From: a virus
Length of the DNA stretch: 42,524 nucleotides
Strand: one strand, 5' to 3'
Virus record (IMG/VR): IMGVR_UViG_3300020459_000024
Coordinates: 1 to 42,524 of that record
Part shown: piece by piece, positions 1-42,524 of the stretch
Numbering within the stretch: position 1 is the first letter of the stretch
How the letters are laid out: each line of letters begins with the position of its first letter
Translations under genes and position numbers: made by a program
The notes under the pieces: generated by a model
Told to the model about the DNA's origin: nothing
Databases searched by the model: none
The model's input: the letters and a program-made list of their open reading frames with translations, nothing else

Positions 1-81
1 TGGTTCATGACTAAGCAAGCTAAAGCTTACTACGAAGGATTTCACGGCAAAGGACACGTATTCATCGACTTTATCAAATGA
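1..81 (+). CDS. small ORF or 3' end of a gene cut by the window edge
   Basis: An open frame runs from the first base to a TGA at 79-81. An ATG at 7-9 would give a 24-residue peptide (MTKQAKAYYEGFHGKGHVFI...). Because the frame is open to the window edge, it could equally be the C-terminus of a longer gene. The stop overlaps the next gene's start (ATGA), which supports translation through this frame. No family is recognised. Confidence 0.35.
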   Translation, partial: WFMTKQAKAYYEGFHGKGHVFIDFIK

Positions 82-248
82 CTATCACTGAACGCAACAA
101 CAAACTTTATGGATTGCGCGAGCGAATGGCGCACCATATCCGCCAAGCGGGCTGGTGCATAGAAGAGATAGCACGAGTCAATCGTGTTTACAAAGACCAG
201 AATCTTGACCTTTATACGGAGTTATTTGATGATGACTATCCCAACTGA
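78..248 (+). CDS. small early protein, unknown (56 aa)
   Basis: ATG at 78 overlaps the preceding TGA by four bases (ATGA). The product is 56 residues and starts MTITERNNKLYGLRERM. Its middle (HIRQAGWCIEEIARVNRVY) looks helical, and its spacing is loosely like a small helix-turn-helix, but this is too short to assign. The acidic C-terminus ends DDDYPN. It belongs to the tightly packed early leader of tiny genes. No function is proposed. Confidence 0.5.
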   Translation: MTITERNNKLYGLRERMAHHIRQAGWCIEEIARVNRVYKDQNLDLYTELFDDDYPN

Positions 249-354
249 ATCCACAATCATCCTAGCAATTATAGGAATGCTTGGGCTATTTGCTACAGCT
301 ACAGTTTATCAACGTTCTAATCGTATCACTTCACGTTACTACGGAAAGAAATGA
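229..354 (+). CDS. single-pass membrane peptide (41 aa)
   Basis: ATG codons at 229 and 232 share a frame; the stop is TGA at 352-354. The 41-residue product has a hydrophobic stretch (IILAIIGMLGLFATATV) followed by a basic tail (YQRSNRITSRYYGKK), as expected for an N-out/C-in inner membrane peptide. It overlaps the preceding gene by 20 bases and the following gene by four (ATGA). A role in altering the host membrane is possible but not shown. Confidence 0.5.
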   Translation: MMTIPTESTIILAIIGMLGLFATATVYQRSNRITSRYYGKK

Positions 355-443
355 CACCAGCATTTATTAAGTATCTCAAAACTAAATACAAGAAACTACA
401 ACGAATCATACAACAACATGAGCATAGAAAAGAAACAAGGTGA
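351..443 (+). CDS. tiny basic protein, unknown (30 aa)
   Basis: ATG at 351 overlaps the preceding stop as ATGA. The product is 30 residues and very basic (MTPAFIKYLKTKYKKLQRII...), probably helical. Translational coupling on both sides is the main support for it being a gene. No family is recognised. Confidence 0.4.
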   Translation: MTPAFIKYLKTKYKKLQRIIQQHEHRKETR

Positions 444-618
444 ACAAATAGATGAAGATTACTTCATCAAGAATGCAATTAGTTGTTGGTTGCATCATTT
501 CCCTAATCATGAATGGGCACCAATCTATAGAGAACTAAGACAACGCGAATCATTCAACCAAACGGAGCGCCCTATTGCAACACCAAGACCAGCACGAAGA
601 AGAAAGCCAAAAGTATAA
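418..618 (+). CDS. small early protein, unknown (66 aa)
   Basis: Starts at ATG 418, inside the end of the previous tiny gene (26-base overlap). The 66-residue product has an acidic N-terminus, a central aromatic and His-rich part (CWLHHFPNHEWAPIYREL) and a strongly basic tail (PARRRKPKV). It overlaps the next gene by 44 bases in another frame. No family is recognised. Confidence 0.5.
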   Translation: MSIEKKQGEQIDEDYFIKNAISCWLHHFPNHEWAPIYRELRQRESFNQTERPIATPRPARRRKPKV

Positions 619-781
619 TTTAGATCCACAATCACTACAAGAATATAAAGTAACGCTGTCCAGTGGTGAAAAGATGTTCATCTTAGCCGCCAATTCCATG
701 GACGCAGCTTATTCAGCGTTGGAATTGTCCGAAGACAAGCATACTAAACTACTTAATGTGAGGATCGTAGATGAATGGTAG
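575..781 (+). CDS. small early protein, unknown (68 aa)
   Basis: ATG at 575 lies 44 bases inside the preceding gene. The 68-residue product has a polar N-terminus, then YKVTLSSGEKMFILAANSMDAAYSALEL. That beta-strand then helix pattern (a strand, then an 'A..MDAAYSAL' helix) resembles small phage proteins with a DUF-type alpha/beta fold. Function is unknown. The end overlaps the next start by 11 bases. Confidence 0.5.
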   Translation: MQHQDQHEEESQKYNLDPQSLQEYKVTLSSGEKMFILAANSMDAAYSALELSEDKHTKLLNVRIVDEW

Positions 782-1118
782 TCGTAAACGTAAAAAGTAC
801 TTTCCAAATAATTGGAAGAAATACAAGGACGCACCCCCGGAACTGTTTGAGCAGCATCTATTTATTGAGGTAATGGATTGGAAGGTATCTGGTTGGGAGT
901 TACCACCAGATGTCTGCTGCATCATCAGAGCAACACATCTTGAAACAAAGAAGGTCAAAGAGTTTGTTTACAAACGACCTAAAGCAGCTGACAAGAAACT
1001 AATGGAGTTTTGTAAAGCAAGGACACATGACATTTGTATCACCACCCATGAATCACAGCACTACATCGGACCACACCCAATCGGAAAAGACATCGACGAT
1101 GAAGAAATCAACTTTTAA
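771..1118 (+). CDS. early protein, unknown (115 aa)
   Basis: ATG at 771. The 115-residue product has a basic N-terminus (MNGSRKRKKYFPNNWKKYKD), then PPELFEQHLFIEVMDWKVSGWELP and a beta-rich part. Nothing in it matches a family I recognise. It could be an early host-modifying protein by position. Its last 20 bases overlap the next gene start at 1099. Confidence 0.6.
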   Translation: MNGSRKRKKYFPNNWKKYKDAPPELFEQHLFIEVMDWKVSGWELPPDVCCIIRATHLETKKVKEFVYKRPKAADKKLMEFCKARTHDICITTHESQHYIGPHPIGKDIDDEEINF

Positions 1119-1224
1119 TTTCTTGGTTGATACGCTTTATGAAGAGGTTATACAGCATCCGCATAAAGAGGAACTAATCACACTCATAAACGCACAAATG
1201 GAAGATGATGTAATTCTTAATTGA
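1099..1224 (+). CDS. small protein, unknown (41 aa)
   Basis: The start at 1099 (MKKSTFNFLVDTLYEEVIQH) is preferred over an in-frame ATG at 1027, because the upstream part would lie wholly inside the preceding gene and reads like out-of-frame sequence. The product is 41 residues, helical and acidic at the end. Its stop overlaps a possible TTG start for the next peptide. Confidence 0.45.
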   Translation: MKKSTFNFLVDTLYEEVIQHPHKEELITLINAQMEDDVILN

Positions 1225-1292
1225 GTGTACTTGCTGTGATATCTGCACTAATGGGATCAATCTTGATTATGGTTCTCACTAGATTAAGGTAA
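1221..1292 (+). CDS. possible single-pass membrane peptide, TTG start (23 aa)
   Basis: A TTG at 1221-1223 overlaps the preceding TGA and opens a 23-residue frame (LSVLAVISALMGSILIMVLT then RLR). It is almost entirely hydrophobic with a positive C-terminal end, like a minimal transmembrane peptide. The overlap with the upstream stop and the three-base gap to the next TTG start fit the gene packing here. Length and start codon make it tentative. Confidence 0.3.
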   Translation: MSVLAVISALMGSILIMVLTRLR

Positions 1293-1295
1293 AGC

Positions 1296-1616
1296 TTGAA
1301 ACGGGTTGTTCTTACGCTTTCAGACCAAGATGCACAAGTCCTGAAACTGTATGCAGCCAAGTGGGGCTTAACAATCTCAGCTGCTTTAGAAGAGATGTCA
1401 CGGTCACACATCCACGGTTCTGCTGCTGTATGCAGCTTTGCTCGCGACTTGCTTGCCAATGAGAATATCGCAATTGATAAGCGTGCGACGAAAGAGTGTT
1501 TTGGTTTCTTATGTAGATGCTGCGCGTATATCACACAATGCCGATGTGGGCTGTATCAAGGTGACTACATTATTGAAGATCGATACAGACATTTATTGAT
1601 AGAAAACGAGAGCTAA
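1296..1616 (+). CDS. possible ribbon-helix-helix protein with Cys-rich tail
   Basis: The best start is TTG at 1296. The N-terminus (KRVVLTLSDQDAQVLKLYAA) followed by KWGLTISAALEEMSR has the strand-helix-helix spacing of Arc/CopG-type DNA-binding proteins. The second half is rich in cysteine (ECFGFLCRCCAYITQCRCG), which could bind a metal or form disulfides; I know no close family with this arrangement. A DNA-binding early regulator is the best guess. An antisense frame of similar length covers the same DNA but lacks a supporting context. Confidence 0.45.
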   Translation: MKRVVLTLSDQDAQVLKLYAAKWGLTISAALEEMSRSHIHGSAAVCSFARDLLANENIAIDKRATKECFGFLCRCCAYITQCRCGLYQGDYIIEDRYRHLLIENES

Positions 1617-1628
1617 GCGTGTCAATTT

Positions 1629-1738
1629 AAGGATTCCTTCCTTTACTCTTAGCCAGTACTTCACACTCACACACCAAGGACACACATGAACATCCTCTCT
1701 TTTGGAGACTTCTACCTAGGCATTGATAAGGAATCCTT
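1629..1738. repeat. two copies of the palindrome AAGGA-N-TCCTT
   Basis: AAGGATTCCTT at 1629-1639 and AAGGAATCCTT at 1728-1738 are the same 11-base palindrome with a different central base. Their centres are 99 bases apart, upstream of and just inside the leader of the MarR-like gene. This is the pattern of a paired operator for a dimeric repressor; binding is inferred, not shown. Confidence 0.4.
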
Positions 1739-1865
1739 TACTGATATCTCTATCCACTTGTGGAGACTTAGGTTAGAATGTGGTGGTCCCAAACCCTTAA
1801 ATCATGGACCCGTTGCGGGGGCTCGTTACAGACGACGACGCACTAGTCGTATTCAACGCTATTGA
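1686..1865 (+). CDS. small protein, unknown (59 aa)
   Basis: ATG at 1686 opens 59 codons ending at TGA 1863-1865. The product starts MNILSFGDFYLGIDKESFTD and ends in a very basic stretch (ARYRRRRTSRIQRY) that lies in the overlap with the MarR-like gene. The overlap of 62 bases and lack of a recognisable family leave this uncertain. Region 1617-1685 otherwise holds no gene. Confidence 0.35.
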   Translation: MNILSFGDFYLGIDKESFTDISIHLWRLRLECGGPKPLNHGPVAGARYRRRRTSRIQRY

Positions 1866-2211
1866 AATCGTTCGTTCTTTAGGCATTGACGAGGGGGATA
1901 CCACCAAACCCCGTGACATGCCTTTGCAAGCACTCCAATGCTTTCTATACATCTGCTCTCATGACAAATGTCATAAGTCACGTATGGAACAGGACATGGG
2001 ATTGAGCACAGCATCAGGCAGTAGAAACACTGACTACTTATGTGCTCAAAACAGATATAAGACAGCGGGGCTCAACCTAATCATAAAGGAGGCAGATCCA
2101 CTCAACCGACGTAGGCAACAACTACGACTGACACCGCTTGGTGTTCGCATTAAAAACGAACTACTGAATGAATTAAATGGACTTCACAAGCACAATGATC
2201 TTGAATCCTGA
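1804..2211 (+). CDS. MarR-like winged-helix regulator
   Basis: A 135-residue protein with a winged-helix layout. A helix at 39-52 (MPLQALQCFLYI) is followed by a helix-turn-helix at about 56-80 (KSRMEQDMGLSTASGSRNTDYL). A wing at about 89-112 (GLNLIIKEADPLNRRRQQLRL) and the typical closing LTPLGVRI complete it. This is the MarR fold pattern; similar small regulators occur near the integrase or RNA polymerase of T7-like marine phages. It overlaps the integrase by 35 bases, so the two are translated together. It may control early genes or the lysis-lysogeny choice, possibly through the AAGGANTCCTT palindromes just upstream. No effector site can be read. Confidence 0.65.
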   Translation: MDPLRGLVTDDDALVVFNAIEIVRSLGIDEGDTTKPRDMPLQALQCFLYICSHDKCHKSRMEQDMGLSTASGSRNTDYLCAQNRYKTAGLNLIIKEADPLNRRRQQLRLTPLGVRIKNELLNELNGLHKHNDLES

Positions 2212-3181
2212 GGTTAATCATGTGCTCCCGGCTACGGAGTACAAAAAAATTAAACCTGACAAGATCAAGACCTTTTCAGAAGGTTTCTTCCACACACTAC
2301 AGGTAACTCCAAAATGGAGAGAATCAGAACGACCAAGGAGGCAATTTCCTGGGAGTAATCAAAACAACATCCGTGCTCTCAACCAACTAGCAACAGTTTG
2401 GGGTGATCCACCCATAGACAAAATAGATCATGACTTAGTTCATGAAGTAATAGCTCAGTTACAGGAGGACACCAACAACTCCAACGCAACTTACAACAGA
2501 CACATTGCCACAATTAAGAAGGTACTGAAAGTATGCGCTCGTAGTAATTACATCAGCGGTGTTCCTGAAATTGAGTTTCTTGAAAGAGAAGCAAAACGTA
2601 GGCCGACTTACTTCAGAAAAGAACAGCTCATCAGGCTTCAACAAATAGCCCGTGAACGTGGGGATGACACTCTTGCACAAGCAATGGAACTCTCAGCCTT
2701 TACAGGTGTCCGTAAAGCGGAACTACTGCGCCTCAGAGTATGGGACGTTGACTTTCATAACAACGTTCTTTTAGTAGGCGGTACACCTGAGTCACGTACT
2801 AAAGGACGTAACTACCGTGAAGTCCCTATCAACAAAAAATTGCTACCAATTCTTGAGTACAGAGCATCATCAGCTCAACCTTACAATCAGTTATTGTTTG
2901 ATGAATACCGTAATGAATGGGAACTTCATCGTCACTGGGAATCAACCCGTTATCGCTTGTCCCGTGAAGACCGTACGGTCTATAAGATCCAAGTAGGCAG
3001 AAAAACAATCTGGTCTCACCAGTGGAAGTGTTTCCGTAACTCCTACATCACTTGGGCGCTTGATCAAGGCACACCTTTGATGACTGTCAAGAAATGGGCA
3101 GGCCACAAAACGGTCACTGTTACAGAGGGTTATTACGCTCAAAACAATGCCAATGATCAGGAGGAAGCACAGAGAATGTAG
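2177..3181 (+). CDS. int: tyrosine-type site-specific integrase
   Basis: A 334-residue protein with a SAM-like core-binding domain at about 60-130 and a catalytic domain at about 145-325. Catalytic residues: R179 in AFTGVRKAELL, a Lys near 209 (TKGRNYREVPI), R287, H310 in KKWAGHKTVTV, and the nucleophile Y319. In the usual His-x-x-Arg box the first position is Lys (K284-C-F-R287), a known but less common variant. The gene overlaps the MarR-like gene and is followed by an attachment-like region with a tRNA-Leu fragment. It should recombine phage DNA with a host tRNA-Leu gene. ATG 2195 is an alternative start. Confidence 0.9.
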   Translation: MDFTSTMILNPEVNHVLPATEYKKIKPDKIKTFSEGFFHTLQVTPKWRESERPRRQFPGSNQNNIRALNQLATVWGDPPIDKIDHDLVHEVIAQLQEDTNNSNATYNRHIATIKKVLKVCARSNYISGVPEIEFLEREAKRRPTYFRKEQLIRLQQIARERGDDTLAQAMELSAFTGVRKAELLRLRVWDVDFHNNVLLVGGTPESRTKGRNYREVPINKKLLPILEYRASSAQPYNQLLFDEYRNEWELHRHWESTRYRLSREDRTVYKIQVGRKTIWSHQWKCFRNSYITWALDQGTPLMTVKKWAGHKTVTVTEGYYAQNNANDQEEAQRM

Positions 3182-3197
3182 TGCGTCTACAAGGTCA

Positions 3198-3244
3198 GGA
3201 AACCAGGGTTTCCACCCCTGTCAAGCTTCAAAAAACCCCTGTCA
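3198..3244. repeat. inverted repeat and two 10-base direct repeats, likely integrase arm sites
   Basis: A 16-base perfect inverted repeat (GGAAACC-AG-GGTTTCC, 3198-3213) is followed by ACCCCTGTCA at 3214-3223 and again at 3235-3244. The direct repeats are 21 bases apart, two turns of the helix, so both face the same side. They lie between the integrase stop and the tRNA fragment, where integrase arm-type sites occur. A small RNA hairpin at the end of int is an alternative for the inverted repeat. Confidence 0.5.
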
Positions 3245-3264
3245 GCTAGGCTGAAAACGTAGTT

Positions 3265-3304
3265 GGGGGCGTGGCGGAATCGGTAGACGCACGCGACTTA
3301 AAAA
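3265..3304 (+). other. attP: attP core: 5' half of a tRNA-Leu(UAA) gene
   Basis: The sequence starting GGGGGCGTGGCGGAATCGG reads as a leucine tRNA: acceptor strand, D arm (GCGG...GACGC), anticodon stem CGCGA and loop CTTAAAA with anticodon TAA. Similarity then stops: the 3' anticodon stem is mismatched and there is no variable arm, T arm or 3' acceptor strand. It is therefore not a working tRNA. A phage-borne tRNA-Leu fragment next to the integrase is also known from the cyanophage P-SSP7, where it is taken as the attachment site. The rest of 3182-3433 has no gene. Confidence 0.75.
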
Positions 3305-3433
3305 GGCGTGTTTCTATCGGTTCACATGCGGACAGATCAAGGACGCATCCGTCACACTCACTGCGGCGCAGTACTATCCACAAATGAATAGGGGAAAAAC
3401 GGAAATGTAGTGCGTCTAGCACAAATTATTTAG

Positions 3434-5773
3434 ATGAGATCTCAAGCTCAAATCGAAGAGCAAATCAAGCTCGAAAGGGAACAGATCAGCCAAGGCCGTA
3501 AGCGCCTCAGAGACAACACGATCAAGCTTCAGGACAAAGAGTATGCAAGTGCTTCTGTCTATGGCTGTAGCTCCATAGAAGAGCTATTGCCTAAGGCTAT
3601 TGAGCAGATCAAGAGCACAGCTGCCAGAGCAAAGCGCGGGATGGTTGGCAAAGATTTCGCTGTGATCAAGCGCTACCTAGCTGACATCGAACCAGAGGCA
3701 GCAGCTGCCATTGCTTGCAAGGTGACCTTTGACAAGGTGTTCTCTAGTAAGCAGAAGGCAAATCAGCTTCAGAACGTCACTGATGCCATAGGTAAAGCTA
3801 TTGAGGATGAATGCACCATCCGCCACTACGAAGCCAACTGCCCTGGTCTCCTACACGTTTTAAAGGAGAACTATTGGCACCGTTCAATAGGTACAGAACA
3901 AAAAGTAGTAGTCATCAAAACATTGATGAAACGCTATGAGGTAAAGCATTGGGAACCTTGGGGCAGAAGCAACCGAATCAAACTTGGTGGCTGGCTGCTT
4001 GACTGCATCATTCGGGCTAGCGGTTGGTTTGACAAAGAACTGGTAAGGGAAGGACGAAAAACCCCACAGTTTATTGTCCCTACTCCTGAATTTTTAGAAA
4101 TTAGGGATGAAGTAATGGCAACTGCTGAGTTATTCAGCCCTCTTGCTTGGCCAATGCTTATCGAACCAAATGATTGGACTAACGAAAGACAAGGTGGGTA
4201 CATCCTTAATGAAGTGATGAAGGGGTATGACATGGTGCGAAGGTCAGCACCCTGCCTTATACAGGGGGAAACCCCAATCACCTTTTTGAATCATATTCAG
4301 AAGGTTGCTTACACACTTAATCCATTCATTGTTGACGTTGCAGAAACGCTACAAGAACGTGGTATAGCAATTGGTAAGTTTATCCCTGTTGTAGAGTTAC
4401 CTCTACCCAATAAGCCGTTAGACATTGCAGAGAACTTTGATTCTCGCAAGGACTATCGACGTAAAGCAGCTGATGTCATGAACATCAATGCTCAACAATT
4501 CAAGCGATCATGTCGTACACGTATGACCATGAACGCAGTTAAAATATTCAAAGATAAAGAGCAATTCTTTATTCCTTGGAGTTTTGATTACCGAGGACGT
4601 GCTTACCCAATTCCTGCATTCTTAACACCACAAGATACAGACTTTGGTAAAAGTTTATTGCTTTTTGCAGAGAAAGCAACAATGACTTACGAAGCAGAAG
4701 ACTGGCTACGTTTTCAAGTAGCTACTACTGCTGGACGTGATAAAGACACCATAGAAGATCGTCTTAAATGGACTAATCACAATCACTCGCTAATTACACG
4801 TGTTGCAACTGACCCTATTGGAAACCTTTCAGACTGGGAAAAGATCGATGAACCTTGGCAATTCCTTGCCGCTTGTCATGAGTACTATCATACTTGCATT
4901 TTGTGTGATAGAAACTACACAAACTTACCTATTGCCATTGACGCAACGTGTTCAGGATTGCAAGTCCTTGCGGGCCTCGCTAGGGACGCCAGTACAGCAA
5001 AACTTGTTAATGTCTTGCCTAGTGAGAAGCCACAAGATGCCTACAAGGTAGTTGCAGAAGCTGCAAAACCTAATGTTCCAGAATCTATCCGTCCACACAT
5101 GGATAGAAAGGTTACAAAGCGCGTGTGTCTTACTGTGCCATACAACGCAAAACCTTTTAGCTCGCGGGTTTACATCAAAGAAGCTTTAAAAGAAAAAGGT
5201 GTAGAAATTGAAAAAGACGACTTAACAGCAACAGTTAATGCCGTGCGTGGAGCAATGGATGTCATTGTTCCTGGTCCAATGCAAGTAATGAAATGGATCG
5301 AGAAAGAAGTAGGTAAAGCAATTGATCGTGGTGATAAAGAAATCCAATGGTGTACTCCATCAGGATTTGTTGTCACTCAACGATTAATGAAACCACAGGT
5401 AGAAACTATAGAACTACAACTACTAGGTAGATGTCAAATAAAAGTAGCTACAGAAGAAGGAAACAAGGTAGATAAATCACATCATAAAAATGCTACAGCA
5501 CCGAACCTTATTCATTCCTTAGATGCAAGCCTCCTCCACCTATCTGCAATACGCTTCAACGCTCCGCTGGCCCTCATACACGACTCGGTTTTATGTCGTG
5601 CTACTGACATGCATATTCTTTCAGCCATTGTTCGTGAAGTATACTTGCACTTATTTGCAGAACAAGATTACTTAACGTCTTGGGCTAAACAAATCGGAGC
5701 CGAATCCGAACCACCGATTATTGACACACTTAACCCTGAGTCTGTAATTGAATCCACATATTTTTTCTGTTAA
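3434..5773 (+). CDS. rnap: T7-like single-subunit RNA polymerase
   Basis: A DNA-directed RNA polymerase of 779 residues (T7's has 883). Landmarks in order: FDYRGRAYPIP near 385-394; catalytic Asp D503 in IDATCSGLQVL (T7 D537); K562 and Y570 in TKRVCLTVPYN (T7 K631 and Y639); H716-D717 in LIHDSVL (T7 H811-D812). All catalytic positions are kept. The shorter N-terminal domain suggests different promoter recognition from T7. The gene lies directly after the attachment region and its stop overlaps the SSB start (TAATG), starting a long replication operon. It should transcribe the phage middle and late genes. Confidence 0.97.
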   Translation: MRSQAQIEEQIKLEREQISQGRKRLRDNTIKLQDKEYASASVYGCSSIEELLPKAIEQIKSTAARAKRGMVGKDFAVIKRYLADIEPEAAAAIACKVTFDKVFSSKQKANQLQNVTDAIGKAIEDECTIRHYEANCPGLLHVLKENYWHRSIGTEQKVVVIKTLMKRYEVKHWEPWGRSNRIKLGGWLLDCIIRASGWFDKELVREGRKTPQFIVPTPEFLEIRDEVMATAELFSPLAWPMLIEPNDWTNERQGGYILNEVMKGYDMVRRSAPCLIQGETPITFLNHIQKVAYTLNPFIVDVAETLQERGIAIGKFIPVVELPLPNKPLDIAENFDSRKDYRRKAADVMNINAQQFKRSCRTRMTMNAVKIFKDKEQFFIPWSFDYRGRAYPIPAFLTPQDTDFGKSLLLFAEKATMTYEAEDWLRFQVATTAGRDKDTIEDRLKWTNHNHSLITRVATDPIGNLSDWEKIDEPWQFLAACHEYYHTCILCDRNYTNLPIAIDATCSGLQVLAGLARDASTAKLVNVLPSEKPQDAYKVVAEAAKPNVPESIRPHMDRKVTKRVCLTVPYNAKPFSSRVYIKEALKEKGVEIEKDDLTATVNAVRGAMDVIVPGPMQVMKWIEKEVGKAIDRGDKEIQWCTPSGFVVTQRLMKPQVETIELQLLGRCQIKVATEEGNKVDKSHHKNATAPNLIHSLDASLLHLSAIRFNAPLALIHDSVLCRATDMHILSAIVREVYLHLFAEQDYLTSWAKQIGAESEPPIIDTLNPESVIESTYFFC

Positions 5774-6357
5774 TGACACGCAACACAATCGTAACTGAAC
5801 AGCCTGTTGTCCTTGAAGGATATCAAGCTGTAATGACACCATCTAAATTTGGCTATTCTCTTGGAGCTATTGTAGGCCAAGATATCGTAGACAAGTTAGA
5901 AGATGACAGAGTAGAGTCCCTAAAGTGGGCTGAATCAAAACTAAAGAATCCTAAGCGTTCAGTACTTAAACCAGAACCTTGGGAAGAGCTTGAAGGGAGC
6001 GGCGGACAATACAAAGTTAAGTTCAGCTGGAATGAAGACACACGTCCACCTGTAGTAGATACTGAAGGAACGCTAATTACTGATGCACGGCTTCCTATCT
6101 ATAGTGGGTCAACAGTTAAATTAGCACTGTATCAAAAACCTTACATCCTCCGTGATGGAGTTACTTACGGTACAAGTCTGAAGCTGAAAGGTATTCAGGT
6201 TGTCTCGTTGTCTTCATCTGCTGGAGTTGATGTAGGTGATTTATCTACTGAAGATGTAGCGGATCTATTCGGGACTACGTCTGGATATAAAGCTATGATG
6301 CCTAATGTCATTACAGCTGAACCTTGTTCTGTTGAAGAGGATGACACTGATTTCTAA
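5773..6357 (+). CDS. ssb: single-stranded DNA-binding protein (T7 gp2.5-like)
   Basis: A 194-residue protein in the gp2.5 position, between RNA polymerase and endonuclease I. The middle is beta-rich, as in an OB fold (YKVKFSWNEDTRPPVVDTEG, LPIYSGSTVKLALYQKPYIL, SLKLKGIQVVSLSS). The end is acidic with a terminal Phe (EEDDTDF), the tail that gp2.5 proteins use to bind the phage polymerase and helicase. It would coat single-stranded DNA at the fork and in recombination. It overlaps both neighbours by one base. Confidence 0.9.
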   Translation: MTRNTIVTEQPVVLEGYQAVMTPSKFGYSLGAIVGQDIVDKLEDDRVESLKWAESKLKNPKRSVLKPEPWEELEGSGGQYKVKFSWNEDTRPPVVDTEGTLITDARLPIYSGSTVKLALYQKPYILRDGVTYGTSLKLKGIQVVSLSSSAGVDVGDLSTEDVADLFGTTSGYKAMMPNVITAEPCSVEEDDTDF

Positions 6358-6710
6358 TGTCATTCCGGTCAGGACTCGAAGAACGAGTAGCTGATCTTAT
6401 GTGTGAGCTGGGTGTCAAGTATGAATATGAATCTACCAAGGTTCCTTACGTCATCCAGCATATTTATACGCCTGACTTTCTTCTACCAAATGGCATCTAT
6501 TTAGAATGCAAGGGGTATTGGGACAGTGAAGACAGACGTAAGATTAAAAACGTAAAAGAGCAGCATCCAGAGATAGATTTACGTATGGTCTTCCAAGCAC
6601 CATACAATAAAATTAGCAAAAAGTCCAAGACTACTTACGCAAAATACTGCGATAAATTAGGTATCCCTTGGACATCATTTCACAACATACCAATTCAATG
6701 GTTCCTGTAG
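6357..6710 (+). CDS. endonuclease I, Holliday-junction resolvase (T7 gp3-like)
   Basis: A 117-residue protein aligned well with T7 endonuclease I. The catalytic set is intact: E8 in SGLEERV (T7 E20), D40 in YTPDFLLPNG (T7 D55), E50 and K52 in YLECKGYW (T7 E65, K67). It should cut branched DNA before packaging and help degrade host DNA. It lacks T7's N-terminal arm of about 12 residues and the basic tail. It overlaps the primase-helicase start. Confidence 0.95.
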   Translation: MSFRSGLEERVADLMCELGVKYEYESTKVPYVIQHIYTPDFLLPNGIYLECKGYWDSEDRRKIKNVKEQHPEIDLRMVFQAPYNKISKKSKTTYAKYCDKLGIPWTSFHNIPIQWFL

Positions 6711-8284
6711 AGAATGAATTTGTAAGACATATTCCTTGTCCAGTGTGTGGCTCATCAGATGCAAATAGTTTGTACTCAGATGGTCACACCTTTTGTTTCG
6801 CGTGTCTAACAAGGACTCATAGCAACAACACAACAAACCACAATCATCAAGTGTCAAATGTCCAACTACAAGGATCAGCCAGACGGCTGCAATCAAGAGG
6901 AATTTCTGAACGTACCTGTGAATTATTCAAAACCTACAAAGATGGAGAGATCCTACGCCACTATTATTTCGACAGTAATGGCAAGGTTGTCGGGGCAAAG
7001 GTAAGGACAAAAGATAAGCAGTTCCGCTGTGAAGGAGAAGTCAGTTCTCTATTCGGGATGCAGAACTTCAGACATAAGACTACGACAAAAGAAAAGAGAC
7101 TGATAATAACGGAAGGAGAAATGGACGCAATGAGCGTCTATGAATGTCTACCTTGGCCCGTAGTTTCCATTCCAAATGGTGCAGCCGCGGCCAAGAAAGC
7201 TATTCAAAAAAACTACGAATGGATCAATCATTACGACAAGATAGTAATATTCTTTGATAACGATGAAGCGGGTCAGAAAGCCGCTAAAGAAGCCGCTAGT
7301 GTGTTACCACCTAGCAAGGCTTTCATAGGCTTTCTAGACGAATACAAAGACGCATCAGAGGCAGTACAAGCAGGGGATACAGAAGCAGTACGTCAAGTAC
7401 TTAACTTCAATCACACTCAATATCAACCTGACGGCATTGTTGATGCCAAAACTCTTTTAGAGCTAGTAACTACACCATCACCACCAGCAGATCATGACTA
7501 CCCATTTGAAGGACTCAATAAGTTATTACACGGGATCAGATATGGAGAGCTTGTCACGGTTACTGCAGGTTCTGGGATTGGAAAAAGCTCCTTTCTCAGA
7601 GAAATATGTGCTTACCTTCTCAGCAAAGGAGAGCGGTGCGGTTACTTGGCGCTTGAGGAGTCAAACAGGCGAACTGCACTCGGACTTATGTCAGTCGCAG
7701 CAAGAAGATCTCTACACATCGGAGAGCAACAACGAGGCGAGCTAACAGAAATCTTTGATAACACTATTGCTAATTGGAATCTACATCTTTTTGATGGATT
7801 CGGTAGTTATGACCCTGATCATATCTACAACCGCATTGAATACATGGCGGCCGGACTAGATACAAAGGTCATCTTCCTAGATCACCTGTCCATTCTTTTG
7901 AGTGGTCTTGAAGGCGATGAGCGCCGAATGATCGATACAACGATGACAAAACTTAGGTCATTAGTTGAACGAACAGGTATCACCTTATTCCTTGTATGTC
8001 ACACAACAACACCACCTAATGGACAATCACATGAAGAGGGCGGCAGGGTGCAACTCAGAAGCCTTCGAGGCAGTAGAAGCATCGGTCAGCTCAGCGATGC
8101 AGTTATTGCACTCGAACGAAATCAGCAGAGTGGATCTGAACGAGATGTTACGACTGTGCGAGTGCTTAAAAACCGCTATTCGGGCGAGTGCGCTGAAGCA
8201 TGTCAATTGAAATTCGACTTAGAAACTTGTAAATTTAATGAAACAGCAGCCACAAAAGACTTTAACGCCGAAACAGATTTCTGA
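6698..8284 (+). CDS. DNA primase-helicase (T7 gp4-like)
   Basis: The start at 6698 gives 528 residues and a 13-base overlap with endonuclease I; an in-frame ATG at 6668 would add ten unlikely residues. Domains: a four-Cys zinc-binding domain (C14, C17, C33, C36 in CPVCGSS...CFACL), a TOPRIM primase core (IITEGEMDAM near 136-145, IFFDNDEAG near 184-192), then the ring helicase with Walker A near 291-298 (GSGIGKSS) and an aspartate strand (KVIFLDHLS). The acidic end (FNAETDF) is like the T7 tail that contacts DNA polymerase. It unwinds the fork and makes primers. Confidence 0.96.
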   Translation: MVPVENEFVRHIPCPVCGSSDANSLYSDGHTFCFACLTRTHSNNTTNHNHQVSNVQLQGSARRLQSRGISERTCELFKTYKDGEILRHYYFDSNGKVVGAKVRTKDKQFRCEGEVSSLFGMQNFRHKTTTKEKRLIITEGEMDAMSVYECLPWPVVSIPNGAAAAKKAIQKNYEWINHYDKIVIFFDNDEAGQKAAKEAASVLPPSKAFIGFLDEYKDASEAVQAGDTEAVRQVLNFNHTQYQPDGIVDAKTLLELVTTPSPPADHDYPFEGLNKLLHGIRYGELVTVTAGSGIGKSSFLREICAYLLSKGERCGYLALEESNRRTALGLMSVAARRSLHIGEQQRGELTEIFDNTIANWNLHLFDGFGSYDPDHIYNRIEYMAAGLDTKVIFLDHLSILLSGLEGDERRMIDTTMTKLRSLVERTGITLFLVCHTTTPPNGQSHEEGGRVQLRSLRGSRSIGQLSDAVIALERNQQSGSERDVTTVRVLKNRYSGECAEACQLKFDLETCKFNETAATKDFNAETDF

Positions 8285-8447
8285 TTACCAAGCAATGAAT
8301 GAAGAGTTCATTAAAGAAGGAACAGAATTTCGTATACAACTACCTATTCAAAAACCTAACCCACCTACACCTGAAGCTATTCAACGTGCTCAGTTTGTAG
8401 ATAAAACCTACCAATGGACACATGCTCGTATTCGATCTGGAGAGTGA
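8238..8447 (+). CDS. small protein between helicase and polymerase, unknown (69 aa)
   Basis: ATG at 8238 lies 47 bases inside the helicase gene, and the end overlaps the exonuclease-domain gene by 26 bases. The 69-residue product starts MKQQPQKTLTPKQISDYQAM, is polar and Pro-rich in the middle (IQKPNPPTPEAIQRAQ) and has no recognised domain. Its position suggests a replication accessory protein, but nothing in its sequence proves that. Confidence 0.6.
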   Translation: MKQQPQKTLTPKQISDYQAMNEEFIKEGTEFRIQLPIQKPNPPTPEAIQRAQFVDKTYQWTHARIRSGE

Positions 8448-8937
8448 CGGACTCTTAGATGATGTTACCAAAATCCACTGTCTTGTTATTTACGACAGCG
8501 AGACTGACCAAACTATTATCTACAATGATCAAGGTAATCAGGAACCACTTACAAGAGGTATCCAACGCTTAGAAGATGCTGATGTCCTTATTGGGCACAA
8601 CATCATTGGTTATGACATACCAGTCATCAAAAAATTATATCCGTGGTTCGATCCACAATCACTAGTATTCGATACTTTATTGCTTTCACGTTTGTATCAT
8701 ACAGACATGATGGAAGTAGATAAGAAAAGGGCTATACAGAATATGCCTTTACAGCTGTATGGACGCCATTCACTGGAGTCTTATGGCTACAGGTTATCTG
8801 AATACAAGGGTGAGTTTGGGAAGAGTACGGACTGGCAGGAGTGGTCTCCAGAAATGGAAACCTACTGCGCACAAGATGTAAAAGTAACAACAAAAGTATG
8901 CGACCACTTCCACAAATACCTGAGTGGGTTCTTTTAG
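8422..8937 (+). CDS. DNA polymerase, 3'-5' exonuclease part
   Basis: A 171-residue protein equal to the N-terminal proofreading domain of T7 DNA polymerase. Metal-binding residues are present: D5 and E7 (FDLES), D65 (GHNIIGYDIP) and D152 near the end (WSPEMETYCAQDVKVT; T7 D174). The frame stops at TAG 8935-8937, just where the T7 protein would continue into its polymerase domain. The polymerase continues in the -1 frame from 8898. I see no good slippery heptamer (TTC TTT TAG, with G before it), so two polypeptides are more likely than a programmed frameshift. A sequencing or assembly indel cannot be excluded. Confidence 0.88.
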   Translation: MLVFDLESDGLLDDVTKIHCLVIYDSETDQTIIYNDQGNQEPLTRGIQRLEDADVLIGHNIIGYDIPVIKKLYPWFDPQSLVFDTLLLSRLYHTDMMEVDKKRAIQNMPLQLYGRHSLESYGYRLSEYKGEFGKSTDWQEWSPEMETYCAQDVKVTTKVCDHFHKYLSGFF

Positions 8938-10232
8938 AGCATCAAGTTGCTCAAATATTAACTAATCAAGAATTACATGGATGGCATTTTGATGAACGCT
9001 CTGCATGGGAACTTGCATCTTCTCTCAGAAAAAAGCTTGAAGAAACTCATCAACTATTACGTGACAGGTATCCTTTCGTTGCCGGATCAGTATTTACTCC
9101 TAAACGAGATAATCGGACCCAAGGCTATGTCAAAGGCACTGGCCGTACCGAAAAACACGAACACTGTGGCAAGCAACAAGAAATAGAAGAGTGTTCATTT
9201 ACTCGTTTGAACGAACTAAACCCAACATCAAGAGATCACATTGCATGGATTCTAAAGACGCATCATGGCTGGAAGCCGACCAAGATGACAACTACTGGGA
9301 AGCCAATTATAGACGAGACTGTATTGAAGGAGATGGCTGCATCAGGTGGACCGTCGATTGCTTTGGAGTTTCTGAAATGTCTAGATATTACGAAGAGCTT
9401 GGGGATGATCTCCGAAGGCACCAACGCATGGCTCAAGCTATGTACGACTGCTAATCGTATACATCACCACTGTTCAGTTGCAACAGTAACGCACAGATGT
9501 GCTCATCGTAATCCAAACCTAGCTCAATGTAAAAGTGATGATGAATTTAGGAAGTTATTTACAGCATCCCCCGGTCAAGTCATGGTTGGTGCTGATCTTA
9601 GCGGCATCGAGCTTAGGATGCTCGCACACTACCTCGGACGATGGAGTGACAACTTTAGAGATACCTTACTCAATGGAGACATACACCAAGTCAATGCTGA
9701 TAAGGTCGGAGTTTCTAGACGACAAATCAAAACTATTTCGTATGCCTTCATCTATGGCGCCGGAAATCAGAAAATTGGTTTGTCCTATGATCCCTTACTA
9801 AATGAAACCCAAGCTAAAAAGAAAGGTAAAGAAATTAGAGAAGCATTTGTTTCTGCAATTGATGGCCTTTCGGAATTACTTGAAGCAATTAAAAAGAAAA
9901 GTAAAGAGGGTTATATCAAGTCGATAGATGGACGATTCATCAAAGTAGATAGTCCACATAAGGCATTGAATATGCTTTTACAATCATCAGCCGCAGTGAT
10001 AGCTAAGCGGTGGATGGTTATCAATCAAGACACTATTAAACAAACTGGGTTGTGTGCATCACAACTCGCATTTATACATGACGAATTACAATTCGAGTGT
10101 TCCCCTGAACACGCAGCTGACCTATGTACATCCTTGGTATTTAGCAGTCAATCAGCTGGAGAATACTACAAACTCAGAGTACCGATCACATCAGAAGCAA
10201 AGCAAGGGGCAGATTGGTCAGAGGTCCACTAA
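8898..10232 (+). CDS. DNA polymerase, family A polymerase part
   Basis: The start at ATG 8898 gives 444 residues (MRPLPQIPEWVLLEHQVAQI); an in-frame ATG at 8841 would add residues encoded entirely within the exonuclease frame. Polymerase motifs are intact: motif A with D233 (GADLSGIELRM), motif B (RRQIKTISYAFIYGAG) and motif C H394-D395-E396 (FIHDELQFE). The N-terminal exonuclease is encoded separately upstream, with a 40-base overlap. The two chains probably associate. Thioredoxin-binding-domain equivalence cannot be judged. The stop overlaps the exonuclease start (TAATG). Confidence 0.93.
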   Translation: MRPLPQIPEWVLLEHQVAQILTNQELHGWHFDERSAWELASSLRKKLEETHQLLRDRYPFVAGSVFTPKRDNRTQGYVKGTGRTEKHEHCGKQQEIEECSFTRLNELNPTSRDHIAWILKTHHGWKPTKMTTTGKPIIDETVLKEMAASGGPSIALEFLKCLDITKSLGMISEGTNAWLKLCTTANRIHHHCSVATVTHRCAHRNPNLAQCKSDDEFRKLFTASPGQVMVGADLSGIELRMLAHYLGRWSDNFRDTLLNGDIHQVNADKVGVSRRQIKTISYAFIYGAGNQKIGLSYDPLLNETQAKKKGKEIREAFVSAIDGLSELLEAIKKKSKEGYIKSIDGRFIKVDSPHKALNMLLQSSAAVIAKRWMVINQDTIKQTGLCASQLAFIHDELQFECSPEHAADLCTSLVFSSQSAGEYYKLRVPITSEAKQGADWSEVH

Positions 10233-10999
10233 TGAAACTACTCATTGATGCAGACTACATAGTCTATAAAGCATGTGCTGGTGCTGAACAGGATATTGAT
10301 TGGGGTGATGATGTCATTACTGTAGTCAGTCAATTCTCAGAGGCACTACGTAATGTAGAACGTGACCTAACTAAAATCAAGAATGAGTTTATGTGGGACA
10401 CACCACAACTAATACTATTCTTCAGTGACTCTAAGAATTTTAGGAAAAAAATTTATCCAGAATACAAGGGTCATCGGAATCGTAAGAAGCCCTGTGGCTA
10501 CAAAAAAGTTATCACACAGCTAGCAGAAAGGTACGAAGTAATCAAACTACCTGAGCTAGAAGCGGACGATGCTATGGGTATTTACGCAACAGCAAATATT
10601 AATAATATTATTTGCAGTCCAGATAAAGACATGCGTCAGATACCTGGAAAATTATACGATATGAAGGAGTTAACTACGATTGAACCTGATGAAGGATCTA
10701 AGTGGCATCTCATTCAAACATTAGCCGGAGATCAGACTGATGGCTACAGCGGTGTACCTGGAATAGGAATCAAACGAGCAGTAGCTTTGTTTGAGGAGCA
10801 CGGCTACACATGGAAGACAGTAGTTAAGGCATTTACAGATAAAGATCTAACAGAAGATGATGCACTCATGAATGCACGACTAGCACGAATCCTCACCTAC
10901 AACGACTATGACCCAATCGAACATGCCGTTATCCCCTGGACTCCCGCCGCCGATTATCGAGTTGACGATGGAGCAGTCATTCAAGATAAGAAGACTTGA
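10232..10999 (+). CDS. 5'-3' exonuclease (T7 gp6-like)
   Basis: The start at 10232 (MKLLIDADYIVYKACAG) is preferred to an in-frame ATG at 10214 because it gives a TAATG overlap with polymerase. The product is 255 residues. Family features: D6 and D8 at the N-terminus (LLIDADY), FSDSKNFRKKIYPEYKGHR, an acidic cluster LEADDAMG, SPDKDMRQIPG, then GDQTDGYSGVPGIGIKRA, the helix-hairpin region. This is the FEN-like nuclease that removes primers and degrades host DNA in T7. Confidence 0.92.
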   Translation: MKLLIDADYIVYKACAGAEQDIDWGDDVITVVSQFSEALRNVERDLTKIKNEFMWDTPQLILFFSDSKNFRKKIYPEYKGHRNRKKPCGYKKVITQLAERYEVIKLPELEADDAMGIYATANINNIICSPDKDMRQIPGKLYDMKELTTIEPDEGSKWHLIQTLAGDQTDGYSGVPGIGIKRAVALFEEHGYTWKTVVKAFTDKDLTEDDALMNARLARILTYNDYDPIEHAVIPWTPAADYRVDDGAVIQDKKT

Positions 11000-11159
11000 A
11001 GATCTACTACCTCAAGCAGACAAGAAAGACATCATCACATTGTTCATGGCATTACAACGCCAGAACTTTACGTTAGCTAACACAGTATCCAACTTAGTAA
11101 AACAATGGCCCACTCCCCTAAACACTATGGAAGCAACTGGAAAGTCGGAGACTTCATAG
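10968..11159 (+). CDS. small protein, unknown (63 aa)
   Basis: The start at 10968 (MEQSFKIRRLEDLLPQADKK) gives a 32-base overlap with the exonuclease; the in-frame ATG at 10908 would add sequence that looks out of frame. The product is mostly helical (DIITLFMALQRQNFTLANTV). It overlaps the DUF3310 gene by 55 bases. No family is recognised. Confidence 0.55.
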   Translation: MEQSFKIRRLEDLLPQADKKDIITLFMALQRQNFTLANTVSNLVKQWPTPLNTMEATGKSETS

Positions 11160-11389
11160 TAGAACAGAACCTGAGTTTCTTTCAAGCTAACGCAGTTAAA
11201 TATATCTGCCGTTGCGAACACAAAGGCGATAAAGTAAAAGATTTAACTAAAGCAATCCACTACCTACAACATGAACTTGAACAATCAATATACGAATCAG
11301 AGCTTACTGGACCAAGCGGAACAATTCCGAGCAGCCTACTCTTTGACAACGGGGAAGACCCAACGGAGCTGTCAAAAGTCTCTGATTGA
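11105..11389 (+). CDS. DUF3310 family protein
   Basis: A 94-residue protein whose N-terminal half has the DUF3310 signature: PKHYGSNWKVGDFIVEQNLS, FFQANAVKYICRCEHKG, DKVKDLTKAIHYLQHELE. These small proteins are common in podoviruses and cyanophages and are sometimes labelled nucleotide-kinase-like, but their function is not established. The last 119 bases overlap the MazG-like gene in another frame. Confidence 0.8.
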   Translation: MAHSPKHYGSNWKVGDFIVEQNLSFFQANAVKYICRCEHKGDKVKDLTKAIHYLQHELEQSIYESELTGPSGTIPSSLLFDNGEDPTELSKVSD

Positions 11390-11645
11390 TGAGGAGTGGA
11401 GTGAGTTCCATGAAGCGTTCCATCTAAAGGATGATTGTGAACAACTGAAGGAACTAGCTGACCTTGTATACGTCTGCTTCCAGATGGCTGCATCACAAGA
11501 GTGGGATCTTGACGAAGCAATGCGTCGTATACACAAATCAAACATGTCTAAGCTTGGAGAAGATGGTAAACCTATCTACAGAGCTGACGGCAAAGTCCTC
11601 AAGGGAGAAAACTACAAACCACCTAATTTAACTGACTTAATATAA
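11271..11645 (+). CDS. MazG-like nucleotide pyrophosphohydrolase
   Basis: A 124-residue protein with an all-alpha NTP pyrophosphohydrolase pattern: QAEQFRAAYSL, then KSLIDEEWSEFHEAF (the E-x-x-E metal-binding helix) and LKELADLVYVCFQMA (E-x-x-D helix). The end (HKSNMSKLGEDGKPIYRADG) is typical of phage phosphoribosyl-ATP pyrophosphohydrolase-like proteins. It may hydrolyse host nucleotides such as ppGpp or dNTPs; the substrate is unknown. The conserved QAEQFRAAY part falls inside the DUF3310 frame, so the long overlap is real whichever start is used. Confidence 0.8.
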   Translation: MNLNNQYTNQSLLDQAEQFRAAYSLTTGKTQRSCQKSLIDEEWSEFHEAFHLKDDCEQLKELADLVYVCFQMAASQEWDLDEAMRRIHKSNMSKLGEDGKPIYRADGKVLKGENYKPPNLTDLI

Positions 11646-11647
11646 TC

Positions 11648-12277
11648 ATGCCAAAAACATACGAACAAACAAGGGATGAGATGATTAAACACTTTGAAGA
11701 GAGTGGTAAATTTAATCCTAATGCCTACGATGACGGAACCGGCAAATGGACAATTGGTTGGGGTTTCACACGTCACCCTGATGGTCGGGCTGTAAAGATG
11801 GGCGACACAATGACGGCTGAAGTTGGTGACGAGCACTTTAGAAATACTGTCAATTATGAGGCTGAGCTTCTAAGGGAACTACCAAACTGGGGGTCGTTAA
11901 CTGAAAACCAAAAGGCTGCAGTCGAAGCATTTGGATACAATGTTGGAAGAAACTTCCTAAGCAGCTCTAACTTTCGGACAATATCTAATGCAATTAAAAA
12001 CTACAGAGGTAGACCTGGTGACGCGAAAGCGGTTACAGATGCGTTGATGTTATACACTAACGGGGGTACGCCAGGATTGGTGAGAAGGAGGCAGGCGGAA
12101 GCAAAATTATTCAATACACCAGATCCCCAAAAACCACCTAATGTAACTTCAGCCCAGTTACGCCCAGATAAGAATAAACCTAACCCTAACCCTATACTTG
12201 ATGGCTTAAAAATTATCGGGAAGGGACTACAACAAGGAATAAAAATGCCAATTATTCCCAAACTAAAAATAAAATAA
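11648..12277 (+). CDS. GH24 lysozyme (endolysin)
   Basis: A 209-residue protein. Residues 1-150 form a glycoside hydrolase 24 domain with the E-D-T triad: Glu near 17-18 (HFEESGKF), Asp near 28-29 (NAYDDGTG) and T35 (WTIGWGF). It closes with the typical GLVRRRQAEAKLFNTP. It cleaves the glycan strands of host peptidoglycan. About 50 further residues are Pro and Lys-rich and end in a helix (LDGLKIIGKGLQQGIKMPII), perhaps a wall or membrane-binding tail. No signal peptide is seen, so a holin is needed for release. It sits in the replication block, away from the membrane genes at 38-40 kb. Confidence 0.9.
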   Translation: MPKTYEQTRDEMIKHFEESGKFNPNAYDDGTGKWTIGWGFTRHPDGRAVKMGDTMTAEVGDEHFRNTVNYEAELLRELPNWGSLTENQKAAVEAFGYNVGRNFLSSSNFRTISNAIKNYRGRPGDAKAVTDALMLYTNGGTPGLVRRRQAEAKLFNTPDPQKPPNVTSAQLRPDKNKPNPNPILDGLKIIGKGLQQGIKMPIIPKLKIK

Positions 12278-12286
12278 CAACCACCA

Positions 12287-13654
12287 ATGACAAATTTAAT
12301 CTCCCGCACAGGTCGGGTACAATCTTGGATCGATGATCCTAAAGGCAGACTACCTGTCAGCTGCACTGTTTTTGTAGTTGAAAATGAGATGGAAGGTCCG
12401 AACGGAATTGAGGCCAGCTGGCGTTACGTGAGTCACGGACTGCGCTTTGGTGCAGGCGTTGCTGTCCATCTTTCAAAACTTGACCCAAAAGGTCTTGTAA
12501 GGCCATCAGGAGTCGTTGCTAGTGGTCCTGTTTCTTTTGCAAAAATATATTCTACATTCAATGAAATACTCCGAAGGGGTGGAAAATTCCGTAATGGCGC
12601 TGTGGTTTGCCATCTCGATCTCAGCCATCCTGACTGTCTCAATTTTATTCATGCGCCTAGGCATGATCTCCCGTGGATCAAGCGATGCGTCAACATCACG
12701 CCAGAGTGGTGGGCTGACTGTCAGTTCAAGGAACAACTACTTTATGGAATTAAATCTGGTGACATCTGGCTAAACAAAGTTAAGTACGACAATGAAGGAA
12801 ACAGAATCCGAGGAAACGTATGCCTGGAAGTATACCTGCCCTCACGCGGAACATGCTTGTTGCAACATGTCAATTTGGGTGCCTGTGAGCTCGGGGATAT
12901 CTCGCGAGCTTTTGTTGAAGGTATGTCGGAACTGTGTGCCCTCCACACTCGAACTGGTATCGGCGATAGTGGAGAATACCTCTCGCCCGTCGTTGACAGA
13001 CAAGTTGGGCTCGGAATGTTGGGATTGGCCAACCTCCTTCGCAGGTACGGAGTAACTTATAGGCAGTTTGGTAATGCATTAAGTCAATACAATCGTGGTG
13101 ACAATGTACATTCACCAGCCTTTGAGTTAGTGTCAGAGATTGCTTCAGGTATTAGCAATGCAGCGCAGATAGCAAAAGAATATAAAATGGTACGTGCATT
13201 TGCTATTGCACCTACTGCATCATGTAGCTACAGGTCACAAGACTTAGATGGTTACACATGTACACCAGAAATTGCGCCACCAATCAGCAGAACTGTTGAT
13301 AGAGATAGTGGTACGTTTGGAGTACAAACATATGATTACGGCGATGTAGAGATTGCATCAGAAGTTGGCTGGGATGCTTACAAGCAAGTAGCTGATGGAA
13401 TGATGACATTACTTGATCGCACAGGACTTCTTCATGGATACAGTTTCAACTCTTGGAGTGATATTGTAACCTACGATAATGCATTCGTGGAAGAGTGGCT
13501 TAGGTCTCCGCAAACAAGCCTCTATTACAGCTTGCAAGTTATGGGTGATACTCAAGATAAGTCCAGTGCTTACGCAGCACTAGATGAGCGAGATGTAGAA
13601 AGCTACCTAGAGGACATTTTAAATGAAGAAATTACATGTGACTGTCAAGAATGA
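12287..13654 (+). CDS. nrdA: ribonucleotide reductase large (alpha) subunit, class I type
   Basis: A compact 455-residue catalytic subunit. Key residues: C26 (LPVSCTVF), N177-x-C179-x-E181 (GNVCLEVYLPS, the thiyl and acid-base set), C190 as the partner of C26 (RGTCLLQHVNLGAC), and a C-terminal Cys pair C451/C453. A tandem Tyr Y413-Y414 (SLYYSLQ) matches the radical-transfer pair of class I enzymes (E. coli Y730-Y731). Together with the adjacent beta subunit this argues against the old class II label for cyanopodovirus reductases. There is no N-terminal ATP-cone, so dATP inhibition is probably lost. The first 760 bases are richer in GC than the rest. Confidence 0.93.
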   Translation: MTNLISRTGRVQSWIDDPKGRLPVSCTVFVVENEMEGPNGIEASWRYVSHGLRFGAGVAVHLSKLDPKGLVRPSGVVASGPVSFAKIYSTFNEILRRGGKFRNGAVVCHLDLSHPDCLNFIHAPRHDLPWIKRCVNITPEWWADCQFKEQLLYGIKSGDIWLNKVKYDNEGNRIRGNVCLEVYLPSRGTCLLQHVNLGACELGDISRAFVEGMSELCALHTRTGIGDSGEYLSPVVDRQVGLGMLGLANLLRRYGVTYRQFGNALSQYNRGDNVHSPAFELVSEIASGISNAAQIAKEYKMVRAFAIAPTASCSYRSQDLDGYTCTPEIAPPISRTVDRDSGTFGVQTYDYGDVEIASEVGWDAYKQVADGMMTLLDRTGLLHGYSFNSWSDIVTYDNAFVEEWLRSPQTSLYYSLQVMGDTQDKSSAYAALDERDVESYLEDILNEEITCDCQE

Positions 13655-14373
13655 GACAAGACCCTTATCAACAACTACTGAACAGAAAAAGAAAATGGAC
13701 ACCAGTCCAGACAACTGCCGGATATTGCAAGGCAGGAGCGGAAGAGACGGTACACCGTGCTCTTGCTCTAAGACATATGGAACTACCTGTGGGAGATTTT
13801 ATCCGTGATGGATTGGCTACCGACGTACCAACACTATCGAGGGAGTTACTGGAATCAAACGTCACCGACGAGGAAAATCACGACTTGGCACTTGGTTACA
13901 TTGCCAATGCTTACGGGGTTGACGAAAAAGCTGAATCGGAAGCTTTACGGCTCAGGGAAGCTTGGACTGCGCATCCTGATCACACAATACTCAAAGCAAT
14001 GGTTGCCGAGCGTGCGATTTTCTTCGTTCTATTACCATTCTTCCGCTTTAATGGTGACGCTGGAATGCGAACGGTATCAGCGGATATAAGTAGAGATGAA
14101 CAAATTCACGTTGCTTCCAATAGCATTGTTTGTAGGGAGTTGGGGCTTACTGTCAGCCCTAGTCTTGATAAACTCCGCAAGGCAACTATCAATTGGGTGA
14201 TGCAACCCTTAGGTATAAATACTACTGATAAATATTTGGATAAAAAATTTTGGCTGGATTCTAGCGATCGCTTGATGTATGAAGGCAAGGCTCCAGAGCT
14301 TTCCGCCACCAAGTCAGCCAGAATGCCAGCGTTTTTTGAGCATAGTAATGTCAACCTCCCTCAATATGCTTGA
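13651..14373 (+). CDS. nrdB: ribonucleotide reductase small (beta) subunit lacking the radical Tyr
   Basis: A 240-residue ferritin-like protein overlapping nrdA by four bases (ATGA). The six metal ligands can be placed: E44 (HMELPVGDF), E74 and H77 (TDEENHDLAL), E120 (VAERAIFFVL), E150 and H153 (SRDEQIHVAS). The residue four after the first ligand His, where class Ia/b enzymes carry the radical Tyr, is L81. The cofactor should therefore store its oxidising equivalent on metal, as in Tyr-less subclasses, or work in another way. It is short compared with typical beta subunits (about 320-380). Reannotation of a Tyr-lacking cyanopodovirus beta subunit has been reported before. Confidence 0.85.
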   Translation: MRQDPYQQLLNRKRKWTPVQTTAGYCKAGAEETVHRALALRHMELPVGDFIRDGLATDVPTLSRELLESNVTDEENHDLALGYIANAYGVDEKAESEALRLREAWTAHPDHTILKAMVAERAIFFVLLPFFRFNGDAGMRTVSADISRDEQIHVASNSIVCRELGLTVSPSLDKLRKATINWVMQPLGINTTDKYLDKKFWLDSSDRLMYEGKAPELSATKSARMPAFFEHSNVNLPQYA

Positions 14374-14530
14374 AACCTTAGGGATGCAATCCCGTGGTTT
14401 AGCACATCAATTAGAAGAAAGATTCCCACCAATCAATCCAACACCAGAGGATACAATGGAAAAGATTATGTACAGATCTGGACAACGCAGTGTTGTTGAA
14501 TGGATCGCTCAATATATGGAAGAAAACTAA
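14348..14530 (+). CDS. small protein after nrdB, unknown (60 aa)
   Basis: The start at 14348 (MSTSLNMLETLGMQSRGLAH) overlaps nrdB by 26 bases; the in-frame ATG at 14279 would lie 95 bases inside nrdB. The product is helical (QLEERFPPINPTPEDTMEKI then MYRSGQRSVVEWIAQYMEEN). Its stop overlaps the next start (TAATG). No family is recognised. Confidence 0.65.
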   Translation: MSTSLNMLETLGMQSRGLAHQLEERFPPINPTPEDTMEKIMYRSGQRSVVEWIAQYMEEN

Positions 14531-15162
14531 TGAGTTTTATTAGAACATACGGTGGTAATACCGATACAATGGCTCACTCCGGTATGAAAGGAGTGCAAGC
14601 AGCTATCGATGCTGGGATGACTATCCACCAAATCGAAGCACAAGCCGCACGTGAAGGTATCAGCTTTGGACACAAAGCACGAGACTACATCGATGCACGT
14701 AAAGGAACCTTCATTGGTAAGTATGGTGGTAACGAAGGAACCATGGCTAACGCTGGCTTACAGGCTGTGAACGCAGCGTCAGCAGCTGGATTGTCTTACG
14801 ATGAAATGCGCAGACAGGCTGCTGCAGAAGGTGTTCAGTTCATGAGTGGAGCGCAGAATTTATTTAAACAATATGATCAGCAGCAAGCTATGCAGAAACA
14901 TTTTGATAGTCAACTTGCACAGCTGCAGCAAAGGATGATAGGTCAGCAAGCTTCCTACGATAAGAGCCTACAAAGTATGCAGAATACATTGATGGCCACC
15001 ATGCAACCTAACAACAGAGAATCAGTTCTAGGTATTAAAGGTGCAACAGTAGGTACAGGAAGTGAAGGCCAACAGATGGCTCGTCAAGGTGTTAAAGGAA
15101 ACTTCGCCCGCAGCGGTATGCGGATCCAAAAGATTAAAGACAAAGCATTGAACGTAACTTAA
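14530..15162 (+). CDS. tandem-repeat protein, probable virion protein
   Basis: The start at 14530 (TAATG overlap) gives 210 residues. Two copies of a roughly 51-residue unit occur at residues 3-53 and 61-111, period 58. Each runs F-I-x-x-Y-G-G-N, then T-M-A-x-(S/A)-G, then an Ala-rich helix and an F-x-x-x-A motif. The rest is a Gln-rich coiled part (QQQAMQKHFDSQLAQLQQRM) and a tail GNFARSGMRIQKIK. Just before the portal is where T7 encodes gp6.7/gp7.3, virion proteins whose ends are similarly Arg-Ser-Gly rich. A small virion or ejected protein is likely, by position. Confidence 0.6.
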   Translation: MSFIRTYGGNTDTMAHSGMKGVQAAIDAGMTIHQIEAQAAREGISFGHKARDYIDARKGTFIGKYGGNEGTMANAGLQAVNAASAAGLSYDEMRRQAAAEGVQFMSGAQNLFKQYDQQQAMQKHFDSQLAQLQQRMIGQQASYDKSLQSMQNTLMATMQPNNRESVLGIKGATVGTGSEGQQMARQGVKGNFARSGMRIQKIKDKALNVT

Positions 15163-16734
15163 ATGTCAGCAAGAACAAGGTATGACTATTTATCAAGCGA
15201 CCGTTCCCAATTCCTAGAGGAAGCACGTCAAGCATCAGAGCTTACCCTTCCATACTTAGTACGTGGACATGAAGAACATATGTCAGGTATGAAACAACTC
15301 AGGACTCCTTACCAATCGGTAGGAGCTAAAGGAGCTGTGACTTTAGCAAGTAAATTAATGCTTGCTTTGCTACCTGTACAGACTAGTTTCTTTAAACTAC
15401 AACTAGACGAAAGTCAACTCGGTGAAGAGTTTCCACCAGAGATGAAATCAGAACTTGATCTATCCTTTGCAAAGGTGGAGCGAATCATTCTTGAGTCAAT
15501 CTCTGCATCTGATGATCGTGTTGCAGTACACCAAGCATTACTACATCTTGTAGTAGCTGGTAACGCTCTAGTTTATATGAGTAAGTATGGACTAAAGGTA
15601 TATCCTTTGAACCGCTACGTTGTGGATCGGGATGGCAACGGTCAAGTGATTGAAATAGTTACAAAGGAAAGAATTTCAAAAGACTTGGTTGAATCACAGA
15701 TACCTAAAGATGTATTAGAAACCAATCAAGTAACGGATGAGAATGAATACAGTGATGACGTTGATGTATACACACACATCAAACGTGACAACAATAGATT
15801 CATTTGGCATCAAGAAGTAAATGATAAAGTACTGAAAGATTCAAACGGTAAAGCACCAGTTGATATTAATCCTTGGATTCCACTACGCTTCAATACTGTA
15901 GATGGTGAGGGCTATGGCAGAGGGAGAGTAGGTCAGTTCATTGGTGATCTGAAGTCATTAGAAGGACTCTCTCAGGCACTAGTAGAAGGGTCAGCAGCAG
16001 CAGCAAAGGTTGTATTTACTGTATCTCCCTCTAGTACAACAAAGCCTTCCACACTAGAGAAAGCTGGTAACGGTGCAATCATCCAAGGTAGGCCAGATGA
16101 TATTGGTGTCATTCAAGTTGGTAAGACAGCTGACTTCAGAACTGCATATGAAATGGCAAACACACTTGAGCGTAGATTAAGTGATGCATTCCTTGTCTTA
16201 AATATTAGGCAGTCTGAGCGCACAACAGCGGAAGAGGTCAGGATGACACAATTTGAACTGGAATCCCAACTCGGGGGATTATTCAGTCTTCTAACTGTAG
16301 ATTTCTTAGTACCTTATCTTAATAGGAAACTAAGTGAAGCGCAGAAGAAAGGTGAGATTCCTAAGATACCTAAAGGTATTGTCAAACCCACCATCGTTGC
16401 AGGTATCAATGCATTAGGACGAGGACAAGACAGGGAAAGCTTAGGACAATTCCTAACTATCCTTGCTCAAACACTTGGACCTGAAGCTATCAATACCTTC
16501 ATCAATACAGATGAGGTAATCAAACGTCTTGCTGCAGCACAAGGAATTGATGTACTTAATCTTGTACGTTCCATGCAAGAAGTACAGCAAGAGCAAGCCG
16601 CTATGCAACAACAGCAGATGGCTATGCAACAACAACAGATGGAAATTGATGCTATGAAAACTCCAATCATGGATCCTTCAAAGAATGGAGAAGTAGCAAT
16701 GATGGAACAAGAGGCACAACAACCACCACAATAA
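15163..16734 (+). CDS. portal / head-tail connector protein (T7 gp8-like)
   Basis: A 523-residue protein (T7 gp8 is 536). T7-type portal features include RTRYDYLSSDRSQFLEEAR at the start, LRTPYQSVGAKGAVTLASKL and MLALLP, PWIPLRFNTVDGEGYGRGRV near 240-260, and a Gln/Met-rich C-terminus (QQQQMAMQQQQMEI). Twelve copies should form the DNA channel and packaging-motor dock. It starts one base after the preceding stop. Confidence 0.96.
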   Translation: MSARTRYDYLSSDRSQFLEEARQASELTLPYLVRGHEEHMSGMKQLRTPYQSVGAKGAVTLASKLMLALLPVQTSFFKLQLDESQLGEEFPPEMKSELDLSFAKVERIILESISASDDRVAVHQALLHLVVAGNALVYMSKYGLKVYPLNRYVVDRDGNGQVIEIVTKERISKDLVESQIPKDVLETNQVTDENEYSDDVDVYTHIKRDNNRFIWHQEVNDKVLKDSNGKAPVDINPWIPLRFNTVDGEGYGRGRVGQFIGDLKSLEGLSQALVEGSAAAAKVVFTVSPSSTTKPSTLEKAGNGAIIQGRPDDIGVIQVGKTADFRTAYEMANTLERRLSDAFLVLNIRQSERTTAEEVRMTQFELESQLGGLFSLLTVDFLVPYLNRKLSEAQKKGEIPKIPKGIVKPTIVAGINALGRGQDRESLGQFLTILAQTLGPEAINTFINTDEVIKRLAAAQGIDVLNLVRSMQEVQQEQAAMQQQQMAMQQQQMEIDAMKTPIMDPSKNGEVAMMEQEAQQPPQ

Positions 16735-16741
16735 ATAATAT

Positions 16742-17491
16742 ATGGCAGAAGTAATGTCTATGATCTCTGACGAAAATAGTCAGGGAGAATTAAATGCAGA
16801 TGAACAAGAGTCTCTGCAGATTGGAGAAGAGATGGAGCAGCAGCAAGAGACAATGCTTGCTGGTAAATACAAAAATGCTGAAGAGCTAGAAGCTGCTTAC
16901 ATTGAACTCCAGAAAAAGTTAGGTGGACAAGAAAAAGAAACACCAACTGAAGAAGCTACTGAAGAAACCACTGAAGAAGAACCAGTCGATAGTTCATTGT
17001 TCGATAGGTTGTGGGAAGAATCACAGGATGAGTTTAGTGAAGACACTTTGAAAGAATTGTCTGAAGCGAAACCTGAAGATCTTGCCAAGATGTACCTTGA
17101 GTACAGAAAGGATAACCAAAGTAAAACACTTTCAGAACAGGATGCTAATCAATTAAAAGGATTAGTTGGCGGTGATGCACAGTATAAATCCATGATGGAA
17201 TGGGCATCTGACAATCTTGAAGAACAAGAAATCAGTATGTATGATTCTGTTATGGATAGTGGGGATCCAAGTAGTGCATACTTTGCAGTACAAGCATTAG
17301 CCTTAAGGATGCAAGATGGACAAGGTGTAGAAGGAAAGCTTTTACAAGGTAAGGCTCCATCTAGTACAGCTAAGGGTTACAAGAGTCAAGCGGAAGTAGT
17401 AACAGCTATGCAAGATCCCCGCTACGACCGTGACCCTGCCTATCGCCAAGAAGTGATGGCAAAACTTGAACAATCAAACGTTAATTTCTAA
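16742..17491 (+). CDS. capsid assembly scaffolding protein (T7 gp9-like)
   Basis: A 249-residue, very acidic, mostly helical protein between portal and capsid genes. Runs of Glu, Gln and Thr occur near 60-90 (ETPTEEATEETTEEEPVDSS). The C-terminal part (PRYDRDPAYRQEVMAKLEQS) is the conserved end of T7-like scaffolds that contacts the coat protein. It guides procapsid assembly and leaves before DNA enters. Confidence 0.9.
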   Translation: MAEVMSMISDENSQGELNADEQESLQIGEEMEQQQETMLAGKYKNAEELEAAYIELQKKLGGQEKETPTEEATEETTEEEPVDSSLFDRLWEESQDEFSEDTLKELSEAKPEDLAKMYLEYRKDNQSKTLSEQDANQLKGLVGGDAQYKSMMEWASDNLEEQEISMYDSVMDSGDPSSAYFAVQALALRMQDGQGVEGKLLQGKAPSSTAKGYKSQAEVVTAMQDPRYDRDPAYRQEVMAKLEQSNVNF

Positions 17492-17513
17492 ACAAACTAC
17501 CCTTTAAAAAATC

Positions 17514-17864
17514 ATGAAAAAAATTATCGCAATTCTTTCTGCCGTTGCAATGGGAACTCCTGCATTGGCTGGTCCTTACGTCAACATTGAAAACAATGCT
17601 GGCTTCACAGGTTCTAATTTCAATGGACATGTCACTGACTTCCACCTTGGTTACGAAAGTGGTAATGAAGTAGGTTCGTATTACGTACAAGCTGGTCCTT
17701 CAATCTTCGCACCAGATGGTGGGGAAGAAGAGACCAAGCTGACAGGTAAGCTCGGCGGTTCATTCAACGCTACGAAACGTGTCTCTGTATACGGAGAGCT
17801 TTCAGCAGCCTTTGATGATGTCAATGATTACGGTACAAAAGTAGGCTTGAAGTACAGCTTCTAA
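17514..17864 (+). CDS. small secreted outer-membrane-barrel-like protein
   Basis: A 116-residue protein with a clear signal peptide (MKKIIAILSAVAMGTPALA, cut after A19). The mature part alternates short amphipathic strands rich in Gly, Tyr and Phe (HLGYESGNEVGSYYVQAGPS, TGKLGGSFNATKRVSVYGEL) and ends GLKYSF. A terminal Phe is the usual outer-membrane barrel signal. At about 97 mature residues it is shorter than the common 8-strand barrels. It is not a T7 morphogenesis gene; it sits between scaffold and psbA, where some cyanopodoviruses carry hli. Possible roles are blocking superinfection or changing outer-membrane permeability; neither is shown. Confidence 0.65.
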   Translation: MKKIIAILSAVAMGTPALAGPYVNIENNAGFTGSNFNGHVTDFHLGYESGNEVGSYYVQAGPSIFAPDGGEEETKLTGKLGGSFNATKRVSVYGELSAAFDDVNDYGTKVGLKYSF

Positions 17865-17872
17865 AAAACAAT

Positions 17873-17912
17873 AGCTAAATAGAATAAGGAGGGTGCAATT
17901 CCCTCTATAGCT
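17873..17912 (+). promoter_or_regulatory. structured RNA element upstream of psbA (copy 1)
   Basis: A 5-bp hairpin GAGGG/CCCTC with loop TGCAATT (17889-17905) is enclosed by an outer stem AGCTA/TAGCT (17873-17877 with 17908-17912), leaving an 11-base bulge on the 5' side. The stem and 7-base loop resemble a tRNA T arm. There is no T-run, so it is not an ordinary terminator. It ends 65 bases before the psbA start. RNA motifs called PhotoRC have been described upstream of psbA in cyanophages and marine cyanobacteria; this may be one, but I cannot compare it with the model. Confidence 0.6.
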
Positions 17913-17977
17913 CTAGACAGCCAAGTCTTTAAAATGGTCTTACTTACTAGAACAAACACACATGAACTATTACTTTA

Positions 17978-19012
17978 ATGACCACACTAATTGCAAACAA
18001 ATACCAACCTACAATCTGGGAACAGTTTTGTAGGTGGGTTACATCAACTAACAACCGGTTGTATGTTGGTTGGTTTGGAGTCCTAATGATTCCAACATTA
18101 CTAGCAGCTACAACCTGTTTTATTATCGCCTTCATCGCTGCACCACCAGTAGACATTGATGGTATCCGTGAACCTGTATCAGGAGCTTTACTATATGGTA
18201 ACAATATTATATCTGGTGCTGTTGTTCCTTCTTCTAATGCTATTGGACTCCACTTCTATGCCATTTGGGAGGCGGCGTCGTTAGATGAATGGCTCTATAA
18301 CGGTGGTCCTTATCAACTAATTGTCTTTCATTTCTTGATTGGCATCTACTCATACATGGGACGTGAGTGGGAATTGTCCTATCGATTGGGTATGAGGCCC
18401 TGGATCTTTGTTGCATACTCAGCACCCGTGGCGGCAGCATCCGCTGTATTCCTTATTTATCCCTTTGGACAGGGTTCTTTTTCAGACGGTATGCCTCTTG
18501 GCATTTCCGGTACTTTTAATTATATGCTGGTATTCCAAGCCGAACACAACATCCTTATGCACCCCTTCCACATGCTGGGAGTTGCTGGTGTATTTGGGGG
18601 AAGCTTGTTCGCAGCTATGCATGGATCACTGGTCACATCGTCGCTTGTACGCGAAACAACTGAAAACATTAGTCAGAACTATGGTTACAAATTTGGACAA
18701 GAAGAGGAGACGTACAACATCGTTGCAGCGCACGGCTATTTTGGTCGGCTTATTTTCCAGTACGCTAGCTTTAACAACAGTCGCTCTCTCCACTTTTTCC
18801 TTGGGGCTTGGCCTGTTATTGGCATTTGGTTTGCCGCTCTTGGTGTGTCTACGATGGCATTTAACTTGAATGGTTTTAACTTTAATCAATCTATTGTTGA
18901 TAGCAATACTCACGTTATTAATACCTGGGCAGATGTCCTTAACAGAGCTGGACTTGGGTTTGAAGTAATGCATGAACGTAATGCACATAACTTCCCACTA
19001 GACCTTGCATAA
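17978..19012 (+). CDS. psbA: photosystem II D1 protein
   Basis: A 344-residue D1 in standard numbering with all key residues: Y161, D170, E189, H190, H198, H215, S264, H272, H332, E333, H337, D342 and A344. Residue 130 is Glu, the form linked to high-light D1 in cyanobacteria. The frame ends exactly at A344 (NFPLDLA then TAA). The usual 8-16 residue C-terminal extension cut off by CtpA is therefore absent, and A344 can bind the manganese cluster at once. The protein would replace damaged host D1 during infection. A structured RNA element lies upstream, and the gene lies in the late structural block, so it should be expressed with the capsid. Confidence 0.98.
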
Positions 19013-19038
19013 ACATACGTCCGTTCATTCATTGATTT

Positions 19039-19221
19039 ATGGAATTCTTTCAAATAACAGTTAATGATACTTGGATTGTTTTAACACATAAAGCAGTATC
19101 TAAATATCTAGAAACTTGGCCTGGTGGTGATCCATCAGAACAAGAGGCTTTAATAAGATTAAAATCTGATTTAGATAGAATGGTATTAGAAGTATCTTTT
19201 AATAAATCAATGGACGCATGA
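19039..19221 (+). CDS. small protein between psbA and capsid, unknown (60 aa)
   Basis: ATG at 19039, 26 bases after psbA. The 60-residue product starts MEFFQITVNDTWIVLTHKAV and continues with an acidic helical part (SEQEALIRLKSDLDRMVLEV). No membrane segment and no recognised family. Its position suggests co-expression with psbA. The second copy of the RNA element starts right after its stop. Confidence 0.6.
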   Translation: MEFFQITVNDTWIVLTHKAVSKYLETWPGGDPSEQEALIRLKSDLDRMVLEVSFNKSMDA

Positions 19222-19263
19222 AGTGAGATAGATCTAATGAGGGGTGCAATTCCCCTCTTCACT
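19222..19263 (+). promoter_or_regulatory. structured RNA element upstream of the capsid gene (copy 2)
   Basis: The architecture matches copy 1: inner stem GAGGGG/CCCCTC with the identical loop TGCAATT (19239-19257), outer stem AGTGA/TCACT (19222-19226 with 19259-19263), and a 12-base bulge on the 5' side. Two of the five outer pairs differ from copy 1 and both changes keep pairing (C-G to T-A, T-A to G-C). This covariation supports a conserved RNA structure. It begins right after the stop of the 60-residue gene. Confidence 0.6.
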
Positions 19264-19384
19264 ATTGGCTTTAGCCCTCTACGGAGGATACCTTTAGCCG
19301 TCTAGACGGTGGGATAGACCACAAATAAAACTGAATATTACTCAAAGATCTTTGAGAGTCGTACATAATTAACTCTCTATTTTA
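19264..19384 (+). promoter_or_regulatory. highly structured capsid-gene leader
   Basis: Successive hairpins precede the capsid ATG. They are GGCT-TT-AGCC (19267-19276), CCTC-TACG-GAGG (19276-19287), CCGTC-TA-GACGG (19298-19309), the 16-base palindrome CTCAAAGA/TCTTTGAG (19341-19356) and GAGAGT/ACTCTC (19354-19359 with 19372-19377). The last two share bases and cannot form together. No good Shine-Dalgarno sequence is seen before 19385. A processing site, a promoter region or a translation switch are all possible. Confidence 0.5.
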
Positions 19385-20530
19385 ATGGCACATCAAACTA
19401 ATACGCTGACAACCAATCAGGTTATTGTCGGCGCTGATAATTTGGCGGGCGGTCAGTCTCCTACAACTGCCGAACGCCGAGCTCTCTATCTGAAATTGTT
19501 CAGTGGAGAAATGTTTAAAGGCTTCCAGCACAATGCAATCGCTCGCGATCTTGTGATGAAGCGTACACTAAAGAACGGCAAGTCATTGCAGTTCATCTAT
19601 ACCGGTCGTACAACGGCTGAGTACCATACGCCTGGAAATGCAATCCTCGGTAACTCCGATGGTGCTCCTCCCGTGGCAGAGAAGACCGTCACAGTTGACG
19701 ACCTTCTTATCAGCTCAGCGTTCGTATACGACCTTGATGAGACACTTTCTCATTACGATCTTCGCTCGGAGATCTCACGTAAGATCGGTTATGCACTCGC
19801 AGAAAAGTATGATCGCTTGATCTTCCGTGCAATTGCTCGCGGTGCTCGCGCAGCATCCCCTGTCACTGCAACTAACTTTGTTGAGCCAGGTGGTACTCAG
19901 ATCCGTGTTGGCGCTACTACTGACGAATCTGATGCTTTCTCTTCTACTGCACTTGTTTCTGCGTTCTATGACGCAGCAGCTGCAATGGATGAGAAGGGAG
20001 TTTCTGGTGATGGCCGTGTTGCCGTCCTGAACCCCCGCCAGTACTACGAATTGATCCAAGCTGTTGGAACTAATGGTCTTGTGAATCGTGACGCTCAGGG
20101 CACTGCTCTGCAAGGCGGCAACGGTATCATCGAGATTGCTGGTATCAAGATCTACAAGTCAATGAACATTCCGTTCCTTGGCAACTACGGTACGAAGTAT
20201 GCCGGTACAACAGGACAGACTTCACCTGGCAATACAGGTGACTTCATCGGTCCAGCACTGGAAGACGCTTCTGGCGCTACAGATGGCATCAACAACGACT
20301 ACGGCACAGCCGCAGAAGTTGCTGCTACATCTTGTGGTCTTATCTTCCAACGTGAAGCAGCCGCTTGTGTTGAAGCAATCGGCCCACAGGTACAAGTAAC
20401 CAGTGGTGATGTCTCCGTGATTTATCAGGGTGACGTTATCCTTGGCCGTTTGGCTATGGGTGCTGACTACCTGAACCCTGCTGCAGCTGTTGAGCTGTAT
20501 GTAGGCGGAACTGCACCTTCTGCATTCTGA
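19385..20530 (+). CDS. major capsid protein (T7 gp10-like)
   Basis: A 381-residue coat protein with T7-type capsid features: the N-terminal arm with the E-loop region (KRTLKNGKSLQFIYTGRTTAEYHTPG), VDDLLISSAFVYDLDETLSHYDLRS, KYDRLIFRAIARGAR, and AVLNPRQYYELIQ. It would form the T=7 HK97-fold shell. Codons here end in C or G more often than in neighbouring genes (CGC, GGC, ATC, AAG), as expected for a very highly translated gene. Structured leader upstream, strong terminator downstream. Confidence 0.96.
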   Translation: MAHQTNTLTTNQVIVGADNLAGGQSPTTAERRALYLKLFSGEMFKGFQHNAIARDLVMKRTLKNGKSLQFIYTGRTTAEYHTPGNAILGNSDGAPPVAEKTVTVDDLLISSAFVYDLDETLSHYDLRSEISRKIGYALAEKYDRLIFRAIARGARAASPVTATNFVEPGGTQIRVGATTDESDAFSSTALVSAFYDAAAAMDEKGVSGDGRVAVLNPRQYYELIQAVGTNGLVNRDAQGTALQGGNGIIEIAGIKIYKSMNIPFLGNYGTKYAGTTGQTSPGNTGDFIGPALEDASGATDGINNDYGTAAEVAATSCGLIFQREAAACVEAIGPQVQVTSGDVSVIYQGDVILGRLAMGADYLNPAAAVELYVGGTAPSAF

Positions 20531-20547
20531 TTTAAATACACCTTACA

Positions 20548-20573
20548 GGGTCTCTTCGGAGGCCCTTTTTTTT
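20548..20573 (+). terminator. Rho-independent terminator after the capsid gene
   Basis: A seven-pair stem GGGTCTC/GAGGCCC (one G-T pair) with a stable TTCG tetraloop is followed by eight T residues (20566-20573). T7 has its main late terminator at the same place, after gene 10. It should cut transcription so that capsid mRNA exceeds tail mRNA. Confidence 0.92.
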
Positions 20574-20586
20574 ACCTTAAAATATT

Positions 20587-21201
20587 ATGGCTTTTCCTAC
20601 CACTAATGCTCAGCGAGAGCTGCCAGCTGTAAATCAAATACTACAGTCATGTGGTCAAGCGCCTGTGACAACCCTAGATCAAACCAACCCGGACGTTGCG
20701 ATTGCCTATCAGACTTTGTTAGAAGTCTCACGGGAAGTACAGGCGGAAGGATGGTCATTCAACAAGGAGTTTCATTATGACATGACTCCTGATTCCAATA
20801 ACGAAATACTTATCCCTAATAACATTCTGCAGATTGATGCAGCAAAGAATGCAGCTAATGCACACATGGACATAGTACGAAGAAGTGGAAAGTTATACGA
20901 CAAAGCAAATCATACGTTTACATTCACAAACAAAGTATCTTGTGATATCACTTGGCTATTTGATTGGGTAGATCTACCTATGCCAATTGCTGATTTCATT
21001 ACAGCTAGGGCAGCTGTAGTAGTTCAAAGCAGGATTGTTGGTGATCCTGACCAATATCAAATGCTCCAACAAAAGGAACAGTTCACCAGAGCTATGGCTA
21101 TGGAGTACGAATGTAATCAAGGTGACTATACATTCTTCGGACATCCTGGGGAAACTAATAATTACAACAGCTACAAACCATACAACGTACTTTACCGATA
21201 A
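20587..21201 (+). CDS. tail tubular protein A (T7 gp11-like)
   Basis: A 204-residue protein right after the capsid terminator. Family features: AVNQILQSCGQAPVTTLDQT, VREVQAEGWSFN-like sequence (SREVQAEGWSFNKEFHYDMT), LIPNNILQIDAA, and the C-terminal DYTFFGHPGETN. It forms the adaptor ring under the portal. It is adjacent to tail tube B with no gap. Confidence 0.95.
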   Translation: MAFPTTNAQRELPAVNQILQSCGQAPVTTLDQTNPDVAIAYQTLLEVSREVQAEGWSFNKEFHYDMTPDSNNEILIPNNILQIDAAKNAANAHMDIVRRSGKLYDKANHTFTFTNKVSCDITWLFDWVDLPMPIADFITARAAVVVQSRIVGDPDQYQMLQQKEQFTRAMAMEYECNQGDYTFFGHPGETNNYNSYKPYNVLYR

Positions 21202-23835
21202 ATGCCTTCAGTAACTCAGCGGATCTCTAACTACCTAGGTGGAGTATCTAAACAATCAGACGATAAAATGCTTCCCGGTCAGGTCCGTGAGTGCTATAAC
21301 GGATTTCCTGATGCAACATATGGACTAACAAAAAGACCTGGATTTAAGCATATAGCCAACCTAGGAACAGGTACAACATATGATGATGCGAAGTGGTTCT
21401 ACATCAACAGGGATGATGATGAAGAATACATCGGTTGCATTAAAGGAAATGCTATTAATATATGGAACGCTCTGACAGGTGTTGTCTGTACAGTCAACTA
21501 CGGTACAGGCGCTCAAGCCTATCTAAGTGGTACTAAGCTAAATTACAAACTACTTACAGTACAAGATACTACAGTAGTAATTAACAACAGTGTAACAGTA
21601 GCAGCACTATCTGAAACTGCAAACATACTTGGTACACAAGGTACTATTGTATTAACAGGAGCTGTACCTAGTGCTAAGTACTATGTCACTATCCAAGGTA
21701 TAGAAACCAATATCACAGCAGATAGTACTGATGCAACCTTTGATGACATCCTTACAGAGAAGTCAGGTCATAACCTTAAAGATGCTATTGATGCACTGAT
21801 TACAGCACAACAAGCAGCTAGTAATGCTGACTTTGATGGGACTTGGACTGTAACCCGTAATGGTGATGCAAGTCTAGATATCCAACGTGTTGTTAGTGGA
21901 GTTGATACAGCCTTTACATTAGAAGCACGAGGCGGCTTACAGAATACACATCTAGGAGCATTCCAAGATGAAGTGTCTAGCATTGGTTTACTGCCTACTG
22001 AATCTTATCACGGGCATATAGTCAAGATCGTTAATACAGTAACCCTGCTAGATGATTACCATGCTCAATTCAAAGCTGACAATGGAGTCAGTGGTAGAGG
22101 TTATTGGGAAGAGGCTAGAGCACCTGGAGTATCAGCTGGTTTAGATAACGCAACGATGCCTCACGAACTACTGAATACAGCAACCAATGTATTTACGTTC
22201 CAAAAAATTGTCTACCAAAATAGACTAGTTGGAGATAATGACACCAATAGTCACCCTAGTTTTGTTGGGGAAAAAATCACAGCAGGTTTCTTCCATAACA
22301 ATAGGCTTGGGTTCCTGTCAAAGGATAACGTATCAATGAGTAAATCTGGCTCATACTATAACTTCTATTTTGAGACAGCTCAGACAATCATTGATTCAGA
22401 TCCAATTGATATCAGTTGTTCATCGATCAGACCTACTGCTTTACATGCTGTGATTCCTACAGCACAAGGTGTTGTGTTGTTCTCAGAGAACCAGCAATTT
22501 GTCATGTTTTCAGATAGCGGGGTGTTAACTCCTACCCTCACAACAATTAGAACTTTATCTAATTACGAGATGGATAGCAGAGTTGACCCTGTTGATGTTG
22601 GTACACAAATCAATTTCATCAGTAAGACTCCTGGGTATACACGTTGCTTCAGTATGGTCACTAGAGGACAGCAGGAAGCGCCACAAGTGCTAGACCTATC
22701 AAGAGTAGTTAAAGAGTGGATCTCTCCAAGCATTGATCAACTGATCTCTAGTCCACAGAACTCAATGATTGCTATGGCTGATCAAGCCTCAAATAAAGCT
22801 TATGTATTTAGGTACTACAGCGATGGTGAAGAGAATGTCATGCAAGCTTGGGTTAGCTGGTCTATGCCTGGTACTAGTCAATTCATGGTTATCAACTCTG
22901 ATGACATGTATGCAGTAACTAAGCAAGGTAATCAAGTAACTCTAAGTAAAGCAGCATTAAGCCAAAGTCCTGATCAAGCAATCATCGTCAACAACCAAGG
23001 GCAGAAGGTTAACCCTTGTATTGATTTGTATGCCACTGCATCTAGTGTAGTCTTTGATTCAACTAATAACTTATCTAAATGCTACTTACCTTATAATGAC
23101 GTAAGTGAATTAGCTCCTGTATTAGTTATTAAAGGTAATACAAGTACTGGTTCGTTTGTTGAATCAGGCTTTACTATCACACCAGAAAGAGGCAGTGACG
23201 GTACTGGCCCTTACTTCATTGTACCTAGGAAAGACCTTACAAACGTAGCTAGTGACGTTGTAGTAGGGTTCAAATACAACTTTGATGTACACCTACCAAC
23301 AACGTATTACAGACCAGACAAGGCGCTTACAGACTTCACAGCAAGCCTAGCAATTGCCCGGATGAAGTTCTCAGTTGGTTTGTCTGGGGTTATGAGCTTC
23401 AAGATTAAACAACAAGGAAGGATTCCATACAGCTTGTTATTTACTGGTGACGGTACTACAACAACATTTACATTTAACAAAAAAGACCTTGACTATGAAG
23501 ACAGGTCAGACATCAAAGTAACTGTAAACGGTATAGCAACAACTAGCTATAGCTTTACTAACGACACAACAATTGTATTTGACACTGCACCTGCAGCTGA
23601 TTCAGAAATTAAATTCTACATTGATGAATGGTTTACCACAAATCCAGTCATTGAAGCAAACAAGTATTTAGCTAATGATGTCCCTTTAGATAACGAAACT
23701 GTATTTACAGTACCTATCCACCAACGTACAGAAAACTTCAAAGTAAGAATGTTCAACAATACACCATTTCCAATTGCCGTTAACGCGATGATGTGGGAAG
23801 GAAACTATACACCAAGATTTTATAGGAGGAAGTAA
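21202..23835 (+). CDS. tail tubular protein B / nozzle (T7 gp12-like)
   Basis: An 877-residue protein (T7 gp12 is 794). It starts MPSVTQRISNYLGGVSKQSD, the conserved opening, followed by GQVRECYNGFPDATYGLTKRPG. A later conserved part is LLFSENQQFVMFSDSGVLTP and the C-terminal YTPRFYRRK. It forms the tail nozzle to which fibres attach. An inserted segment at about 745-805 (YSLLFTGDGTTTTFTFNKKDLDYE...) resembles the first domain of the phage's own tail fibre (TGDGSTTNYSFTFEYIKQAD), a possible shared module. Confidence 0.95.
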   Translation: MPSVTQRISNYLGGVSKQSDDKMLPGQVRECYNGFPDATYGLTKRPGFKHIANLGTGTTYDDAKWFYINRDDDEEYIGCIKGNAINIWNALTGVVCTVNYGTGAQAYLSGTKLNYKLLTVQDTTVVINNSVTVAALSETANILGTQGTIVLTGAVPSAKYYVTIQGIETNITADSTDATFDDILTEKSGHNLKDAIDALITAQQAASNADFDGTWTVTRNGDASLDIQRVVSGVDTAFTLEARGGLQNTHLGAFQDEVSSIGLLPTESYHGHIVKIVNTVTLLDDYHAQFKADNGVSGRGYWEEARAPGVSAGLDNATMPHELLNTATNVFTFQKIVYQNRLVGDNDTNSHPSFVGEKITAGFFHNNRLGFLSKDNVSMSKSGSYYNFYFETAQTIIDSDPIDISCSSIRPTALHAVIPTAQGVVLFSENQQFVMFSDSGVLTPTLTTIRTLSNYEMDSRVDPVDVGTQINFISKTPGYTRCFSMVTRGQQEAPQVLDLSRVVKEWISPSIDQLISSPQNSMIAMADQASNKAYVFRYYSDGEENVMQAWVSWSMPGTSQFMVINSDDMYAVTKQGNQVTLSKAALSQSPDQAIIVNNQGQKVNPCIDLYATASSVVFDSTNNLSKCYLPYNDVSELAPVLVIKGNTSTGSFVESGFTITPERGSDGTGPYFIVPRKDLTNVASDVVVGFKYNFDVHLPTTYYRPDKALTDFTASLAIARMKFSVGLSGVMSFKIKQQGRIPYSLLFTGDGTTTTFTFNKKDLDYEDRSDIKVTVNGIATTSYSFTNDTTIVFDTAPAADSEIKFYIDEWFTTNPVIEANKYLANDVPLDNETVFTVPIHQRTENFKVRMFNNTPFPIAVNAMMWEGNYTPRFYRRK

Positions 23836-23837
23836 GT

Positions 23838-25178
23838 ATGAGTTTATTTGGTGCAGGTAGTAGAAACAATGCAAACCGTAGGGCTGAAAACGCTGCTTTT
23901 AAACAAGCTAAAGAGCAGTGGAGGTTTACAGAAAGAGAGAGAAGAGATCAATATAATTATGCTAAGGAGCAACGCGATCTACAGATAGAACATAACGAAG
24001 ATAATCTTCGATATCAAGAAGCAGGCATGATGCAGGGCTATGAAGCTGCTGTTGAAATGCAGGATTATGAGTTTGAAACCGCTAGACGTGCCTACAATAA
24101 GTCTGTTGAGCAAGCAGAAACACAGAAGAAGTTTAACCAAATAGCTGCTAGAACTGCTAATAAGGAACAGACTTTCAAGACAAGAGATGACATGTTAAGT
24201 GTCATGTTTGAAGAAAGTCAAACCTTAATGGATTACAGTGCTGCAACTGCTGGCTTAAAAGTTAACAAACAGAATCAGCTAGTAGATGCAAACTTTGAAG
24301 CAGGTAGAATTACTAATAAATATATTAGTGATGTAGGTACGATAGATATTGAAAGACGTAGGCAACGGAGTAAAGCCCAAGTAGATACTCAGCAGATAAT
24401 TCTACAGGGGATGAAGAATGCAGGGAAAATTGCAGCACGCGGCGCGTCAGGAAGGTCAGCTAATAAGGCTGTTATAGGAACGCTAGCTGAATCAGGTGCT
24501 ATGAGATCTGCAATTGCAAATGGTTTGATGTATGCAGAACAAGGTATGGATCTAAATCTTGCAAGCCTAAAAGACATGCTGATCCTTGATCAAACGATGG
24601 TACAAGCAGCTAGAGATAGAGCAAACAATGAATACGACTTAAAAAGCAGTACGTTGGATGCAGACCTTAAGCTAAACAAATTAAAACTATCAGCAACAAA
24701 GCAGAGTATTGCAGACAGAGATAGGATTGTAAGGAAAAACATAACCAATGCACTGATGCAGCAGAATATGAATGCAGAAGCATCAGTACTTTTAGAACCA
24801 GAGCGAATGCCTGAGATAGCTAATCCATATGATGTATATGCAGAATATGATGATCCAGAAACAGAGGATTACGTAGAGATACTACTTAGACCTTTAATTG
24901 CTGATTTCCCAGAATATAGGGAGACACCCGAACCAGATAAGAAAGCCTTTAGAGGATCACTAGGTAGAGAGAACGTAGGTCTATCTAACTTCGGTGATGT
25001 ACTGAAGATTGGTGGAATGGTTGCAGGTGGCATTAGTGCTATCGGTCCTGCCCTTTCAATCGGCAATTTGGGAGCTGCAGATGGTTTGGGAACTTTCTTA
25101 GGATCAACAGCTAAAAGCTGGGGATCTATTGGCACATCCTTAGGTGGATTAGGTAACAGTTTCTATCCAACAAGATAA
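23838..25178 (+). CDS. internal virion protein, T7 gp14-like
   Basis: A 446-residue protein directly after the nozzle. The first 300 residues are long charged helices (FKQAKEQWRFTERERRDQYN, KEQRDLQIEHNEDNLRYQEA); the last 60 are Gly and Ala-rich and hydrophobic (VLKIGGMVAGGISAIGPALS), fit for insertion in a membrane. T7 gp14 forms the outer-membrane part of the ejected DNA channel. Order and composition match. Confidence 0.8.
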   Translation: MSLFGAGSRNNANRRAENAAFKQAKEQWRFTERERRDQYNYAKEQRDLQIEHNEDNLRYQEAGMMQGYEAAVEMQDYEFETARRAYNKSVEQAETQKKFNQIAARTANKEQTFKTRDDMLSVMFEESQTLMDYSAATAGLKVNKQNQLVDANFEAGRITNKYISDVGTIDIERRRQRSKAQVDTQQIILQGMKNAGKIAARGASGRSANKAVIGTLAESGAMRSAIANGLMYAEQGMDLNLASLKDMLILDQTMVQAARDRANNEYDLKSSTLDADLKLNKLKLSATKQSIADRDRIVRKNITNALMQQNMNAEASVLLEPERMPEIANPYDVYAEYDDPETEDYVEILLRPLIADFPEYRETPEPDKKAFRGSLGRENVGLSNFGDVLKIGGMVAGGISAIGPALSIGNLGAADGLGTFLGSTAKSWGSIGTSLGGLGNSFYPTR

Positions 25179-25179
25179 C

Positions 25180-27771
25180 ATGGCACAATTTAAATCATCA
25201 GCTAGTGAAGGTAGCTTTAAAGCAAACCATTTAGCTGTACCAGACGAAGTAGCAAAACTCCAGAATGAAGCAAACAGGCGCATCAGGGGAATGAATGCTG
25301 CGCAAACTCATCTGGAAAAAAATAGAGAGATCTTTCTCCAAGCACAAAAACAAACTCAAAACATTCAACAAGATGATCTGAAAAGAAGATCATCTATAGA
25401 ACAAGCAAGTGTTAGAGCACAGAAAAACCGTTCATCTGAGATTTGGGCAAAGGAGCTAGAAAAAGAAAAAGCTAAGGATAAATATAAAGTAGACACCTTT
25501 GGTGCTTTAGTTGACTTCTCCAAGACAGCATTTGATATAACTTCAGGTATTGTCAAGCAGAATAAGGATATTCAACAAAAAGCTATTAATCAAATATCTT
25601 TCACAAACAAGTATTCACACGAAGATATTCTTGCCGCTAAAGAGATTAACAGTGCTATTTCATTATCTGAGTTTCAACGCACTAATCTAGTAAAAAGATT
25701 ACTGGAAGAAGGTAAGTCTCAAGAGTACATCAACACGATGCACAAGCATCTTATCAAAGGTGGTGGCTATAGAAACTACATTACAAACGCTAATGTATTG
25801 CGTGAAACTGCTGAGCAAAATGCAGAAATAATCCAACAAATTGCAGACGATCCTAAGCTGACAGTAGAGGAGAAGCGGAAGAAAATTGATGCTCTCGAAG
25901 CTCAAATGCGGGGAGAGTTGACAATTGATGGGGTTACACCTGGAACTCCAATTTTGGAGCAAGCTTATAATCCGACAATGCGTCGAGCATTAGATAGAAT
26001 TGAAAGTAGATTAAATCGTGGACGCAGGGAAGTATTAGAAAAAGAGAATGAAAGAGATAGAAACAAACTCATACTCAATGCCGCTTATGATGGTGGAACT
26101 TATAATCCAGCAGCTGTTTTAGATATTCTTTCAAAAGCACCAAGCCCTGATGCAATCAATGAAGGGCTTAAGTACCTAATTGCACGTGGATTAAACCAAG
26201 ATCAATTAGAAAGTACAAAAACGGCAGTATTTATGAAGGACGGCAAGCCTACAACTATTGAAGATGGTGGTTACACAAAGGCGTTAGAGACGATCAATCA
26301 TGAATTAAAGGTTGCAAGGAAAGAAGCACAAAAGCTTTTGACTTTAGAAGCACAAGAGAAACAAATAAAAGCTGAGATGGCAACCAATGCATTCGCTCAA
26401 GAACTAGCTACTGATGACGGGAGAATCAGTAATCAAGATTACCGTAAGATAGAGCAATTCTATTATGAGAGAGCAGGTCACAATGCTAACCCTGCTTTTT
26501 TACAAGGGATCAAACGTCAAACAGCTGAGGTTCAAGTGTTACCTGTAATGAGGGAGCAGTTAGAAGAGCGTAGGCTAAACAATAACTTAAGTGTAGATTA
26601 TATGGAGCAAATGGGTGTACCTAAAGAGCTTTGGGATCAGTATATTGGTGCAGCACAGTATCAAGATGGACTTAGATCAACCCCTCAATATAAGCAACTT
26701 AATGCGTATCTTGCTCAAGAAATCACGTCAGCGATAGCGGATGTAGATCAAATAGGCTTCAAAAATGCATCTAACACACAATCTCATGAATTTAATTGGT
26801 TTGTTGGGGAGCAAGTAAAGAAATACAGGAAACAAGTACTTGATCTTGTGCAGACAGGAACGAATATTAATGACGCAATGGAGTTGATTGGTAACAAAGC
26901 AGCCACTGAATCCAAGGCATATTTACTTAAACCGGGGACTTTTAATAGTTATGGCTTAACTGATTATCACGAAGATATGAAGGGGCAAAAAAATGCTCAA
27001 CTCATAGCTCAAAGAAAAGTAGCTAAGTTACGAGCACTAACTCCGACTCAACTAAAAGATCCAAATGAATGGTTAAACCTAATGGGGGCGACCGCTTTAA
27101 CTGAAGCATCAAATAAATTACAAGAAACAGGGAGCAGTGAAGTGTTAGCAGTAATTGCACAAAATACAGGACTAACTACATATCAAGTTCAGCACAAAAT
27201 AGCGGCACTAAGTGATCAAATCGATCCTATACCAATGGACCCAAACTGGGAGCAGATTCAAAATCAATGGTCACCGTCGCAAAGATACACATTTACAAGT
27301 GGTAGGGTGGCAAATGAACAAAGACTAAGAGCTATACAACAGGAAACAAATCGAATACAAAACACAAATAGCTTTCCAGTAAGACCTGTATTCCAACAAG
27401 GCGAGGATCCACCTCCTGAAGGTTCTTGGACCAAGCAACAGGTAAATGACCTAGCAGTTTCGGTAGGTTTTCCAGCTGAAGCTGCTTACACAGTGTCGCA
27501 AATTGCAGGCCCTGAAAGCGGCATGGATCCTACAAATAGCACGCGAAGATCTGGTCTTTATGCTGAGTCAGGTGAAGATAGTGTTGGACTTATGCAAATC
27601 AATTGGGGCGTCCATAAAGATGACGGATGGCTTCAAGAGCTAGGTATCCATAAACGCGAAGATTTATTCGATCCAGTACTAAACATGAAGGCAGCATTTT
27701 ACTTATGGAAGCGGGCGCAAGGATTTGGAGACTGGACTACTTACACGTCAGGTAAATATAAAAATTACTGA
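25180..27771 (+). CDS. internal core protein gp15-like with C-terminal lytic transglycosylase
   Basis: An 863-residue mostly helical protein in the gp15 position. Residues about 765-863 form an SLT-type lytic transglycosylase: catalytic E779 (AGPESGMDP), the GLMQINWG motif at 803-810, and the closing MKAAFYLWKRAQGFGDWTTY. It would cut host peptidoglycan as DNA is ejected. In T7 this domain is at the N-terminus of gp16, the next gene, so the domain has moved across the gene boundary here. The start ATG follows the previous stop by one base. Confidence 0.85.
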   Translation: MAQFKSSASEGSFKANHLAVPDEVAKLQNEANRRIRGMNAAQTHLEKNREIFLQAQKQTQNIQQDDLKRRSSIEQASVRAQKNRSSEIWAKELEKEKAKDKYKVDTFGALVDFSKTAFDITSGIVKQNKDIQQKAINQISFTNKYSHEDILAAKEINSAISLSEFQRTNLVKRLLEEGKSQEYINTMHKHLIKGGGYRNYITNANVLRETAEQNAEIIQQIADDPKLTVEEKRKKIDALEAQMRGELTIDGVTPGTPILEQAYNPTMRRALDRIESRLNRGRREVLEKENERDRNKLILNAAYDGGTYNPAAVLDILSKAPSPDAINEGLKYLIARGLNQDQLESTKTAVFMKDGKPTTIEDGGYTKALETINHELKVARKEAQKLLTLEAQEKQIKAEMATNAFAQELATDDGRISNQDYRKIEQFYYERAGHNANPAFLQGIKRQTAEVQVLPVMREQLEERRLNNNLSVDYMEQMGVPKELWDQYIGAAQYQDGLRSTPQYKQLNAYLAQEITSAIADVDQIGFKNASNTQSHEFNWFVGEQVKKYRKQVLDLVQTGTNINDAMELIGNKAATESKAYLLKPGTFNSYGLTDYHEDMKGQKNAQLIAQRKVAKLRALTPTQLKDPNEWLNLMGATALTEASNKLQETGSSEVLAVIAQNTGLTTYQVQHKIAALSDQIDPIPMDPNWEQIQNQWSPSQRYTFTSGRVANEQRLRAIQQETNRIQNTNSFPVRPVFQQGEDPPPEGSWTKQQVNDLAVSVGFPAEAAYTVSQIAGPESGMDPTNSTRRSGLYAESGEDSVGLMQINWGVHKDDGWLQELGIHKREDLFDPVLNMKAAFYLWKRAQGFGDWTTYTSGKYKNY

Positions 27772-27783
27772 CAATGAAAAATC

Positions 27784-30700
27784 ATGAATGAAGACGAACT
27801 ACTTCAAAGTCAAGGCTTTGAGAGTATAGAAGAACGTACTCTTTGGGAACAAGAATTAAGAGCTGCACAAGAGGAAGAGGCAAGACTCGAACGTGAGATA
27901 ATTGAGTCTGGTGGAGAAGTAGAGCCGCAGGTACAGACTCAAGTAGACCCTGCAGCTGGAGAAGCTCCTGGTGCAACAGGGCTTGCAGGGGGATATCCAG
28001 ATAGTGGACAAGCAGTAGAGCCAACCAATCCAAGGGCACAAGCCGTAGAAACCAGTCCATTTAAAAATGAAGACGGTACTATCGACTACGACAAAATCGA
28101 TAAATACGGTGCTGAAGGTGATCAAGATGTATTGATTGGCTTACAAGACTGGGTTAATGGAACACTGAGTCTGATACCTGGAGTTGATATCAAGCAAACA
28201 CCTAAGTTTGAAAATGAAGTAGCACAAACAGTAAGAGAAATATCTTCAGTTGTGTTACCAACACTATTATTAAGTGGACTGGGTAATGCAGGGATAGCCT
28301 CACAAACTGCAAAAGTAAAGAACGTTAAAGGTTTAAAAATACTCAATGATCCGTTTGTTAAGTGGTTAGGTGAAACATCATTCAGTGCTGGTGCTGGTGC
28401 TTTTGTTGATTACGCGGTTCCTATGAACCAAACAGATGACAACCTTACTGGCACACTGAAGAAAGCATACCCACGAACATTGGGCTGGATTCCAGACAAT
28501 GTTGCTACTTTAGACACTGATTCACCAGATGTTAAACGTGGTAAGAATGTTTTGGAAGGTGCCTATCTAGGCATTGGTATGGACATGATAATGGGTTTAA
28601 CTAAGCTACATAAAGGAGTAAGTGATACACACGATCTTGTTAAACACGTTGGGGAGAATGAAAAAGGTAAGGCATGGTTGGAGAGAAATGTAGAACTAGA
28701 TTTAACTCCTGAAGATGTTATTGAACGATCAGTAAGTAAGCGTTTAAACGAACTAGATGAAGTAGGTTCTTATAACTTTGATAGGTCTGTAGATCCGAAC
28801 GAACCGATATTTGGTTATCATGATAGTTACGGATATCAGGAAACTGGTGTCAGATCAGTAGATGATCTTGGTATTGTTGGTGCATCTATTGATGCTGCAC
28901 GTATTGATAAAAACCTAGGAACAATCTACGGACGTGTGGGAAGCGTCATGTCAGAGGGTGCTCTTAAGTTTGCTAATGAGAGCAGCGAAAATGCACGCCT
29001 TTTAATACGTGGACTAGCCTCTACATTACAAGATGCAGGTGAATACGGTTACAAGATTGATGACACAAGATATCTAAGTTTCGAGGAAGTTCAAAACGTA
29101 GGAGAGAAGTATGCTAATGACTTCTATGAGATGGATTTACAGGAGCTTCAAAGAACTATCTATCCTGGCTCAATTTATCAAGGAAGAAATGTATCAACAG
29201 GAACACCAGAACTAACTGATGAAGGATATCACGGAGTCTTTGGTGCAATTAAAAAGTACATGGATGACTTTGTAAATATGGATGAGGCTAAAGCTACTGC
29301 ATACGTAGCTACTTCAATGGCAGGGCAGATCAGTGATACGGCTCAAGGCATGAGACTAACTGATGGTTCAGGTTCTATCCAACGAGCACAGGAGCAGATC
29401 TTAGACCGTGTTGAGTTTCTTATGGCTCAGAAGGGTATGACTTCATATGTTCGTGGTAGATCCCTAAACATGCTTAACCTATGGAATAGGATGACAGCAC
29501 AAGGTTCTCAAGCATACGATAATGCAGCCAAAAAACGTATAGAGAATCTAATCAAGGGTGAGAAGAATAAAACACTCGCTGCTATGGAACGTATCAAGCA
29601 GGAAACTGCAGAAACAATTGATGGTTTAAGAGCAATTAAGGAAGCAAATCCTGAGATGTTGACACCATTAATGATGGCTTATGAGCTTACTGATGGAAAC
29701 GTTAAGACACTCAGTTCTTTGAATAATTACATTAAACAATCAACTTCAATATGGAGTAAGGCATTCTTTGATGGACAACCTGAAATCCCTTCAGTTATTA
29801 ACACAGCGTTCTATGCGAATGTTTATAACGGCGCATTAAGCTCATTTTCAACACCATTTAAAGCAATAGCTGCAGGCAGCCATCTACTTGTAGAGAAGCC
29901 CATAAGACATTTTGCTGGTGCTTTGATGACTGGTGATTTACGTACAGCACGAAGAGCACTGTATCAATACAGCAGCATGTGGGAAAGCATTACAGGTGGT
30001 TTAGGGTATGCAAAGCAAATCTTCAAAAGATCTGCGCTGGATCCCAATGTAACCGCAGTAAGGGATAATATTGGTCTTAAAAATCAAGGACAATTAGATA
30101 TTCTAACTGCTTTTGCTGATGCTAAGGCTGCTAAAGGAGAGTTTGGCCCTCAAATGTTGATGGAAAACATCAACGCTATGAATGATTTAGCTAAGCATCC
30201 GGCACTAAGATTTGGCACAAGATCAATGCAAGCAATGGATGGATTCATGGATTCATTGATTGCTAACTTTGAAGCTAAAGGTAGGGCATTTGATAAGTAC
30301 ACTAAAAACGGTACTGTTAAATTTGACAAAGCTGAAGCGCAGAAAATAGCAAAAGATGTTCACGCTGAGATGTTCGATGAAAGGGGTATCATCACGGACA
30401 AGGCGGTTAAAAATGCCTCAGGTGAAATGGCGTTTAACTTAGATAATGCTGCCAATGATGACATGTCAGCACTAATCAGAAGGATGCCTATATTGAAACC
30501 ATTCCTTTTGTTTACCAAAACACCACTCAACGAACTTAAATATACCGCGTCATACAACCCTGCATCACCTGTATTAGGAATGTTCATGAAAGACGTGAAT
30601 GTATTTAAGCAGTCATTTGATGACATGGAAACAGAAAAAGTAGTAGAGCTATTGACTCAAAGGGGTGTTGATGTCAGTGACCCTCTGGAAGTTAAAGGTA

Positions 30701-31794
30701 AGTACAACGAATTACGTGCCGATATTCTTGGCAGGAAGGCTTTAGGAACTCTGATGACAGGTAGTGCAGTTGCTTTATTTATGGATGACAGGCTTCATGG
30801 AGCAGGTCATTACAATAGGCAGGTGCAAAAAACAAGAGATCGCAGTGATTGGAAAAGAAATAGCATCAAAGGTTTAGATGGTAAATGGTATAGCTACGAA
30901 GGATTAGGACCAATCACTACCTATCTAAGTTTGGTTGCAACCATAGGCGATAACTTCGATGTACTAGAACCGAATGATATGGGTGAGCTACTAAAGAAAA
31001 CTGCCTTTGCATTTGGTGCGTCATTTAAAGATAGAACTTACATGGCTGGTTTAGAACCATTCTTTGATGTCTTACGTGGTGATGTAGGTGCTATCAATCG
31101 CTGGGGAGCTGGATTCCTAACTGCTTCAACAGTCCGTGGCTCTAGTCAAATGGCAGAGATTGCTAGATTAATAGACCCTGAATTAAAGATTATTAATAAT
31201 GAACTAGATTCAATGATTATGAATAGGCTGCCACTTTTAAAAGGGATGCTGCCAACAGAATATGATTGGATTGATGGGGGTGAAGTGAATACACCAGATA
31301 GTATTTGGGCACGACTTAGAAACACTTACACACCTTGGAAAGAAAGTGGCGAAATATCACCTGAAAAACAATTTCTTATCGATGTTGAGTACGATGCAAC
31401 CGCTACACTTAGTACAAACGGTCAAGGTGAGAAACTAACCTCTGCTGAACAGTCAGAAATTCTCAGCATAATGGGAAAAGACGGACTGTGGAAAGCAGGT
31501 ATTCAGCGTGTTATGCAAGAAACTGCTGGTGGTGGGAAAGGTTTTAGAAAAAGATTCAAAGAAGGGCAGCAAGAAAACCTCCCGATGGATACATCTACAG
31601 CTGAAAGTCTTCATATGTCTCTTGATAGAGAACTCAAGAGAGCTATGGGTGATGCAATTACTGGATCTAAGGATTTTACTGATATCAGACGTAGGCAATA
31701 CGTACGCGAAAGAACTGCTGAGTATCTGAAAAGAGGACAACAAAAAGAAGCATTGAAATATCTGGAATACACCAAGAAAAAGTATAGTATCTAA
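27784..31794 (+). CDS. internal core protein gp16-like, ejected protein
   Basis: The largest product, 1336 residues (T7 gp16 has 1318). The first 90 residues are acidic and Pro/Gly-rich, and the SLT domain seen in T7 gp16 is missing from the N-terminus; it is on the preceding gene product. The rest is helical with weakly hydrophobic parts (ISSVVLPTLLLSGLGNAGIA). It should enter the host with the DNA and form the inner-membrane motor end of the channel. A 12-base gap separates it from the upstream gene. Confidence 0.85.
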   Translation: MNEDELLQSQGFESIEERTLWEQELRAAQEEEARLEREIIESGGEVEPQVQTQVDPAAGEAPGATGLAGGYPDSGQAVEPTNPRAQAVETSPFKNEDGTIDYDKIDKYGAEGDQDVLIGLQDWVNGTLSLIPGVDIKQTPKFENEVAQTVREISSVVLPTLLLSGLGNAGIASQTAKVKNVKGLKILNDPFVKWLGETSFSAGAGAFVDYAVPMNQTDDNLTGTLKKAYPRTLGWIPDNVATLDTDSPDVKRGKNVLEGAYLGIGMDMIMGLTKLHKGVSDTHDLVKHVGENEKGKAWLERNVELDLTPEDVIERSVSKRLNELDEVGSYNFDRSVDPNEPIFGYHDSYGYQETGVRSVDDLGIVGASIDAARIDKNLGTIYGRVGSVMSEGALKFANESSENARLLIRGLASTLQDAGEYGYKIDDTRYLSFEEVQNVGEKYANDFYEMDLQELQRTIYPGSIYQGRNVSTGTPELTDEGYHGVFGAIKKYMDDFVNMDEAKATAYVATSMAGQISDTAQGMRLTDGSGSIQRAQEQILDRVEFLMAQKGMTSYVRGRSLNMLNLWNRMTAQGSQAYDNAAKKRIENLIKGEKNKTLAAMERIKQETAETIDGLRAIKEANPEMLTPLMMAYELTDGNVKTLSSLNNYIKQSTSIWSKAFFDGQPEIPSVINTAFYANVYNGALSSFSTPFKAIAAGSHLLVEKPIRHFAGALMTGDLRTARRALYQYSSMWESITGGLGYAKQIFKRSALDPNVTAVRDNIGLKNQGQLDILTAFADAKAAKGEFGPQMLMENINAMNDLAKHPALRFGTRSMQAMDGFMDSLIANFEAKGRAFDKYTKNGTVKFDKAEAQKIAKDVHAEMFDERGIITDKAVKNASGEMAFNLDNAANDDMSALIRRMPILKPFLLFTKTPLNELKYTASYNPASPVLGMFMKDVNVFKQSFDDMETEKVVELLTQRGVDVSDPLEVKGKYNELRADILGRKALGTLMTGSAVALFMDDRLHGAGHYNRQVQKTRDRSDWKRNSIKGLDGKWYSYEGLGPITTYLSLVATIGDNFDVLEPNDMGELLKKTAFAFGASFKDRTYMAGLEPFFDVLRGDVGAINRWGAGFLTASTVRGSSQMAEIARLIDPELKIINNELDSMIMNRLPLLKGMLPTEYDWIDGGEVNTPDSIWARLRNTYTPWKESGEISPEKQFLIDVEYDATATLSTNGQGEKLTSAEQSEILSIMGKDGLWKAGIQRVMQETAGGGKGFRKRFKEGQQENLPMDTSTAESLHMSLDRELKRAMGDAITGSKDFTDIRRRQYVRERTAEYLKRGQQKEALKYLEYTKKKYSI

Positions 31795-31800
31795 AGCGTA

Positions 31801-33342
31801 ATGGCAACTACACAGAACACATACACAGGGGATGGTTCAACCACGAACTATTCTTTTACATTTGAATACATTAAACAAGCAGATGTCAAGGTAACTCTTG
31901 ACACTGTTGCTACAACTGCATACACATTTGCTAATGCAACCACCCTGTCATTTACAACAGCACCTACAAGTGGAGCTGCCATCCGTATCTATCGTGATAC
32001 TGAAATTGACACGCTTAATGCAACATTCTTCCCTGGTTCAGCAATCAAGGCAGAAGATCTAAATAATAACTTCACCCAAACACACTTTGCTGTACAAGAA
32101 GCAGACTTCGAGGTTGATACAGCTAACACCACAGCTGATACAGCGAAGACAACAGCTGATACAGCATTAACTAATAGTGCTACAGCTATTACTACAGCTG
32201 ACGCGGCTACAACTACAGCTAACACTGCGGATACAAACGCTAGTGCAGCTGTAACTACGGCTGATGCTGCCAGTGCTACAGCTACTACAGCATCTACAGA
32301 TGCAGCTAGTGCAGTTACAACGGCAAACACGGCATCTACTGATGCCAGTGCTGCTGTCACGACGGCAAACACTGCTGACACAAATGCTACGACTGCACTG
32401 AATAACTCACGTGAATCAGACGGCAGTGGCGGTTTTAATACTGCTATTGATCTAGCCAATAGTGCTACTACAACAGCTAATACTGCTGATACCAATGCTA
32501 GTGCTGCAGTTACTACGGCTAACACTGCAGACACTAACGCTACAGCTGCTGTTAATACAGCTAACGCAGCTAGTGCTGCTGTATCTAATGCTGTCCTATT
32601 TACGCTAGTTGCAAACGTAGCTTCAATACCTGGAAGCCCCGATGACAATGATTACGTAGAAATTGGTAACAGTACAGGTATTGAAAGTTTCACCCCACTT
32701 TCAGGCGTTCCTAGTGGCTTTGTAGGTGCTTCTGGATTAACGGTACGGCTTAGATATGACAATTCTACTACCTCTTGGGTATGGATGAATTACTTTGCCA
32801 ATGATTCAGAAGATCGATATTTAACAAAACCTAGTACTGCTGGTACAAGTGGTTATGTCTTGAAGACTGATGGTAGTGGTAATACATCTTGGGGTGGGGC
32901 AGATGTTATCTTTGACACTACACCACAACTTGGTGGTGATTTGGATGTTAATGCTAAAGATTTAGTCAATGGTAACACAAAATTCCGAGTAGGAAATAAC
33001 AGAATAGATTTGTATTTTGGAAGTGGTAGTGAGTCTCACCTACATATGACTCAGAGTGATGATTTCACCGTAATGAACACCACAAGTACTCAAAGAGGTA
33101 TTGCTTTCTATGGTGGTACTACAAATAACTTCCTGAGGATTAGACCACCGTCTTCATTTACTGCCACAACCTACTACTTACCAGCAGCTGACGGTACTGC
33201 AAACCAAGTATTAACTACTGACGGTAGTGGAAATATGTCTTGGAGTAATGGCGGCTCACCCACTATTGACGCTGGTAACTTTGATTCAGGCGGCTCACTT
33301 GTAACTACATCTCAAACTTTTGACGGAGGATCTTTCGACTAA
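31801..33342 (+). CDS. tail fibre (T7 gp17 N-domain) with Ala/Thr coiled repeat
   Basis: A 513-residue protein. Residues 1-100 match the T7 gp17 tail-attachment domain (TQNTYTGDGSTTNYSFTFEY ... GSAIKAEDLNNNFTQTHFAV). Residues about 105-265 are a low-complexity repeat of Thr, Ala, Asp and Asn in units such as TANTADTNASAAV, likely a trimeric coiled shaft. The C-terminal part (SGYVLKTDGSGNTSWGGADV, then VLTTDGSGNMSWSNGG) is common in marine phage fibres. It attaches to the nozzle. The repeat makes this DNA prone to slippage. The stop overlaps the next start by one base. Confidence 0.9.
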   Translation: MATTQNTYTGDGSTTNYSFTFEYIKQADVKVTLDTVATTAYTFANATTLSFTTAPTSGAAIRIYRDTEIDTLNATFFPGSAIKAEDLNNNFTQTHFAVQEADFEVDTANTTADTAKTTADTALTNSATAITTADAATTTANTADTNASAAVTTADAASATATTASTDAASAVTTANTASTDASAAVTTANTADTNATTALNNSRESDGSGGFNTAIDLANSATTTANTADTNASAAVTTANTADTNATAAVNTANAASAAVSNAVLFTLVANVASIPGSPDDNDYVEIGNSTGIESFTPLSGVPSGFVGASGLTVRLRYDNSTTSWVWMNYFANDSEDRYLTKPSTAGTSGYVLKTDGSGNTSWGGADVIFDTTPQLGGDLDVNAKDLVNGNTKFRVGNNRIDLYFGSGSESHLHMTQSDDFTVMNTTSTQRGIAFYGGTTNNFLRIRPPSSFTATTYYLPAADGTANQVLTTDGSGNMSWSNGGSPTIDAGNFDSGGSLVTTSQTFDGGSFD

Positions 33343-33875
33343 TGCCTACACCTACTAATAGAACACCTGTGCGCGTAGCACGGGGCACATACACTAATCT
33401 TAATTCCTCTGTTGCTGATATTCAGGAAGGAGAGATTGTCTACGCAACTGATCAAGACAAACTATATGTTAAAGAAGGTTCAGCACTTGTTTCAACACAA
33501 GCAGCTTTACCAGCATCCAATGCTGTAACAGATGTAGCTCAAACCTTCACTGCTGCACAACGCGGAACGATTACTGCACTTACATCTGGAGCAACAGTTA
33601 CACCTGACTTTGCAGATTCCAATAACTACTCGCTAGTTCTTGATCAGAATTTGACAATTGCTAATCCAACAAACGTAACCGCTGGGCAGGGAGGTTCTAT
33701 CTTCCTTGTACAGGACGGTACAGGTAGCCGCACGTCAGCCTGGGGTACTAGTTGGGATTTTGTTGGCGGAACCGCGCCGACGCTCTCCACCGATGCGGAT
33801 GCTGTAGATAGGGTGGATTACGTCGTGCGCTCTGGTACTTCTATCCACGCAGTATTTACTGCTAATTACTCATGA
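33342..33875 (+). CDS. fibre-associated protein, probable
   Basis: A 177-residue protein with an N-terminal part (RVARGTYTNLNSSVADIQEG then EIVYATDQDKLYVKEG) like the short N-domain found in many phage fibre and tropism proteins. The rest is beta-rich, with NLTIANPTNVTAGQGGSIFL and WGTSWDFVGGTAP. It overlaps both fibre genes, and probably forms a short fibre or links between them. Its 3' end is richer in GC than the neighbours. Confidence 0.65.
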   Translation: MPTPTNRTPVRVARGTYTNLNSSVADIQEGEIVYATDQDKLYVKEGSALVSTQAALPASNAVTDVAQTFTAAQRGTITALTSGATVTPDFADSNNYSLVLDQNLTIANPTNVTAGQGGSIFLVQDGTGSRTSAWGTSWDFVGGTAPTLSTDADAVDRVDYVVRSGTSIHAVFTANYS

Positions 33876-36800
33876 GTTTAATTAGAAGTAACGCCTTGGC
33901 TGGTGCTTCCGGTCAGGGTGGTGGTGGTGGTGGCTATGAGATTGAACGTAGCTTGAGGTTTAATACATCTGATGAAGCTCACTTATCAAAAACTTTTTCT
34001 TCTGCAGGTAATCAAAAAACTTGGACTTGGAGTAGTTGGGTTAAACTGGACAGAAGCAATTACCAGAATTTATTTGCTAATTTAGTAAATAACGGTACTG
34101 GATGCTATTGTTATTTCTCTAGTGGTAAACTTTACTTTACTTGGGATATCGCGGTAGGTGGTGTAGTTACTGTTGCAGAATACCAAGACTTTTCAGCTTG
34201 GTATCATTTTGTCATTGTATTGGATTCCACTCAATCTACTTCTACCGACAGAGTTAAAATATATGTTAACGGAGTTCAGCAAACCTTAACCGGTTCTTAT
34301 CCAGCTTTAAACGCTGACAGCGAATGGATGGATGGTAATCCACATTTTATAGCAAGGCAGACTAACAATTACCATTATGGATTAGAAGGCTACCTAGCAG
34401 ACATCCACTTCATCGACGGTCAAGCCTTAGCTGCAACTGACTTCGGAGAATACGATACCAATAATGTATGGCAACCTAAGGAATTTGACGGGGTTTATGG
34501 TCCGTTAGTTGACCAGAGTCAGACGTGGAGTAACTTTGTAAGTGGTACTGCTTACAGTGGTTATCCAATCACTAATGCTTTTAATGGAGACTTAAGCAAT
34601 CGATCATTAGAAAGTGGTAGCACTGGCCATACATTTACACCATCTTCAGCTATTGCTGTAAATAGTAGTCTACGGATTTACGTTGCATACGGTGATGCCT
34701 CAGCGACTAATGTTCTAAAAGTAAATGGAACGGATTACTCCTCACTTATTACAGTAACTGGTGATAACGGCTGGATTACTATCCCCAGCATATCTTCTGT
34801 AACTAGCATTTTTTATGGTGTAACTCCCAGCGGAAGTGAGGATTCTTCTGTAGCGGCTATTGAAATAGATGGAAAAATTCTTGTTGACTCCGGTGTATCC
34901 ATAGTTGACAACTCCTTCCACCTTGACTTCTCTGACACCAGCTCTGATGCAGCGCTAGGTACTGATAGTAGTGGTAATAGTAATACGTGGACGGTTAATA
35001 ATTTAAGTGTTGCAGATGAAGTCTGGAACAAAGATCAAACTTGGAGCACATACGGTACATTTACAAATACCTACACAGGTACTTACGATTGGCCTGGTGT
35101 ATTTAATGATGGAATGATATACGATGCTTATGGATCCATGTATACAACTGGTTCAGCAAAATGGGTGCTTACATCTTCAATTGCTTGCTCAAGTAAAGTA
35201 AAAATTTATATTCATGGGCCAGGAATTTTCACTATTAATGAGGGATTAAGTGATGCTACAGCCATTACAGTAGCTAGTAGTGGATTTCAATACGTAGAAA
35301 CAAGCTTTAGTGGTAATATATCTAATTTCCATCTCTCAACCAATAATGGTAATCCCTACTTGATGAGGATATATGTTGACGGTAAGGCGCTGATTGATAC
35401 AAATATTGCTGGACCGCCACAAATCGCTGACGTCTTCCGTGACTCCCCAACCAACGGAGATCCAACAAATGATACTGGTGTTGGTGGAGAACTGAGTGGA
35501 AATTATTGTACGTGGAATCCTTTAGGCGAACTAACAGGAGGTTACGTACGCACCCTCACTGACGGTAATCTTACGGCTGGAGGTAATGGCGACTCTATTG
35601 GGACAATTACTTTTGGGAGCGGTAAAACCTATTTTGAACTAACAGTTACCTCTGCTTCTGGTTTTAGCCAAGGTTATTACGGTATTGTCGATACAAAAAA
35701 AGAGGGGAACAGAGCATGGTCTGATCCATTCATAGCGGCATTTCGTGATACAGGAGCACTTTATGGAACATCTTCAACAGGAAGTGCTCCAGCAGCTGCA
35801 GCGGTAGGCACTATTTATGGAATTGCTGTTGATGTAGATAATCAAAAAATGTTTATCTCTGTTAATGGTACATGGTTAAATAGCGGAAACCCTGCAAGCG
35901 GCACTGGAGCTAGCTTTACAGGCCGTGATTTCTCTGATTACGCTCCACTTGCTTCGTTAAATTCAAGTGATGCTCAGACAATTACATTAAACACAGGACA
36001 ACGCCCATTCGCCTCCACCGCTCCAAGCGGCTACAAATGTCTATGCACCGCCAACCTACCTGATCCAACGATTGAAGATGGCTCGACGGCGTTTGATACG
36101 AAGCTGTGGACTGGTAATGGTGGAACGATGAATGTTACTGGCCTGAATAACAGCCCCGATTTGGTTTGGTATAAGTCGCGTAGTGCGAGTGGTTATCACT
36201 TCCTTGTTGATACTATTCGTGGCGTTAATAAATCACTTCATTCAAATGCTACTGATGCAGAATTAAGTCAAACAGGTCTCACATCATTCAATTCTGACGG
36301 GTATACACTTGGTCCGAATACAACCATAGGAAATACTAACGGAGAATCATACGTAGGTTGGTCCTGGGATGCTGGATCTTCCAACACATCAGTTGCTGCT
36401 GGTAGTTTAAATAGCTCGCTGTATGACCAGAGTCAGACGTGGAGTGGATTAGATACTTGGCCCACTGCCGCCTACAGCACTACCCCTAGCCACGCCTTTA
36501 ATGGTGTTGCTAGCGCAAACACTGCAGATATTTGGTATTCAAATGCGGCAAGTACAGTTACACTTACCAATTTAGCTGCTCAACTTCCTAATCCTGTAAC
36601 CACATTGGAAGTGTATACTTTCGACCGAACTGGCACTATAACAATTACTGTTAATGGGACAGCACATGCTTTCCCAAATGTTGGTGACTACGCTTGGAAT
36701 ACTGTAAATGTCAATGCACAAATAACCTCTTTAACTATTGCAGGTACAGACTCTTCATATTGGGGTATTGGCGCGATTAAGGTGAATGGAAAAATATTAG

Positions 36801-37510
36801 CTGACTCCGGTGTAACACCTCCCAACCTCCCTTCAATCGCATCAACAGTACGTGCTAATCCGTCTGCTGGGTTCTCGATTGTTAGTTATACGGGTGATGG
36901 TGCTGCAGGAACAATAGCTCATAATCTGAATGCAAAACCAGATTTTGTAATTACTAAAAATCGTACAACTGCAAACTATTGGGCTGTATGGCATAGCAGT
37001 TTAACCGCGAATAAATTTTTAAGATTAGACTTAGATAATGCTGAAGATACAGAAAGTAATTATTGGACAGATTTTGACAGTAATGTAGTTCATGTACCTG
37101 GAAGTGGTTCAGCACTTAACAATGTAAACAATAGCAGTAAGGAATATATTAGTTACTGCTTCGCACCTGTCGAAGGCTATAGCGCGTTTGGTTCGTACGT
37201 AGGCAACGGTTCATCTAGTGGTCCGTTTGTTTATACCGGGTTTAAAACCCGCTGGGTCATGATGAAAAAATCAAGTGGTGCTGGATCCTGGGTCATGTAT
37301 GACACAGAGAGAGACACCGTGAGTTCTGGCGAGGGTTGGTTGTATGCCAACAGTACTTCCTCAGAACAACCAGCTGCAACATATGCAGTTCATACCACCA
37401 GTAACGGTTTTCGTCTGGCTGGTACTTCTGGAGAAAATAATGGAAGTGGCGCAACATACATCTACGCCGCCTTCGCCGAACATCCCTTCAAAACTGCACG
37501 CGCACGCTAA
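33872..37510 (+). CDS. large host-recognition fibre with LamG, SPRY and repeated modules
   Basis: A 1212-residue protein. Residues about 25-190 are a concanavalin/LamG-like domain (RSLRFNTSDEAHLSKTFSSA ... WTWSSWVKLD). A module starting near 213 (DQSQTWS...DGKILVDSGV) recurs near 387 (DQTWS...DGKALIDT) and near 852 (DQSQTWS...NGKILADSGV). A SPRY-like domain lies near 585-700 (YFELTVTSASGFSQGYYGIV). Two DUF7483-like parts follow, the last ending TYIYAAFAEHPFKTAR, as in many marine phage fibres. Likely the main receptor-binding protein, assembled by module shuffling. It overlaps the previous gene by four bases. Confidence 0.8.
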   Translation: MSLIRSNALAGASGQGGGGGGYEIERSLRFNTSDEAHLSKTFSSAGNQKTWTWSSWVKLDRSNYQNLFANLVNNGTGCYCYFSSGKLYFTWDIAVGGVVTVAEYQDFSAWYHFVIVLDSTQSTSTDRVKIYVNGVQQTLTGSYPALNADSEWMDGNPHFIARQTNNYHYGLEGYLADIHFIDGQALAATDFGEYDTNNVWQPKEFDGVYGPLVDQSQTWSNFVSGTAYSGYPITNAFNGDLSNRSLESGSTGHTFTPSSAIAVNSSLRIYVAYGDASATNVLKVNGTDYSSLITVTGDNGWITIPSISSVTSIFYGVTPSGSEDSSVAAIEIDGKILVDSGVSIVDNSFHLDFSDTSSDAALGTDSSGNSNTWTVNNLSVADEVWNKDQTWSTYGTFTNTYTGTYDWPGVFNDGMIYDAYGSMYTTGSAKWVLTSSIACSSKVKIYIHGPGIFTINEGLSDATAITVASSGFQYVETSFSGNISNFHLSTNNGNPYLMRIYVDGKALIDTNIAGPPQIADVFRDSPTNGDPTNDTGVGGELSGNYCTWNPLGELTGGYVRTLTDGNLTAGGNGDSIGTITFGSGKTYFELTVTSASGFSQGYYGIVDTKKEGNRAWSDPFIAAFRDTGALYGTSSTGSAPAAAAVGTIYGIAVDVDNQKMFISVNGTWLNSGNPASGTGASFTGRDFSDYAPLASLNSSDAQTITLNTGQRPFASTAPSGYKCLCTANLPDPTIEDGSTAFDTKLWTGNGGTMNVTGLNNSPDLVWYKSRSASGYHFLVDTIRGVNKSLHSNATDAELSQTGLTSFNSDGYTLGPNTTIGNTNGESYVGWSWDAGSSNTSVAAGSLNSSLYDQSQTWSGLDTWPTAAYSTTPSHAFNGVASANTADIWYSNAASTVTLTNLAAQLPNPVTTLEVYTFDRTGTITITVNGTAHAFPNVGDYAWNTVNVNAQITSLTIAGTDSSYWGIGAIKVNGKILADSGVTPPNLPSIASTVRANPSAGFSIVSYTGDGAAGTIAHNLNAKPDFVITKNRTTANYWAVWHSSLTANKFLRLDLDNAEDTESNYWTDFDSNVVHVPGSGSALNNVNNSSKEYISYCFAPVEGYSAFGSYVGNGSSSGPFVYTGFKTRWVMMKKSSGAGSWVMYDTERDTVSSGEGWLYANSTSSEQPAATYAVHTTSNGFRLAGTSGENNGSGATYIYAAFAEHPFKTARAR
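34510..36445 (+). repeat. 22-base identical repeat inside the large fibre gene
   Basis: The 22 bases at 34510-34531 (beginning TGACCAGAGTCAGACG) are repeated without change at 36424-36445, 1914 bases apart and in the same frame. Each starts a copy of the DQSQTWS module. GACTCCGGTGTA near the end of both modules is also shared. Identity at DNA level inside otherwise diverged modules suggests recent duplication or recombination. Confidence 0.8.
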
Positions 37511-37520
37511 CTAATTAATT

Positions 37521-38042
37521 ATGCTTAAACTAAACAATAAGCCCCTATCTTATGATCGGGCGTTCACACATGCTGATATTCAATATCCAGCAAATTGGCT
37601 GCGCCTTTCTACTCTAGAAGAGCGTAATGCCTTAGGTATTACAGAAGTATCAGATACTCCCACATGGGATCAACGTTTCTATTGGGGTGTTGATAATCCT
37701 AAGGATCTAGCTGAACTAAAGACACAATGGAAAGCTAAGCAAAGTCAAATCGCTGACTCACTGCTAACACCTTCTGATTGGCGTGTTACACGCGCAGCAG
37801 AACTAGGTCAAGCCGTAGCGTCTACTTGGCTTACATATCGTGGTGCTGTCCGTTCTGCTTGTAATACACGACAGACTGAAATCAATGCAGCTAAAGATGT
37901 TCCAGCTCTTAAAGAGTTGTTCTTTGGTGTAGCACAGGTACAACAAACTGATTCTGACGGTAAAGGTGTCGTTGATGACGACAATAAGCCCGTCATGATT
38001 GCAAACCCAAATCTTGCCACTGAGTGGCCTACATCACCATGA
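37521..38042 (+). CDS. probable tail fibre assembly chaperone
   Basis: A 173-residue protein next to the fibre genes. Residues 55-110 (WDQRFYWGVDNPKDLAELKT then LLTPSDWRVTRAAELGQAVA) resemble the phage tail assembly chaperone pattern of 'L..SDW' followed by a helix and 'W..YR.A.R'; here this is STWLTYRGAVRSACNTRQTE. Position and motif agree, although the Pro residues usual in the linker differ. It would help the large fibre fold or trimerise. Its TGA overlaps the next ATG. Confidence 0.6.
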   Translation: MLKLNNKPLSYDRAFTHADIQYPANWLRLSTLEERNALGITEVSDTPTWDQRFYWGVDNPKDLAELKTQWKAKQSQIADSLLTPSDWRVTRAAELGQAVASTWLTYRGAVRSACNTRQTEINAAKDVPALKELFFGVAQVQQTDSDGKGVVDDDNKPVMIANPNLATEWPTSP

Positions 38043-38203
38043 TTACTCTTATCCGTCCAATCCTTTTTTCATTCATGAAGTCAGAAAAGGTTAAATTCCT
38101 TATTCTTGATCTTCTTAAAGCTTATGTCAAGTCAACAGACAATGATATTGATGACAAGATTGTTGCCTTTGTTCGTGACGGCTTATTCCCCATTAGCAAA
38201 TAA
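38039..38203 (+). CDS. small protein, unknown (54 aa)
   Basis: ATG at 38039 overlaps the previous stop by four bases and its TAA overlaps the next ATG by one, giving 54 residues (MITLIRPILFSFMKSEKVKF then LILDLLKAYVKSTDNDIDDK). The N-terminal third is hydrophobic but broken by charges, so it is probably amphipathic rather than spanning the membrane. The overlaps on both sides make it a convincing gene. No function is proposed. Confidence 0.65.
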   Translation: MITLIRPILFSFMKSEKVKFLILDLLKAYVKSTDNDIDDKIVAFVRDGLFPISK

Positions 38204-38652
38204 TGGAATGGGAAGAGATACCTAGCTTCCCTCAATTAATCCTTCCAGATGCTCCTGTAATGCCTGGTGCAACACTTGAAGTACCAAGAGCATCTATACC
38301 TTCATACGAGCCTCTTGTAGTCCCTCCTAACACCCTTAGACCGCCACCTGGCATCGAAGGTATTAACACAAAGGATGAGGCTCCTGAAAAAGAAACAAAA
38401 AACCCATCGACTAAGCCTTATGTTCCACCAGAGGCACAAATAATAGAAGTACCTTTCACTGAAATTGAAGTACCGATGCCTACTACTACTATTATGACAA
38501 CTGCAGCAACTACGGCATTCATTTCGGTTGCTGCAACATTACTTGGACAATCACTATTTAAATATCTAGTGATGCTATTTAAACCTATATTTAAACAGGC
38601 ATGGAGCAAGCTAACCAAAAAGAAAACGGTGGAAAGCCCAGAAACTTCTTAG
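38203..38652 (+). CDS. Pro-rich protein with one membrane segment, unknown
   Basis: A 149-residue protein. Residues 1-95 are Pro-rich and acidic, with no membrane segment. Residues about 96-116 (TIMTTAATTAFISVAATLLG) are a likely membrane segment, followed by an amphipathic basic end (LFKYLVMLFKPIFKQAWSKL). Similar proteins are common in cyanophages, but I know no function. A lysis or virion role is possible from its place between fibres and the holin candidate. Confidence 0.6.
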   Translation: MEWEEIPSFPQLILPDAPVMPGATLEVPRASIPSYEPLVVPPNTLRPPPGIEGINTKDEAPEKETKNPSTKPYVPPEAQIIEVPFTEIEVPMPTTTIMTTAATTAFISVAATLLGQSLFKYLVMLFKPIFKQAWSKLTKKKTVESPETS

Positions 38653-38909
38653 AGAAGGTAAAGGAGAATACAGAAGATGAAATACAAATCCTAGGTACAT
38701 TTGTACGGTTAGGGGTTGTGATTTGGAGTGGATTTATCATCACTTTAAACTATGTCAATCTACCAATGATTGAAAAGGGGCAAAGTGGCGGGGATATAAC
38801 CTTTGTGGCTTCTGTATTTACAGGGGCTTTAGCTACTTTTGGATTGACTACATCTAATCATAAATCAAATAGTAAATCATCAGACCCTAAAAAGAAAGAC
38901 GAAGAATGA
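38601..38909 (+). CDS. holin candidate (two membrane segments)
   Basis: A 102-residue protein with two hydrophobic segments at about 31-50 (LGTFVRLGVVIWSGFIITLN) and 65-84 (DITFVASVFTGALATFGLTT), a short loop and a charged C-terminus (KSSDPKKKDEE). Size, two-segment topology and charged tail fit class II holins, and T7 has its holin (gp17.5) after the fibre gene. It would release the GH24 lysozyme encoded at 11.6 kb. It overlaps the preceding gene by 52 bases. The holin role is inferred. Confidence 0.55.
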   Translation: MEQANQKENGGKPRNFLEKVKENTEDEIQILGTFVRLGVVIWSGFIITLNYVNLPMIEKGQSGGDITFVASVFTGALATFGLTTSNHKSNSKSSDPKKKDEE

Positions 38910-39253
38910 AGTATTTACTACTAATGTTAATGCTGGCTAGTCCAGCTACAGCCCAAGTGACTCCTAACTTCACCCAAGGGTCTATGCAATCAACCACTAC
39001 AACCACTATTGATATTGATCGTACTATTGCGACTGAGATCTATGGTGGTGCTTATTCATCATGGTCAGGAACAAACGTAACACCAAGTGGAGATATCTCA
39101 AACAGCTCCACAACTTATTCAGTACATACTGCAGGGGATCAGTTTCAACTAGAAATAGTGACCAGAGCAGCGGGAGTAGTCGAAACAATCGATGTAGACG
39201 AAACTATTCAACAGGTTTCTACTACTACCTCCTTATCAATCTTCTCGCAATAA
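38906..39253 (+). CDS. secreted protein, unknown (115 aa)
   Basis: A clear signal peptide (MKYLLLMLMLASPATA, cleaved before QVTP) and a Thr/Ser-rich mature part (NFTQGSMQSTTTTTIDIDRT, GGAYSSWSGTNVTPSGDISN). There is no Cys, hence no lipoprotein box. Proteins of this type occur in cyanomyoviruses too, usually next to another secreted protein. It overlaps the upstream gene as ATGA and the downstream frame by up to 193 bases. Function unknown. Confidence 0.7.
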   Translation: MKYLLLMLMLASPATAQVTPNFTQGSMQSTTTTTIDIDRTIATEIYGGAYSSWSGTNVTPSGDISNSSTTYSVHTAGDQFQLEIVTRAAGVVETIDVDETIQQVSTTTSLSIFSQ

Positions 39254-39702
39254 GCCCTGCTTACGCTGAAGATCCTAAGGTACAAAATACTTCTAGTCCT
39301 GTGGCCGCGGCCACGGGTAACGTAACAAATCAAGCAGTGCAATTCCAAAACAACGGAGCACCTTCAAGACAATACTTCAGTGGTAATAACAGCTGTAATG
39401 GTACAACCATGCAGTTTTCTCCATTTTATATGGGGAACGATACAACACCAATGGATCCTGACAGTTACGTCAAAAGTAATAACTGGGGAGCACAGGTAAG
39501 CTTCTCAGTGCCGCTAGATGGCGGCATGATAGAAACCTGTAAAGCTATCGCCCGTAAACACGAAGCTAAGATGCGTCTTGACTATGAACTAGTCAGAGCA
39601 CTTAAGTGTACGGAAATCATGAAAACTGGATTTACATTTAGACCTGGCTCAAGGGTAGAAATTTTATGTAATGACATCGTACCAATCGTGGCACTTGAAT
39701 AA
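39061..39702 (+). CDS. secreted Cys-containing protein, start uncertain
   Basis: From about residue 54 (FYYYLLINLLAISPAYA, cleavage before EDPK) this looks like a signal peptide, with a 144-residue mature part holding four Cys (NSCNGT, ETCKAI, LKCTEI, ILCNDI). The only ATG in frame is 39061, which adds about 53 basic residues inside the preceding gene. Between 39064 and 39250 there is no ATG, GTG or TTG in frame. Either the long overlap is real or a rare codon such as ATC or CTC near 39225-39245 is used. Function unknown. Confidence 0.6.
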   Translation: MVRNKRNTKWRYLKQLHNLFSTYCRGSVSTRNSDQSSGSSRNNRCRRNYSTGFYYYLLINLLAISPAYAEDPKVQNTSSPVAAATGNVTNQAVQFQNNGAPSRQYFSGNNSCNGTTMQFSPFYMGNDTTPMDPDSYVKSNNWGAQVSFSVPLDGGMIETCKAIARKHEAKMRLDYELVRALKCTEIMKTGFTFRPGSRVEILCNDIVPIVALE

Positions 39703-39954
39703 ATGGAAACAGTAGTGTCTGTTCTCATCGCTTGCGTGGCAGGCGGTGCGGCACTTAATAACAGACTGCACAACAGAATAAATAACGTACATGATCGCAT
39801 CAGCGGTCTTGATAGACGTATAGATGCACTTGAGCTGAATGTAGCTCAAGAGTACGTATCAAAAGCTGACTTATCAGTGATGGTGCAACGTATGGAAGAC
39901 CATATGGTACGCATCGAAAATAAATTAGATCAAATAGTATTGAGGAATAGTTAA
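39703..39954 (+). CDS. N-anchored coiled-coil protein, possible spanin-like
   Basis: An 83-residue protein starting at the base after the preceding stop. Residues 1-18 are hydrophobic (METVVSVLIACVAGGAAL) and the rest is a long coiled coil (NNVHDRISGLDRRIDALELN, VMVQRMEDHMVRIENKLDQI). Inner-membrane spanins have this plan and T7 encodes its spanins near here, but no Rz1-like lipoprotein is seen. A structural role is equally possible. Confidence 0.55.
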   Translation: METVVSVLIACVAGGAALNNRLHNRINNVHDRISGLDRRIDALELNVAQEYVSKADLSVMVQRMEDHMVRIENKLDQIVLRNS

Positions 39955-39958
39955 CCAC

Positions 39959-40141
39959 ATGACATTCAAATTAGTAGACGTAACACGTAACAAAGTGCTG
40001 CAAGAGTTTGAAACTATTGAACAGGCTGAAAGGGCTTTACGTCACCAATCAATTGAAGACTACGTAAGGCTTGAAATTCAAGCACCACTTAAGCCTAAAA
40101 CGAAAAAAGCAAAGAAGGTAGTAAGTGAAGAAAGCGAATGA
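39959..40141 (+). CDS. small protein, unknown (60 aa)
   Basis: ATG at 39959, four bases after the previous stop. The product (MTFKLVDVTRNKVLQEFETI then EQAERALRHQSIEDYVRLEI) shows two beta strands and a helix, then a Lys-rich tail (KPKTKKAKKVVSEE). It overlaps the small terminase by 17 bases. No family recognised. Confidence 0.6.
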   Translation: MTFKLVDVTRNKVLQEFETIEQAERALRHQSIEDYVRLEIQAPLKPKTKKAKKVVSEESE

Positions 40142-40370
40142 AGAACAGTTTAATGAACTACATAACTTAGTTACAACTGAGTTCCTTAAACGTGTTAAAT
40201 CAGGCGAAGCTTCTACTCAAGACTTGAAAGCAGCGTGTGATTGGCTAGCAAAAAATGACATCAGTGGTGTTGCAGTTGAAGGGAATCCTCTTTCAAAACT
40301 TGCAAACATTATGCCAACAATTGACCCAGAATTAGTACAGAGCAGACTTTATGGCAGGAAGCACGTCTAG
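40125..40370 (+). CDS. terS: small terminase subunit (T7 gp18-like)
   Basis: An 81-residue helical protein (EEQFNELHNLVTTEFLKRVK, GEASTQDLKAACDWLAKND) with the C-terminus NIMPTIDPELVQSRLYGRKH that I associate with cyanopodovirus small terminases. T7 gp18 is 89 residues and lies in the same place, ahead of the large subunit. It recognises concatemeric DNA for packaging. It overlaps the next gene by 20 bases. Confidence 0.75.
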   Translation: MKKANEEQFNELHNLVTTEFLKRVKSGEASTQDLKAACDWLAKNDISGVAVEGNPLSKLANIMPTIDPELVQSRLYGRKHV

Positions 40371-40617
40371 TTATTACAAATCAAACCCTGAAGCGCGTAA
40401 GAAACGGAATAAGCAACAAGCCAGATACAACAAAACCAAGAAAGGGTTGAAGATACGTACTGCAGCTAATGCAGTTAATCGAGCAAAAGGTACTTACGGG
40501 AATGGTGACGGCAGAGATGTCGCACATAAACCCGGTAAAGAAGGTGGCAAAAAAGCTAGCGATGCAACGCTACAAAGCCCCTCTGAGAACCGTAAAAGCC
40601 GATTAAAGAAAGCGTAA
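40351..40617 (+). CDS. small very basic protein, unknown (88 aa)
   Basis: An 88-residue Lys/Arg-rich protein (SNPEARKKRNKQQARYNKTK, then AANAVNRAKGTYGNGDGRDV). The GNGDGRDV-HKPG motif and basic N-terminus occur in many phage proteins near terminase genes; the function is not established. DNA binding is likely from its charge. Three bases separate it from the HNH gene. Confidence 0.65.
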   Translation: MAGSTSSYYKSNPEARKKRNKQQARYNKTKKGLKIRTAANAVNRAKGTYGNGDGRDVAHKPGKEGGKKASDATLQSPSENRKSRLKKA

Positions 40618-40620
40618 AAC

Positions 40621-40950
40621 ATGACACCCTTACTTCCATCTCCTGAACATTATTTATACAACCTAATAACCATGACATCCTCTGAAGCAAAGCGTCTTTG
40701 GAGGCGCAGTATCAAAGAGCACTTTGACTGTACATGTGTTTATTGCGGAGAAACTTATGAACTACATCAACTCACTTTGGATCACGTACACCCTCGCAGC
40801 AAGGGCGGAGAAGACATTTCATCGAATGTTGTACCAGCGTGTACCAAATGTAATCAGGACAAAGGAAGTAAACATTGGCGCTCTTGGATGAGAGAGCAAT
40901 TTGGACAAAACCTTTTAAGAGAAGGACTAATACTATCGCACATTAATTAA
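40621..40950 (+). CDS. HNH endonuclease
   Basis: A 109-residue protein (or 92 from an in-frame ATG at 40672). HNH features: CVYCG zinc pair, LDHVHPRSKGGEDISSNVVP with the catalytic His, and ACTKCNQDKGS with the second zinc pair. HNH proteins beside terminase genes often take part in packaging, though this one could instead be a free-standing homing-type nuclease. The usual large terminase does not follow directly; a second nuclease-like gene does. Confidence 0.85.
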   Translation: MTPLLPSPEHYLYNLITMTSSEAKRLWRRSIKEHFDCTCVYCGETYELHQLTLDHVHPRSKGGEDISSNVVPACTKCNQDKGSKHWRSWMREQFGQNLLREGLILSHIN

Positions 40951-41019
40951 ATGCATAAAAACGGACACAAGAAACCAGTAAAGAAAGCAAAACCTAAGCC
41001 AGTCAAGAAAGGCTACTGA
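40951..41019 (+). CDS. Lys-rich micropeptide (22 aa)
   Basis: The frame starts at the base after the HNH stop and encodes MHKNGHKKPVKKAKPKPVKK then GY. Very short Lys/Pro-rich peptides at the end of an operon recur in marine phages. It directly precedes a terminator. Its size makes it tentative. Confidence 0.4.
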   Translation: MHKNGHKKPVKKAKPKPVKKGY

Positions 41020-41042
41020 ATAACACGAATTAATTAATACAT

Positions 41043-41065
41043 GCCCCGAAAAGGGGCTTTTTTTT
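41043..41065 (+). terminator. Rho-independent terminator overlapping the next gene's ribosome site
   Basis: Stem GCCCC/GGGGC (41043-41047 with 41053-41057), loop GAAAA, then eight T residues (41058-41065). The next ATG begins at 41066, so AAGGGG in the 3' arm is the only Shine-Dalgarno-like sequence for that gene and is buried when the hairpin forms. Confidence 0.85.
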
Positions 41066-42445
41066 ATGGATCATTTTCAGCGTCTATATGACACCACAGT
41101 TCGTACTTTAGATGGATTAAGTGGTAATGGTTATGGAAAAGAGCAAGACGACCGCTTAAGACAAGAAGGAACGATTGCTACGCTTAACGGCGAAGAAGTC
41201 AAATGGAATAAAGGTGATTGGGTTCCAACTAACGAATACAAAAAGCCTAAAAAATTTGAAAGGGCAGCTGACAACGTTACAGACACCATTGAATATGCAC
41301 TTAACGGTGATTTAGGTTATCGCCACTTAAATACGGTAAGGAATGAAGCTGTTAAAATGTCAGCCGGTGCCGCACATTATGTTAGCACCAATGTTGTAGA
41401 GCCACTTAAAACAGTAAGTGAAGACTATGGAAATGGTCATTACGAACCAAACGGGGCTGGTGAAAATTTAGCAGTTGGTATTGGTAGTGGATTAAGGCTC
41501 GCTGAGTGGGGTTTAGATAAAGCAGGAGATGCTGGAGAATATCTTGGTAATCACTTAGATATTGATCCAAGAGTAAGCAGGTTTGTTGCCGAAGAAGCTC
41601 TTACTGCTCTAGCAACCGCTGGAAGTTCAACAGTTCTAAAACAAGGGCTAAAAGTTGCAAATAAATTAGATAATTTAATACCACCACGAACACCACAACT
41701 TGCAATAGCTAAGGGCGGGGCGCATGTCCAAATTCCTACTGATGTAACTCCTGATCTATCGCAGCAAGTTTTTGATATTACAATTAAAAATCCTGAATTT
41801 ATCGCGCCTGGAGTCAGAGAAGGCATTGCCAAAGATCCAGATGTTGCAAGGCAAATTGTTGATAGGTCTGACAAAGTTGAAAAACAAGCTAATAGGTTAG
41901 AGACTTGGAGACAAGCAGAGCTTAAAGCTACAACGCTAAAAGAAAAGGCAGTGGCTAAAAAGAATCAGAAAAAAGCAACTGCTGATTTGAGGAGCCAAAT
42001 GTCTAACGTGCCTCAAATTGTGCAGGATGACCCCATTGCATATAGAGTTAAGCAATTTAAAGATGTTGACAAAATTGAACAACATCACCTGATTAGTAAG
42101 GCACAAACAGCAGGCTATTACGATCAAATGGATTATTTGATAGAACGAAATTTAGCAGATCATGATGATCTAGTTGCGATGGGTGAGTATGCAAAAATGC
42201 GGGGAGCAGCAAGTGGAGATAGGCTTTCAAATATGCTCAATATGAATAAGATTCCCCACAACGAGTATCATACATATTTAAGAGATACTGGTCAAGAAAT
42301 TAAACCAAAAAAAATCCGAGAGATTGTCAGAAAAGCAAAAAATGCTGATGAATTAATGGAGCTGTACAAAGATTTTATTGATAATCAAATATCAGTCAAA
42401 CAAGACGCTATAGGTTACCAAAATTTATGGGATATGGATAAGTGA
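41066..42445 (+). CDS. HNH/EndoVII-like nuclease domain protein between terminase genes
   Basis: A 459-residue protein. Residues 1-60 are polar; 110-230 are Gly/Ala-rich with weak hydrophobic parts (AVGIGSGLRLAEWGLDKAGD); 270-325 are a charged coiled part. The last 125 residues hold IEQHHLISKAQ (H340-H341) and, after a helical spacer, LNMNKIPHNEYHTYLRD (H398, H402). That spacing is like the HHL...H..YH pattern of HNH/EndoVII-fold nucleases found as toxin or effector domains. I do not recognise the full-length protein. A packaging nuclease, ejected effector or selfish element is possible. Its start directly follows a terminator, and the GTGA overlap couples it to terL. Confidence 0.55.
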   Translation: MDHFQRLYDTTVRTLDGLSGNGYGKEQDDRLRQEGTIATLNGEEVKWNKGDWVPTNEYKKPKKFERAADNVTDTIEYALNGDLGYRHLNTVRNEAVKMSAGAAHYVSTNVVEPLKTVSEDYGNGHYEPNGAGENLAVGIGSGLRLAEWGLDKAGDAGEYLGNHLDIDPRVSRFVAEEALTALATAGSSTVLKQGLKVANKLDNLIPPRTPQLAIAKGGAHVQIPTDVTPDLSQQVFDITIKNPEFIAPGVREGIAKDPDVARQIVDRSDKVEKQANRLETWRQAELKATTLKEKAVAKKNQKKATADLRSQMSNVPQIVQDDPIAYRVKQFKDVDKIEQHHLISKAQTAGYYDQMDYLIERNLADHDDLVAMGEYAKMRGAASGDRLSNMLNMNKIPHNEYHTYLRDTGQEIKPKKIREIVRKAKNADELMELYKDFIDNQISVKQDAIGYQNLWDMDK

Positions 42446-42524
42446 ATAACGTCCTTGAGGCGTTACAAGAAGACTTCAAGCTGTTCTTACAAGCTTTATG
42501 GGGACAGCTTGATCTTCCTACGCC
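42442..42524 (+). CDS. terL: large terminase subunit, N-terminus only (T7 gp19-like)
   Basis: GTG at 42442 overlaps the previous TGA (GTGA). The first codons read VNNVLEALQEDFKLFLQALW then GQLDLPTP, which matches the N-terminus of T7 gp19 (L..DF..FL..LW..L.LP.PT). The gene is cut by the window end before the ATPase motifs. It powers DNA packaging and cuts concatemers. Confidence 0.8.
   Translation, partial: MNNVLEALQEDFKLFLQALWGQLDLPT

Follow-up and report, generated by a model that had tools for sequence, protein, structure and literature searches.

The tRNA-Leu(UAA) half of a T7-like cyanophage: a predicted attachment site, its RNA hairpin, and natural attL and attR junctions in a relative

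Introduction

Do T7-like cyanophages become prophages? Laboratory work saw integration without lysogeny. Shitrit et al. (2021; PMC8776855) report that the attP sites of T7-like cyanophages match the first half of tRNA-Leu genes, and that integration of P-SSP7 and S-TIP37 was proven by PCR without stable lysogens. Mizuno et al. (2013; PMC3861242) used an integrase together with a tRNA-Leu fragment for host prediction on the uvMED cyanophage contigs, and describe one uvMED contig with a 39-bp match to Synechococcus CC9605. The general finding of an attP in the first half of tRNA-Leu is already known from PMC8776855. A tRNA half beside an integrase gene also raises the question of how a phage can integrate into the first half of a tRNA gene that its host needs without silencing it.

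We analyzed such a locus in the 42,524-base virus record IMGVR_UViG_3300020459_000024, and "the window" below means that whole stretch. What is added here is a target isoacceptor unlike those of the ten isolate attPs compared, a mirror-arm hairpin, prophage junctions in a picocyanobacterial genome (G363), and promoter-like sequences on the phage flank in relatives.

Results

Phage type and gene neighborhood. The window is almost certainly a T7-like cyanophage of marine Synechococcus with an integration module that targets tRNA-Leu. It encodes a T7-like portal (PF12236) and an RNA polymerase up to 73% identical to those of Synechococcus T7-like phages, which are its nearest relatives. The transcriptional regulator gene 5' of int occupies the slot of a MarR-like gene in related phages (Table 1). 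The integrases of clade members are 52–87% identical to that of the window, which is <60% identical to every integrase in the phages collection; the specificity that we assume for it is taken from the core.

Table 1 Features of the integration module in the window.
Feature	Position	Strand	Basis or remark
Transcriptional regulator gene	1804–2211	+	PHROG 9665 'transcriptional regulator', 6.6e-31; 5' of int
Tyrosine integrase gene (int), 334 aa	2177–3181	+	PF00589, 5.7e-16; phrog_1 integrase, 1.4e-35
Left 15-bp direct repeat AATGTAGTGCGTCTA	3175–3189	+	Spans the int stop codon; putative arm-type site for Int, or site for the regulator
Short inverted repeat CAGGG/CCCTG, 3' of int	3203–3221	+	Alignment read by eye
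TAGGCT, weak -10-like element	3247–3252	+	12 nt 5' of the tRNA half
attP core, 39 bp, 5' half of Synechococcus tRNA-Leu(UAA)	3265–3303	+	Exact identity to host genes
Predicted RNA hairpin (core as 5' arm, mirror arm as 3' arm)	3269–3329	+	22 pairs; loop 3295–3305
Mirror arm (reverse complement of the core, with mismatches)	3304–3329	+	Local alignment
Right 15-bp direct repeat AATGTAGTGCGTCTA	3404–3418	+	TAGTGCGTCTA part invariant in 19/19 aligned relatives
T7-like RNA polymerase gene, directly 3' of attP	3434–5773	+	PF00940, PF14700

Core and host target. A preliminary description had placed the 5' half of a tRNA-Leu(UAA) at 3265–3304 and proposed it as an attP adjoining the integrase gene. 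ARAGORN found no tRNA gene in the window, so the core is half a tRNA and not a gene. The exact 39-mer occurred in six stretches of genome_contigs (84,980 species genomes), every one titled Synechococcus and including WH7803, and in 6/6 of them ARAGORN called a whole tRNA-Leu with anticodon TAA that begins at the first base of the match. The core spans the acceptor 5' strand, the D arm, and the anticodon loop CTTAAAA. Homology ends at the 3' edge of that loop, where the phage has A at 3304 and 6/6 hosts have T. The host gene and the use of its 5' half were as proposed, and an identical host core of at least 30 bases, named beforehand as the test, was found with 39; the span held for 3265–3303 and was one base too long at its end. 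The 39-mer was single-copy in the window with up to three mismatches allowed, and 0/100 dinucleotide shuffles contained one. The int stop codon at 3181 puts the integrase gene immediately 5' of the core, again as proposed, and the T7-like RNA polymerase gene lies on the other side. We are almost certain that 3265–3303 is the attP of this T7-like cyanophage.

Core variants. Twenty IMG/VR contigs carried the exact core, with phage-type flanks in all where the flank was present; the bases after the core were AGGCGTG in 17 and TCGTTAC in three. It is most improbable, in our judgment, that the tRNA half has no function and is merely left over from gene capture or an imprecise excision, as might be thought of a clade known solely from metagenome contigs and with no lysogen found in 400 genomes. 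Against a mean column identity of 78%, 39/39 core columns were invariant among 19 aligned rows, and the divergent cores of other relatives, GGGGGCATGG..CACGCG (L049–L051) and ..CACCAG (L061, L066), have host genomes with an exactly matching core. Moreover, integration is reported as proven for the two relatives P-SSP7 and S-TIP37 (PMC8776855). In a WH7803-family sample, the core (up to three mismatches) was present in 68/400 genomes, including exact copies of both variants. The nearest core matches in the phages collection were 16 records at 92.5–92.7%, mostly annotated tRNA-Leu genes of other cyanophages.

Among 13 isolate cyanopodovirus integrase loci, ten had a tRNA-Leu half and three (Syn5, S-CBP42, and P-SCSP2) did not. 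With anticodon loops read from the sequence, the cores of P-SSP7, P-SSP2, and P-SSP3 are Prochlorococcus-type Leu(UAA), those of S-TIP37 and four other isolates Leu(CAG), and those of S-CBP3 and SS120-1 Leu(CAA). The target isoacceptor of the window appears to differ from all 10 isolate attPs compared, an addition to the published picture.

Mirror arm and RNA hairpin. The core is followed by an imperfect reverse complement of itself; the local alignment score of the core against the reverse complement of the next 32 nt was reached in 1/300 shuffles. Folded as RNA over 71 nt from the core start, the plus strand of the window had a z of −4.95, with 0/200 shuffles as good, and the minus strand −1.60. 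The hairpins of L002, L011, and L023 had RNA z values of −5.25 to −6.22, and 14/16 distinct core-plus-arm sequences had −4.05 to −6.49 against shuffled arms. The hairpin was absent from two of the 16 distinct sites, L018 (a type common to L021 and L030) and L068, so not every member needs it. Nor was it found in isolate attPs: z over the same 71 nt was about 0 in 3/4 isolates, as in L021, and −0.82 in S-TIP37. Rfam held no match for the hairpin. L018, L021, L030, and L068 form a sub-clade that lacks the mirror-arm hairpin and whose core is the same or a close variant, and in the first three the host tRNA homology extends five bases beyond the core (TCGTT).

RNAalifold paired the core with the sequence 3' of it across 19 aligned attPs. 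Within these pairs, arm sites facing G or U varied in 7/13 cases and those facing A or C in 0/9 (hypergeometric about 0.01; counted by hand with the two TCGTT rows left out). In 13 aligned sequences, 89.2% of cells paired vs 24–54% when slid, with the pairing structure taken from the window, which favors it over the slid versions. One pair was changed on both sides (G-C to C-G) in 2/13 rows, and in these the host tRNA is different as well. Among 500 shuffles, 3 reached the covariation score and 134 the count of pairs changed on both sides, and RNAalifold counted no pair with compensatory change in the 19 rows. Arms of the CACGCG groups lose about 6–12 kcal/mol on the CACCAG core and arms of the CACCAG group fit both cores, so the preference for the own core runs in one direction and depends on a single compensatory pair.

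The mirror arm could be a feature of the DNA only, either an extended inverted core site for the integrase or a folded single-strand site, with no role in RNA. The core sites of tyrosine recombinases are inverted repeats, and the inner CACGC/GCGTG would fit one. Local DNA complementarity also exceeded nearly all shuffles in 14/16 distinct sites, and the DNA fold of L002 was strong (z −4.45). Yet the mirror repeat extends about 30 bp from its center, beyond the usual span of a core-type site, and most of the arm mismatches are ones that an RNA stem can accommodate, with 36 G-U vs 5 A-C cells summed over the 14 hairpin sites, whose related sequences are not independent. Plus-strand RNA folded better than minus-strand RNA in 16/16 distinct sites, and under DNA parameters the window fold reached a z of only −1.37. 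We regard a purely DNA-level role as possible but rather doubtful, and favor, with moderate confidence, a mirror arm that would act as a sense-strand RNA hairpin under selection.

Terminators after the core. A stem-loop with a T-run began 29–42 nt after the core in 9/9 isolate attPs scanned, with a score reached in 0/40 shuffles each (the set excluded P-SSP2, which nearly duplicates P-SSP3). In the same scan, neither the window nor any of its 20 relative loci had an intrinsic terminator after the core. In S-TIP28 and SS120-1 the int and attP are 3' of the RNA polymerase gene and the terminator is still present, which makes it part of the int-attP cassette. The G363 attL (below) carries a terminator between the host tRNA promoter and the phage RNA polymerase. 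We also considered a phage RNA polymerase under an open host tRNA promoter after integration; the terminators in 9/9 isolates and in the G363 attL oppose unhindered read-through.

Natural prophage in G363. The window RNA polymerase matched 35 of 400 WH7803-family genomes, best at 67% identity on contig C8 of G363, a picocyanobacterial genome that, judged by size and gene order, is probably Prochlorococcus-like. The prophage sequence at tRNA-Leu(UAA) spans C8:20768–42998 and C25:3938–19196 (L090, L093–L098), with attL at C8:20768 and attR at C25:3938, both exact. On C8 the core GGGAGTGTGGCGGAATTGGTAGACGCACCAGACTTAAAA stands between the phage RNA polymerase part and host genes (dnaA, glutathione S-transferase, pyridine-nucleotide oxidoreductase, Na/Ca exchanger, and amidohydrolase, with carboxysome genes farther left). 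On C25 it adjoins the integrase gene, preceded as in the window by a phrog_9665 regulator, and then runs into the host 3' half. ARAGORN called this attR as a whole tRNA-Leu(taa), and 3' of it are a frame that we take to be ndhL-like, DUF3007, and trpA. Among the phage proteins encoded on C8 and C25 are RNA polymerase, ribonucleotide reductase, portal, D1, tail proteins, and terminase. The prophage DNA was closest to NATL1A-7 and P-SSP2 (about 68%), and its integrase was found only with the P-SSP7 query. A tRNA-Asp(gtc) lies in the prophage part of C25.

The assembly is fragmented, with the prophage split over two contigs with a gap, and amplification chimeras exist as a source of false junctions. 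We nevertheless hold a contaminated or chimeric assembly to be very unlikely. Both junctions fall exactly at the predicted core and on opposite sides of it, and the host flanks, about 79–92% identical to those of sister loci, are contiguous in 18/20, where the left flank of attL and the right flank of attR surround one core and the site is empty. C8 and C25 hold the only two copies of GGGAGTGTGGCGGAATTGGTAGACGCACCAGACTTAAAA in the assembly; there is no third, so it contains neither a free attP nor an empty attB. We read G363 as holding a related T7-like prophage with both junctions, in the integrated state and with no stability implied. A literature search of titles and abstract openings found no report of this prophage, and an earlier one in print is possible.

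The two exceptions among the sister loci were L108, which matches distantly, and L119 (G338:C5, near 46470–47245), which matches the right flank only. In L119, 47 C-terminal residues are left of a related integrase, and the flank 5' of the tRNA-Leu(taa) is of phage type; we read the locus as the remnant of a past integration beside an intact tRNA gene.

Hybrid attL and attR junctions, which the preliminary description named as a check, exist in a public genome for a relative. For the window core itself a hybrid junction was seen in 0/20 viral contigs and 0/6 named genomes and an attL pattern in 0/400 genomes, and an attR of that core with the host 3' half had 0 matches in the viral-contig search. 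The window integrase had 0 matches at 1e-15 in the 400 genomes, in a search without a positive control, and neither the 400 genomes nor the viral contigs nor the six Synechococcus matches yielded an integrated copy of the clade to which the window belongs. Distant T7-like RNA polymerase frames (26–28% identity, about 810–850 aa) were observed on long, some chromosome-sized, picocyanobacterial contigs, e.g., G121:C1:2046676, G095:C1:1109160, G279:C1:673592, and G162:C14:113605.

Promoter for the rebuilt tRNA. Integration at the 5' half had been expected to cut the host tRNA off from its promoter unless the phage supplies what precedes the rebuilt gene. Relatives offer an answer. The tRNA-Leu genes of G363's genus have TTTACG-17-TAGAGT with the -10 at about -43; on the phage side, the G363 attR has the -35/-10-like boxes TTTACA-17-TAGGAT with the -10 at -44 (7/200 shuffles as good) and the G338 remnant TTTACC-17-TATAAT with the -10 at -43 (1/200). 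The host pattern is itself not above shuffles (63–77/200 in most), so the support lies in the conserved place and not in the score. TATAAT also stands 5' of the core in P-SSP7, P-SSP3, and SS120-1.

The Synechococcus phages, the window included, had no such promoter-like sequence before the core. The window contained no sigma-70-type promoter 5' of the core and nothing above shuffles, and none was recognizable there in 14/14 clade members tested. The columns T, A, C, and T of the TAGGCT element were invariant in 19/19 aligned relatives.

Repeats and other conserved flanks. Integrase arm sites typically lie on both sides of the core, as the two 15-bp repeats do, and these are likely arm sites and possibly regulator sites. 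The TAGTGCGTCTA part forms the 11-bp center of the right repeat, and the left copy was less conserved in the 19-row alignment. That the repeats are operators of the upstream regulator, and not arm sites, strikes us as quite possible, if somewhat less than probable: related repeat sites are near-palindromic, the right copy comes just before the RNA polymerase gene, and the LUZ100 paper (PMC10134795) cites proposed binding sites flanking a promoter upstream of the RNA polymerase gene. On the other hand, the two best matches (1–2 mismatches) occur only around attP, with none before the regulator gene at that stringency.

The CAGGG/CCCTG repeat differs in sequence among relatives and looks pairable by eye in many; the G363 attR has a fold of −40 kcal/mol at the corresponding position. 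At 3355–3390, after the hairpin, the 19-row alignment has conserved palindromic stretches, ACTGCGGCGCAGT and a near-palindrome containing TATCCACA that resembles a DnaA box.

Discussion

The explanation that best covers the locus as a whole, and that we consider very probably correct, is an attP that recombines with the 5' half of the host tRNA-Leu(UAA) and is followed by an RNA element. The integrase would recombine the 39-bp core with its exact counterpart in the host gene, and the crossover would most likely fall in the anticodon loop. At attR the phage would give the tRNA 5' half and everything 5' of it and the host the 3' half, so that a complete tRNA is rebuilt behind int. At attL the host tRNA promoter would point through the core toward the phage RNA polymerase gene. 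There the RNA element most likely ends or cuts the attL transcript, and in the free phage it most likely does the same to the int transcript. This element would be the mirror-arm hairpin in the window clade and an intrinsic terminator in the scanned isolates and the G363 prophage.

We infer the roles of hairpin, repeats, and promoters from sequence; the module has parallels in known systems. In the sib retroregulation of lambda int, a hairpin lies close to int and attP, and integration can remove it from the int transcript; in the window, by contrast, the 5' arm of the hairpin is the attP core itself. The order regulator-int-RNA polymerase is shared with LUZ100, a T7-like Pseudomonas phage (PMC10134795), for which a strong terminator right after int is reported to limit read-through into the RNA polymerase gene, with read-through proposed as a control point between lysis and lysogeny. 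The sections of that paper considered here describe a complete tRNA-Leu 5' of int and mention no half-tRNA attP, whereas the window has half a tRNA and a hairpin without a T-run. P-SSP7 and S-TIP37 (PMC8776855) are, like the window, described as T7-like phages of marine picocyanobacteria with a 39-bp motif; unlike them, the window targets Synechococcus tRNA-Leu(UAA) and has the mirror-arm hairpin in place of the terminator. The uvMED contigs as described in PMC3861242 share the integrase and the tRNA-Leu fragment with the window, and the flanking elements are analyzed here.

In the tRNA-dependent lysogeny described for actinobacteriophages (PMC10865867), as in the window, integration is into a tRNA gene and tRNA supply is a constraint. 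According to that description, attB there overlaps the 3' half or the end of the tRNA gene, and a complete tRNA gene arrives with the phage, whereas the window replaces the 5' half and lacks the whole phage-borne matching tRNA gene that marks tRNA-dependent lysogeny. Pelagiphage-type T7-like phages carry a complete tRNA-Leu(taa) immediately 5' of int, on the other strand (L045 839–922, L046 886–971, and L047 784–869); with a tRNA-Leu before int, as reported for LUZ100, tRNA-dependent lysogeny is possible in them.

We tentatively suggest a wider reading, which we hold to be conceivable rather than probable: attP may be a transcription junction box around a borrowed tRNA half. The mirror arm evolved by this clade would pair with the tRNA half in RNA and track changes in the target tRNA. 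The same 39 bases would form a hairpin transcript end in the phage and at attL and a working tRNA at attR, and, with phage-supplied promoters in relatives, T7-like cyanophages would sit as true prophages in nature, as in G363. If true, this would oppose the current view that T7-like cyanophages integrate only transiently. The two junctions in G363 and the integrase remnant at the same tRNA in G338 make the prophage question directly testable. The replacement promoter, the attL terminator, and the mirror-arm hairpin point to ways in which a phage may use the first half of a tRNA gene that the host needs without silencing it, and may avoid being switched on by the host tRNA promoter.
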